Part shown: in pieces, positions 1 through 45,852 of the stretch
How the letters are laid out: each line of letters starts with the position of its first letter
Position numbering within the stretch: position 1 is the stretch's first letter
Assembly: GCA_035623075.1 (NCBI GenBank)
Contig: DASPUC010000038.1
Span: forward strand, 1 to 45,852
Direction: 5' to 3'
Source of the DNA: Nitrospiraceae bacterium
GTDB lineage: Bacteria; Nitrospirota; Nitrospiria; Nitrospirales; Nitrospiraceae
DNA: 45,852 nt
Made by a program: the position numbers and the translations under genes
Notes under the pieces: model-generated
Told to the model about the DNA's origin: nothing
The model's database searches: none
Seen by the model: only the letters and a program-made list of their open reading frames with translations

Positions 1-485
1 GTGCCGCCGCCGATCATCGTCGTAATGCCGGCAGAGAGGGCTTCCCAATATTGCTGAGGACAGATGAAGTGGATGTGGGTCTCCACACCGCCCGCCGTTA
101 CGATACAACCTTCCGCAGAAATAGCTTCAGTTCCCGGCCCAACTTCCATCCCCTTCGTCACGTTCGGCATGAGATCGGGATTCCCGGCTTTGCCAATCCC
201 GATGATACGCCCGTCCTTGATCCCGATATCCGCCTTGACGATCCCCCAATAATCGAGAATGACCGCGTTCGTGATGACCGTATCGAGCGCGCCGCTCGCG
301 CTGGTGGCTCGAGAAGACTGTCCCATCCCGTCGCGCAGAACCTTACCACCGCCGAAGACGGCTTCGTCTCCGTACGATGTGAAGTCTTTTTCGATTTCGA
401 TGAGCAGCTCGGTGTCGGCAAGTCGGACACGGTCGCCCACGGTGGGGCCGAAGAGATCCGCGTATTGTTTGCGTGGGATCTTCAT
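1..485 (-). CDS. ureC: Urease alpha subunit UreC, N-terminal part (cut by window edge)
   Basis: Encodes the catalytic alpha subunit of urease, which hydrolyses urea to ammonia and carbamate in the cytoplasm at a di-nickel site. Only about 161 N-terminal codons are present. The protein begins [20 protein letters not shown], the standard UreC start, and reaches the [11 protein letters not shown] stretch, whose HxH pair supplies two nickel ligands in the family. The ATG at 483-485 has an AGGAGG ribosome site a few bases upstream, which fixes the start. It lies 84 bp after ureB on the same strand, so the order is ureA-ureB-ureC. The rest of the gene and any accessory ure genes lie outside the window. 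Confidence 0.97.
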
Positions 486-569
486 GAATTCCTCCTAACG
501 AAGGCCACGGGTAATGTTAAGGCTGAGGCGAATTCGCAGTGCTTGTTTTCCTCGACCTTATTCTCAGCC

Positions 570-1043
570 TCAACCTTTGCTAACAAAACCTTGCTCGGCC
601 GCCCGCGCCAGCGCTTTGGCCTTCACCTGTGCATCATCCAATGAGCCATCGGTCAACCCGTTGATCCCGTGGGCAACCCGCTTACCGGCCAGTGCGACGA
701 CCGTCACCCGTTTTTCCTCCCCTGGCTCGAACCGCACTGCCGTACCGGCGGGAATGCAGAGGCGGAATCCGAAGGCCTGCTCGCGATCGAATTTCAGAGC
801 ACGATTCGCCTCGAAAAAGTGACAGTGGGAGCCGACCTGAACAGGCCGGTCGCCTGTATTCGTCACCACGAGTTCCTTCGTCGCACGACCTGTATTCGCC
901 TGAATGTCGCCGGCCCCAAAGAGAATTTGACCGGGCACGACTGGTCTGGACAACTCAGCTTTGATCACAGAAGCCAGGGAGCTTCCCTTTTTTTGAGAGG
1001 CCTTGTGAACCTTGGTCGGGGATCGCTTGGTCTTCTTCGCCAT
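570..1043 (-). CDS. ureB: Urease beta subunit UreB
   Basis: Non-catalytic beta subunit of urease, which packs with UreA and UreC in the (abc)3 complex. The core from about residue 30 on carries the family sequence [17 protein letters not shown] and the segment [15 protein letters not shown] chose the ATG at 1041-1043 because a GAGGAGG site lies just upstream; an in-frame start 27 bases further out has no better site. The product of 157 residues is longer than the usual 100-135, with a Lys/Ser-rich N-terminal tail of about 30 residues ([20 protein letters not shown]) and a short extra C-terminus. The gene sits 51 bp after ureA and 84 bp before ureC. Confidence 0.96.
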
Positions 1044-1094
1044 ATGCCCCTCCTCGTACGAGGACAACAATTGAATGGATGGGTCTGAGCGTGC

Positions 1095-1397
1095 CTAGCG
1101 AATCGGATCGTGAACGGTCACGAGTTTCGTGCCGTCGGGAAAGGTTCCTTCGACCTGGAACTCGTGAATCATCTCCGGCACGCCCGGCATGACGTCTTTG
1201 CGTGACAGCAGCGTGGTCCCAAAGGTCATCAGATCGGCGACGGATTTACCGTCACGAATGCCTTCGAGAACAGCAGCGGTCAGGTAGGCGACTGCTTCAG
1301 GATGGTTGAGCTTGAGGCCCCGCTTCTTGCGGTCCGCAGCGAGCTGCCCTGCGGTGTAGATCAACAGCTTTTCCTGCTCTCTCGGAGTCAGATGCAT
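1095..1397 (-). CDS. ureA: Urease gamma subunit UreA
   Basis: Gamma subunit of urease, 100 residues, the family's normal length. The N-terminus [20 protein letters not shown] and the segment [22 protein letters not shown] are characteristic, and the end ([21 protein letters not shown]) matches the usual closing strand. It is the first gene of ureABC. An AGAGGAGAG ribosome site precedes the ATG. A sigma-70-like promoter lies about 110 bp upstream, in the region shared with the divergent urea channel gene. Confidence 0.97.
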
Positions 1398-1415
1398 GGG
1401 CTCTCCTCTCTTTGG

Positions 1416-1430
1416 CGGACTTCATGTCCG
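1416..1430 (-). promoter_or_regulatory. Small hairpin in the ureA leader, next to the ribosome site
   Basis: Reading toward ureA, CGGAC-ATGAA-GTCCG forms a perfect 5-bp stem with a five-base loop, ending a few bases before the ribosome site. It resembles the GGAC...GTCC hairpins of the two ANTAR-type leaders elsewhere in this window. However, the loop is five bases, there is only one such hairpin, and no terminator follows. A local effect on translation or mRNA stability is possible; no function is shown. Confidence 0.3.
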
Positions 1431-1494
1431 TCGTTCCTGACACAGGACAAACGGCGTGAGCGAGTTGCATTGAGTATCCTACGTGAGAAATCTA

Positions 1495-1523
1495 TTGCAG
1501 GGAGGGAAATGCTAGTCTAGGAT
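1495..1523 (+). promoter_or_regulatory. Putative promoter of the UT-type urea transporter gene
   Basis: TTGCAG (1495-1500) and TAGGAT (1518-1523), 17 bases apart, point toward the urea channel gene at 1573. This overlaps the divergent ureA promoter, so polymerase binding at one could interfere with the other. Both boxes are imperfect, so the call is tentative. Confidence 0.4.
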
Positions 1524-1538
1524 TTCGCCGCCTGTCAA
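1509..1538 (-). promoter_or_regulatory. Putative sigma-70 promoter of ureABC
   Basis: On the minus strand TTGACA (1538-1533) is followed after 18 bases by TAGCAT (1514-1509), pointing at ureA. The predicted start near 1502 gives a 5' leader of about 105 bases. The -35 match is perfect and the -10 is moderate. Confidence 0.55.
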
Positions 1539-1572
1539 GCAGCACTCCATAGTCGGGTGAAAGGAGGCCTCC

Positions 1573-2622
1573 GTGACTCATACGGAATTGATTGGCAGAT
1601 TCCGGGATCACCCAACGCTGGGATTCGTCGACTGGGTTTTGCGCGGAATCGGTCAGGTAGTCTTCCAAAACAACCCCATTTCCGGCGCCGTGATTCTCGG
1701 CGCAATCTTCTACAACTCCTGGATCTACGGTACGGCCTGTCTGTTCGGAACCGTGATCAGTACGCTCACCGCTCTCCTGTTCAAAGCCGACAAAGGGATG
1801 ATCAAGGATGGTCTGTTCGGGTTTAACGGCGCCTTGATCGCTATCGCCTTGGTCGCCTATACGAGCCCGAACTTTACCACCGGTAACATGCCCAATCTGC
1901 ACCTGTGGCTCTACATCGTGCTCAGCGCAGCCTTTACTTCAGTGCTCATGCCGGCATTCGGCGCCTTGCTGGGGCCACACAAAGTTCCTGGCCTCACGAT
2001 GCCGTTTGTCCTGGCCACCTGGTTCTTTCTCGGTGCATTGTTGCAGTTCTCTACCATCGATGTTTCCAATGCCTTGAAGCCAACGTCGCCGTCAGACTTT
2101 ACTGGTCCGCGACCGGATTACACCTGGGTCACCTGGTTTTACGGAGTTACGATGGGCATCTCGGAGATCTTCTTTCAGGACAACTGGGTGACCGGGGTCA
2201 TCATCCTGATCGGCATCGCCATCAATACCCGCATCGGCGCCCTGATGGCGCTCATGGGGTCCACGCTCGCGGTCGCTGCCGCGGTGTTGTACGGCGCGCA
2301 TGACGAAGCGATCCGTGACGGGTTGTTCGGGTACAACGCTGCGCTGACCGCGATGGCGCTCGGCGGGCTTTTTTATGTGCTGAACGTCTCGGGCTTTCTC
2401 TATACGGTCATCGGCGTCTTGGTAACGGCAAGGGTGTGGGCTTCGCTTGGTGTTTTTCTGGAACCGTCCGGGATGCCGGTCTTAACGTCCGCCTTCGTAT
2501 TTGTCACCTGGTTGATGCTCTTGGCAAAGAGCGGCTTCCCGTCGTTGATCCCTGTTGCGCCGGTTGAGGCTACGACGCCGGAAGACAATCTCAGGCGTTT
2601 CGGCAACCGTCAAAAAGCATAG
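1573..2622 (+). CDS. UT-family urea transporter (urea channel)
   Basis: Integral inner-membrane protein of 349 residues, the size of bacterial UT-family urea channels, which pass urea down its gradient. The two homologous halves of the family are visible: DGLFGFNGALIAIAL near residues 79-93 and DGLFGYNAALTAMALG near 249-264, among about ten hydrophobic segments. The start is GTG at 1573, chosen because AAGGAGG lies five bases before it. It is transcribed divergently from ureABC, and its 3' end overlaps the convergent porin gene by 13 bp. With the ABC system next door it gives a second, low-affinity route for urea. A symbol such as utp or yut would be a guess. Confidence 0.93.
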   Translation: MTHTELIGRFRDHPTLGFVDWVLRGIGQVVFQNNPISGAVILGAIFYNSWIYGTACLFGTVISTLTALLFKADKGMIKDGLFGFNGALIAIALVAYTSPNFTTGNMPNLHLWLYIVLSAAFTSVLMPAFGALLGPHKVPGLTMPFVLATWFFLGALLQFSTIDVSNALKPTSPSDFTGPRPDYTWVTWFYGVTMGISEIFFQDNWVTGVIILIGIAINTRIGALMALMGSTLAVAAAVLYGAHDEAIRDGLFGYNAALTAMALGGLFYVLNVSGFLYTVIGVLVTARVWASLGVFLEPSGMPVLTSAFVFVTWLMLLAKSGFPSLIPVAPVEATTPEDNLRRFGNRQKA

Positions 2623-3905
2623 ATGGCTTCGAAGGAGAGTGTGGGCTGGTAGCTGGTTGGGCGCCCTCCGACCTGGAAGACATTCTGGTTGGATTTGTCA
2701 TACCGATATTCCAAGCGGGTCGTGAGAGAGTTGAGCGGTTTATACTGCAGCGTAGAGGTGACCTCCCACAGCGTCTGTGCAATTGCGGGAGGAGAAGCAG
2801 AGGACGTAGCTCCAAAACACAAGTTGGCTCTTGGTTGATAGGCGGTCGTGCCCTGGCAGGCGGCGAAGCCTCCTGCATCTTCGAAGATTTCTCCTCGCAG
2901 ACGGACACCCCACTGCTTCGTGAAATCATGAATCAAATAGGCGGCGACTCCGTCCCAGCGGGCGTTCTTCGCTGAACTGATCGTGCTGCTGTTCGCTTGG
3001 TTGGCGTAATAGGATTCTATGACCGCTGAAGTCTGGTCGCTGACCTGTAAGCTGAGGAAGCCCCCTGTAAGAAAAAGATTGCCGCCGGTCGTGCCGGTCG
3101 GTCCACTTCTCGGTCCCGCTAAGCCGTACCATGTCAGCTTGATCTTCTCGGACGGAGCCAGTGCGAGTGCGTATTCCACGAGAGGATCATGCTGTGTGTC
3201 CCCTCTAGCAGAGTTGATGAACTCGATCGCTCCCACCGAGAGCGACACCCACTTGTTGAATTCATAGGAGGCTCGAGCACCGCGAGTTGTGAATGGCTGA
3301 CCTAATCCGAACAGCCAAGACCGCGAATAGTTTGGATTACGCGGGCTTTCGACGACTTCATAGCCCACGATGCTGTTGATCTGGCCCAGTTTCAGGTCGA
3401 GCCCGCTGCCCACGGGCGCTAAGTATTGGACGTAGTACTCCTGGAAGTCGGCCCAGGGACCGATGTTGTTGCCGCCGATGAAATCCGAATCACGGCCAGC
3501 ATTGAATTTGACCTTGAACCCGATTCGATCAAACCAGGCATCACCGGCCATAGCGTCCCGTCCGACTACGAGTTGTCCCACATTGAAGCGGGACTGGTTG
3601 GAATTCACGTCGAAGATGCGGAGCTCGTTGATCCGGTTTGAGGGATTATTGAAGTTCTGGGTGTAGGAGGCGTCGAGGTAACCATAGATATGCAGCCTGA
3701 GATCTTCCGACAGCAGCCGTTTTTCAACTGCCTTCTCGCTAGCCCTCAACCTCAGGGCGATATGTTCCAATTCACGAGCAACCGGGCCAGGTTCTTCCTC
3801 TGCCCTGGTATCTCCGAGAAGAAACCACTCTATGGTGAGAATGAAACAGAGGAGAACGAGGCAGACACGAACTAGCCTGTAAGAACGCGACTGGTCATAC
3901 GGCAC
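2610..3905 (-). CDS. Outer-membrane beta-barrel porin (OmpL-like type)
   Basis: Probable outer-membrane porin. After a signal peptide (hydrophobic LVRVCLVLLCFILTIEWFLL, likely cut after TRA) comes a short helical stretch, then HIYGYLDASYTQNFNNPSNR, typical of the putative beta-barrel porin-2 (OmpL-like) group. The body has many alternating amphipathic strands and the protein ends in aromatic F (EAIYAF), the usual barrel-assembly signal. I use GTG at 3905 with AGAGG upstream; a TTG at 3941 would add 12 residues. It follows urtE by 76 bp on the same strand, so it is probably the last gene of the urt series. Passage of urea or related small solutes is inferred from position only. Confidence 0.8.
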   Translation of the reverse strand: MPYDQSRSYRLVRVCLVLLCFILTIEWFLLGDTRAEEEPGPVARELEHIALRLRASEKAVEKRLLSEDLRLHIYGYLDASYTQNFNNPSNRINELRIFDVNSNQSRFNVGQLVVGRDAMAGDAWFDRIGFKVKFNAGRDSDFIGGNNIGPWADFQEYYVQYLAPVGSGLDLKLGQINSIVGYEVVESPRNPNYSRSWLFGLGQPFTTRGARASYEFNKWVSLSVGAIEFINSARGDTQHDPLVEYALALAPSEKIKLTWYGLAGPRSGPTGTTGGNLFLTGGFLSLQVSDQTSAVIESYYANQANSSTISSAKNARWDGVAAYLIHDFTKQWGVRLRGEIFEDAGGFAACQGTTAYQPRANLCFGATSSASPPAIAQTLWEVTSTLQYKPLNSLTTRLEYRYDKSNQNVFQVGGRPTSYQPTLSFEAIYAF

Positions 3906-3981
3906 AACCCTCTTCTTACTCCTTACTACCAAGGCAGACAAGAGGACTTCCTGCCAACTTCGAAGCCCAGCCAGCCTCTCT

Positions 3982-4692
3982 TCATACCGTCAGATGCTGC
4001 TTCACCATTTCCGCGCTCAACTCATCACTTTTGCCCTGCGCCACCACCGCCCCTTTGGCCATGACCACGTACTTCTCTGCCAGCCGAGCCGCAAAATGAA
4101 GCCCTTGCTCAACCAGCAGAATGGAGAACCGTCTGGAGTTCTTGAACCCATTGATCACGTCTTCGATCTGATCGATGATCGAGGGTTGAATCCCTTCGGT
4201 TGGCTCATCGAGCAACAGGATCTTTGGCTCGGACAGCAATGCGCGCCCGATCGCGAGTTGCTGCTGTTCGCCACCACTCAAGACTCCGCCAGGCCGATCG
4301 AGAATCTGTGTCAGCTTGGGGAAGAGCTGATAGACTTCTTCGAACGCGGCCTTCTCGGAGATGCCGGTGGAAGAATGAGCTCGGGCCCAATATCCCAGTT
4401 GGAGGTTTTCCCGAACGGTCAGATGTGGAATGATCTCCCGTCCCTGCGGAACATAGGCAAGCCCTCGTTTCACTCGTCGATTCGTAACTTCCTTCGTCAT
4501 ATCTGTTCCGCCGATTGTGATCTGCCCAGACCGCGTCGGCAGCAACCCCATGATGGCCTTCAGGGTCGTCGTTTTTCCGACCCCGTTCCGTCCCATCAGA
4601 CAGGCAACCTGCCCAGGCTCGACAGTAAACGACACATCCCGAAGAATGTGGCTCTCGCCATAGTAGACGTTCAGTTTTTCGAGTTGAAGCAT
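3982..4692 (-). CDS. urtE: Urea ABC transporter ATPase UrtE
   Basis: Second ATP-binding subunit of the urea ABC transporter, of the branched-chain amino-acid (LivF-like) subfamily, on the cytoplasmic face. Walker A is GRNGVGKTT near residue 34, the ABC signature is LSGGEQQQLAIGRAL, Walker B is ILLLDEPTEG, and the switch His lies in the C-terminal third. The IQPSIIDQI segment after Walker B is characteristic of UrtE. Length 236 is normal. It is the last of urtABCDE. A 75-bp spacer with AGCTGA-type repeats separates it from urtD. Confidence 0.95.
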   Translation of the reverse strand: MLQLEKLNVYYGESHILRDVSFTVEPGQVACLMGRNGVGKTTTLKAIMGLLPTRSGQITIGGTDMTKEVTNRRVKRGLAYVPQGREIIPHLTVRENLQLGYWARAHSSTGISEKAAFEEVYQLFPKLTQILDRPGGVLSGGEQQQLAIGRALLSEPKILLLDEPTEGIQPSIIDQIEDVINGFKNSRRFSILLVEQGLHFAARLAEKYVVMAKGAVVAQGKSDELSAEMVKQHLTV

Positions 4693-4767
4693 TGGGTTTA
4701 GCTTTCAGCTGTTAGCATTTAGCCATCAGCCTCAGAAGATCTTTCCCAACTCAGCTCTCAGCACTTC
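4693..4767 (-). repeat. Degenerate AGCTGA-type intergenic repeat between urtD and urtE
   Basis: The 75-bp spacer is made largely of degenerate copies of short units such as GTGCTGAG, AGCTGAG, GGCTGATGGC and AGCTGAAAGC (minus strand). Similar blocks occur between rplV and rpsS and between rpsJ and rplC in this window. It contains no ORF. Confidence 0.6.
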
Positions 4768-5535
4768 TTATGCGTGCGTGACTTTCTGCCTCCCCAGGTA
4801 AATTTCACGCACACGAGCGTCTGCTTGGACTTTTTCAACAGGCCCTTCACAGATCACCGTCCCTTCGTGAAGGACGGTTACCGTCCTGGCGATTTGTCGG
4901 ACGAATTCCATGTCGTGCTCGATGACAACGATCGCATGTTTTTCCGCCAACGATTGGAGTAATCGCCCCGTCTGTTCAGTTTCTTTGTCCGTCATGCCCG
5001 CGACCGGTTCATCGACCAAGAGGAGCAAGGGATCTTGGAGGATTACCATCCCGATCTCAAGCCATTGTTTTTGACCGTGTGAGAGCGATTCGGCCCGTGT
5101 GTGTGCCTGATCCTTGAGTCCGATGGCTTCGAGGTTCTGGTCGATTCGTTCCCGCTCAGCCGTGGTGGATTTCCCCAGCAAGGTCGGGAAGACGCCTCGG
5201 CTCGAACGTTTTAGTGACAGATCGAGATTTTCCCAGACCGTGAGGTTTCCATAGATCGATGGTGCCTGGAACTTCCTCCCGATGCCGAGTTCCACGATCT
5301 CATCCTCTCGTTTCCCGATGAGATCGATATCCTTGCCGAAGATCACACGGCCGGCGGCCGGTATCGTCTTGCCGCAGACCACATCGAGCAGCGTCGTTTT
5401 GCCAGCCCCGTTCGGACCGATCACGACCCGCAATTCGTTGTAGTTGACGATGAAGTTAAGATTGTTGAGCGCCTTAAACCCGTCGTAGTCGACGATGACG
5501 CCTTCGAGATAAATAATGGACCCTCGTTCAGTCAT
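4768..5535 (-). CDS. urtD: Urea ABC transporter ATPase UrtD
   Basis: First ATP-binding subunit of the urea ABC transporter (LivG-like), 255 residues. Walker A is GPNGAGKTTLLD near residue 39, the signature is LSHGQKQWLEIGMVILQDP, and Walker B is LLLLVDEPVAGMTDKE. The LSHGQKQWLEI signature and VDEPVAGMTD are diagnostic of UrtD as opposed to LivG. It starts one base after the urtC stop, so translation is probably coupled. Confidence 0.96.
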   Translation of the reverse strand: MTERGSIIYLEGVIVDYDGFKALNNLNFIVNYNELRVVIGPNGAGKTTLLDVVCGKTIPAAGRVIFGKDIDLIGKREDEIVELGIGRKFQAPSIYGNLTVWENLDLSLKRSSRGVFPTLLGKSTTAERERIDQNLEAIGLKDQAHTRAESLSHGQKQWLEIGMVILQDPLLLLVDEPVAGMTDKETEQTGRLLQSLAEKHAIVVIEHDMEFVRQIARTVTVLHEGTVICEGPVEKVQADARVREIYLGRQKVTHA

Positions 5536-5536
5536 G

Positions 5537-6682
5537 TCAGCGCTTCCCCTCCGACAGGGCCACTTTGCTCACACCTGTTTCCATTGGCCGCAAAAGACTT
5601 GTGCTTCTCCTGATCACGCCGACCAGCCCATCAGGGAATAACAGGACCACCAACACGAAGAGTCCGCCGAGGATGAACGGCCAGAGTTCCGGGAAGTAAT
5701 TCGTGAGCACACTACGACCATAATTCACACTGACCGCTCCCAGCACCGCACCGGCCAGGCTGCCACGTCCACCGACCGCCACCCAAATCACCATTTCGAG
5801 CGAAGGCAGGACGCCGATTTGCGCCGGGGTGATGATCCCGACCTGAGGAACGTAGAGCATCCCGGCCAAGCCGGCCAATGCCGCCGCAACAACGAACACG
5901 AACAGTTTGTAATTTGCCGGAGTGTATCCCGAAAACACGACTCGCGGTTCGCTATCTCGAACAGCGATCAGGACCCGCCCCGCTCGGGATTTAATAATCC
6001 AGCGGCACAGGAGGTAGGACCCGCCCAGACACAAGACCGTCAACACATACAACGCCCGCTGAGTGCCGGGATCTGCGAGCCGAAACCCAAGCACCTGCTT
6101 AAAATCCGTCAATCCATTCGTCCCGCCAAGATTCGTTTCGTTCCGATTGAACACCAGCCATGCCACGAGGGCCAGGGCCTGTGTAATGATCGCGAAGTAC
6201 ACCCCTTTAATACGACTGCGGAAGGCCAGGAACCCAAAGACGAGTGCAAAAAGCGTCGGGATAAAGATCGCCCCCACCAAGGCCACAGGAAAACTGTAGA
6301 ACGGCTTCCAGAACAGGGGCAATTGTTTAACCTGGTTCCACACCATGAAATCCGGCAAGTCACTGCCGTACACGCTTTCCTTCCCGATCGTCAGCATGAG
6401 ATGCATGCCCATGCAGTAGGCACCAAGCCCGAAAAATACGCCCTGACCAAGACTCAAGATGCCTGTATAGCCCCAAATGAGATCGAGGCCCAACGCAAGA
6501 ATCGCAAAGGCGAGAAACTTCCCAAATCGATTGAGGCTGAAATCGGAAAGGTGCAGCCAGGAATCCTCCGGCGGCAGGACGTTCAAAAGGGGCATCGCGA
6601 CAAGCAGGACAAATCCCAGAAGCCAGAAGGCCAGCCCTTCAGCACGCGGCTGATCGTGCGCCACTGGTTCAAGACTCGGCAT
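5537..6682 (-). CDS. urtC: Urea ABC transporter permease UrtC
   Basis: Inner-membrane permease (LivM-like) that pairs with UrtB to form the urea path. About ten hydrophobic segments are visible, and the family loop appears as SRAGRVLIAVRDSEPRVVFSG in the C-terminal half. I chose ATG at 6680-6682 with AGGGG upstream, giving 381 residues; a TTG 18 bases earlier is less likely. The gene overlaps the end of urtB by 14 bp and leads directly into urtD, so the three are translated from one message. Confidence 0.95.
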   Translation of the reverse strand: MPSLEPVAHDQPRAEGLAFWLLGFVLLVAMPLLNVLPPEDSWLHLSDFSLNRFGKFLAFAILALGLDLIWGYTGILSLGQGVFFGLGAYCMGMHLMLTIGKESVYGSDLPDFMVWNQVKQLPLFWKPFYSFPVALVGAIFIPTLFALVFGFLAFRSRIKGVYFAIITQALALVAWLVFNRNETNLGGTNGLTDFKQVLGFRLADPGTQRALYVLTVLCLGGSYLLCRWIIKSRAGRVLIAVRDSEPRVVFSGYTPANYKLFVFVVAAALAGLAGMLYVPQVGIITPAQIGVLPSLEMVIWVAVGGRGSLAGAVLGAVSVNYGRSVLTNYFPELWPFILGGLFVLVVLLFPDGLVGVIRRSTSLLRPMETGVSKVALSEGKR

Positions 6683-8225
6683 GTCGCCCCTTGATAGCAA
6701 ATAATCCTGATGGGCGCCATTGGAGGAAGAGAATGACCAACACCAGAATCAGCACTTTGCCATAGACCGCTCCAAAGCTCGGCTCGAGCAATTTGTTCAG
6801 GCCGCCGATACCTAGCGATGCAACGATTGTCCCTGCCAGTTTTCCAACACCGCCGGTGACCACGACCATGAATGAGTCGACGATGTAGTTTTGGCCCAGC
6901 CCTGGCTCCACATTCCCAATAAGCGTCAGAGCCCAACCGGCCACTCCTGCCAACCCCGAACCGAAGGCAAAGGTATAGGCATCGACCTTGCGCGTAGGAA
7001 TTCCCAAGCAGGCACTCATGTTCCGATTCTGTGTCACGGCCCGTACGCGTAAGCCCAAGTTTGACCGAAATAGCAGCAGATAGATGCCCACGACACAGAC
7101 AATCGACAATCCGATAATAAAGATTCGATTGTACGGGAGATAGACTCCGACCATCACCTGAGCACCGCCGCTCAACCAATTTGGTGCCACCACCGCCGTC
7201 AGGTCACCGAAATAGACGCGCGCCGCCTGCATCAAGACCAGGCTTACCCCCCACGTCGCCAGCATCGTCTCCAGCGGGCGCCCATACAGGAATCGGATGA
7301 CGGTCGCTTCGAGTAGAAGGCCACACGCTGCTGCGGCAAGAAAGGAAATCGGCATGGCGAGCAGAAAGTACGAATCGAACATCGACGGCGAGAGATAGGC
7401 TCTAAACAATTCTTGCGTCACGAACGTCGCGTAGGCCCCGACCATCATCAGCTCGCCATGAGCCATATTGATCACGCCCATGAGTCCGAACACAATGGCT
7501 AATCCGAGTGACATGATGAGCAGTATCGAGCTGAGGCTGATACCGCGAAAAATTGTTTCGATCGCGCTCGACCATGCATTCCACGTCTCAATGCGCTCGA
7601 TCGCAGCCGCTGCGGCTCTCGCTATCTCTTTTTGCTGCTCGGTCGCCTCGGGTGCGTTACCGGCAACAACCAGTTCTTTCAAGCTTGGCGCGCCGTTCTG
7701 GCTGCGAAGCTCCCCGAGCTTCTGGACGGCGGAAATCTTGATCGACGGATCGTCCGACGTGAGACTCAGCAGCGCGGCAGACTCCTCCATCGTGTAGCGC
7801 ACCCATTTGTTCGGATCCTTCGTCGCTGCCTGTTCCAACCAAGGAATCGCGACGGTCCTGCCCATCGTACCGAGATCCGTGGCAGCCGATCGCCGGACGC
7901 CAACATCGTCACTCGAGAGATTCGCCCGATTCTTCAGCAGATCCATCAGAGGCTTGATGGCTTGCCGGATGGCGCGATCCGCGTTAGCGCGAAGTTCTTC
8001 CAACCTGGGCAAGAGACTCACATCCCCTTGCTCAATCAAGGTACGAATCGCTGCTTCACGAACCGTTTCATCCTCGCTGGTCACTTGAGCGAGAGCCTGC
8101 TCTACGGGAGGGGACGGAGGGGCCGTTGTCGGCCCCTCCGCCGCTCTCACCCAACTGTCACCAACGAAGAATAGGAGCCCGATAACGGTTAGAGCGACCT
8201 GTGCGAATCGCAGATAAATCTTCAC
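6669..8225 (-). CDS. urtB: Urea ABC transporter permease UrtB with N-terminal repeat domain
   Basis: Inner-membrane permease (LivH-like) of 518 residues. Residues 1-30 form a signal or membrane anchor. About 30-215 is a soluble helical region with HEAT-like repeats (EDETVREAAIRTLIEQGD, DDVGVRRSAATDLGTMG, DDPSIKISAVQKLGELR). The permease proper starts near residue 225, with the LivH-type loop LGLRVRAVTQNRNMSACLGI. A long N-terminal region of this kind is known for UrtB and is absent from amino-acid LivH. It overlaps urtC and lies 130 bp after urtA, with a hairpin in that gap. Confidence 0.95.
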   Translation of the reverse strand: MKIYLRFAQVALTVIGLLFFVGDSWVRAAEGPTTAPPSPPVEQALAQVTSEDETVREAAIRTLIEQGDVSLLPRLEELRANADRAIRQAIKPLMDLLKNRANLSSDDVGVRRSAATDLGTMGRTVAIPWLEQAATKDPNKWVRYTMEESAALLSLTSDDPSIKISAVQKLGELRSQNGAPSLKELVVAGNAPEATEQQKEIARAAAAAIERIETWNAWSSAIETIFRGISLSSILLIMSLGLAIVFGLMGVINMAHGELMMVGAYATFVTQELFRAYLSPSMFDSYFLLAMPISFLAAAACGLLLEATVIRFLYGRPLETMLATWGVSLVLMQAARVYFGDLTAVVAPNWLSGGAQVMVGVYLPYNRIFIIGLSIVCVVGIYLLLFRSNLGLRVRAVTQNRNMSACLGIPTRKVDAYTFAFGSGLAGVAGWALTLIGNVEPGLGQNYIVDSFMVVVTGGVGKLAGTIVASLGIGGLNKLLEPSFGAVYGKVLILVLVILFLQWRPSGLFAIKGRHAES

Positions 8226-8255
8226 GATTGGCGAGCAACCCCCTCACAAGACAAA

Positions 8256-8287
8256 CGGGTGACGTTGACATTTCGTCTCGTCACCCG
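8256..8287 (-). promoter_or_regulatory. Intercistronic hairpin between urtA and urtB
   Basis: A perfect 9-bp inverted repeat, CGGGTGACG (8256-8264) and CGTCACCCG (8279-8287), with a 14-base loop, lies after urtA and before urtB. No T-run follows. Such hairpins after a binding-protein gene commonly protect its message or let only part of transcription through, giving more binding protein than permease. That role is inferred here. Confidence 0.5.
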
Positions 8288-8355
8288 CTGTCCTTCCCTA
8301 TGTCTCTGCCCGTTCGCCCGTTATGACACGGGGATATTCTGGATCCCCTACGCTC

Positions 8356-9729
8356 TCACTTCTTCTGATAGGTGCCCTGATGGCTCACCCAGTCACAACC
8401 CTTCTCCGGATTCGTATACTCGCTCCAGGGTTCGGGTTTCACAAGCCCCTTCGAGCGAGACACGACCTTGAACTGCCCATCCTTGAGAATTTCTCCGATG
8501 AGCACGGGCTTGTAGGTGTGATGGTTGGCCGGGTCCATCATGATTTCGCCGCCTGGAGCGAGGAACTTGCTGCCGTATACTGCCTTCCTGACCTTATCCA
8601 CCTCAGTCGAACCGGCTTTTTCGACCGCCTGTTTCCAGATGTGCACCCCGAAGTAGGCCGCCTCAATTGGATCGTCGGTAACCCGCTTCTCGCCATCCGG
8701 CAAGTTGTTCTTCTTGCAATAGGCTTTGAAATCCGCCACGAACTTCTTGTTCTGCGGCGTATCGACGCTCTGGTAATAGTTCCACGCAGCCAAGTGCCCT
8801 ACCAGTGCAGTGGTATCCATACCCCGCAACTCGTCCTCCGCCACGCTGAACGCCATGATCGGCGCATCTTCGGCCCGTAGACCCTGATTGGCAAACTCCT
8901 TGTAGAACGGGACGTTGCTATCGCCGTTGATCGTACTGATCACACAGGCTCCACCACCGGCCGCAAACTTCTTAATCTTGCCGACGATGGTCTGATAGTC
9001 CTGGTGATGGAAGGGTGTGTACTCCTCCATGATGTTCGCCTCCGGCACTTTCTTGGCCAGCAACATGGCGCGCAGAATTTTGTTCGTCGTGCGCGGGTAC
9101 ACATAGTCCGTCCCTAACAGATAAAACTTCTTGTAGGCCCCGCCTTCCTTGCTCATGAGATATTCGACAGCCGGCACCGCCTGCTGGTTCACTGCCGCGC
9201 CGGTATAGAAGACATTGTGCGAGCATTCTTCGCCTTCATACTGGACCGGATAGAAGAGCAACCCGTTGTTCTTTTCGAACACCGGCAGCACAGACTTGCG
9301 GCTCACCGAAGTCCAGCAGCCAAACACCACGGTCACCTTGTCTTGCAACAAAAGCTGTTTGGCCTTTTCAGCGAAGAGGTCCCAGTTCGAGGCGGGATCG
9401 ACGACGACCGGCTGGATCTTGCGACCCATCACGCCGCCCTTGGCATTGATTTCCTCCACCGCCATCAGAACCACGTCGCGCAGTGAGACTTCACTGATCG
9501 CCATCGTGCCGCTTAAGGAGTGAAGGATGCCGATCTTAATCGGCTCCTTATCAGCTGCATAGGAGAGCGCCCAATTTCCGAGATTGCCCAAAAGCGCGGC
9601 AATGCCGACACCAGCCGTCACTCTGGCACCTTGCACTAAAAAATCTCGTCGTGAAGGACCAGCCTCCAGCATACTCGTGGTATCCGGCTCCTTGATGATG
9701 CTGGGCTTGTTAGGGTCATTCGATTCCAT
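8356..9729 (-). CDS. urtA: Urea ABC transporter substrate-binding protein UrtA
   Basis: Periplasmic binding protein that captures urea (or short amides) for UrtBCDE. It has 457 residues from the ATG at 9727-9729, chosen for the AAAGGAG site eight bases upstream. A twin-arginine export signal is visible (SRRDFLVQGARVTAGVGIAA, RR at 27-28). The mature protein opens with EPIKIGILHSLSGTMAISE, the UrtA/AmiC family start, and contains FGCWTSVSRKSVLPVFE and LLFYPVQYEGEECS, both typical of UrtA. It is the first of urtABCDE and lies 252 bp after the FmdC-like porin gene on the same strand. Confidence 0.96.
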   Translation of the reverse strand: MESNDPNKPSIIKEPDTTSMLEAGPSRRDFLVQGARVTAGVGIAALLGNLGNWALSYAADKEPIKIGILHSLSGTMAISEVSLRDVVLMAVEEINAKGGVMGRKIQPVVVDPASNWDLFAEKAKQLLLQDKVTVVFGCWTSVSRKSVLPVFEKNNGLLFYPVQYEGEECSHNVFYTGAAVNQQAVPAVEYLMSKEGGAYKKFYLLGTDYVYPRTTNKILRAMLLAKKVPEANIMEEYTPFHHQDYQTIVGKIKKFAAGGGACVISTINGDSNVPFYKEFANQGLRAEDAPIMAFSVAEDELRGMDTTALVGHLAAWNYYQSVDTPQNKKFVADFKAYCKKNNLPDGEKRVTDDPIEAAYFGVHIWKQAVEKAGSTEVDKVRKAVYGSKFLAPGGEIMMDPANHHTYKPVLIGEILKDGQFKVVSRSKGLVKPEPWSEYTNPEKGCDWVSHQGTYQKK

Positions 9730-9981
9730 CGTCAGGCTCCTTTCGCTAACGTAATGATGTGTACTACCTTTAAAACATGCCGTCCTTGTTCTTCTTTTGT
9801 ATTCTGTCCGAGTCAATGGACGTCGTTCTCCACGCGTCAACCCGTATACTCCTAGAAAGTGTTAGCCCTCTCTCGCAAGAGATCATCGTCCCTCAAGCAG
9901 AGATGAACCTGGTGCGCGAGATAAAACAATCCATCATCGGCTCGTCCAAACACAGAGAAACTCTAGTAACACTTCGTCTTC

Positions 9982-11316
9982 TTAGTACTGGACCTGGAAG
10001 GCCACCTTGAAAGCATTATGATGATCACCCGTCGCAGTGTTGGAGTAATTCGTGCCCAGGGAGGAAAGATTGCCATACTGCCAGTATGCCGCAAGGCGCG
10101 CGTTATGGCCGGCAATGATGTAGTTCGTGCCGAGTTCCGTTTCCTGGCGATTTTGGCTGTTATTAGGCACAACGGACGTATATCTGGCATAGGGCTGAAA
10201 TTGCCCCATCAATCCCGCAATCCCTACTTTATCCGGAAATAGATACATGCCGGTCGCGTAGTAGGAATGCCCGTCAAACATACAGAAGCAGCCATTAGGA
10301 TTACCACCAGCGGCTTGAAAGGGCGCCGAAAAGGCACCGGTCGATGACGAGTTGTTGTAATTTGCAAAGAACTGTTGCCACTCAGCATTGACCGTAATCA
10401 CACCCTTGTCCCCGCTGTTACCAAGTGGTTTCTCAAACAGGAGGTCGGAGGTAAGGTACGTGAGATCCGCCTGATTAACTATTGTTCCAGCACCATTTTT
10501 CTGGTGTTGCGCCGCAAATGCGATCGCGAGAATATCGCCGGCTTTGCCGTAGTAGGTCCCGCTTGTGTAATAACCAGGATTCTTCTCTGGGTTCCAAAAG
10601 TTGTAGGTGAGGCGTCCCGCATACAAGAAGCTGTTTTGTTGATTAGGTCCTACACCTGCTCCTGACTGGAGTCCCGTGAACAGCCCGACGCTATATTGCA
10701 AATGACCATACGCTGGGTCGACTTGGCCCCAGAAGACCAAGCCGTTGTCACGGCCGTAGACACCAGCCCCGCCAGTGCCGAATTTCCCGGCGAAGTCTGC
10801 GGACTCAAACGGCGTCTTATACTGTTCGAAGACCGCTGAGTAGAACGGACCATTCAGCTCGCCGCGCGATGCTGGCACCAACAAACGCCCGGCCCAGACA
10901 TTCACGTACTGATTGAACTCGAACTTCCCGATCGCATCGAGCAAACCGATATTGGTTGTACCGTTCCCGCCATTGGATGTTTGACCGAACGGATTGCCCC
11001 CCTGACCATTGCAATCAAAGCATTCGGTGTTGAACTCGAACTTGATAACCTTCGTGATTCCACCGTTGATATAGATACGAGCGTTGCCGATCCCGAAGCT
11101 GTTGTTGTAACTCCCCCCGTTCGCTGACCCGTTTTCCACCGCCGCGAACCCACCACGAATACCCATTCCGATGGAAATCCACTGGTCCCCGTCCTCGCTC
11201 TTGATCATGCCAGCCGCGTACGCACTCGGCAGCGTGAATGCCATCCCAGCCAACAGCACCACGACGGCCCCGGCAATTAAAAATGCTTTCCACCATCCAA
11301 TTTGGCGTGTCTTCAT
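9982..11316 (-). CDS. Outer-membrane porin, FmdC-like (putative urea/short-chain amide porin)
   Basis: 444 residues with a clear signal peptide (cut near AYA-AG at 35) and alternating beta strands rich in G, N, Y and F through to a terminal QVQY. Strand motifs such as ARIYINGGITKVIKFEFNTE and NVWAGRLLVPASRGELNGPF fit phosphate/amide-type trimeric porins. In nitrifiers and methylotrophs a porin for short-chain amides and urea (FmdC) is found beside urea transport genes, and the position just before urtA fits that. Substrate is not provable from sequence. The ATG has a GGGAGG site upstream. The 5' leader is about 390 bases and carries an ANTAR-type dual-hairpin terminator. A Cys pair in EFNTECFDCNG (and CFC further on) is unusual for a porin. 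Confidence 0.8.
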   Translation of the reverse strand: MKTRQIGWWKAFLIAGAVVVLLAGMAFTLPSAYAAGMIKSEDGDQWISIGMGIRGGFAAVENGSANGGSYNNSFGIGNARIYINGGITKVIKFEFNTECFDCNGQGGNPFGQTSNGGNGTTNIGLLDAIGKFEFNQYVNVWAGRLLVPASRGELNGPFYSAVFEQYKTPFESADFAGKFGTGGAGVYGRDNGLVFWGQVDPAYGHLQYSVGLFTGLQSGAGVGPNQQNSFLYAGRLTYNFWNPEKNPGYYTSGTYYGKAGDILAIAFAAQHQKNGAGTIVNQADLTYLTSDLLFEKPLGNSGDKGVITVNAEWQQFFANYNNSSSTGAFSAPFQAAGGNPNGCFCMFDGHSYYATGMYLFPDKVGIAGLMGQFQPYARYTSVVPNNSQNRQETELGTNYIIAGHNARLAAYWQYGNLSSLGTNYSNTATGDHHNAFKVAFQVQY

Positions 11317-11598
11317 GGAGAATGCCTCCCGGTTATAATCGGCTTGTGACTCCGTTGCTCACTGGCCTTGCCCCTATCGCCTTGACATCGTCGTCACTAC
11401 GCACGCCATTGTGCGCAATCTCCACCCTCGCCCTGTCCGTCCGGCTCTCACTTCCACATCGATTCCGTCAGTCGGCGCCAACTTTCATCTGCATCGCATT
11501 TCCGCAGACCTTCGTCGACGGATGGTCACTCCTTCGGATTCGCCGCTGTTCGATTCAATTGCACCACTGTGATTCGGCCTACTCAAAATGTAGCCCCC

Positions 11599-11644
11599 AA
11601 AAAAAAACGCCCTTCCGGTCCCTCTCCTGGACCAAAAGGACGTC
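11599..11644 (-). terminator. Intrinsic terminator in the leader of the FmdC-like porin gene
   Basis: On the minus strand ACGTCCTTTTGGTCC (from 11645) pairs over 15 positions, allowing G-U pairs, with GGACCGGAAGGGCGT around a seven-base loop, followed by nine T (11607-11599). It lies about 280 bp before the porin start codon, so it would stop transcription before the gene. Its 5' arm shares bases with the hairpin at 11636-11653, so the two cannot both form. Confidence 0.85.
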
Positions 11645-11694
11645 ATTGTCCTTCGATGAATTCGGTCTTGAAACCTTGGACTCCATTGTCCAAG
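11636..11694 (-). promoter_or_regulatory. ANTAR-type dual-hexaloop antiterminator element before the FmdC-like porin
   Basis: Two perfect hairpins with six-base loops lie in tandem on the minus strand. The first is CTTGGAC-AATGGA-GTCCAAG (11694-11675) and the second AAGGAC-AATGAC-GTCCTT (11653-11636). Both loops have A at position 1 and G at position 4, the invariant bases of ANTAR-protein RNA targets. The 3' arm of the second hairpin is part of the 5' arm of the terminator that follows. Binding of an ANTAR dimer would stabilise the hairpins and allow read-through into the porin and probably urt genes. A GAF-GAF-ANTAR protein is encoded 5 kb away. Confidence 0.8.
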
Positions 11695-11715
11695 TCGTGA
11701 CCGTACGGCGAGGTA

Positions 11716-11745
11716 TTTATAGAGGTCATGTCTTCTTCTTGTCAA
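11716..11745 (-). promoter_or_regulatory. Sigma-70 promoter of the FmdC-like porin leader
   Basis: TTGACA (11745-11740) and TATAAA (11721-11716) on the minus strand are 18 bases apart, a near-consensus promoter. Predicted transcription starts near 11709, about 15 bases before the first hexaloop hairpin, so the whole antiterminator element would be in the RNA. Confidence 0.75.
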
Positions 11746-11840
11746 GTGGATAGTTTTTGGTCCGAAGATGGACGGTCCTAGTTTCAACACCCTCCATGCC
11801 TGTGCTAGAGTGTGACAGGGATTGCTCGTGAGGTTCCCAC

Positions 11841-12686
11841 ATGTTGCTCCGAGAGGGATATGCTGTCGCCTTGCTGACTGGCTGTTTGGTGGGTTCTTTT
11901 GCCTGTGCCACTGGGCCCGAATTAGATTTGACCTTGCATGAATCCGATCGAGGCAGGGTCTACCTTGAACGGTTTTCCGATCGATCGCTCCAAGCTGCGC
12001 ATCCAATTAGGATATCAATAGATACCATGGCCCGGGTCCTGCGCGGCGTAAACATCAAGGAGAACCGAGGGTTCCTGATTAACGCGCTCGCCGGGAAACA
12101 AGAGCCCGTTCGAGCGTTGAAGGACGAGGAGGTGGCATTCCTCGCGCCGCTGCTGGTCGAGGGACTCGCCAAAGCTGCGTCTGACCAGCAGGTTGGGTTT
12201 CGGTTTGGTCGAACGGGGGCGCCCGCGGAATGGAAGCAGGGTTCGCTCTACGCCTACGGACAATCGCTGTACCTGACCTTGCCTTGGCTCATCCCCGCCG
12301 ACCGGCTCGGAGCCGGCGGGCCGACACTATCACCTACGATTCTCTTTATGCCGGAGTCGGCCAGACGGCCAGACAGTTATCGTGACGCGAGATCGACGGA
12401 GTCGACGGTTGTTATTGACTATGCCTTGCTCGCCGCCCTGCCCGCCGAGTCATTATCACCACCGCCCCCTGTAGTCCCTACCGCCAGACCAACTCCTGGG
12501 GAAACAGCCCCAGCACCCCTCGGCGCACCAGTGGTCCAAGGACCCAGCCAAACGAGAGAAAGTGACCTCGATGAACTGAAGAAGGAACTGCAAGACATCA
12601 AACGGCAGCTGGCCGAACAGGAAGCCGAACGAAACGCAAGTAAACAGAAGAGCTCTTCCAAACAGAAACCACCATCGACTCCTTAA
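11841..12686 (+). CDS. Uncharacterised exported protein, probable lipoprotein, with proline-rich and coiled-coil tail
   Basis: I do not recognise the family. The 281-residue product begins with a hydrophobic export signal ending in GSFACATG, with Cys-22 as a possible lipid attachment site. A globular part of about 165 residues follows (VYLERFSDRSLQAAHPIRIS, VGFRFGRTGAPAEWKQGSLY, ILFMPESARRPDSYRD). Then come a proline-rich linker (about 205-235), a short charged coiled coil (DELKKELQDIKRQLAEQEAE) and a Lys/Ser tail. It is transcribed away from the FmdC-like porin. A broken relative of its C-terminal half lies at about 16281-16635, directly before the intact ANTAR gene, while this copy is followed by an ANTAR remnant. 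Confidence 0.75.
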   Translation: MLLREGYAVALLTGCLVGSFACATGPELDLTLHESDRGRVYLERFSDRSLQAAHPIRISIDTMARVLRGVNIKENRGFLINALAGKQEPVRALKDEEVAFLAPLLVEGLAKAASDQQVGFRFGRTGAPAEWKQGSLYAYGQSLYLTLPWLIPADRLGAGGPTLSPTILFMPESARRPDSYRDARSTESTVVIDYALLAALPAESLSPPPPVVPTARPTPGETAPAPLGAPVVQGPSQTRESDLDELKKELQDIKRQLAEQEAERNASKQKSSSKQKPPSTP

Positions 12687-12734
12687 CCGCTGTATCAGAA
12701 TAAGATTCCGCTCTTGTCCAATTATCTCCTTTGC

Positions 12735-12862
12735 TTAATCTGCCCCGTCTGAAAATTCTCCGGCTAGCAGCACAGCCTCGCCAATTTCCTGGATGGATTT
12801 TCAAAGGTCCATGCTTTGCCGCTGAATCAGCTTTAAGGCATCTTCCTGACCTTCCGCCTCCA
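12735..12862 (-). pseudogene. Remnant of a GAF-ANTAR regulator gene (C-terminal ANTAR part only)
   Basis: Reading leftward, the sequence encodes EDALKLIQRQSMDL, a stop (TGA at 12803-12801), then KSIQEIGEAVLLAGEF. This closely follows KLIQRQSMDLRKSMREIAEA of the intact ANTAR protein encoded at 16651-17916, with nucleotide similarity clear over about 100 bases. The GAF domains are absent and the reading frame is broken by the stop, so it is a non-functional fragment of a second copy. It is convergent with the lipoprotein-like gene at 11841, matching the layout beside the intact copy. Confidence 0.8.
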
Positions 12863-12887
12863 GTTGTCCCATTTGCAATGTGAGTCA
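12848..12887. repeat. Forty-base segment similar to 13596-13635
   Basis: The two 40-base segments match at about 30 of 40 positions without gaps, including CAGTTGT and AATGTGAGTCA. Here it meets the broken end of the ANTAR remnant; at 13596 it lies upstream of a secreted-protein gene. It probably marks the edge of an old duplication. Confidence 0.45.
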
Positions 12888-13126
12888 GGGAGATAGCATA
12901 TCAAGTCCGACTCTCACAGAGGATCTGGACCCGTTGAAGGGGGCGAGGTCGCTCCCGACGCAGGAGGCCTCACCCCGTTGGCCCATGCGCAACCTCCCCT
13001 CTCGTGGGATGCGGGACCTTCTCCTCAAGCTCACGACGCGACGGATTGATCCTGTCAGCATACCGGCAAGAGACGGCTATAGACATTGGCGGGCCGGCCG
13101 TCGAAACAATACAATTAGGAGACGGA
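12888..13126. other. Intergenic, no gene recognised
   Basis: About 240 bp between the ANTAR remnant and the first repeat-protein gene. Open frames on the plus strand here have no ribosome site and no recognisable protein features. No strong hairpin plus T-run was seen. Confidence 0.5.
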
Positions 13127-13456
13127 TCACTTAGCTTTGCTGTCCGATTTTTTCGGATCACTCTCCAGACCCGCCTGACCGCCTACCCGTTCCCCGCCCA
13201 TCGAACCAGCTCTCATCCCCCTCTTTTCCATAGGAGTTTCCTGGCCCGCCTGACCGCCCGCCCGTTCTCCACCCATCGAATCAGCGCCCTTCTTCCTCTG
13301 TTCGAGATGGGTCTCTTTACCAGCCTGACCCCCTATCCTGCCACCTGGCTGGTCGGATTTTGTGTTGGTACCGTCCGAGGTGGCAGCGTATAAGGGGCTA
13401 AGAAACAGCAAAACACCACAGAACGTAACCGTGATTATGCTTAGAATGGACCTCAT
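13127..13456 (-). CDS. Small secreted protein with GGQAG repeats (copy 1)
   Basis: 109 residues from the ATG at 13454-13456, which has a GGGAGGT site upstream; a longer in-frame reading is possible but its extra part lies in a leader whose conservation is not coding. A signal peptide (MRSILSIITVTFCGVLLFLS...YAA) is followed by about three copies of a 24-25-residue unit of the form GGERxGGQAGxETPxExR, then a Lys/Ser tail. The mature part is polar, Gly-rich and probably disordered. Function unknown. A paralog of identical length and layout lies upstream at 13923-14252. Confidence 0.75.
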   Translation of the reverse strand: MRSILSIITVTFCGVLLFLSPLYAATSDGTNTKSDQPGGRIGGQAGKETHLEQRKKGADSMGGERAGGQAGQETPMEKRGMRAGSMGGERVGGQAGLESDPKKSDSKAK

Positions 13457-13635
13457 GTCAACCTCCCTTGCTAGAGGATTTTGTACTCCGCGAGTATCGC
13501 AAGTTGCACGTTGAATTGGAAGGGGGCTTTCATCTCCGGGGCCAAACAAGCAAGCCCCATCGCTAACTTTCGCCGCTGGTATTCCTCTTTGCGTTAACCT
13601 TCCCCCCGCAGTTGTACCAACGTAAATGTGAGTCA
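13457..13635 (-). promoter_or_regulatory. Conserved leader of repeat-protein gene copy 1
   Basis: This leader can be aligned with the one before the paralog at 14253. Shared elements include AGTTnGCnATGGGGC, an 11-base loop closed by GGGGC/GCCCC (13538-13558), CGGA, TTCAAC, GCGGAGTAC and AAGGGAGGTTG. A gap of about four bases between the copies would break any reading frame, so conservation looks like RNA structure or simple recent duplication. Confidence 0.45.
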
Positions 13636-13694
13636 TGCACAGCGCTGGCCGGCCCTGGATTTCTGTACCAGGTCTAGGGAGAGTCTCCAGCGGT

Positions 13695-13728
13695 GGTGCC
13701 GGCCCGATCCTGCCAAGGATCCGGCACC
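13695..13728. repeat. Long inverted repeat between the twin repeat-protein genes
   Basis: GGTGCCG ... CGGCACC (7 bp) encloses GATCCT-GCCA-AGGATC (6 bp) with a few unpaired bases on one side. It lies between the two co-directional paralogs. No T-run follows on either strand, so it is not a classic intrinsic terminator; it may act as a weak terminator or RNA-stabilising structure. Confidence 0.4.
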
Positions 13729-13922
13729 GATTCAGGAAACTAGGTCAATCGTTTTAGAGAAGCGGGATATAGGATGGAGTGAGTTTCGTGACCGCTGATT
13801 TTCATGGCAATTGTTTCAGGCACACCTGCACGAACTACATGCTCCTGTGCGTCATAGGTCGTGAAACGTCTTTCTTTGACCCATTTCCCCCTATAAACGG
13901 CCTTCCAGCCATAGAGGGTGGA

Positions 13923-14252
13923 TCACTTAGCTTCGCTGTCTGGCTTTTCCGGATCACTCTCCTGACCCGCCTGACTGCCTACCCGCACTCCACCCGACGG
14001 CTCGGCGGCGAGCGTCCTCCGTTCGAACGGAGTTTGCAGACCCGCCTGACCGCCCACCCGCATTCCACCTAACGACTCAGCGGCAAGCGTCCTTCGTTCG
14101 AACGGAGTTAGCAGACCAGCCTGGCCGCCTATGGTGTCAGCCGACTGGTCGGCTTTGGCGTGGCTAGTGTCCGCCGAGGCAACGCATGACAGGCTAAGAA
14201 ACAGGGAAATACCATAGACCGGGACCTTGATCGTGCTCAGAATGGATCTCAT
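13923..14252 (-). CDS. Small secreted protein with GGQAG repeats (copy 2)
   Basis: 109 residues, paralogous to the product at 13127-13456. A signal peptide (MRSILSTIKVPVYGISLFLS) is followed by two nearly identical 25-residue units, GGQAGLxTPFERRTLAAE plus a short GG(M/V)RV linker, then GSQAGQESDPEKPDSEAK. The ATG has an AAGGGAGG site. The two internal repeats are closer to each other than to those of copy 1, which suggests recent repeat exchange within the gene. Function unknown; export to the periplasm or outside is inferred. Confidence 0.75.
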   Translation of the reverse strand: MRSILSTIKVPVYGISLFLSLSCVASADTSHAKADQSADTIGGQAGLLTPFERRTLAAESLGGMRVGGQAGLQTPFERRTLAAEPSGGVRVGSQAGQESDPEKPDSEAK

Positions 14253-14395
14253 GACAACCTCCCTTATGAGAGGGGTTTGTACTCCGCGCGCAAAGCGAGT
14301 TGAAATGGGAGGGAGCCTTCACTTCCGAGGCCGAACGGGAATGCCCCATTGCCAACTCCCGCCATGCTATTCCTTTTCTCGTCATCCCTACTTAT
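14253..14395 (-). promoter_or_regulatory. Conserved leader of repeat-protein gene copy 2
   Basis: Aligns with the leader at 13457-13635. The central hairpin keeps an 11-base loop, and its stem changes from GGGGC/GCCCC to GGGGC/GCCTC (14327-14347), a change that still pairs through G-U. That is mild support for a structured RNA. Confidence 0.4.
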
Positions 14396-14655
14396 CAGCC
14401 TAGTAGCAGATTGCAATCTGGCCACCTAGGGAAATCCCTAAATCGACCTTTAATCTTCCCTTGCTGTTGACGCTGGTTATGAAGCTCTTTTGGGGTCTGA
14501 AAACGTTCCCTCGGACCCCTTTCTCAAAAGAGATACGCGAGCAAGATACGATCTCTTTCCTGACCTACACCTCTGTCGTTGTCCTACCTTCATTCATTGC
14601 GCATTTGCCCCCTGCTAGAGGACCTGGACCTGCTAAAGGAAGTGTCGATGATTTC
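14396..14655. other. Intergenic, no gene recognised
   Basis: About 260 bp between the divergently arranged repeat-protein gene copy 2 and the promoter of the short lipoprotein gene. A 69-codon plus-strand frame at 14461 has no ribosome site and an unlikely composition. Confidence 0.5.
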
Positions 14656-14659
14656 TGCA

Positions 14660-14689
14660 TTGACACGTGAAATGCCCTGATGCTAGCTT
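14660..14689 (+). promoter_or_regulatory. Putative promoter of the short lipoprotein gene leader
   Basis: TTGACA (14660-14665) is followed after 18 bases by TAGCTT (14684-14689). The -10 is weak, but the 18-base spacing equals that of the FmdC-like porin promoter, and the expected start near 14695 coincides with the first base of the first leader hairpin. Confidence 0.5.
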
Positions 14690-14694
14690 AATAA

Positions 14695-14766
14695 GTGGCT
14701 GAGGGGAGTGAACATTGACGTTCTCTCCGCCAGCCACATAAAAAGAGAGGACAATGACGTCCTTTT
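14695..14766 (+). promoter_or_regulatory. ANTAR-type dual-hexaloop antiterminator element before the short lipoprotein gene
   Basis: The first hairpin is an outer GTGGCTG/CAGCCAC stem (14695-14701 with 14731-14737) enclosing GGAG-T-GAAC, loop ATTGAC (14714-14719), GTTC-T-CTCC. The second is AGGAC-AATGAC-GTCCT (14748-14763), extendable by three pairs to 14745-14766. Both loops have six bases with A1 and G4. The second hairpin shares its 3' arm with the terminator at 14757-14800. The second hairpin and terminator are nearly identical in sequence to those before the FmdC-like porin, while the first hairpin differs in sequence but keeps the loop rule. Confidence 0.8.
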
Positions 14767-14800
14767 GGCTCGAGTTCAGAGCCGGAAGGGCGTTTTTTTT
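14757..14800 (+). terminator. Intrinsic terminator in the leader of the short lipoprotein gene
   Basis: ACGTCCTTTTGGCTC (14757-14771) pairs along its length, with a few G-U pairs, with GAGCCGGAAGGGCGT (14779-14793) around a seven-base loop, and a run of eight T occupies 14793-14800. It lies 38 bp before the start codon, so the gene is expressed only by read-through. Formation excludes the second hexaloop hairpin. Confidence 0.87.
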
Positions 14801-14837
14801 CTCGCGTGAGTCGGCACGAGCACGAGGAGGACATGAG

Positions 14838-15224
14838 ATGGGACGGCTGGCTATTCGGCTTCTGCTGATTGCAGCCCCACTGTGGGGCTGCGCAACTCAA
14901 AATTCTCCTGAGGTCTTGCTGAACCAGGCGTTGCGGGACCAAGACGCTGCGTATCTCAGGTTGACCAATGCCATTGGAAGATACTGCTCGGTGAGTAATA
15001 ATTCTTTTGAAAGCAGTCAAAACTGCGTTCTCGAGAAGCTGACGGTCCTGCGAGCCGAGCAGGCCCGGAAGGTCCCCAGTTTATCCGATCTCTCGATGAT
15101 GCCCGCTCTTTCGCTCAGCGTGGACGAGCATCCCCAGGTCGCGAATGTGAACTGTGCACGCACCCGAATCGCGACAACCTGTCACCGGGTACCGCCACCA
15201 GTGACTCAGACCGGCCTGAACTAG
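14838..15224 (+). CDS. Short putative lipoprotein, leader-regulated
   Basis: 128 residues from the ATG at 14838, chosen for the GAGGAGG site seven bases upstream; a longer frame from 14754 would start inside the terminator and is rejected. The N-terminus MGRLAIRLLLIAAPLWGCAT is an export signal ending in Cys-18 with a non-ideal lipobox (LWGC). The mature part is small and helical (LLNQALRDQDAAYLRLTNAI) with several Cys. I recognise no family. Its placement behind an ANTAR-type antiterminator suggests it belongs to the same regulon as the FmdC-like porin. Confidence 0.7.
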   Translation: MGRLAIRLLLIAAPLWGCATQNSPEVLLNQALRDQDAAYLRLTNAIGRYCSVSNNSFESSQNCVLEKLTVLRAEQARKVPSLSDLSMMPALSLSVDEHPQVANVNCARTRIATTCHRVPPPVTQTGLN

Positions 15225-15695
15225 CGGAAGGAGACGGGCTCCAGGGCTACATCCTTCGTTCGATTATCATTGCGCATTATGCGGTAACTGGTTTTGATAG
15301 TCTCGAGCCAGTTGATCTGTCTCTTGCGCCAGAACCCAAAGCTTCTGGGCCATTGCTCGGCTCTATTTCAACTCTGGGGATTCCTGACAGAATTCTTTCG
15401 TCTTGAGGTCAGCGTCGCACCCGTAGCGTTAGGCTTGCATGTCGACGTCTCTTGACTGCTGATGGGGCTAGTTTGTCCTGTCCCGGTAGCAGTGAGGTAG
15501 CAGACTAGGACAGCCAGTACCCGATCACAGCGTCAATCCGCCCAGCTGCGAGTTTCTGTATGCCATCATCAAGGGGATGGGAGAATAGAAATGGGCGAGC
15601 TGTGGTAATCAGTAAAGCAAAAAGGAGAGTGATCGAGCTCACAGGGATGCAGAGTCAAGATTTCTCTATCACCATGAGGTAGCGAAGTAAGCGTT
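15225..15695. other. Intergenic, no intact gene recognised
   Basis: About 470 bp with no convincing ORF. On the minus strand near 15280-15365 a 28-codon frame (MAQKLWVLAQETDQLARDYQ...) has protein-like composition and is preceded in frame by a stop. It may be the remnant of a small gene, but I cannot identify it. No terminator or hexaloop pair was seen. Confidence 0.4.
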
Positions 15696-16229
15696 ATGGT
15701 AGGTGGTACAGAAATTCTCGATTGGTCACCCATGTCCTTCACGCCTCGCCATTTCCCTCATATCCACAAGCAACGCACCGTGAGGTACCGCGTGGGACCA
15801 TTGCTCAAGTTGACTCTGGGTTACGTCTTTGGTTTCTGGCTACAGATGGCGTTCCTGGGGCTTAATAGTGAACTGGCTTATGCGGAGTGGGTCCCGGTTG
15901 AGAAAAACAACCAATTGGCCGGATCAATGACAGTGTACGTCAATCCAGATACTATTGATAGGAAAGGGGCTTTGGTGATGATATGGCAATTAATTGACTT
16001 TAAGACAATGCAAGGTGGGAGGAGCCCCAGCCGATTTTCGTCTATGAAAATGCAAAAGCAATTCGACTGCGTGGAAACGCGTGTGCGGCTGCTTAGAGTC
16101 ACGGTCTTCTGGGGCAATATGGGAACCGGTGACCCCACTGAGGCATATGTAGAAAAAGGCAACTGGGTACTAGTTGAACCGGATAGTGTTGACCAAGCTT
16201 TGTGGGAAGTTGCTTGCAACAAGCAATGA
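15696..16229 (+). CDS. Exported protein with adhesin-E-like domain
   Basis: 177 residues; ATG at 15732 (165 residues) is an alternative, and neither start has a strong ribosome site. A basic N-terminus and a hydrophobic segment (LLKLTLGYVFGFWLQMAFLG) form an uncleaved or long export signal, probably cut near AYA. The mature domain begins EWVPVEKNNQLAGSMTVYVN and has the W-x-pattern, central KxQ.DC and closing DSVDQALWEVACNK seen in the surface-adhesin-E-like family. The Cys pair (in FDCVET and VACNK) may form a disulfide. Cell-envelope location is likely; binding function is not shown. Confidence 0.7.
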   Translation: MVGGTEILDWSPMSFTPRHFPHIHKQRTVRYRVGPLLKLTLGYVFGFWLQMAFLGLNSELAYAEWVPVEKNNQLAGSMTVYVNPDTIDRKGALVMIWQLIDFKTMQGGRSPSRFSSMKMQKQFDCVETRVRLLRVTVFWGNMGTGDPTEAYVEKGNWVLVEPDSVDQALWEVACNKQ

Positions 16230-16280
16230 TTGCGTCCGATAGCACCAACGCTGATCACATGCTGGCATCACAGGGCTGAC

Positions 16281-16635
16281 CAATATGAAGCTTTATTAAT
16301 TATACCTGAAGCGGCAAGGCGGTCTGAAAGGGATCGCAACTCGCACTCAACCAAATCAACACTTGTCGTCGATTATGAATTACCAGCTACCTTGCCCTGG
16401 TCTCTAGACCAGTCTCGCCCAATATCGATAAGATCATCCCCTCAGCTACCGTCCCTCCTCTTACCACCGCACAGTCCACCGCCCTGTAAAGGAGAAAACC
16501 ACTCAGGAGGATGTGGATATCGAAACTTTGCGGAAGAACGTATAAGAGATCAAACGAAAACTCATCGAAGAACAACTCGAACGCAATCCCCCCTCAAAGA
16601 AACCTGTAGTATCACGAGATTCCCAGGCTCCATAA
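16281..16635 (+). pseudogene. Broken relative of the lipoprotein-like gene at 11841
   Basis: Reading in frame from about 16281 gives LIIPEAARRSERDRNSHSTK and STLVVDYELPATLP, matching LFMPESARRPDSYRD and STVVIDYALLAALP of the intact protein at 11841-12686. After a frame change, DIETLRKNV, a stop, then EIKRKLIEEQLERN matches DLDELKKELQDIKRQLAEQEAERN. The N-terminal half is missing and frames are broken. It sits tail-to-tail with the intact ANTAR gene, as the intact relative sits beside the ANTAR remnant. Confidence 0.75.
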
Positions 16636-16650
16636 GCTTCTATCCTATAT

Positions 16651-17916
16651 CTACCTTCGTCGCTCTTCTGCCCGTTCCTCGATCTCCCCGGCTAATAACA
16701 CGGCCTCGGCAATTTCCCGCATGGATTTCCGAAGGTCCATGCTCTGCCGCTGGATCAATTTGAAGGCCTCCTCCTCCGTTAGCTTCTTTGAGCGCATCAG
16801 GTATCCCTTCGCCCGTTCCAACAACTTTCGGACAGCCAGCGCTTCCTGCATCTCAAAGGATTTTTCCAGGAGCGTGGTGTGCTCAATCGCAATGGCCACT
16901 TGATTCGCGATGGCCTGTAACAGCTTTACTTCCTCCGCCGAAAACGCATGGGGAACGGACGTATAGCAATTAATCACTCCCACGGCTTTTTCCCGAATCA
17001 TCATCGGAACGGAGAGGAGCGAGCAGAGCCCCTCTTTTCGCGCCAGATCCGGATACATGTAATCTCGCTCTTGTGTGACATCGGCGACGATAATCGGCCG
17101 CCGTTCTTGCACGGCACGCCCGCTGATGCTTTGGCCGACTTTCAGATTGGGTTTTCGCCGATATTGTTCGCTGAGACTCTGCGTCGCCGCGATTCTCAAC
17201 TCACCACTTGCTTCGTCCAGTAGCATGATCGAACAGATTTTCGAGTTCATCATCTGTGCCGTCATCGTGACGAGAAGCTGTAACACATCTTCGATCAATC
17301 GATTCGATGCGACTGTCTCCGACACTTGCGACAACGTTTCCACTTGCAAAGCCTTGCGCCTCATCTGTTCGTAGAGGCGAGCGTTCTCGATGGCTCCACC
17401 GACCTGATTGGCGATCGTCGAAAGAAGAGCCAACTCATCAGGCCGGTACCGTTTGGGGCGTTTGTGTTGGACATTGATGACTCCAACGACTTCCTTCTTT
17501 GCCATGATCGGGACCGATACGAACGCTTGATGGCGATCCTCTGGAAGATTATGGAAGAACTTAAAGCGCGAGTCTTCACTGGCATTGCTTGGGATCACGA
17601 CCCGAGTCCGTTCACGAGCCACCCATCCTGTGATGCCCTCCCCCATTCCGAGCGTGATCCTTCCGATTAATTTGGGATGAGGATTCTTCGACGCTCGCAG
17701 AATCAACTCGTCCCGACCTTCAGAAAGAAGATACAGGAGACAGGCATCCGCTTTCGTCACTTCTACGACCACCTCCACGATGTGTTTCAAGACCGCTTCG
17801 AGATCCAGCGTGTTGCTGATCGAATCGGTGATTCGATGCAAGACGTCGACTTCGCGGGTTTTTTCTCGCAAGGCCTGCTCAAGTTGATCGATTGAGAGTG
17901 TTCGTTTCGTCGACAT
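16651..17916 (-). CDS. GAF-GAF-ANTAR transcription antitermination regulator
   Basis: 421 residues. A short N-terminal coiled coil (about 8-30) precedes two GAF sensor domains (about 39-178 and 205-345). A helical linker then leads to a C-terminal ANTAR RNA-binding domain (about 355-411) with the hallmark AKGYLMRSKKLTEEEAFKLI and MREIAEAVL. ANTAR proteins (AmiR, NasR, EutV) bind paired six-base-loop hairpins in leaders and prevent terminator formation. Two such leaders lie in this window. There is no receiver domain, so the input is probably a small ligand or signal sensed by the GAF domains; its identity is unknown. It starts seven bases after the aroB stop, without a close ribosome site, so it is probably translated by coupling to aroB. 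A tail fragment of a second copy lies at 12735. Confidence 0.93.
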   Translation of the reverse strand: MSTKRTLSIDQLEQALREKTREVDVLHRITDSISNTLDLEAVLKHIVEVVVEVTKADACLLYLLSEGRDELILRASKNPHPKLIGRITLGMGEGITGWVARERTRVVIPSNASEDSRFKFFHNLPEDRHQAFVSVPIMAKKEVVGVINVQHKRPKRYRPDELALLSTIANQVGGAIENARLYEQMRRKALQVETLSQVSETVASNRLIEDVLQLLVTMTAQMMNSKICSIMLLDEASGELRIAATQSLSEQYRRKPNLKVGQSISGRAVQERRPIIVADVTQERDYMYPDLARKEGLCSLLSVPMMIREKAVGVINCYTSVPHAFSAEEVKLLQAIANQVAIAIEHTTLLEKSFEMQEALAVRKLLERAKGYLMRSKKLTEEEAFKLIQRQSMDLRKSMREIAEAVLLAGEIEERAEERRR

Positions 17917-17923
17917 TCTGGCG

Positions 17924-19093
17924 TTACCCGCGCCTCCCGCGTCTAATACTGGAACGATTCATTCTTGACCGGCGACGAGGCTTCGAGTGGTCGTTACGTC
18001 CAAAGCGGCTGTGGTACCACTCTTCGCAGGCTCGTCGGTCCAGCGGCCGAATCACCACCTCTCCGATGCGCACCGGCCATACTCCGATTACCTGGCCATT
18101 CAATACCTTTTTATCGTGCTGCATGGCCGCCCAGAGTGATCGGAACGACACGCTCGGAATCGTTTCTGCAAGACCGGCGCAACCGACCAACTTCCTGATT
18201 CTCTCGACGACCTCGCGTTGGCAGAGCCCCAAATGGTGCGCGAGGTCCGCTTCTTGAACCAATCCGATCCCCACCGCTTCGCCATGAATCATCCCCCGAT
18301 ATCCCGCAAGGGATTCCAGCGCATGACCGATCGTGTGGCCATAATTGAGGATGCGCCGTCGATCCGATTCTCGCTCATCATCGGCAACGACTTGCGCTTT
18401 AATTTCACACGACCGTGAGATCACCCGCAATACTGTTCGCTCGTCGAGCTGAAGCAATGATGCGATGGATTGTTCGAGAAACGAAAAAAACGCTTCGTCG
18501 GCGATGATGCCGTACTTGATGACTTCCGCGATCCCGGCTACCCATTCGCGGCGTGGAAGCGTTCGAAGCGTGACGGGATCGATCAGGACGGCTCTCGGCT
18601 GATGAAACGCACCGAAGAGATTCTTTCCCAACGGATGATCAACCCCTGTTTTTCCTCCCACACTGGAATCTACTTGAGCAACTAACGTCGTTGGCACTTG
18701 CACAAAGGGAATACCCCGCTGATAGATTGCCGCCGCAAAGCCTGTCAAGTCACCGATGACTCCTCCGCCCAGCGCGATCAGAAATGACTTTCGTTCGAAT
18801 TTGTTCCTGGCCAGCTCATCAAGAATGGCCCCGACTGTCGACAATGTCTTTGTTCGCTCGCCGGGCGCCAGTACGATGGGAGCAGGATCGAACCCTGCGC
18901 TTTTCAGTGATCTGAGTGTTGCCGGTAAATAGTGCCTGGCCACGTGGCGATCCGTAACAACACCGACTCGTCGGCCTTGCACCAGATTTGTGAGGCGTTC
19001 TCCTGCCTCCAGGAGAAGGCCAGGTCGAATGACAATGTCGTAGCTTCTCTCTCCTAATGCCACGGGAATGATTTGCTCAAGTTCTGTTCTCAT
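17924..19093 (-). CDS. aroB: 3-dehydroquinate synthase AroB
   Basis: Second enzyme of the shikimate pathway; converts DAHP to 3-dehydroquinate using NAD and a divalent metal in the cytoplasm. The NAD-binding GGGVIGDLTGFAAAIYQRG, the VPTTLVAQVDSSVGGKTGVD motif, the metal-binding Glu in EVIKYG and His in LNYGHTIGHALE and HGEAVGIG are all present. 389 residues include an extra basic C-terminal tail of about 25 residues (KPRRRSRMNRSSIRRGRRG) beyond the usual end. AGGG precedes the ATG. It appears to be first of a two-gene unit with the ANTAR regulator. Confidence 0.96.
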   Translation of the reverse strand: MRTELEQIIPVALGERSYDIVIRPGLLLEAGERLTNLVQGRRVGVVTDRHVARHYLPATLRSLKSAGFDPAPIVLAPGERTKTLSTVGAILDELARNKFERKSFLIALGGGVIGDLTGFAAAIYQRGIPFVQVPTTLVAQVDSSVGGKTGVDHPLGKNLFGAFHQPRAVLIDPVTLRTLPRREWVAGIAEVIKYGIIADEAFFSFLEQSIASLLQLDERTVLRVISRSCEIKAQVVADDERESDRRRILNYGHTIGHALESLAGYRGMIHGEAVGIGLVQEADLAHHLGLCQREVVERIRKLVGCAGLAETIPSVSFRSLWAAMQHDKKVLNGQVIGVWPVRIGEVVIRPLDRRACEEWYHSRFGRNDHSKPRRRSRMNRSSIRRGRRG

Positions 19094-19540
19094 AGTGCCC
19101 TACGACAACTATGGGCGCCGTGACGCACCAATCTCCACACCCATTTCCTCAGCCCCTTGGCACTGGGTTGTTCACCCTATTCAGGTGATTCGCCGATCCT
19201 GTGCTGCAGCAGGAGTAAGAACCGGAGGGATGGTAGCACAACGGTGCGAAAACTAAAATGATTTTGGGATGACTCGCATGGATGGCTTACCGCTCTCCTA
19301 CACCATCCGCTAGGGGATTACTTGCCATAAGGACAGTTTACATTTTGTCCCATGAAGCACGTGCTCTCAAATAAGCGGTGAGACCCATCTCCTAGTGCCG
19401 CGATGGGCCCAAGCCAATCTCACACTGTCAGGGGGAAAGAAGATGGCGATGGAGAGGTACGCGAGCGAGTCTCTACAAGAGACTCGCTCACATTCACTGT
19501 TATCTTAAGATCGCGTCTTGAGACGGTGCAATAGACATGC
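19094..19540. other. Intergenic between pilQ and aroB
   Basis: About 450 bp with no supported gene. It contains the strong inverted repeat at 19463-19489 just after pilQ. The 200 bp nearest aroB should carry its promoter, but no clear sigma-70 boxes stand out. Confidence 0.5.
19463..19489 (-). terminator. Strong hairpin after pilQ, possible terminator
   Basis: GAGCGAGTCTC and GAGACTCGCTC form a perfect 11-bp stem with a five-base loop, about 50 bp after the pilQ stop. No T-run follows on the minus strand, so termination may be weak or the hairpin may protect the 3' end of the pil message. Confidence 0.5.
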
Positions 19541-21529
19541 TTAGGTCTGGACGATTTGAGGCGTCAAGAAAATCAAGAGCTCTTGCTTCGACACACTTTC
19601 AGATTTGTTCTTGAACAACCATCCGAGCACCGGGATACGGGACAAGTACGGAATCCCTTGCACATTGTTGTTCTGCGTGTCGATGAATATCCCGCCGATC
19701 ACCATGGTCTCGCCGTCACGAACATTCACCTGGGTGGTGGCCTCGCGCCGATCAATACTCGGGCCGGCCGGGTTGCTTCTGGCCCCGACCGCGTTCCGAG
19801 TAGTCCGGACCCTCATCCTAATCAGCTTCCCCGTCTCCTTCGGATCTCTGGAGGTGATTTGAGGCGTCACGTTCAATTCCAGATTGGCATCCACAAAGGT
19901 GGTCTGGGTACCCTGTAATGAGGTTGTCTGAAATGGTATCGACTCGCCCTGCGAGATCTTTGCTTCTTGCTTATCCAGTGTGATGATCTTGGGAGCAGCG
20001 ATGACCTTCGACAAGCCGAGCAATTCTCCGGCTGAAAGCCGCAGATCCAACGCGAAGCCCAGTGGTAACTTGCCAAATGTATAGCCGATTGTCGGCACAG
20101 CCGGCAATCCAGAAACTTGGGCCGGCAAGTTCACAATGAAGTCCGTCGGAATGGATGTGGGCGTTGTTCCCGCTCCGGGAACATATGGCCCTGTAATATT
20201 TCCGACGCCACTGAAATTGCTACCGGTAATGTTCTGATTCGAGACTCCCCACTGAATCCCAAGCCCCCTGGTATAGACAGTATCCGCCTCGACGATTCTC
20301 GCCTCAATCTGAACCTGAGGGACTTGAAGGTCGAGGCCTTCGATGAGCTGCTTGATGGTCGCCATCCTTGATTCGGTATCGCGGACGATCAGTGCATTGC
20401 TTCCCTGGCTCTGCTGCATGACGCCCCGTGGGCTCAGGTACCGCATCAAGGCCGTCATGAGTTCTTGCGATTGCAAATTCCTAATATAGAAGACCCGGTC
20501 AACCAATTCTTCCGCTTTCGTCTTGGCATCCTTCGCCCGCGCTTCTTCATCCTGCTGTTTGGCGATATTTGCCAGTGAGTCGACCCAAAGAATGTTCCCC
20601 TGCTTGATTTGTCCTAGACCATTCATCTTCAAGATCATGTCGAGTGCCTGATCCCAGGGTACGCTCACCAATTTCATCGTGACCTTGCTCTTCACGCCCT
20701 CGCCGATTACGATGTTGAAACCACTGACTTCAGCAATCAGCCGTAAAACATTGCTGATGTCAGCCTGTTGGAAGTCCAGCGAGATGCGGCGCCCCACATA
20801 CCGTGTTTCTCCAAGGACAAGATCGTCTTTCGGCACCCCCTTATTCCCACTATCCCCGTCACTCGTCATTTGGACCGGACGAACCTGGAGCCGTACCGAC
20901 GTCCGCTTAATGGCAGGGACGGCTCGCGCATGTTTCGGATTCTGCCAGACCCGCCCTGGTTCCTGTTCTATTTGTGGTTCTGTGGCGCGATCCGACGGCG
21001 ATACGGCTTCAGACGCCCCATTCGTTGGAACGACGTGACTCGGCGTGTCCTCGGTCAATCTGATCAGCAGCTGCGTTCCCTGCGGTTCGACAGAAAATGT
21101 GGCAGGGCTTGCCAAATCCATCACTACTCGGACTTTATCGGGATGATAACCGAGGCGAATCCTCGTCAAAACGGAATGATGAACTGCCATCATTGGTTTC
21201 GGTAATGCAGATGCCACTTGCGGAATATCAACGACGAGCCTGCGTTCATCGAGAAGTCGCGCTTCATGAGAAATCTTTCCATCTCCTGAGATCACCACGG
21301 TCACCGCGTTTTGCTCGCGGCGGAGATCCAGGCCGGTCAACATTTGGGCGGGCAGCGCCTCAACTGGCCTCGGTTCAATGGTGGTAGCACGATCCCCCAC
21401 TGCAGCCGCTTCGTCGCTCGGCAGGGTCGCTCGAGCCCCTACCGGAGGCATCAGCATCAGGAGGCCCACAACCCCCACGGTTCCCCATACACGAACCAGA
21501 TTGTTTGTTCCGCACGTCGTTGGTTTCAT
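19541..21529 (-). CDS. pilQ: Type IV pilus secretin PilQ
   Basis: Outer-membrane secretin through which the type IV pilus passes. 662 residues with a signal peptide. An AMIN domain (about 65-150, TGLDLRREQNAVTVVISGDG) would bind peptidoglycan. A secretin/TonB short domain (ISLDFQQADISNVLRLIAEV near 250) and secretin N domain follow, then the secretin barrel (VPQVQIEARIVEADTVYTRG to VSKQELLIFLTPQIVQ). Only one AMIN domain is clear, fewer than in many proteobacterial PilQ. It overlaps pilP by four bases (ATGA) and is the last gene of pilMNOPQ. Confidence 0.96.
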   Translation of the reverse strand: MKPTTCGTNNLVRVWGTVGVVGLLMLMPPVGARATLPSDEAAAVGDRATTIEPRPVEALPAQMLTGLDLRREQNAVTVVISGDGKISHEARLLDERRLVVDIPQVASALPKPMMAVHHSVLTRIRLGYHPDKVRVVMDLASPATFSVEPQGTQLLIRLTEDTPSHVVPTNGASEAVSPSDRATEPQIEQEPGRVWQNPKHARAVPAIKRTSVRLQVRPVQMTSDGDSGNKGVPKDDLVLGETRYVGRRISLDFQQADISNVLRLIAEVSGFNIVIGEGVKSKVTMKLVSVPWDQALDMILKMNGLGQIKQGNILWVDSLANIAKQQDEEARAKDAKTKAEELVDRVFYIRNLQSQELMTALMRYLSPRGVMQQSQGSNALIVRDTESRMATIKQLIEGLDLQVPQVQIEARIVEADTVYTRGLGIQWGVSNQNITGSNFSGVGNITGPYVPGAGTTPTSIPTDFIVNLPAQVSGLPAVPTIGYTFGKLPLGFALDLRLSAGELLGLSKVIAAPKIITLDKQEAKISQGESIPFQTTSLQGTQTTFVDANLELNVTPQITSRDPKETGKLIRMRVRTTRNAVGARSNPAGPSIDRREATTQVNVRDGETMVIGGIFIDTQNNNVQGIPYLSRIPVLGWLFKNKSESVSKQELLIFLTPQIVQT

Positions 21530-22176
21530 TCTACGCCCTCTTTCGGATGGAGGAGCTTGACATATTCTCGCTCCTGTTTTTTCCCATAGACATCCGTAAA
21601 CCGCTCTTGAACGATAATGCCCTTCTCCGTAATCGCGCTCACGACCCCGTTATTGGGGCCGATCCGTGTTCCACGCCGCACGGCATAGCCGTTTCCGTCC
21701 GGCATCTGAACCATCGCGGTGTATCCGTAAGACCCCCACACAATGGCGATGAGATTCATTTCTGTCAGACCGACTCGTTGCAGAGGAGGTAGGGTTTGAT
21801 CGACCGGACCGAGCCCCAATTGCTGGACGATGGGAGCGAACGGATCCCGACGGCCCGATGGATCATACGAGCGTGGTGTGGTCGCCGACTCAGGAGAGGG
21901 CGCCCCTTCGCTAGCCCCGGCAGTCGAATCTCCAACAGACGCTGCGACTGCTGGTGACGGTGTCTGTCTCCCAACATCGGTCACAGCAGGTGCCTTGACG
22001 GAATCTTGCCTCATAGGCCCAATCTGCTTCATCGTCGCAATCAGGTCTGTACCGGCCCACACGGGCTCCCCGAGCATGATCAACATTGCCACTCCTACCG
22101 TGCCAATTCCCGTCGCAATCTTTGTCATCGCGCTTTGCCTTCGCATTCTTATGATCGCCGTAACCCTCGACGACAA
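21526..22176 (-). CDS. pilP: Type IV pilus assembly protein PilP
   Basis: Periplasmic protein linking the PilMNO platform to the PilQ secretin. The conserved C-terminal half is present (YDPSGRRDPFAPIV, LTEMNLIAIVWGSYGYTAMV, GYAVRRGTRIGPNNGVVSAI). The N-terminus has a membrane segment (VGVAMLIMLGEPVWAG) but no lipobox Cys, unlike many PilP lipoproteins. The listed start is TTG at 22176 with GGAGA upstream; ATG at 22146 or 22128 are alternatives. A low-complexity Ala/Ser/Pro stretch joins the two parts. Confidence 0.92.
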   Translation of the reverse strand: MSSRVTAIIRMRRQSAMTKIATGIGTVGVAMLIMLGEPVWAGTDLIATMKQIGPMRQDSVKAPAVTDVGRQTPSPAVAASVGDSTAGASEGAPSPESATTPRSYDPSGRRDPFAPIVQQLGLGPVDQTLPPLQRVGLTEMNLIAIVWGSYGYTAMVQMPDGNGYAVRRGTRIGPNNGVVSAITEKGIIVQERFTDVYGKKQEREYVKLLHPKEGVE

Positions 22177-22190
22177 CGTTCGTTCTCCGT

Positions 22191-22817
22191 TTACTTCTTC
22201 GGAGCTGCAGCCGGCACTGCAGCGACAACTTTGTTTTCTTGTGGCGCCGCATACGCCACGAGATCAAACACGGTTTGCGTCACCACTCGTCCCTTTTCAA
22301 TCTTCGGCGATCCCATTTTCAACCCAGACACAGTGATGATTCGCGGAAGACTGTTGATACGATCGAAGAAAATTGCCGCAGTGTGATACCCGCCGGACAC
22401 CTCGACATTGACAGGCATGCGAACGAACAGTTTCGACGCGTCTTCCGTCTTGGTACCCGGCCTCCATAACCTGATATCCAACCCCAAGCGCACGCCCAGG
22501 TCAGATACCTGTTTCAAAAGCATCACCGCTTCCTCTTCCGGAGGAAGCCGTTCCTTCTTCTTGGCTAGTTCGATCTCCAGCTGCTTGCTCGCAGCAATCA
22601 ACTCATCAAGATGTTTGACTTTGATGGTCAACGTTTGAATTTCAGTGTCCAGCTTTGCAATGTCTCCTTGAAGTCCTTCGATTTCTGCAGACTTGGGCTC
22701 CACGATTTGATAGTAAAACGCAACCAGGATGCCGGCCAGGACGAGCGCGAGAAGCCCTACTTTCTGCAACAACGGAATGGTTCGAAGAACGTCAATGTTG
22801 AGCTCTGGTAATTTCAT
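22191..22817 (-). CDS. pilO: Type IV pilus inner-membrane platform protein PilO
   Basis: 208 residues. One transmembrane segment near residues 17-36 (KVGLLALVLAGILVAFYYQI) is followed by a periplasmic coiled coil (about 40-100) and a ferredoxin-like domain. The family sequence KKKERLPPEEEAVMLLKQVS precedes that domain. PilO pairs with PilN. A short Ala/Pro tail ends the protein. Six bases separate it from pilN. Confidence 0.94.
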   Translation of the reverse strand: MKLPELNIDVLRTIPLLQKVGLLALVLAGILVAFYYQIVEPKSAEIEGLQGDIAKLDTEIQTLTIKVKHLDELIAASKQLEIELAKKKERLPPEEEAVMLLKQVSDLGVRLGLDIRLWRPGTKTEDASKLFVRMPVNVEVSGGYHTAAIFFDRINSLPRIITVSGLKMGSPKIEKGRVVTQTVFDLVAYAAPQENKVVAAVPAAAPKK

Positions 22818-22823
22818 GGCAAC

Positions 22824-23375
22824 TTAACTCTTCAGACGGAAGTTGAGCTTAAACTGATAGAGATTGACCTGGCTCTCCGTGGCAGCCTTACTCTCCTGAA
22901 GATCGATATTCATGAAGTAGTCCGTGCGGCGAAGGTTATTAACGAATTCCACTACGTCGTCGTTCGTCATCGCACGACCCTCAAGCTCAATATTTTGTCC
23001 GTTTATCCCCACTCTGACTAACCACAGCTTCAACGGCTCCAAACTTTGGCTGACATGATCCAGCACTTTCACTGGACCAACGCGTGATTTTTCCAGTTGG
23101 TCGATGATTCGATTCTTATCTTCCAATATTTTCTTGCGTTGTTCGAAGTCCGCAACTTGTTTGACCTGTTCTTTGAGCTGTGCAACCTGCTTTTCCTTAT
23201 CCTGCTTTTCTGCATGCTTGCCTTCAAGCTCCGTATCGAGTGCCGTGGAATACCACCAGCATCCTGCTAGAGTAATCACCACGAGTCCGACACCCAATAA
23301 AGCCTGAGCCCTGACATCATACTGCGGCTTCGCCTGCCGCCCTTTGGGCCCAGGCAATAGATTAATTCGGATCAT
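22824..23375 (-). CDS. pilN: Type IV pilus inner-membrane platform protein PilN
   Basis: 183 residues beginning MIRINLLPGPKGRQ, the PilN signature; the INLLP stretch contacts PilM in the cytoplasm. One membrane segment (LLGVGLVVITLAGCWWYS) is followed by a coiled coil (about 50-95) and a periplasmic domain. It overlaps the pilM stop by four bases, so translation is coupled. Confidence 0.95.
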   Translation of the reverse strand: MIRINLLPGPKGRQAKPQYDVRAQALLGVGLVVITLAGCWWYSTALDTELEGKHAEKQDKEKQVAQLKEQVKQVADFEQRKKILEDKNRIIDQLEKSRVGPVKVLDHVSQSLEPLKLWLVRVGINGQNIELEGRAMTNDDVVEFVNNLRRTDYFMNIDLQESKAATESQVNLYQFKLNFRLKS

Positions 23376-24481
23376 CGGTCTCCTACCGATCTGAGCGCGA
23401 GTCCCATACTCACAGCAGCAAGGGGTCCGAGGTCGGCCAAAGTTTCCTGGTCAAAATCACTGCCCGAGGTATCCACTTCATTGAAGGGATTGGCGATCTC
23501 GACAGGAACCTGCATGCGGTCATGAAGCTGTTGGACAAGTCCCTTGGCCCGCGAGCCTCCCCCACACAAGAGAACCTGCTGAATGTCTGAATCCGTCATG
23601 GTTGACTTGAAATAATCGATCGTCCTCGCGATTTCCGATGCTACCTCGGCATTCACACTGTCGATGACACCATTGACTGCTTCTTGGTTGGCCCCAGCTG
23701 AACGTTCGCCTTTCTTTGTGGCCTCGGCATCCTCGTAGGACATTCCCAACTCCCGTTGGATCGCCTCCGTGTATCGATTCCCACCAATCGGAATGTCGCG
23801 GGTAAACAGAGATGTTCCACCTCGAACGATGTTGACGTTCATCACGCTGGCGCCAATGTTGACAAGCGCGGTCGTCTCGTCCTGTGCAACGGGGTAGTTA
23901 ACCCCGTGCATATTCTCGATGGCAAAAGCATCGACGTCCATGACCAAGGGTAACAGCCCTGCTCCTTTCACGAGTTCGGTCAACTCGTTGATTTTATCCT
24001 TCTTAGCCGCAACTAAGATGACCGACATCTCGCCTTGCGCGTCGCTTCCTCCCTCAGCTGGAGGCAGAACGTGAAAATCGATGTTGACCTCATTGATATC
24101 GAACGGAATGTACTGTTCCGCCGCGAGCCTCACCTGGCCTTCCAATTCCTCATCCGGCATGGGTGGTAGACTGATCTTCTTAATAATCACCGCGTGGCCC
24201 GATATGGACACTGCCACCTGCTTCACCTTAACGTTGAGCTCTTCAAACAACTCACGAATGGCCGAAACGACCCGGCCTTCATCCATTACGGTTCCGTCAA
24301 CGATGACTTCCGGCTCAAGCGGTTTTACCCCGAACTTCTGCAACACGTACCGCCCACGATTCTCCTTCAGCTGAACCAGCTTGATGCCGCTTGATCCGAT
24401 ATCGAGCCCGACGAGCTGACGTTTCGGCGTCAGCATCGAGACAATATCTGTTTCAACTAAACTCTTGAGTGAACTCAGCAT
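23372..24481 (-). CDS. pilM: Type IV pilus assembly ATPase-fold protein PilM
   Basis: Actin-like (FtsA-fold) cytoplasmic protein that binds the PilN tail and docks the pilus motor. It has 369 residues from the ATG at 24479-24481, which has GAGG six bases upstream; an extension of 13 codons is possible but unlikely. The phosphate-binding LVGLDIGSSGIKLVQL and the second nucleotide motif QQVLLCGGGSRAKGL are present. It is the first gene of pilMNOPQ. Confidence 0.95.
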   Translation of the reverse strand: MLSSLKSLVETDIVSMLTPKRQLVGLDIGSSGIKLVQLKENRGRYVLQKFGVKPLEPEVIVDGTVMDEGRVVSAIRELFEELNVKVKQVAVSISGHAVIIKKISLPPMPDEELEGQVRLAAEQYIPFDINEVNIDFHVLPPAEGGSDAQGEMSVILVAAKKDKINELTELVKGAGLLPLVMDVDAFAIENMHGVNYPVAQDETTALVNIGASVMNVNIVRGGTSLFTRDIPIGGNRYTEAIQRELGMSYEDAEATKKGERSAGANQEAVNGVIDSVNAEVASEIARTIDYFKSTMTDSDIQQVLLCGGGSRAKGLVQQLHDRMQVPVEIANPFNEVDTSGSDFDQETLADLGPLAAVSMGLALRSVGDR

Positions 24482-24835
24482 AGGTACCTCGAACCGTACA
24501 CTACTATCGGGAAATGGCAAATCTTTTTCGTACTTTCGTACCGGTCATTGCTCTTGCCCTTCATACTCAACCCGCCAAATTAACCAAGCTGCATTCTTCG
24601 AATTGGTTGTTTCTCCCGATTCGCTTTGGTTTGCGGAAGGTTATTTAGATGGATGGCTGAAGCGCTGTCCCAGGATGATCCGTAATCATCGGTCCTGTTT
24701 TTGGCATCGGCCTGCATCTAACCTATCGGGACCGCAGCGTACCACTGCGATACATAAGGGAAGTATAGTTCATGCATGAGAGCTGTCAAGAAACCGGGGG
24801 GATCTGTCGAGGCACGACCGCTGGTTGCCGCGACA
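24482..24835. other. Long leader and promoter region of pilMNOPQ
   Basis: About 350 bp without a gene. A promoter near 24762-24789 gives a 5' leader of some 270 bases. I see no known riboswitch signature (in particular no c-di-GMP-I core) in it. Confidence 0.5.
24762..24789 (-). promoter_or_regulatory. Sigma-70 promoter of pilMNOPQ
   Basis: TTGACA (24789-24784) and TATACT (24767-24762) on the minus strand, 16 bases apart. Both boxes are near consensus. Transcription would start near 24755, leaving a long untranslated leader before pilM. Confidence 0.65.
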
Positions 24836-25702
24836 CTATGATTTGTGGAGATCGCGATGGATCACGCTGACCTGGTATCCCCTCGCGGCGAAGCTTTCTT
24901 GGAGACGCAGGGCGATGGCAACCGATCGATGTCGCCCGCCAGTACAGCCGATGCCAACGTTCAGATAGCTGCGATGTTCACGTTCAAAGAGCGGAATCAA
25001 GAACTGAAATAAGTTATCCAATTTCTCGATAAAGGCGATCGCATCAGGATTGCCGAGCACAAAACTCCGTACTCTCGGATCCTCCCCTGTCAGGGGCTTC
25101 AGATCCTGCACGAAGAATGGATTGCGAAGAAAACGAACGTCGAAGAGAAGGTCCACATCGTACGGCACACCAAACTTAAACCCAAATGTGAGCAAGGAAA
25201 TGGTCAGGGGCCTCGGGACTGAATCGTCCCGAAACTGTCTTACCAAAAGTTCACGCAAGTCGTGCACCGTTAGATCCGACGTATCAATAATTCGATCAGC
25301 GTGACGGCGCATTTCCTGAAGACGCTCTTTTTCAAACCGTACGCCTTCTAATACTGGGAGGTGAGGCAAGAGCGGATGAGGGCGGCGAGATTCGGAAAAG
25401 CGACGTACCAGCACCTCCTCTCGGGCTTCAAAAAACAACAACTCAACTGAGTGACCGAGGGACTTTATTCGCTCTAATATGCCGATCAGATCGGCAAAGA
25501 ACACCCGTTCACGCACGTCAATTCCAAGACCCACATTTTTGATTTCACCACCTTGCTGGTTGCAGAGATCCACAAACGTCGGGAGCAAAGCTGGGGGCAG
25601 GTTATCAATGCAGAAATATCCCGCGTCCTCAAAGCAGTTGAGGGCGTGGGACTTTCCAGACCCTGAGAGACCACTGACAACGACGAGTTTGAGGCCTGCC
25701 AT
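24836..25702 (-). CDS. rapZ: RNase adapter / nucleotide-binding protein RapZ
   Basis: 288 residues, the family's normal length. The N-terminal Walker A is VSGLSGSGKSHALN, followed by DAGYFCIDNLPPALLP. The C-terminal domain has FGFKFGVPYDVDLLFDVRFL and the anion site GCTGGRHRSVAIA. In enterobacteria RapZ directs RNase E to a small RNA controlling glucosamine-6-phosphate synthase; the role elsewhere is less clear. It lies six bases after hpf, the common rpoN-hpf-rapZ neighbourhood. Confidence 0.95.
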   Translation of the reverse strand: MAGLKLVVVSGLSGSGKSHALNCFEDAGYFCIDNLPPALLPTFVDLCNQQGGEIKNVGLGIDVRERVFFADLIGILERIKSLGHSVELLFFEAREEVLVRRFSESRRPHPLLPHLPVLEGVRFEKERLQEMRRHADRIIDTSDLTVHDLRELLVRQFRDDSVPRPLTISLLTFGFKFGVPYDVDLLFDVRFLRNPFFVQDLKPLTGEDPRVRSFVLGNPDAIAFIEKLDNLFQFLIPLFEREHRSYLNVGIGCTGGRHRSVAIALRLQESFAARGYQVSVIHRDLHKS

Positions 25703-25708
25703 GAGGGT

Positions 25709-26224
25709 TCACTGTGAGGGATCAATCAATGCCATGCGTCCATTCACAAGACGCTTTAGGATTTGCAGCTTCCCGGATATCGAATTTCTAAACACCACGA
25801 GAGAGCCAGGAGTGGATTCCAGCCGCCTTTTCGCTTCGTCGAATGAAAGCATCGAGGTTGAGAGACTTATCACATCAATGCCGTCAATACTCTCCGGTAC
25901 GCTGTGCCCGCTTATCGAATACACCCGCTTCTTCAGGCCTTTGTGATCGACGAGACGTTCCTTGCGCTTTCGGATTTGTGCCTCAAGTCGAGTGACAGCC
26001 TGATCAATAGAGGCATACATTTCCTGGGTTGACACTTTTGCCTGCACCCGCTTCCCCTGGAGCGTACAGACGACTTCCGCCGTATGCTGGAGCTTGTTGA
26101 CCCCGAGAATCACGGCAATGTGTGCGATCCGCACGTCGTATCGATCTAGTCGAGCCAACCTGGATTCGACATGCCGTCGTATAGCCGGTGTGATGACCAG
26201 CTGTCTGCCGGTGATTTGCATCAC
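25709..26224 (-). CDS. hpf: Ribosome hibernation promoting factor, long form
   Basis: 171 residues. The N-terminal domain (about 1-95) binds the 30S subunit and blocks the mRNA/tRNA channel. After a linker the C-terminal dimerisation domain (about 115-170) is present, with SLSTSMLSFDEAKRRLESTP and a closing RMALIDPSQ. This makes it a long HPF, which pairs ribosomes directly into 100S dimers. The start may be the second Met. It lies between rpoN and rapZ. Confidence 0.93.
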   Translation of the reverse strand: MMQITGRQLVITPAIRRHVESRLARLDRYDVRIAHIAVILGVNKLQHTAEVVCTLQGKRVQAKVSTQEMYASIDQAVTRLEAQIRKRKERLVDHKGLKKRVYSISGHSVPESIDGIDVISLSTSMLSFDEAKRRLESTPGSLVVFRNSISGKLQILKRLVNGRMALIDPSQ

Positions 26225-26354
26225 CTTAGCTCCTGTCGATTGCTACAGAGACCCCACCGTCAAGCTCGGCCACCTATGACCGCACGATGATCACGTTTGT
26301 CACCGGAAAGACGGGCCAGATGGTGGGTAACAACTCTGCACCGGGACTGCTGCG

Positions 26355-27866
26355 TCAAAAGAACCGTTTACGTTGGTTCGCAGAGGGAATGTTCTCTTCA
26401 GCGCGATATTTAGCCACAGTCCGTCGCGCGATCAGAATTTGCTGATCGCGCAACCGCGCAGCAATCTCTTCATCCTTCAATGGCCGCCGCGCGTCCTCTT
26501 CGGCCACCATTTTCCGAATCATCTCTCGAACCGTAACTGAAGACAACATATCCATGGGCTGATCAGCCCGCTGAAGTCCCGCGTTAAAAAAGAATTTTAG
26601 TTCGAGCATACCTTGCGGGCAATGCATGTATTTATTGGCCGTGACCCGGCTGATCGTCGACTCGTGCATGCCGATGTCTTCAGCAACCTGCTTCAGAACA
26701 AGTGGCTTGAGGTATTGTACCCCGTGCTCAAAAAACTGCTCCTGAAACTTGACGATACTCGATACCACCTTCACGATCGTCTTGTTTCGTTGCTCGATAC
26801 TCCGTATGACCCATTGAGCCGCCCGAAATCTTTCCTCAAGATAGGCTTTTGTCTCACCCAATCCGTCGCGATTCGACGTCATGAGTTTTCTATAATCCTG
26901 GCTGATCCGCATGCGCGGCAGACCGTCATCGTTCAGCAAGACCACCCATTCCCCTTCCTTCTTCACCACAAACACGTCAGGCACGATGGCATAATTCTGG
27001 GTGTTGGAGAACGGTCGAGCGGGCTTCGGTTCAAGTGATTCGATAACCTTGGTCGCCTGAAACACCTCCTCAACCGTCACATCTAACGCTTTCGCGATGC
27101 GGGCGTATTGTTTTTTCTCCAAATCCTTTAGATGGTGTTGCACGATACCTTCGACAACCGACCCCTTCAGTGCTCCGGGACGGGCACCGAGCGACCCCAT
27201 GGGACTCTTGCCCAAATGGCCGAACTGCAGCATCAAACATTCAGACAAATCCCTCGCAGCCACCCCGGTCGGATCGAAGCTCTGCACATCCTTGAGAACT
27301 GATTCTGCCTCCGCTTCACTAAAATCGGTCCCGCTGACGATCTCGGCCAATGGCGTGCGGAGATACCCGTCGTCATCGAGGTTCCCGATGAGCAATCGGC
27401 CGATAGCTTTCTCACGATCGGACAGTCCAGAAAGAGACAGTTGCCAGACTAAATGATCTTCCAACGAGGTAGGTTTGGCTAGCGTCTGCTCATAAGAGGG
27501 AAACTCCTCCTGCGACGACGAAGCGTATTCCCCACCCCCCATGCGACGATCGGTTCCATAATACTCCTCCCATCCGGATGCCGAGACTTCATCAGCCGTA
27601 TCACGTTCCTCGGGGGTTGATTGCTCTTCATTCGATTGTTCCTGCCCCGCAGACGCTGTATTTTCCTCCTTCTGATCATCAACGTTCTCCGCCTCACCTT
27701 CTTGTGTTTCAGCCGGCGCTTCTTCGAGCAAAGGATTTTCCATCATATGCTGTGAGAGGCTCTGCTGGAGTTCTAAGCGAGACAACTGCAGCAGCTTGAT
27801 CGCCTGCTGCAATTGCGGGGTCATGATCAGCTTTTGGCTGAGTCTAAGGTCCAGTCTCAGTTTCAT
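26355..27866 (-). CDS. rpoN: RNA polymerase sigma-54 factor RpoN
   Basis: 503 residues. Region I (MKLRLDLRLSQKLIMTPQLQ) contacts activators. An acidic region II follows (about 50-110). The core-binding and HTH regions include VAEDIGMHESTISRVTANKY, and the RpoN box ARRTVAKYRAEENIPSANQR lies at the C-terminus and reads the -24 element. It is separated from lptB by 22 bp and from hpf by 130 bp. It directs nitrogen-related and other activator-dependent genes; no convincing sigma-54 promoter was found at the urea genes in this window. Confidence 0.97.
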   Translation of the reverse strand: MKLRLDLRLSQKLIMTPQLQQAIKLLQLSRLELQQSLSQHMMENPLLEEAPAETQEGEAENVDDQKEENTASAGQEQSNEEQSTPEERDTADEVSASGWEEYYGTDRRMGGGEYASSSQEEFPSYEQTLAKPTSLEDHLVWQLSLSGLSDREKAIGRLLIGNLDDDGYLRTPLAEIVSGTDFSEAEAESVLKDVQSFDPTGVAARDLSECLMLQFGHLGKSPMGSLGARPGALKGSVVEGIVQHHLKDLEKKQYARIAKALDVTVEEVFQATKVIESLEPKPARPFSNTQNYAIVPDVFVVKKEGEWVVLLNDDGLPRMRISQDYRKLMTSNRDGLGETKAYLEERFRAAQWVIRSIEQRNKTIVKVVSSIVKFQEQFFEHGVQYLKPLVLKQVAEDIGMHESTISRVTANKYMHCPQGMLELKFFFNAGLQRADQPMDMLSSVTVREMIRKMVAEEDARRPLKDEEIAARLRDQQILIARRTVAKYRAEENIPSANQRKRFF

Positions 27867-27888
27867 GGCACTCCACGGAATCGACCGG

Positions 27889-28671
27889 CTAGAGCTTGAA
27901 CCGTTCTCCTAAATATACTGCTCGCGCGGTTTCACTTTTTACAATCACATCAGGAGGCCCGGATTCCAGGATCAGGCCTTCGTTGATAATATACGCCCGG
28001 TCGGTAATCGACAGAGTTTCTTGCACGTTATGGTCGGTTATAAGGATTCCGATGCCTTTGTCTTTCAGTCGAATGACGATTTGTTGAATGTCAGCAACGG
28101 CGATCGGATCGATCCCTGCGAATGGTTCATCCAAGAGCATAAAAGAGGGGTTTGTCGCCAGCGCACGTGTGATCTCCAACCGTCTCCGTTCACCACCAGA
28201 TAACGCATAGGCCATACTCGTCCGAATATGACTCAAGTCGAGCTCTTTCAGTAGTGCATCAACGCGTTCGGCCCGTTCGGTCTGAGAGTAATCCAGCATT
28301 TCTAGAATTGCGAGAATATTGTTCTCTACGGACAGGCGGCGGAACACCGAGGACTCTTGAGGTAAGTACCCGATGCCCTTGCGCGCTCGCTTATACATCG
28401 GCAAATCGGTGATGATATCCCCATTGAGAGTGATCTGTCCTTCGTCCGGCTGGCAGAGTCCCACCATTATATCGAAAATAGTCGTCTTACCTGCCCCGTT
28501 CGGTCCCAAGAGCCCGACTACTTCTCCGGATCTGACTTCAACGAAGACTCCTTTCACGACTTTTCGGCCGCGAAACCCCTTGACCAGTCCTCTTGCGCTC
28601 AAACAGGCAATCTCGGGAAATTCTCTCCCACCGAGACTGGGCGAGGCATTGGGTTCTACGACCTCTCTCAC
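27889..28671 (-). CDS. lptB: LPS export ABC transporter ATPase LptB
   Basis: Cytoplasmic ATPase powering LPS extraction by LptFG. Walker A GPNGAGKTTIFD, signature LSGGERRRLEITRAL, Walker B FMLLDEPFAGIDP and the LptB-typical ITDHNVQETLSITDRAYI are present. 260 residues include an N-terminal extension of about 25 residues relative to the usual 240. The GTG start overlaps the lptA stop by four bases. Confidence 0.95.
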   Translation of the reverse strand: MREVVEPNASPSLGGREFPEIACLSARGLVKGFRGRKVVKGVFVEVRSGEVVGLLGPNGAGKTTIFDIMVGLCQPDEGQITLNGDIITDLPMYKRARKGIGYLPQESSVFRRLSVENNILAILEMLDYSQTERAERVDALLKELDLSHIRTSMAYALSGGERRRLEITRALATNPSFMLLDEPFAGIDPIAVADIQQIVIRLKDKGIGILITDHNVQETLSITDRAYIINEGLILESGPPDVIVKSETARAVYLGERFKL

Positions 28672-29249
28672 TTAGTGCCCCCTCCTTCCGGTTCGATGCG
28701 AACGTGGGAACCGCCCTCCACGACACTTCGATCTTCCGCCAGAAACATCGTGATCTGCTTCCCGCTCACCCTGGTACCTTTGTCCCATGCCACAGGATTT
28801 CCCGTCAGTACGATTTTTTCTTCGTTCTGATAGTACACGGCCTTCTCACAGGTCGCAGTCCCGGATTCTTTTTCAATCTTAACTCTCCCCGTCGCCTCGA
28901 TGCGGTTCAACGTACGGTTTGAGACGGTCGGCATCACATCCGACCCCTTTGAGGCAGTCGTGCTCTTTGTCGAATCACGCGAATGGCGATCATCTTCCCC
29001 GCCAGCCTCTTGCGGTTTAAACAAAACAACCATCCGATCGGAATACACAACCAGTGCCCCTCGCGTGAGCACGACCGTTCCCTCAAAGACGGCTTGGTTA
29101 TCGTGATTCTTGACGGTCATTTTCTTGGCGGTAATGGTGGTACTGACCGTCTGATCGGCCGCTCCCTTTGGAGGGCTGGCCTCTTCTGATCGACCGTGTG
29201 AGGGAACACCGACTGTCAGAATGTTAAGAAGCAGGAACCAAATCCACAT
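28668..29249 (-). CDS. lptA: LPS transport periplasmic protein LptA
   Basis: Periplasmic bridge protein of the OstA/LptA fold. I use ATG at 29247-29249 (GAGG upstream), which puts a signal peptide at the N-terminus (MWIWFLLLNILTVGVPSHG); a longer frame to 29411 lies over lptC and is unlikely. The domain is seen in STTITAKKMTVKNHDNQAVF, EATGRVKIEKESGTATCEKA and IVLTGNPVAWDKGTRVSG. An insertion (about 110-130) is charged. It overlaps lptC by 26 bp and lptB by four. Confidence 0.88.
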   Translation of the reverse strand: MWIWFLLLNILTVGVPSHGRSEEASPPKGAADQTVSTTITAKKMTVKNHDNQAVFEGTVVLTRGALVVYSDRMVVLFKPQEAGGEDDRHSRDSTKSTTASKGSDVMPTVSNRTLNRIEATGRVKIEKESGTATCEKAVYYQNEEKIVLTGNPVAWDKGTRVSGKQITMFLAEDRSVVEGGSHVRIEPEGGGTK

Positions 29250-29850
29250 GGACGTCCTCAAGTACTTCAAACTCTTCCGTGTCCAGATGTCCCAGGAGGC
29301 CACGCCCCCTGACTTCCAATCCATGACCGACAATGCGCACGGGATCCTGCGTTCTGATCTCTCGCGTTTGATCGGTCCATGCGAGGTGATTCGTGTATAT
29401 GATATACCCACTCGTCGTCTCCACGACGAGCGGGGCAGTTCGATTCGCGAGTATAAAGTTCTTCGTGGCGGTATCCAGTGTCCCTTCCTCGCCCGTCACG
29501 GTCAGCTCCTTCCCCTGCTGACCAAACAAGGTCACGGCCACAGTCTGAAGCAGGGCGCGCTTGTCCTGTTCAAAAAGCCGCGCTTGTTGCGCTTGAACTT
29601 GCCATTGAACAGTCGCACCCTTCGTCTGAGTAAACGTAAAATTCGAGATTGTGGCATCAGCTTGATCGATCGAGCCAGGCGCCGTCGTGGTTGGTGTGGG
29701 AACTGATGTGGAATTCGTCAGGAGTAGATAGGCGAGAAAGCAAGCCAGAATTACGCTGATGGCAAATAAACTTCGTTGGGCCCAGTGTCGCCACACGGTA
29801 CGTGGTATTCCTCGTTCAACAATGCCTGGCACGATAATAGCATGTGCCAT
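29224..29850 (-). CDS. lptC: LPS export protein LptC
   Basis: 208 residues with one N-terminal membrane anchor (SLFAISVILACFLAYLLL) and a periplasmic LptC-type beta fold (ATISNFTFTQTKGATVQWQV, ELTVTGEEGTLDTATKNFIL, IVGHGLEVRGRGLLGHLDTE). It passes LPS from LptF to LptA. Similarity is weak in this family, so the call leans on fold-like repeats and on its place before lptA-lptB. Confidence 0.85.
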   Translation of the reverse strand: MAHAIIVPGIVERGIPRTVWRHWAQRSLFAISVILACFLAYLLLTNSTSVPTPTTTAPGSIDQADATISNFTFTQTKGATVQWQVQAQQARLFEQDKRALLQTVAVTLFGQQGKELTVTGEEGTLDTATKNFILANRTAPLVVETTSGYIIYTNHLAWTDQTREIRTQDPVRIVGHGLEVRGRGLLGHLDTEEFEVLEDVHVDLVPAS

Positions 29851-29984
29851 GGGGCAAGTAAACGGATGCCGTCGTCACGCCATGTTTCAGATGATGGAAG
29901 TCACTTAAAGCTCGGCTATCGATGTGCGATCAACGCGGATGATTCGGGCCACACCACCCGTATGCCGTGCAAGGGGTCGGAAGC

Positions 29985-30407
29985 CTAGCCGGCTTTCTCG
30001 CTTGAGGGGGACTGAGCAGCTGCAGTCTGCTTTCTGTTCGACGTCGTCTCAGGTCTCGCTACGAGTTCGATCGCAACCAATTCAGCCGCATCTCCCATGC
30101 GTTGGCGAGTTTTCACCGTCCTGGTATACCCGCCGGGACGATTCTTGAAGCGTGCCGCCACATCACTGAACAGTTTTGCGACGACTTCCTTACTCCGGAG
30201 GAAACTCAAGGCTCGACGTCTGGCCGGTAAAGTGCCCTGCTTCCCCAAGGAAATCATCCGATCGGTAAAGCCTCGAATTTCTTTAGCCTTCGCCTGGGTC
30301 GTTTCGATGCGTTCATGTTCAAGGAGGGAGGTAACCAAGCTTCTGAATAAAGCCCATCGATGTTTGGTCTGCCGCCCTAGCTGTCTACCCTTCTTTCGGT
30401 GACGCAC
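29985..30407 (-). CDS. rplQ: Large ribosomal subunit protein bL17
   Basis: 140 residues. MRHRKKGRQLGRQTKHRWAL and LVTSLLEHERIETTQAKAKE are diagnostic. A C-terminal extension of about 20 residues rich in Ser/Gln/Ala follows the conserved end. It is the last gene of the ribosomal cluster, 30 bp after rpoA; a 134-bp gap separates it from lptC. Confidence 0.97.
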   Translation of the reverse strand: MRHRKKGRQLGRQTKHRWALFRSLVTSLLEHERIETTQAKAKEIRGFTDRMISLGKQGTLPARRRALSFLRSKEVVAKLFSDVAARFKNRPGGYTRTVKTRQRMGDAAELVAIELVARPETTSNRKQTAAAQSPSSEKAG

Positions 30408-30437
30408 GGTACCCTCTCTTGCGCTGCTCGTTAGAGA

Positions 30438-31430
30438 CTATGGATTGCCATTTTTCGGAGTGGAGCCCTCCAGTTTCGCTCCGAGGGTCAAACCCATCTC
30501 CGACAAAATCTCCTTGATCTCATTCAAGGATTTTTTCCCGAAATTCTTGGTCTTCAACATCTCGCCTTCGGTCTTCTGCACCAAATCCGCAATCGTCTTG
30601 ATATTCGCGTTCTTCAAGCAATTTGCCGCGCGTACTGACAATTCCAGTTCGTTCACACTCCGGAACAGATGCTTATTGACCTCACGCTGAGACTCATCAG
30701 CCCCCGCCTCGGCCCGCCCTTCGACACGCTCTTCAGGATTGATAAAGATATCCACGTGGTCGCGGAGAATGCTCGCGGCGGTCGACAGCGCATCGCGCGG
30801 GGCGATCGTCCCATCCGTCCAAATTTCCAACATCAACTTGTCGTAATCAGTCATGCGCCCGACACGGGCATTCTCCACGTGAAAATTGACCCGCTTAATT
30901 GGCGAGAAAATGGAGTCGATCGCGATGACCCCGATGGGGAGACCTTCCTCCTTATTACGTTCAGCTGGAGCATATCCGCGTCCGTGCTTCACGGTCATCT
31001 CAATGTCCAACGTGGCATCCTTGTCTAGCGTGGCGATATGTAGATTGGGCGTCAGGATCGTAAGGTCCGCATCATGGATAATGTCCGAACCTTTGGCTTC
31101 ACCCGGTCCCTTCTTCTTCAACCGGATCGTTTTGGGTTTATCCGTGTGCAATGCCAGCCGTAAGCCTTTGACGTTCAAGATGATCGACGTGACATCTTCC
31201 GTCACGCCGGGGATCGTGGAAAATTCGTGCAGTACCCCTTCGATTTTAACCGTCGTTACCGCCGCGCCGGTCAAGGAGGACAACAGCACGCGCCGCAATG
31301 CATTGCCGACTGTCGTGCCGAATCCCCGTTCAAACGCTTCGGTGGTAAATCGACCGAACGTCGGAGAAAGTGTGTCCTTGTCGACTTCCACCCGCATCGG
31401 GATCTGAAAGTCTTTCATTGCTTTGATCAT
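30438..31430 (-). CDS. rpoA: RNA polymerase alpha subunit RpoA
   Basis: 330 residues. The N-terminal dimerisation domain includes RGFGTTVGNALRRVLLSSLT, and the C-terminal DNA/activator-binding domain includes ELSVRAANCLKNANIKTIAD and NFGKKSLNEIKEILSEMGL. It nucleates polymerase assembly. A GGGGGAG site precedes the ATG. Order rpsD-rpoA-rplQ is the usual alpha operon. Confidence 0.98.
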   Translation of the reverse strand: MIKAMKDFQIPMRVEVDKDTLSPTFGRFTTEAFERGFGTTVGNALRRVLLSSLTGAAVTTVKIEGVLHEFSTIPGVTEDVTSIILNVKGLRLALHTDKPKTIRLKKKGPGEAKGSDIIHDADLTILTPNLHIATLDKDATLDIEMTVKHGRGYAPAERNKEEGLPIGVIAIDSIFSPIKRVNFHVENARVGRMTDYDKLMLEIWTDGTIAPRDALSTAASILRDHVDIFINPEERVEGRAEAGADESQREVNKHLFRSVNELELSVRAANCLKNANIKTIADLVQKTEGEMLKTKNFGKKSLNEIKEILSEMGLTLGAKLEGSTPKNGNP

Positions 31431-31516
31431 GACTCCCCCTTCATCTCATCGAGTAGCCTGGTCATCGAGCACCCATCGCCTCTACTGACAACCACCATCT
31501 CTCTCGAATCACTGTT

Positions 31517-32143
31517 CTATCTCGAATATAATTCCACGACCAATTGCTCGTTGACCGGAAGAACAATCTGACTCTTTGTGGGGAGCGCCTTCACGGTCCC
31601 CTTAAAGGTCGCCTTGTCCAACTCCAGCCATTCGGGAATCCCGCGTCCATCCACCGCCTCAAGCGCAGCCTGGATCGGAACCAACGTCCGACTTCGTTCC
31701 CGCACTTCGACAACGTCGCCGGCCTTCACCAGCGCTCCCGGAACATTCAGCTTGCGGCCATTCACCGTCACGTGCCCATGACCGACCAGTTGGCGGGCTT
31801 CCTTACGCGAGGCCCCAAATCCCAATCGGTACGCAACGTTATCGAGCCGGCATTCGAGGAGTTGAAGCAGCGCCTCACCAGTAACACCGGATTGTCGCTC
31901 CGCACGCTCGAAGATACCGCGGAACTGCCGTTCCTGAAGACCATATATGCGCCGTAGCTTCTGTTTTTCGCGCAACTGGGTGCTATAGTCGGAAATCCGC
32001 TGACGAGCTTGGCCATGTTGCCCCGGAGGATAACTCCGACGCTCAATCGCGCATTTCTCCGTCATGCAGCGCGAGCCCTTCAAGAACAGCTTTTCACCTT
32101 CTCGCCGACAGAGTCGACAGACAGGACCACGATACTTTGCCAC
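31517..32143 (-). CDS. rpsD: Small ribosomal subunit protein uS4
   Basis: 208 residues from GTG at 32141-32143, chosen because GAGGAGG lies five bases upstream and the protein then starts [16 protein letters not shown] as usual; an ATG 24 bases earlier is rejected. Four Cys near the N-terminus (CRLC...C...C) mark the zinc-binding form. The S4 RNA-binding domain ([20 protein letters not shown]) follows. uS4 also regulates the alpha operon in enterobacteria. Confidence 0.97.
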
Positions 32144-32230
32144 TGCTTCCTCCTCGTGAATCGTCATTCGTTAAACGTGGAATCGCTGTCCTGCTCTTTT
32201 GCGATTAACGATCAACGTTTAACGTCGTTC
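32144..32230 (-). repeat. Spacer between rpsK and rpsD with CGTTAA-type repeats
   Basis: The spacer carries degenerate direct units such as CGTTAAACG, ATCGTTAATCG and CGTTTAACG over about 60 bases. It resembles in style, though not in exact unit, the AGCTGA-type blocks at other junctions. No ORF. Confidence 0.5.
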
Positions 32231-32614
32231 TCACACTCTTCTGCGCTTGGGCGGACGGCATCCGTTGTGCGGAATCGGTGTCACATCGCGAATCAAATTA
32301 ATCCGTAATCCCGCTGCCTGCAAAGATCGGATCGCTGATTCACGCCCAGCTCCCGGTCCATTCACGTAGACATCGATCTGGCGCATACCACTTTCCATTG
32401 CTTTACGGGCTGCCGCTTCGCCCGCTCGCTGCGCCGCAAAGGGTGTGCTTTTGCGGGACCCTTTAAACCCCTGATTTCCCGCACTCGCCCAGACCACTGT
32501 ATTGCCGCTCATGTCGGTGATCGTCACAATGGTATTGTTGAAGGACGCTTGCACGTGAGCGACCCCATTCTGTACGATACGGCGCTCTTTCCGCTTCCCC
32601 TTTTTGACGCTCAT
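32231..32614 (-). CDS. rpsK: Small ribosomal subunit protein uS11
   Basis: 127 residues. [20 protein letters not shown] and the C-terminal [18 protein letters not shown] are diagnostic. It forms part of the 30S platform. It lies 30 bp after rpsM. Confidence 0.98.
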
Positions 32615-32644
32615 ACAAACTCCCTAGTGGCTACGTGACAGATG

Positions 32645-33040
32645 TCAGGCTGTCGGTGTTGGTTTTGTTGCCGGCCTTGGTTTGCTCCCTACCCCTGCTC
32701 GCTTGCCTTTTCTTGTACGCGCATTGGTTTTTGACCGCTGTCCGCGGACCGGAAGCCCCTTGCGGTGGCGCAGGCCACGGTACGTTCCAGTGTCGATCAA
32801 ACGCTTGATATTCATAGAAAACGTCTTCCGAAGATCGCCTTCAACCTGATAATCTTGCTCGATGATTTCACGGAGCTTCACAATCTTGTCTTCGCTCAGG
32901 TCCTTGACCCGGATCGCACCGTCCACACCGGCCTTCGTCAGAATCTGCACCGCCGATGCCCGTCCGATTCCAAAGATATAGGTCAGACCTATATCGATTC
33001 GCTTCTCTCTCGGCAAATCCACTCCGGCGATACGTGCCAT
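32645..33040 (-). CDS. rpsM: Small ribosomal subunit protein uS13
   Basis: 131 residues from ATG at 33038-33040 (GGGAG upstream), starting [20 protein letters not shown] as in the family. The helix-two-turn-helix and basic tail ([20 protein letters not shown]) are present. A longer reading to 33124 is rejected. It lies in the 30S head and contacts the 50S subunit. Confidence 0.98.
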
Positions 33041-33157
33041 TTGGTTCTCCCTTCTACATCCTGCAGGATGGCCCGACCAGCCTTTTATACGCGCGCCCAA
33101 CCAGGGCCTTCCGAGGCCGCACATTGCGCGAGCAGGCGACTGGTCGTGGCGTCCTGC

Positions 33158-33271
33158 TCACCCTTGCCTCTGCTTGTGCCGAGGATTTTCGCAGAGGATT
33201 CGGACAACGCCTCGCCGCCTCACCACTTTACACTTGGCACAAATCGGCTTAACCGACGATTTGACTTTCAT
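33158..33271 (-). CDS. rpmJ: Large ribosomal subunit protein bL36
   Basis: 37 residues read directly from the minus strand, beginning [20 protein letters not shown] and ending [11 protein letters not shown]. The Cys-x2-Cys, Cys, His zinc set is intact, so this is the zinc-binding form. It sits between infA (22 bp) and rpsM (117 bp), the usual place. Confidence 0.97.
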
Positions 33272-33293
33272 GACTGTCCACACTCCTGCTGAC

Positions 33294-33512
33294 CTACTTA
33301 AAGCGATACGTGATACGCCCCCTCGTCAGATCGTAGGGCGACATCTCAACAGTGACCTTGTCTCCAGGCAGGATGCGAATAAAATGCATCCGCATTTTCC
33401 CCGAGATATGTGCGAGAATTTTGTGGCCATTATCGAGCTGGACGCGAAACATCGCGTTCGGTAACGTTTCGGCGACCGTGCCCTGTATTTCAATCATGTC
33501 CTCCTTCGGCAC
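33294..33512 (-). CDS. infA: Translation initiation factor IF-1
   Basis: 72 residues, the normal size, with the OB-fold sequence [20 protein letters not shown] and ending [10 protein letters not shown]. It binds the 30S A site during initiation. It lies between map and rpmJ. Confidence 0.98.
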
Positions 33513-33558
33513 GAATCGTTATCCTTTCTTCCGTCTAACGGCCAATTCGCCCCCCCCT

Positions 33559-34308
33559 TTACAACTGGCTCAGAATTCTGGCTGGCCCGCTCGATTGAAC
33601 CGCAATCGTATGTTCAAAATGAGCCGAGAGACTTCCGTCTGCCGTCACTGCCGTCCACCGATCATCCAACACTCGGACCGCACTTCCACCCATGTTCACC
33701 ATCGGCTCAATCGCAAGAACCATCCCCGCTTGTAGTCTTGGTCCCTGTCCAGGCCTGCCATAGTTCGGCACTTGCGGCTCCTCATGCAATTGGCGGCCGA
33801 TCCCGTGGCCGACAAACTCTGCCACAACAGAATATCCTGCGGCCTCCACATGGCGTTGAATCGCATGCGAGATGTCCGACAAGCGGCGGCCTACCGTCGC
33901 CTGTTCAATGCCGAGCATCAAGGCTTCTTCCGTCACCTGGACTAACTTGGCAGCCTTCTCGCCAACCTCACCGATCATCACCGTCACTGCCGAGTCGCCG
34001 TAGAATCCATCGACGATTGCCCCCAGATCGAGCCCGATTATGTCCCCCTCCTTCAGTTTCCGTTTGGAGGGTATCCCGTGAACCACCTGCTCGTTCACCG
34101 ATGCACACAGCGTTTTTGGATAATTCCGATACCCCTTAAACGCCGGCTTGGCGTTGCGAGCCAAAATCTCCGTCTCCGCCAGAGCATCAAGCTCATCGGT
34201 AGTCAGCCCGACCCGCACAACCTTCTTGAGCACCTCTAACGTTTCTGCTACTACTCTCGACGCCTTGGCCATGACCTCAATTTCGTCAGGCGTCTTGAGG
34301 ATGATCAT
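33559..34308 (-). CDS. map: Methionine aminopeptidase, type I
   Basis: 249 residues. It removes the initiator Met from new proteins using two metal ions. Metal ligands are visible in GLDLGAIVDGFYGDSAVTVM (Asp pair), EFVGHGIGRQLHEEP (His), AIEPMV (Glu) and FEHTIAV (Glu). The ATG overlaps the adk stop by four bases. Confidence 0.97.
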   Translation of the reverse strand: MIILKTPDEIEVMAKASRVVAETLEVLKKVVRVGLTTDELDALAETEILARNAKPAFKGYRNYPKTLCASVNEQVVHGIPSKRKLKEGDIIGLDLGAIVDGFYGDSAVTVMIGEVGEKAAKLVQVTEEALMLGIEQATVGRRLSDISHAIQRHVEAAGYSVVAEFVGHGIGRQLHEEPQVPNYGRPGQGPRLQAGMVLAIEPMVNMGGSAVRVLDDRWTAVTADGSLSAHFEHTIAVQSSGPARILSQL

Positions 34309-34961
34309 GTTGCCCTGTACGGCTCGAGCACCTTCATCAACTTTGCAAACACCGCATCGACGGCCTCAGATGCATCCAAGTGAGTAAGGAGCCGCTTGTC
34401 TTCATAGTATCGAATGAGCAGCGCCGTTTGCTCCTCGTACACCTTGAGCCGCGTTTCAATCGCTTCTCGCCGATCATCACTCCGTTGAACGAGCAACTCG
34501 CCACAGCGGTCGCACACCCCATCTTGCTTGGGCGGCGAGAAATCAACATGGAACGTCGCTTGACACTTCGGACAACTTCGCCGGCCGCTCAGTCGTCTGA
34601 CGATCGCCTCCCGAGGAACCTCAAAGTTCACCACGCGATCGAGGGGCATCCGTTTTTCCCCTAATGCCTGCCCCAGTTCATCCGCTTGCGGCGTGGTTCT
34701 CGGAAAACCATCCAAAACAAACCCACTAGCACAACCAGCTTCGTTCAGCTTTTCCCGCACTAACCCGATCACGACCGAATCAGGGACCAGCTTTCCCTGA
34801 TCCATGTATTCCTTGGCTTCGAGCCCAAGCTTCGTCTGGTTTCTAACGGCTCCTCGCAGCAGATCGCCGGTCGAAATTTTTGCAATCTTGAACGCCTCGA
34901 CTACTCGATCAGCCTGCGTGCCTTTCCCCACTCCCGGTGCGCCGAGAAACACCACTCGCAT
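34305..34961 (-). CDS. adk: Adenylate kinase
   Basis: 218 residues from ATG at 34959-34961 (GAGGA upstream). It interconverts ATP+AMP and 2 ADP. The P-loop GAPGVGKGTQ, the GFVLDGFPRT motif and the LID RLSGRRSC are present. The LID holds Cys residues (CPKC...CDRC), indicating a structural zinc. It lies between secY and map. Confidence 0.97.
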   Translation of the reverse strand: MRVVFLGAPGVGKGTQADRVVEAFKIAKISTGDLLRGAVRNQTKLGLEAKEYMDQGKLVPDSVVIGLVREKLNEAGCASGFVLDGFPRTTPQADELGQALGEKRMPLDRVVNFEVPREAIVRRLSGRRSCPKCQATFHVDFSPPKQDGVCDRCGELLVQRSDDRREAIETRLKVYEEQTALLIRYYEDKRLLTHLDASEAVDAVFAKLMKVLEPYRAT

Positions 34962-34969
34962 GATCGTCC

Positions 34970-36289
34970 TCAACCGCTCCGACCACGCAGGGGGCCCATG
35001 CCTTTTCCAAGAAACCCTTCATAATTGCGCATCAGCATGTGGGACTCGATCTGCTGCGCCGTATCCAACCCGACACCAATCACGATCAAGAGCGACGTGC
35101 CACCGAAATAGAAAGGAACGTTCAACTTATAGATCAAGAACTCTGGGATGACGCACACGATCGCCAGATAGATCGCTCCGGCGAACGTGATCCGCGTCAG
35201 TACCTTATAGATATAGTCCGACGTCCGCTGTCCGGGACGAATGCCGGGAATGAAGCCACCGTATTTCTTCATGTTGTCGGCCATATCAACCGGGTTCAGC
35301 ACCACGGCCGTGTAAAAGAAACAGAAAAAGAGAATGAGCCCCACATACATCAGCGTGTACAACAACGAGCCCGGGGCCAGCTGCGCTCCAATCGACTTAA
35401 CCCACGGCGTCTCAAAAAACCCCGCGATCGTAGCCGGAAACGCGATGATCGAAGAGGCGAAGATCGGAGGAATGACACCCGCCGTGTTGATCTTTAGCGG
35501 AATGTGTGTGCTCTGCCCTCCGTATACACGCCGACCAATGACCCGTTTCGCATATTGAACGGAAATTTTTCTCCGCCCGCTCTCCAGGAAGACGATCGCG
35601 GCAACGACGGCCACCATCAAGACCGCCAAGGCTACCAACAGAATGAAACTCAGCTGACCGACCTTATACAAGTCGAACGTCTGCGCAATGGCGGCCGGCA
35701 GTCGTGCGACGATTCCGGCGAAGATGATCAACGAAATTCCATTGCCGATCCCTCGCTCGGTGATTTGCTCGCCCAACCACATCAAGAACCCGGTACCCGC
35801 CGTGAGCGTGATCACCGTCATCAGACGGAACCCCCAGCCGGCGTTCAGCACGAAGGCGCCTTGATTCATTTGCTCCAGACCGATGGCGATCCCAAACCCT
35901 TGAATCAACGCAATCCCGATCGTGCCGAATCGGGTGTACTGAATAATTTTCTTGCGCCCCCGTTCTCCCTCTTTTGCCAGCTTCGAGAGGTGCGGAATGA
36001 CCACGGTCAACAGCTGCAAAATGATCGATGCGCTGATGTAGGGCATGATGCCCAGCGCAAAGATCGTCAACCGCGACAGTGATCCGCCGGAGAAAATGTC
36101 CAAGAAGCCGAGCAGCGCTCCGCCCTGCTTTGTCAGGAATTCGGAAAGCGCCTCGCCGTTGATGCCGGGCGTCGGGATATGCGCGCCAATCCGGTAGACG
36201 ACCAGCATCCCCAAGGTAAAGAGGATACGGGTGCGCAGCTCGGGAATTTTCAGAATGTTCTGAAAACTGGTCAGGAGCCGCTCAAACAC
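34970..36289 (-). CDS. secY: Protein translocase channel subunit SecY
   Basis: Core of the SecYEG export channel, ten membrane segments. I use GTG at 36287-36289, with GAGG nine bases upstream, giving 439 residues and the usual start VFERLLTSFQNILKIPELR; a reading out to 36370 would overlap rplO heavily. ALGIMPYISASIILQLLTVV and the cytoplasmic GIRPGQRTSDY loop are diagnostic. It overlaps the rplO end by eight bases. Confidence 0.96.
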   Translation of the reverse strand: MFERLLTSFQNILKIPELRTRILFTLGMLVVYRIGAHIPTPGINGEALSEFLTKQGGALLGFLDIFSGGSLSRLTIFALGIMPYISASIILQLLTVVIPHLSKLAKEGERGRKKIIQYTRFGTIGIALIQGFGIAIGLEQMNQGAFVLNAGWGFRLMTVITLTAGTGFLMWLGEQITERGIGNGISLIIFAGIVARLPAAIAQTFDLYKVGQLSFILLVALAVLMVAVVAAIVFLESGRRKISVQYAKRVIGRRVYGGQSTHIPLKINTAGVIPPIFASSIIAFPATIAGFFETPWVKSIGAQLAPGSLLYTLMYVGLILFFCFFYTAVVLNPVDMADNMKKYGGFIPGIRPGQRTSDYIYKVLTRITFAGAIYLAIVCVIPEFLIYKLNVPFYFGGTSLLIVIGVGLDTAQQIESHMLMRNYEGFLGKGMGPLRGRSG

Positions 36290-36731
36290 TGGGAATGACC
36301 TCGATTCTCCCTCCCGCTGCTTGGATCTTTGTCTCCGCGGACTTGCTGAATTTATGCGCCTGTATAACAAGCGGTTTCTTCAGCTCACCGCTCCCCAATA
36401 TTTTAATCGGTAACGTTTTCCGTTTGACCAACCCCGCATCCACGAGCATCTGCGGGGTGATCGTCCCCGCCCCCCCCATCTCAGAGAGATTCTTGAGATT
36501 GACGATTGCATATTCTTTCCGGAATGGGTTCGTGAATCCGAACTTCGGAAGACGCCGGATGAGAGGCATCTGTCCGCCTTCGAACCCTGGACCTTTCCCT
36601 CCGCCGGACCGCGCGAGCAACCCTTTGTGACCCTTGGTCGCAGTTTTCCCGTGGCCGGATCCAGGCCCACGACCGATCCGTTTCCGTCGCTTTCTGGCTC
36701 CCTTGGCAGGAGCGAGTTCGTGCAGGTTCAT
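36282..36731 (-). CDS. rplO: Large ribosomal subunit protein uL15
   Basis: 149 residues. MNLHELAPAKGARKRRKRIG and the Gly-rich GRGPGSGHGKTATKGHKG are diagnostic. ATG overlaps the rpmD stop by four bases. Confidence 0.98.
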   Translation of the reverse strand: MNLHELAPAKGARKRRKRIGRGPGSGHGKTATKGHKGLLARSGGGKGPGFEGGQMPLIRRLPKFGFTNPFRKEYAIVNLKNLSEMGGAGTITPQMLVDAGLVKRKTLPIKILGSGELKKPLVIQAHKFSKSAETKIQAAGGRIEVIPSV

Positions 36732-36937
36732 TGTGGTTGGACGTCCAACAGATATCCGACCTTATGAATCATCCCTCTCACCTGCGCTGTGTCGGGGCGG
36801 ACCACACAATGGCGAATGCGTCGAAGTCCCAATCCCCGCAATACCAGTCGATGATCCTCCGGGGTTCCGATCGGACTTCGTTTCAATGTAATCCGTAGAC
36901 CTTTTGTCACCACCTTCGGTGATTTCGTCGTGGCCAT
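36728..36937 (-). CDS. rpmD: Large ribosomal subunit protein uL30
   Basis: 69 residues from ATG at 36935-36937, which overlaps the rpsE stop by one base. LRITLKRSPIGTPEDHRLVL and the ending VRGMIHKVGYLLDV identify it. The N-terminus has about eight extra residues compared with the shortest forms. Confidence 0.95.
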   Translation of the reverse strand: MATTKSPKVVTKGLRITLKRSPIGTPEDHRLVLRGLGLRRIRHCVVRPDTAQVRGMIHKVGYLLDVQPQ

Positions 36938-37446
36938 CAGACTGTCGCTCCGTGGGCAACCTGGCTTCCGACACCTCGCCTCAATTGCAGCACTTGTTCG
37001 GGATTCTTGAGCTGACACAGCCCGTTCAACGTGGCGCGGACCGTATTAAATGGATTCCCTCGCCCGAGCGTCTTCGAAATAATATTGTGGGCTCCAACCA
37101 ACTCCACGACCGCCCGCACGGCGCCTCCCGCAATAATTCCCGTTCCTTCAGCAGCCGGCTTCAGAAGAACATGTTCGCCGCCAAACAATCCGTGCACTTC
37201 GTGAGGAATCGTCCCCGATTTGAGCGGCACATGGACTAGGTGCTTCTTCGCCTGCTGCACCGCCTTCGCGATGGCAACCGGGACTTCAGCTGCTTTCCCT
37301 TTTCCAATCCCGACCCACCCCTGCCCGTCACCGACCACAACCAGCGCGCAGAAGTTGAATCGCTTTCCGCCCTTGACGACTTTCGCAACGCGGTTGATGA
37401 ACACCACTTTGTCTTTAAGGTTCAGCTCGTCTGGATTAACTCGCAC
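36937..37446 (-). CDS. rpsE: Small ribosomal subunit protein uS5
   Basis: 169 residues. [20 protein letters not shown] and [20 protein letters not shown] are diagnostic. It contributes to decoding accuracy in the 30S body. A 78-bp spacer separates it from rplR. Confidence 0.98.
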
Positions 37447-37524
37447 GCGTTCTCGCTCCTCTCTCGATCTGACCAGCCTTCGGTCTGGAATCAGAAACTG
37501 ATCGCCAATGCTGACGGCTGCTCG

Positions 37525-37890
37525 CTAGAACTTGAGTCCCCCTTCACGTGATGCATCGGCAAGGGCCTTAATCCGGCCGTGATAGAGTCGTCCGGCTCGA
37601 TCAAACACGACCGCTGTCACTTTTGCAGCTTTCGCCCGTTCGGCCAACAGCTTCCCCACCGCTTTCGCCGCCTCAATGCTACCAGTCGATTTCAATGATT
37701 TTCGGAGGGACTGGTCGAGCGAAGACGCAGCCGCCAATGTGGCTCCCTTGACGTCATCGATTACTTGCGCATAGATGTGCGCGCTGCTCCGGAACACGTT
37801 TAAACGGGGACGATCCGGTGTTCCAAAAACTCGCTGACGAACCCGCTGCTGTCGACGCGCTAACTGACGCGCTTTCTCTTCGGTTCTCAT
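37525..37890 (-). CDS. rplR: Large ribosomal subunit protein uL18
   Basis: 121 residues. [20 protein letters not shown] and the ending [18 protein letters not shown] identify it. It binds 5S rRNA with uL5. Confidence 0.98.
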
Positions 37891-37902
37891 CGTGACACCC
37901 TG

Positions 37903-38439
37903 CTACTTTCCGGTCTTGCCTTCTTTCTTGCGTAAGGTTTCACCAACGTAACGAACGCCCTTCTGTTTATAGACATCGGGGGGCTTGAGCGCACGTAAGT
38001 TAGCCGCCACTTGCCCGACCAATCGCTTATCCGCTCCCTTCACGTTGATGAGAGTCTGCTTATCTACCTTGACCTCGATGCCGGGAGGCACGGCGTAGGT
38101 CACCGGATTGATGTAGCCCACGTTGAAACTCATCGTCCGCCCCTGGACCTGCGCCTTGTATCCGACTCCGGTAATTTCAAGATTGCGCTCATATCCTTTC
38201 GTCACTCCATGGATCATATTGTTGAGTTCGGCCCGAACTAACCCATGGATCGCGCGCACGTTCCGGTCGTCATTGGGGCGCGTCACCACCACTTGACCGT
38301 TCTCGACCTTGACACCAATACCCGAGACGAGCGTCCAGTCGAGCTTTCCCAGCGGTCCCTTAACTGACACCACCGGTCCGGCGACTTTCACATCGACACC
38401 GCTTGGAATTGCAATGGGCTTTTTCCCTATCCGTGACAT
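37903..38439 (-). CDS. rplF: Large ribosomal subunit protein uL6
   Basis: 178 residues. MSRIGKKPIAIPSGVDVKVA and the C-terminal PPDVYKQKGVRYVGETLRKK are diagnostic. It lies near the factor-binding site of the 50S subunit. Confidence 0.98.
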   Translation of the reverse strand: MSRIGKKPIAIPSGVDVKVAGPVVSVKGPLGKLDWTLVSGIGVKVENGQVVVTRPNDDRNVRAIHGLVRAELNNMIHGVTKGYERNLEITGVGYKAQVQGRTMSFNVGYINPVTYAVPPGIEVKVDKQTLINVKGADKRLVGQVAANLRALKPPDVYKQKGVRYVGETLRKKEGKTGK

Positions 38440-38457
38440 CGATCGCTTACCCGTTCG

Positions 38458-38853
38458 TTACCACACGGAGCACAGTACTTCTCCTCCGAGTCCCGCATGA
38501 CGAGACTCTCGGTCCGTCATGATCCCTTTCGACGTCGAAAGGATGGAGACTCCGATCCCGTTCCTGACCTTGGAGATGTCCTTGCTGCCGACATACACGC
38601 GACAACCAGGTTTGCTGATCCGTTCCATCCCTGAAATCATCGACTGGCCTTCTCCGACATATCGCAACTGGACCTTGAGGACAGGATGGCCTTCTTCCAC
38701 CGCTTGCTCGACGCCTTGGATAAATCCTTCGGCCTGGAGCACCCTCAAGACCTCGCGTTTCAGTTTGGATGCGGGAACCGTCACCACTTCGTGATGTCGT
38801 CGCGCACCGTTCCGCAATCTCACCAAAAGGTCGCCGATCGGATCCGTCACCAT
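38458..38853 (-). CDS. rpsH: Small ribosomal subunit protein uS8
   Basis: 131 residues. TDPIGDLLVRLRNGARRHHE and ILSTSKGIMTDRESRHAGLG are diagnostic. In enterobacteria uS8 represses the spc operon by binding its message. Confidence 0.98.
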   Translation of the reverse strand: MVTDPIGDLLVRLRNGARRHHEVVTVPASKLKREVLRVLQAEGFIQGVEQAVEEGHPVLKVQLRYVGEGQSMISGMERISKPGCRVYVGSKDISKVRNGIGVSILSTSKGIMTDRESRHAGLGGEVLCSVW

Positions 38854-38860
38854 AAGTCCT

Positions 38861-39046
38861 CTACCAACTCGCCTTTCTGACGCCGGGAATTTCTCCCTTT
38901 AAGCTCAACAACCGAAAACAAATTCTGCACATGCGGAACCGTCGAAGATAGCCCCGCACACGGCCACATAGCGGACAGCGGTGATAGTCCCTCGTGGGAA
39001 ACTTGGACTTAGCGGCCGACTTGTTTCTGAGCGCTAACCTCGACAC
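38861..39046 (-). CDS. rpsN: Small ribosomal subunit protein uS14, zinc form
   Basis: 61 residues, the short type Z protein, with CPLC and CRIC zinc-binding pairs. The start is GTG at 39046 with AAGGAG upstream. It ends [10 protein letters not shown] as usual. It lies seven bases before rpsH. Confidence 0.97.
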
Positions 39047-39067
39047 CCTGGACTCCTTCGTTTGACG

Positions 39068-39718
39068 TTACGTTCTGAACGGCATGCCCAATTGCTTGAG
39101 CAGCGCCTTGCCTTCGTCGTTCGTTCTTGCGGTCGTGACGATCGTAATATCCATTCCATGGATCGATGCCACTTCGTCGTAATGGATTTCCGGAAAGATC
39201 AGTTGTTCCTTCAGCCCTAACGTATAGTTGCCCCGTCCGTCGAAGGCTTTGGGTGACACCCCGCGAAAATCTCGAATGCGGGGAAGCGCCAAGGTCACGA
39301 GCCGGTCAAAGAATTCATACATCCGTCGGTTACGCAGCGTCACCTTCGTCCCGATCGGCAGGCCCTGACGCAGCTTGAACCCGGCGATCGCTTTCTTGGC
39401 GCGAGTCACGATCGGCTTCTGCCCGGTAATCGCCCCCAGCTCAGTCGTCGCACTTTCCAGAAGCTTCACGTTTTGAATCGCCTCACCCATGCCGACATTC
39501 AACACGATCCGGTCGAGCTTGGGCACTTGCATGATGTTCTTGTATCCGAACTCCTTCATGAGTGCCGGGACGACTTGCTGCTGATACATGTCGCGCAGCC
39601 GCGGCCGAAACTTGGACTCCTCGCTGCCGTCGTCTGTCAACGCGGGAGCGGGCGGAGTCCCTTTTTTCGCCGGTCGCCCAGCCGGCTTCCCGCCTTTGTC
39701 TTTCTCACCCTTGACCAT
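39068..39718 (-). CDS. rplE: Large ribosomal subunit protein uL5 with N-terminal extension
   Basis: The uL5 core ([60 protein letters not shown]) begins near residue 37. Total length 216 exceeds the usual 179 because of a charged Lys/Pro/Ala-rich N-terminal tail ([20 protein letters not shown]). uL5 binds 5S rRNA. Confidence 0.97.
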
Positions 39719-39735
39719 GCTGATACCCTTGCGTC

Positions 39736-40071
39736 CTAATCGACGATTTCCTTTGATTTCTTACTAAACCGGACGCGCCGTCCGTCGTTGAGTGTCCGGA
39801 TCCCTAACCGTGTCGGCTTTTGCGTTACAGGACACAAAAACATCACTTTCGACAACGCCAATGGAGCCTCGCGCTCGAGAATGCCGCCCTGCTTTACTTT
39901 TTGGTTCGGTTTCGTGTGCCGTTTGATGATATTGACCTTTTCAACCAGGACTCTTCCGGCCCCAAGGTCGACCGACAATACCTTCCCGGACTTCCCTTTG
40001 TCGCGGCCCACCATGACCACGACCGTATCGCCTTTTCGAATTCGACTTTTCTGCAATCCGTCCACGTTCAC
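39736..40071 (-). CDS. rplX: Large ribosomal subunit protein uL24
   Basis: 111 residues. The KOW motif is in [20 protein letters not shown], followed by [20 protein letters not shown]. It initiates 50S assembly. Confidence 0.97.
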
Positions 40072-40088
40072 CCGATCCCGCCGTTGCG

Positions 40089-40457
40089 TTACAACACTTC
40101 CGGAGCCAAAGAGATGATCTTCATGAACTTCTTCCAGCGCAATTCTCGCGCGACCGGCCCGAAAATACGGGTTCCGATCGGCTCCCCTTCCTTATTAATG
40201 AGCACGCAGGCATTGCGATCGAACTTGATATACGACCCGTCTTCCCGGCGGACTTCCTTCGTCGTCCTCACGATGACAGCTCGGCTCACATCACCCTTCT
40301 TCACCGTCGCCTGAGGGATCGCTTCTTTCACGGTCACGACAATCACATCACCCAATGAGGCATATCGTCGCCTGGTCCCACCGAGCACATGAAAACACAT
40401 GGCCTGCTTGGCCCCTGAATTATCGGCCACGTCCATGTAGGTATAGCTCTGAATCAT
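40089..40457 (-). CDS. rplN: Large ribosomal subunit protein uL14
   Basis: 122 residues. [20 protein letters not shown] and the ending [12 protein letters not shown] are diagnostic. It lies at the subunit interface. Confidence 0.98.
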
Positions 40458-40493
40458 GCCCGTTCTACGTCCTGCAGAGGTCCGGCCGTCCGC

Positions 40494-40760
40494 TTACTCG
40501 GTTTGTCCCTTTTCCAAGACTTCCACGACGCGCCAGTGTTTGTCGTTGCTGATCGGCCGTGTCTCGATCATGCGCACCCGGTCTCCAATCCGACAGGTGT
40601 TCTGCTCGTCGTGCGCTTTTAGTTTGGTCACCCGGCGGAGGATCTTGCGATACACCGGATGAATCACCGAACGCTCCACCGCCACCACCACCGTCTTATT
40701 CATCTTGTTGCTGATGACCCGGCCCACCCACTCTCGCCGCTTTGCTGTCGCCTCCGCCAT
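40494..40760 (-). CDS. rpsQ: Small ribosomal subunit protein uS17
   Basis: 88 residues. REWVGRVISNKMNKTVVVAV and DRVRMIETRPISNDKHWRVV are diagnostic. It lies two bases after rpmC. Confidence 0.98.
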   Translation of the reverse strand: MAEATAKRREWVGRVISNKMNKTVVVAVERSVIHPVYRKILRRVTKLKAHDEQNTCRIGDRVRMIETRPISNDKHWRVVEVLEKGQTE

Positions 40761-40762
40761 CG

Positions 40763-40984
40763 TCAGGCCCCTTTCACGTTCGTCGACGACGGTTCCTTGC
40801 GTTCAACTTCACGCAGGATCGTCTTCACTTGAGCGATGTTTCGCTTTGTTTTCCTGATCTGCATGGGATTTTCCAAACGCCCGGTCCCGAGCTGAAACCG
40901 AAGGTTGAACAGCTCTTGCGTCAGCTGTTGCGCCTTTTCAGCCAATTCTGCACCCGTCAACTGTCGCAGTTCTTTCAAATCCAT
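40763..40984 (-). CDS. rpmC: Large ribosomal subunit protein uL29
   Basis: 73 residues. [20 protein letters not shown] and [20 protein letters not shown] are diagnostic. It is near the peptide exit tunnel. Confidence 0.97.
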
Positions 40985-40997
40985 GTCCGTACTCGCC

Positions 40998-41411
40998 TTA
41001 AAACTCTCCCCGCGTCACACATTTGGTGGCGATCGGCAGCTTGTGAGACGCTAGCCTGAACGCTTCGTGTGCAATTTCCGGTGTCACACCATCCATCTCG
41101 TAGAGGATCCGGCCCGGTTTCACGACCGCCACCCAGTACTCGGGATTTCCCTTGCCCTTTCCCATACGAGTTTCCGCCGGTTTCTTCGTAATCGGCTTGT
41201 CGGGAAAGACTCTTGTCCACACCTGCCCACCGCGTTTCACGTAGCGGGTGATCGCAATACGGGCGGCTTCGATCTGTCGGCTTGTGACCCAGCCGGGCTC
41301 CAAAGCTTTGAGGCCGAACTCTCCCAGAGTGAGATGTCCGCCACGATAGGCCTTACCGGTCATGCGGCCCTTCATCATCTTGCGAAATTTGACCTTTTTT
41401 GGTGCCAGCAC
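40998..41411 (-). CDS. rplP: Large ribosomal subunit protein uL16
   Basis: 137 residues. [20 protein letters not shown] and [20 protein letters not shown] are diagnostic. It helps position tRNA in the A site. Confidence 0.98.
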
Positions 41412-41425
41412 AGTCGCCTCTTCTG

Positions 41426-42097
41426 TTACCCCAACCGACGTTCAAAGGCTGCTTCCGGTTTGAGTGGCTGAACGGGAAGAATCTCGCCCTTATAAATCCA
41501 CGTCTTCACCCCGATCTGCCCCATCGTGGTATGCGCCTCCGCAAATCCATAATCGACCTCGGCCCGAAGCGTGTGGAGCGGCACACGACCTTCCCGATAC
41601 CACTCGGTTCTCGCGATTTCCGCACCGCCAAGACGACCGGCAATCATGATCTTAATTCCTTGAGCGCCGAGGCGAAGCGCCGATTGCACGCTGCGCTTCA
41701 TGGCCCGACGGAAGGCTACGCGCTTTTCCAACTGGGTGGCGACATTTTCGCTCACCAGTTGCGCGTCCAACTCGGGTTTCTTGATCTCTTTCACATTGAT
41801 ATAGACCTGTCCCGCGTACTCCTTCTCGAGCGAGGCCTTGAGCTTGTCGACTTCCGCTCCCTTCCGTCCGATGATGATCCCCGGACGGGCCGTGTGGATG
41901 ATCACGCGGGTTTGATCGCCCGACCGCTCGATCTCTACCTTCGCGACTCCTGCGTGGTACAAACGCTGCTTGACCATCTTCCGAATCTTGATGTCCTGAT
42001 GCAGCAGCTTGGCGTAGTCCTTATCGGCATACCACCGAGAGCTCCACGTGTAGTTGTATCCCAGGCGATAGCCGACTGGATGCGTCTTCTGCCCCAT
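41426..42097 (-). CDS. rpsC: Small ribosomal subunit protein uS3
   Basis: 223 residues. [20 protein letters not shown] and the KH motif [20 protein letters not shown] are diagnostic. It is part of the mRNA entry site. Confidence 0.98.
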
Positions 42098-42156
42098 ACT
42101 GTCTCACCCCTACTTCAATGGGGAACGATCTTGTTCCCGGTGATATTCCTCACGCA

Positions 42157-42510
42157 CTACGTCTTTCCCTGAACGCCTGTCCCTGCCACAATGATCGTAA
42201 TGTGACTGGTCCGTTTTTGGATCGCGTTGGCCCGTCCCATGGATCGTGCGCGAAACCGTTTATAGGTCGGCCCGCAATCCACAAACGCCTTCGACACCCA
42301 CATGGCGTCGCTGTCGCCCATTTCCTTCTGTTCGGCATTTGCCACAGCAGAGCGGAGAATTTTCTCCACCACCCGGGCTGCGTGCCTCGGGGTGTGCTTG
42401 AGCATCGCCAACGCCAGAGGAACCTGTTGCCCGCGAATCATATCGATTACCGGCCGTGCCTTCCGGGGCGCCACGCGAACAAATCTGAGTATCGCTCTTG
42501 CTTCTGCCAT
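42157..42510 (-). CDS. rplV: Large ribosomal subunit protein uL22
   Basis: 117 residues. RFVRVAPRKARPVIDMIRGQ and the C-terminal RSMGRANAIQKRTSHITIIV are diagnostic. Its loop lines the exit tunnel. 79 bp of repeat-bearing spacer separate it from rpsS. Confidence 0.98.
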   Translation of the reverse strand: MAEARAILRFVRVAPRKARPVIDMIRGQQVPLALAMLKHTPRHAARVVEKILRSAVANAEQKEMGDSDAMWVSKAFVDCGPTYKRFRARSMGRANAIQKRTSHITIIVAGTGVQGKT

Positions 42511-42589
42511 TGCTCTTTCTCTTCAAAACCAAGCTGTCAGCCTTCAGCCATCAGTCTTAGCTGACAGCCAACGGCTGAGAGCCATCGCC
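42511..42589 (-). repeat. AGCTGA/GGCTGA-type intergenic repeat between rpsS and rplV
   Basis: On the minus strand the spacer reads as degenerate units such as GGCTCTCAGC, GGCTGTCAGC, GACTGATGGC, GGCTGAAGGC and TGACAGC. It is clearly related to the block at 4693-4767. Confidence 0.6.
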
Positions 42590-42877
42590 TCATTTCAGTG
42601 GGACGGCCTTTTCCGTCTTGGCTTGTCCATGGCCCTTAAAGAATCGCGTCGGAGCGAATTCGCCGAGCTTGTGTCCGACCATGTTCTCCGTCACAAAGAC
42701 AGGAATGAACTTCTTCCCGTTGTGTACCGCGAAGGTGTGACCGATCATGTCCGGAACCACGGTTGACCGCCTCGACCACGTCTTGATGAGCTTGCGATCT
42801 TTGGTTTGATTCATCTGCTCGACCTTCTTGAGCAAATGGTCATCCACAAACGCGCCCTTGGTCACTGACCTTGGCAT
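42590..42877 (-). CDS. rpsS: Small ribosomal subunit protein uS19
   Basis: 95 residues. [20 protein letters not shown] and [20 protein letters not shown] are diagnostic. It lies in the 30S head. Confidence 0.98.
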
Positions 42878-42886
42878 CGACGACTC

Positions 42887-43711
42887 CTACTTGCGGCGAG
42901 CGATACGGAATTTTTCCGTTCGCTTGTTGTTCCGCGTTTTATAGCCCTTCGTCGGCAAGCCCCAAGGCGACACCGGATGGGGATTCCCTTGTCCGGATTT
43001 TCCTTCGCCGCCGCCGTGAGGATGGTCAACGGGATTCATGACGACCCCGCGCACGTGCGGGCGTCGTCCCTTCCACCTGGAACGTCCTGCTTTCCCGACA
43101 CTGATGTTCTCGTGGTCGACATTACCGACTTGGCCGACCGTGGCCAAGCAGGAGCCCAGAATTCGTCTCATTTCACCGGATTTCAGGCGAACTTGGACAT
43201 AATTGCCGTCTCGTCCCATGACCTGCGCGAAGCCGCCGGCACTTCGGATGAGCTGCGCCCCTTTGCCAGGCTTGAGCTCGAGATTGTGAATCGTCGTACC
43301 CAACGGCATACTCGCAAGGGGCAGGGCATTGCCCGGTCGTACTTCCGAGTCTGGGCCTGACTGGACTACATCGCCGACCTGCAATCCGATCGGTGCCACG
43401 ATGTACCGCTTTTCACCGTCTGCGTACTGCAAGAGAGCGATTCGAGCCGAGCGGTTAGGGTCATACTCCAATGCACTGACCTTCGCCGGAATGCCCACTT
43501 TGTCACGGCGAAAATCTATCGTGCGGTACAACCGCTTATGCCCCGCGCCGCGAAACCGCACGGTCGTTCGGCCATCATTATTCCGCCCGCTGGTCCGGAG
43601 GTGAAACTCGGTCAGCCTCTTTTCCGGTTTCTTCTTCGTCAACTCCTCGGTCGTGACCGCGGTCATCCCCCGGCGTCCCGATGTTGTCGGCTTATACGAT
43701 TTCAATCCCAT
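42887..43711 (-). CDS. rplB: Large ribosomal subunit protein uL2
   Basis: 274 residues. [20 protein letters not shown] and the conserved [20 protein letters not shown] (with the catalytic-region His) are diagnostic. It is near the peptidyl transferase centre. Confidence 0.98.
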
Positions 43712-43761
43712 ATCTCTTTTTCATCCACCCGCCCGGGGCGCGTCTCGATGCGCCCTTGACC

Positions 43762-44055
43762 CTAGGCGCTTTCATAAAGTTCGAGCTTTTCGCCTTCCTT
43801 CAATTTGACGAACGCTTTTTTCCAGTCCGATCGTTTTCCAGAAAACCGCCCAAGTCGCTTGATCTTTCCTCGGACATTGAGAACATTGACGCGCTCTACT
43901 TTGACCTTCAAGAGCGTTTCGACGGCCTGCTTGATCTGGATGCGATTCGCATCCGGATGAACGAGGAACCCTACCGTATTACTGCGCTCACGCATCGCCG
44001 TCACTTTCTCGGTCAAGAGCGGTTGCACCAAGATACTACGCGGGTCGACTTTCAT
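43762..44055 (-). CDS. rplW: Large ribosomal subunit protein uL23
   Basis: 97 residues. ILVQPLLTEKVTAMRERSNT and VNVLNVRGKIKRLGRFSGKR are diagnostic. It docks trigger factor and SRP at the exit tunnel. It overlaps rplD by four bases. Confidence 0.97.
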   Translation of the reverse strand: MKVDPRSILVQPLLTEKVTAMRERSNTVGFLVHPDANRIQIKQAVETLLKVKVERVNVLNVRGKIKRLGRFSGKRSDWKKAFVKLKEGEKLELYESA

Positions 44056-44675
44056 GCCCAGACCTCTTTCACCCGAGCCAATTCACGTTCGGGAATGACA
44101 ATGATCTGCGCCCGCACGACGTCGTAGACATTCAACCGCTCAGGCCCCACCAAGCGAATATGCGACAGGTTGCGAGCCGCCTGAGCTAAGCCCGAATGTC
44201 CCTCGCCGGCCACCACCAACGCGTGAGCCCCCTTACCGAACTGATCGAGTGCCTTCGCCAGGATCTTTGTCTTCGGCTGCTCCAGCGACAGGTTGGAGAT
44301 GATGACGACTTGTCCATCAACGACCTTCGCCGACAACGCACTTTGCAGCGCCGCCCGGTACTTCCGCTTCGGCATACTGTAGGCATAACTCCTCGGCTTC
44401 GGCCCGAAGACCGATCCGCCATGTCGCCATACAGGAGAACGAATAGACCCAGCTCTCGCCTGACCCGTATGCTTCTGCTTCCATGGTTTCTTGCCGGATC
44501 CGCTGACTTCGCCGCGACGGAGCGTCGAGGCGGTCCCTTGGCGCTCACATGCTTGTTGCATAATGACCGCTTCGTGAACGAGCGACGGATGCGGCTTACA
44601 ACCAAACACCTCTCGCGGAAGCTCGACCGTCCCGACCTTTTGTTTTTTCAGATCGACGACATCAACCGTCGGCAT
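44052..44675 (-). CDS. rplD: Large ribosomal subunit protein uL4
   Basis: 207 residues. QRQGTASTLRRGEVSGSGKK-type loop (here ERQGTASTLRRGEVSGSGKK) and KQKHTGQARAGSIRSPVWRH are diagnostic. In enterobacteria uL4 regulates the S10 operon by leader attenuation. Confidence 0.98.
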   Translation of the reverse strand: MPTVDVVDLKKQKVGTVELPREVFGCKPHPSLVHEAVIMQQACERQGTASTLRRGEVSGSGKKPWKQKHTGQARAGSIRSPVWRHGGSVFGPKPRSYAYSMPKRKYRAALQSALSAKVVDGQVVIISNLSLEQPKTKILAKALDQFGKGAHALVVAGEGHSGLAQAARNLSHIRLVGPERLNVYDVVRAQIIVIPERELARVKEVWA

Positions 44676-44678
44676 GGC

Positions 44679-45305
44679 CTATCCCTTTTTCGACTTGCGC
44701 ACGACGACGAGCCCATTGGCCGCTCCCGGAACCGCCCCCCTCACGAAGAGAAGGTTCTCACCCGGTCTCGACTCGATCACCTTCAAGCGCTGGGCCGTCA
44801 CTCGCTCAGCACCCATGTGCCCCGGCAACGTCTTTCCCTTCCAGACCCGTGAAGGGAACGAACTGGACCCGATCGATCCAGGAGCCCGGTGAAACATCGA
44901 GCCGTGTGACTCGGGACCACCGGCGTAGTGATGCCGCTTGACCACGCCCTGAAAACCCTTCCCCTTGGACACGCCGATCACATCGACCCAATCGCCCTTT
45001 TTGAAAATATCGACCTTCACCGATTGGCCTACCGCAACATCGCCAACCTTCTTGAACTCGCGAAGCACGCGACTCGCTGGCGCCTCATGTTTCTTGAGAT
45101 GGCCTAGCTCAGCCTTCGACAGCTTGCGGTCCTTTACCTCATCGAATGAAAGCTGAACCGCTTCATAGCCGTCGCGCTCTTTAGTCTTGAGCGTCACCAC
45201 GCGGCAAGGACCGGCCTCGATGACTGTCACGGGAGTCAGCTGACTTTCATCGAAAATCTGCGTCATCCCGAGTTTTCTTCCTAAAAGCCCGTTTGTCATG
45301 TTCAT
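44679..45305 (-). CDS. rplC: Large ribosomal subunit protein uL3
   Basis: 208 residues; start at the first or third Met (MNMTNGLLGRKLGMTQIFDE). WVDVIGVSKGKGFQGVVKRH and GSIGSSSFPSRVWKGKTLPG are diagnostic. Three bases separate it from rplD. Confidence 0.97.
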   Translation of the reverse strand: MNMTNGLLGRKLGMTQIFDESQLTPVTVIEAGPCRVVTLKTKERDGYEAVQLSFDEVKDRKLSKAELGHLKKHEAPASRVLREFKKVGDVAVGQSVKVDIFKKGDWVDVIGVSKGKGFQGVVKRHHYAGGPESHGSMFHRAPGSIGSSSFPSRVWKGKTLPGHMGAERVTAQRLKVIESRPGENLLFVRGAVPGAANGLVVVRKSKKG

Positions 45306-45369
45306 CCAGTCCTAAGTGCTGAGTTGTGAGGGCTGAGACATCCGTCATCCGGATCTCCGCACTTAGCAC
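45306..45369 (-). repeat. TGCTGAG/TGCTAAG-type intergenic repeat between rpsJ and rplC
   Basis: The spacer has AGTGCTAAGTGC at one end and CAGCACTTAG at the other, so CTAAGTGC can pair with GCACTTAG across about 45 bases. Its units resemble the AGCTGA-type blocks at 4693 and 42511. It probably survives in the operon because it contains no T-run to terminate transcription. Confidence 0.55.
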
Positions 45370-45684
45370 TCATAACTTTATTTCCACATCCACACCCGCC
45401 GCCAAATTCAACTTCATCAATGAATCCATCGTTTCCGGCGTCGCGTCCATGATGTCCATCATGCGCTTGTGTGTTCTGATTTCGAACTGCTCTCTGGATT
45501 TTTTATCTGCATGCGTCGCGCGTTGAACCGTAAACCGCTCGACTCTCGTCGGCAGGGGAATTGGCCCGACGACCTTTGCTCCACTGCGACGCACCGTCTC
45601 GACAATTTCGGCAACCGATTGATCAAGGATTCGATAATCAAATCCCCGCAATCTGATTCTGATGCGCTGTTCTACCTTGACCAT
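45370..45684 (-). CDS. rpsJ: Small ribosomal subunit protein uS10
   Basis: 104 residues. [20 protein letters not shown] and [18 protein letters not shown] are diagnostic. It is first of the S10 genes, 28 bp after tuf. In enterobacteria uS10 (NusE) also joins antitermination complexes. Confidence 0.98.
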
Positions 45685-45712
45685 TCAGTCCTCTACCTCT
45701 CGATATGTCGAG

Positions 45713-45852
45713 TTACGCCAGGATTTCGGTGACGACGCCGGAGCCGACAGTCTTGCCGCCCTCGCGCACCGCAAACCGCAACCCCTGATCCATCGCGATC
45801 GGGCTGATCAACTCCGCCGTCACACTCACATTGTCCCCCGGCATCACCATCT
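45713..45852 (-). CDS. tuf: Elongation factor Tu, C-terminal end (cut by window edge)
   Basis: The last 45 or so codons read [20 protein letters not shown] and then [20 protein letters not shown], the unmistakable EF-Tu C-terminus, followed by TAA at 45715-45713. Domain III only. It precedes rpsJ in the usual str-S10 order. Confidence 0.96.

Follow-up and report, generated by a model that had tools for sequence, protein, structure and literature searches.

What does the short leader ahead of a porin-like gene in a Nitrospiraceae genome do, which protein would act on it, and which genes does it serve? The leader (positions 11599-11745, minus strand) lies in the window, that is, the whole stretch of DNA analysed, a complete contig of 45,852 nucleotides. 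An earlier note had read it as an ANTAR-type two-hairpin antiterminator, and both its anatomy and its conservation in relatives support that reading. We consider it very probable that the leader is an ANTAR antiterminator within a nitrogen-assimilation regulon governed by one GAF-GAF-ANTAR protein, the product of 16651-17916.

Anatomy of the leader and the genes behind it

The promoter, the two hairpins and the 15-bp terminator with nine T that the earlier note had described were all found at 11745-11599 on the minus strand (Table 1), as was the interval of about 280 nt to the porin start. Our promoter scan requires T as the last base of the -10 box and thus did not list the leader promoter; in many relatives A/T-rich -10-like boxes (TATAAG, GTATAG) are found about as far ahead of P1. 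The leader folds with a z-score of -4.26, none of 200 shuffles being equally stable, and the model energies of P1, P2 and the terminator are -10.7, -7.2 and -24.9 kcal/mol, respectively. The 3' arm of P2 is reused by the terminator, whose 5' arm begins within the P2 loop, so that the two structures are mutually exclusive; the terminator is by far the more stable, and termination is thus the predicted default.

A strict search for two ANNGNN hairpins with stems of 5 bp or longer, together with an overlapping terminator and a T run returned this leader as its single match in the window, and nothing in 60 dinucleotide shuffles of the window (2.75 Mb of shuffled sequence). No Rfam family covered the element, either at the gathering threshold or in a relaxed search. 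The leader is built as ANTAR targets are, with two adjacent short hairpins whose six-base loops carry A1 and G4 and with a second hairpin that excludes, and is excluded by, an intrinsic terminator, and the host genome encodes an ANTAR protein.

No terminator-like site was found between the porin gene and urtA on the operon strand, and the arrangement element-porin-urtABC is found repeatedly throughout the order Nitrospirales; transcriptional read-through into urtABCDE, as had been proposed, is therefore likely. The 'FmdC-like' label previously given to the porin is weak, Pfam having no match to this protein and the sole NCBIfam match (ExtI) lying below cut-off. At its left end (1-120, minus strand) the window breaks within ureC, which continues on contig C15 (positions 1-76, L157) with an overlap of about 15 bases. 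Because of this overlap urt, ureABC, ureF, ureG and the genes of C15 probably form one genomic region. Antisense to the minus-strand start of ureC, positions 46-333 (plus strand) match the Rfam family 5_ureB_sRNA with 86.7 bits, a match that may reflect coding conservation only.

Table 1. Coordinates of the leader, the second element and the associated genes in the window
Feature	Position	Strand	Basis or remarks
Sigma-70-like promoter	11716..11745	-	Sequence: -35 TTGACA 11745-11740, spacer 18 nt, -10 TATAAA 11721-11716
P1 hairpin CTTGGAC-AATGGA-GTCCAAG	11675..11694	-	7 bp, hexaloop with A1 and G4; stem covaries in relatives
P2 (antiterminator) hairpin AAGGAC-AATGAC-GTCCTT	11636..11653	-	6 bp, hexaloop with A1 and G4; near-invariant in relatives
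Intrinsic terminator ACGTCCTTTTGGTCC/GGACCGGAAGGGCGT	11599..11643	-	15 bp, 7-nt loop, arms 11643-11607, T9 tract 11607-11599
Outer-membrane porin-like protein, first gene after the leader	9982..11316	-	Below-cut-off NCBIfam match to porin ExtI
urtA, urea ABC transporter binding protein	8356..9840	-	TIGR03407, above cut-off
urtB	6669..8225	-	TIGR03409
urtC	5537..6700	-	TIGR03408
urtD	4768..5535	-	TIGR03411
urtE	3982..4692	-	TIGR03410
Second full ANTAR element	14704..14801	+	P1 14705-14728 (loop ATTGAC), P2 14747-14764 (loop AATGAC), terminator 14757-14793 + T8
Small lipoprotein-like gene after the second element	14838..15224	+	Relatives (31-43% identity) also preceded by an element
GAF-GAF-ANTAR protein, likely antiterminator	16651..17916	-	Pfam; search of own genome

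Copies of the element and their target genes

The host genome carries five clear copies of the element and one degenerate copy. The second full element of the window, absent from the earlier note, scored 84 bits (E 2.4e-15) against a covariance model of whose seed it was itself a member, and a separate BLAST search with the first leader also found it (match at 14748). On contig C15, copies outside the model seed (E 9.5e-9, 2.3e-6 and 4.5e-6) lie before nitrogen operons, one element standing ahead of nadE-amt-glnB-glnD-glnA and a tandem pair ahead of nrtABC-cynS, and a weak sixth copy precedes amt; the restriction to porin and urt in the earlier note was thus too narrow. Counting against our reading, the P1 loop of host element 5 has G, not A, at position 1. 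Two small lipoprotein-like families, represented by the gene behind the second element and by L159:9115-10035 (minus strand), bear the element in several genera and for that reason probably belong to nitrogen scavenging.

Searched by BLAST, the leader on its own had matches in 61 of 175 family genomes. A covariance-model search in relatives, which had been put forward as a check, was run with a model built from 32 seed sites and placed the element in 111 of the 175 genomes and in all 22 genera. At 69 non-seed sites compensatory change was seen in 17 of 22 pairs and 94.9% of cells were paired, against 46.7-55.9% in slid controls, in an alignment that was fitted to the model and is hence biased toward the modelled structure. 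At the same sites G4 was invariant in both loops (69/69 each) and A1 was kept in 64 of the P1 and 65 of the P2 loops. The predicted stems and loops are thus conserved with compensatory change, as in an ANTAR target. A constitutive attenuator, with fixed low read-through or with another factor (ribosome, sRNA, Rho) acting without ANTAR, would be in keeping with a terminator much more stable than P2; we regard it as very improbable, since A1 and G4 are retained in nearly all hexaloops though unnecessary for termination, and since the presence of the element tracks that of the ANTAR gene (below).

In a phylum-wide sample another Nitrospirales family also had the element, and outside the order only one weak match was obtained. 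When named genomes were scanned for the pattern, the matches came from MAGs that bear the label Nitrospira, Nitrospirales, Nitrospiraceae, Nitrospirae or Nitrospirota, together with one Nitrosospira-labelled record. The P2-terminator sequence is highly alike between sites, as it would be in a dispersed repeat (MITE or REP-like) that carried a terminator by chance. This candidate was rejected as next to impossible, given the fixed orientation and placement just before nitrogen operons, the compensated changes in the P1 stem, the variable spacers, the low copy number per genome and the persistence in two families.

Among 112 elements from relatives and the host genome, approximately 83 stand directly before operons for the uptake of ammonium, urea, nitrate/nitrite or cyanate, several of which include PII and GlnD. 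By target, 25 elements precede nadE (mostly nadE-amt-glnB-glnD), 24 a BBP2 porin (mostly followed by amt-glnB), 14 nrtABC-cynS and 11 porin-urt, the remaining targets being amt, nitrite-transporter, cyanase and carbonic anhydrase genes and the two lipoprotein families. The second Nitrospirales family has the element before nadE-glnD, porin-urtAB, nrtABC-cynS, nitrite transporter genes and a sigma-54 activator gene. Judged by this gene context, the element marks a predicted nitrogen-assimilation regulon of Nitrospirales and not porin/urt alone, standing as it does ahead of the majority of genes for taking up ammonium, urea, nitrite and cyanate in the order. The known gene content of the canonical Nitrospira nitrogen cluster matches these targets, and the section of PMC6311188 devoted to that cluster does not treat its regulation.

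Some placements stand apart. The sigma-54 activator gene follows the element at three loci of the second family (L238, L247, L249), with a nitrite transporter gene adjoining in two of the three, and two-layer control is possible there. Several genomes of genus g17 have porin orthologs seemingly without an element in front. In one g17 genome (G139, L202) the element precedes a histidine kinase gene, with the porin farther along the same strand and the ANTAR gene just upstream; in this one case the kinase gene may be an insertion. A LuxR-type regulator is the element target in another g17 genome (L188).

The GAF-GAF-ANTAR protein and its co-occurrence with the element

The ANTAR protein which the earlier note had placed at 16651-17916 was confirmed as such, and a search of the 3.39-Mb assembly found no other ANTAR gene. 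By sequence, its ANTAR domain matches Rv1626, EutV, NasR and AmiR. Seven of eight RNA-contact positions of EutV are identical (Arg142, Lys143, Lys149, Glu160, Met172) or conservative (Lys147 to Arg, Tyr164 to Phe), Tyr164 being the residue on which loop G4 stacks in EutV (PMC8934654). Counting against RNA binding of this kind, EutV Arg168 is replaced by Gln in all 36 Nitrospirales proteins examined, though Rv1626 also has Gln. At the equivalent position in NasR, R366, an alanine mutant does not bind.

The best solved relatives of the GAF domains include the PtsP GAF domains and the NifA-like NLH1, so that on sequence likeness only the domains most resemble PtsP and NifA-type nitrogen regulators. 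Pfam gave no NIT domain match in the protein, which has two GAF domains instead and is thus not of the NasR type, and the adjoining gene is aroB, with no AmiC-like partner next to it as in AmiR/AmiC. The parallel with AmiR drawn earlier is therefore weak, and domain architecture and neighbour indicate no amide-specific signal. A substrate-specific switch of the AmiR or NasR kind, in which the ANTAR protein would answer urea, amide or nitrite chiefly for porin-urt, gains some credit from the substrate induction of AmiR and NasR and from the occurrence of the element before porin-urt in many genera. It is nevertheless unlikely, because the element also stands before genes for ammonium transport, PII, GlnD, NadE and cyanate use, all served by one ANTAR gene, and no single substrate would account for such a set, and because both NIT domain and AmiC-like partner are missing.

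Of the 175 genomes, 102 have both ANTAR gene and element and 62 have neither, while nine have the element only and two the ANTAR gene only. Most of the nine are incomplete; G070 and G117, each 99% complete, have one weak element apiece and no ANTAR match. All 17 of the more distant element-bearing genomes that were checked have exactly one ANTAR gene, and in several of them the element starts within about 400 nt after it. This co-occurrence, together with the logic of the targets, supports the view that the protein at 16651-17916 acts on the leaders.

The 62 genomes lacking both gene and element all belong to one genus, g15, in which amoA is present in 48 of 65 ANTAR-negative genomes versus one of 14 ANTAR-positive ones. 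Amt in g15 follows the ANTAR gene, being present in 14/14 ANTAR-positive genomes and, among the 65 ANTAR-negative ones, in G062 only. A 54% complete bin, G071, has amoA, ANTAR and Amt together, contrary to the genus pattern; it represents either a genuine exception or a bin of mixed content. In genus g17 the amoA-positive genomes retain ANTAR, and those listed for Amt also have Amt. Clade A comammox is described as using Rh and clade B as using Amt (PMC6311188). The Amt/ANTAR split fits this difference, from which we infer the clade names, the amoA-positive g15 genomes without element and Amt being comammox clade A. Confined as it is to one genus, the co-loss may have been a single event, so that the p-values for co-occurrence exaggerate how independent the cases are.

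A predicted antitermination switch and its relation to known systems

In the mechanism we propose, the nascent RNA would fold as the terminator when active protein is absent, and transcription would halt before the porin gene. Once active, the protein would bind the A1/G4 hexaloops of P1 and P2 through its ANTAR domain and hold P2, the terminator could not form and polymerase would continue into porin-urtABCDE. The other copies would act likewise for nadE-amt-glnB-glnD-glnA, nrtABC-cynS and the small lipoprotein gene, and probably for amt. Anatomy, covariation, element-protein co-occurrence and target genes are the observed part of this explanation; binding and antitermination would follow by analogy with EutV and NasR. 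Nitrospirales thus probably run their nitrogen supply by stopping and releasing transcription via one RNA-binding protein.

Since a nitrogen-starvation response would have just these targets, we infer that nitrogen limitation opens the switch and that nitrogen status, in the form of 2-oxoglutarate, glutamine or PII, is what the GAF domains sense, with nitrate, nitrite or another signal as a possible alternative. Elsewhere the global nitrogen-starvation response is run by NtrC, NtcA or GlnR at promoters. In the Nitrospirales genomes the NtrC equivalog cut-off was passed in one of 175, NtrC-family regulators are many and NtrC function may still exist. We tentatively suggest, as a serious possibility, that their global response is antitermination, the GAF-GAF-ANTAR protein reading 2-oxoglutarate, glutamine or PII and releasing the terminators before all nitrogen-scavenging operons, and that clade A comammox gave it up along with Amt on turning to ammonia as energy source. 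The same regulon could instead obey GAF domains that respond to redox, nitrite or energy state, since such domains bind many ligands and the likeness to PtsP and NifA is one of sequence. This seems to us quite possible, though less likely than not, as nearly every recognised target is a gene of uptake or assimilation, and genomes without Amt, for which ammonia is the energy substrate, lack the system as well.

Searches of the open-licence literature turned up neither a paper on ANTAR control in Nitrospira nor a description of how nitrite oxidisers control nitrogen uptake, and within these bounds the previous statement that such control was undescribed for nitrifiers holds. The concept itself is older: for ammonium, PII and urea genes of other bacteria it appeared in 2012 (PMC3369931), where a covariance search of 1902 genomes predicted ANTAR elements ahead of PII genes, ammonium and urea transporter genes, nitrite genes and glutamine synthetase genes, with nitrogen regulons in Desulfotomaculum acetoxidans and Pelobacter. 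Those predicted regulons lie in other phyla and Nitrospira is absent from the main text; the available text describes neither the nitrifier porin-urt, nadE-amt-glnB-glnD and nrt-cynS units nor a single GAF-GAF-ANTAR protein and its joint absence with Amt. New here are the nitrifier regulon, its GAF-GAF-ANTAR regulator, the porin and lipoprotein targets and the absence with Amt in part of comammox, which ties absence of the regulon to a change in energy metabolism. With one regulator, its RNA sites and most targets named, a single protein and a handful of leaders would be enough to test the whole regulon. RNA targets are thereby supplied for the GAF-ANTAR architecture, of which the available text of PMC3369931 and PMC7496416 names no characterised member.

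The closest counterparts are the EutV targets of the Enterococcus eut genes (Ramesh et al. 2012, PMC3369931; structure PMC8934654), which likewise have two A1/G4 hexaloop hairpins, the second overlapping an intrinsic terminator, and more than one element copy per genome. In contrast, EutV is a phosphorylated response regulator, whereas the GAF-GAF-ANTAR protein implies no two-component kinase, and the targets here are those of nitrogen uptake and assimilation. The NasR-nasF leader system of Klebsiella (PMC7496416) shares a one-component sensor-ANTAR protein, the C:G closing pair, A1 and G4, and antitermination of a nitrogen operon; NasR differs in sensing nitrate/nitrite through a NIT domain for one operon, compared with two GAF domains and a multi-operon regulon here. 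AmiR-AmiC of Pseudomonas also couples ANTAR antitermination to a short-amide operon, although AmiR has a pseudo-receiver held by the amide sensor AmiC, in place of which the Nitrospirales protein has GAF domains and no AmiC neighbour.
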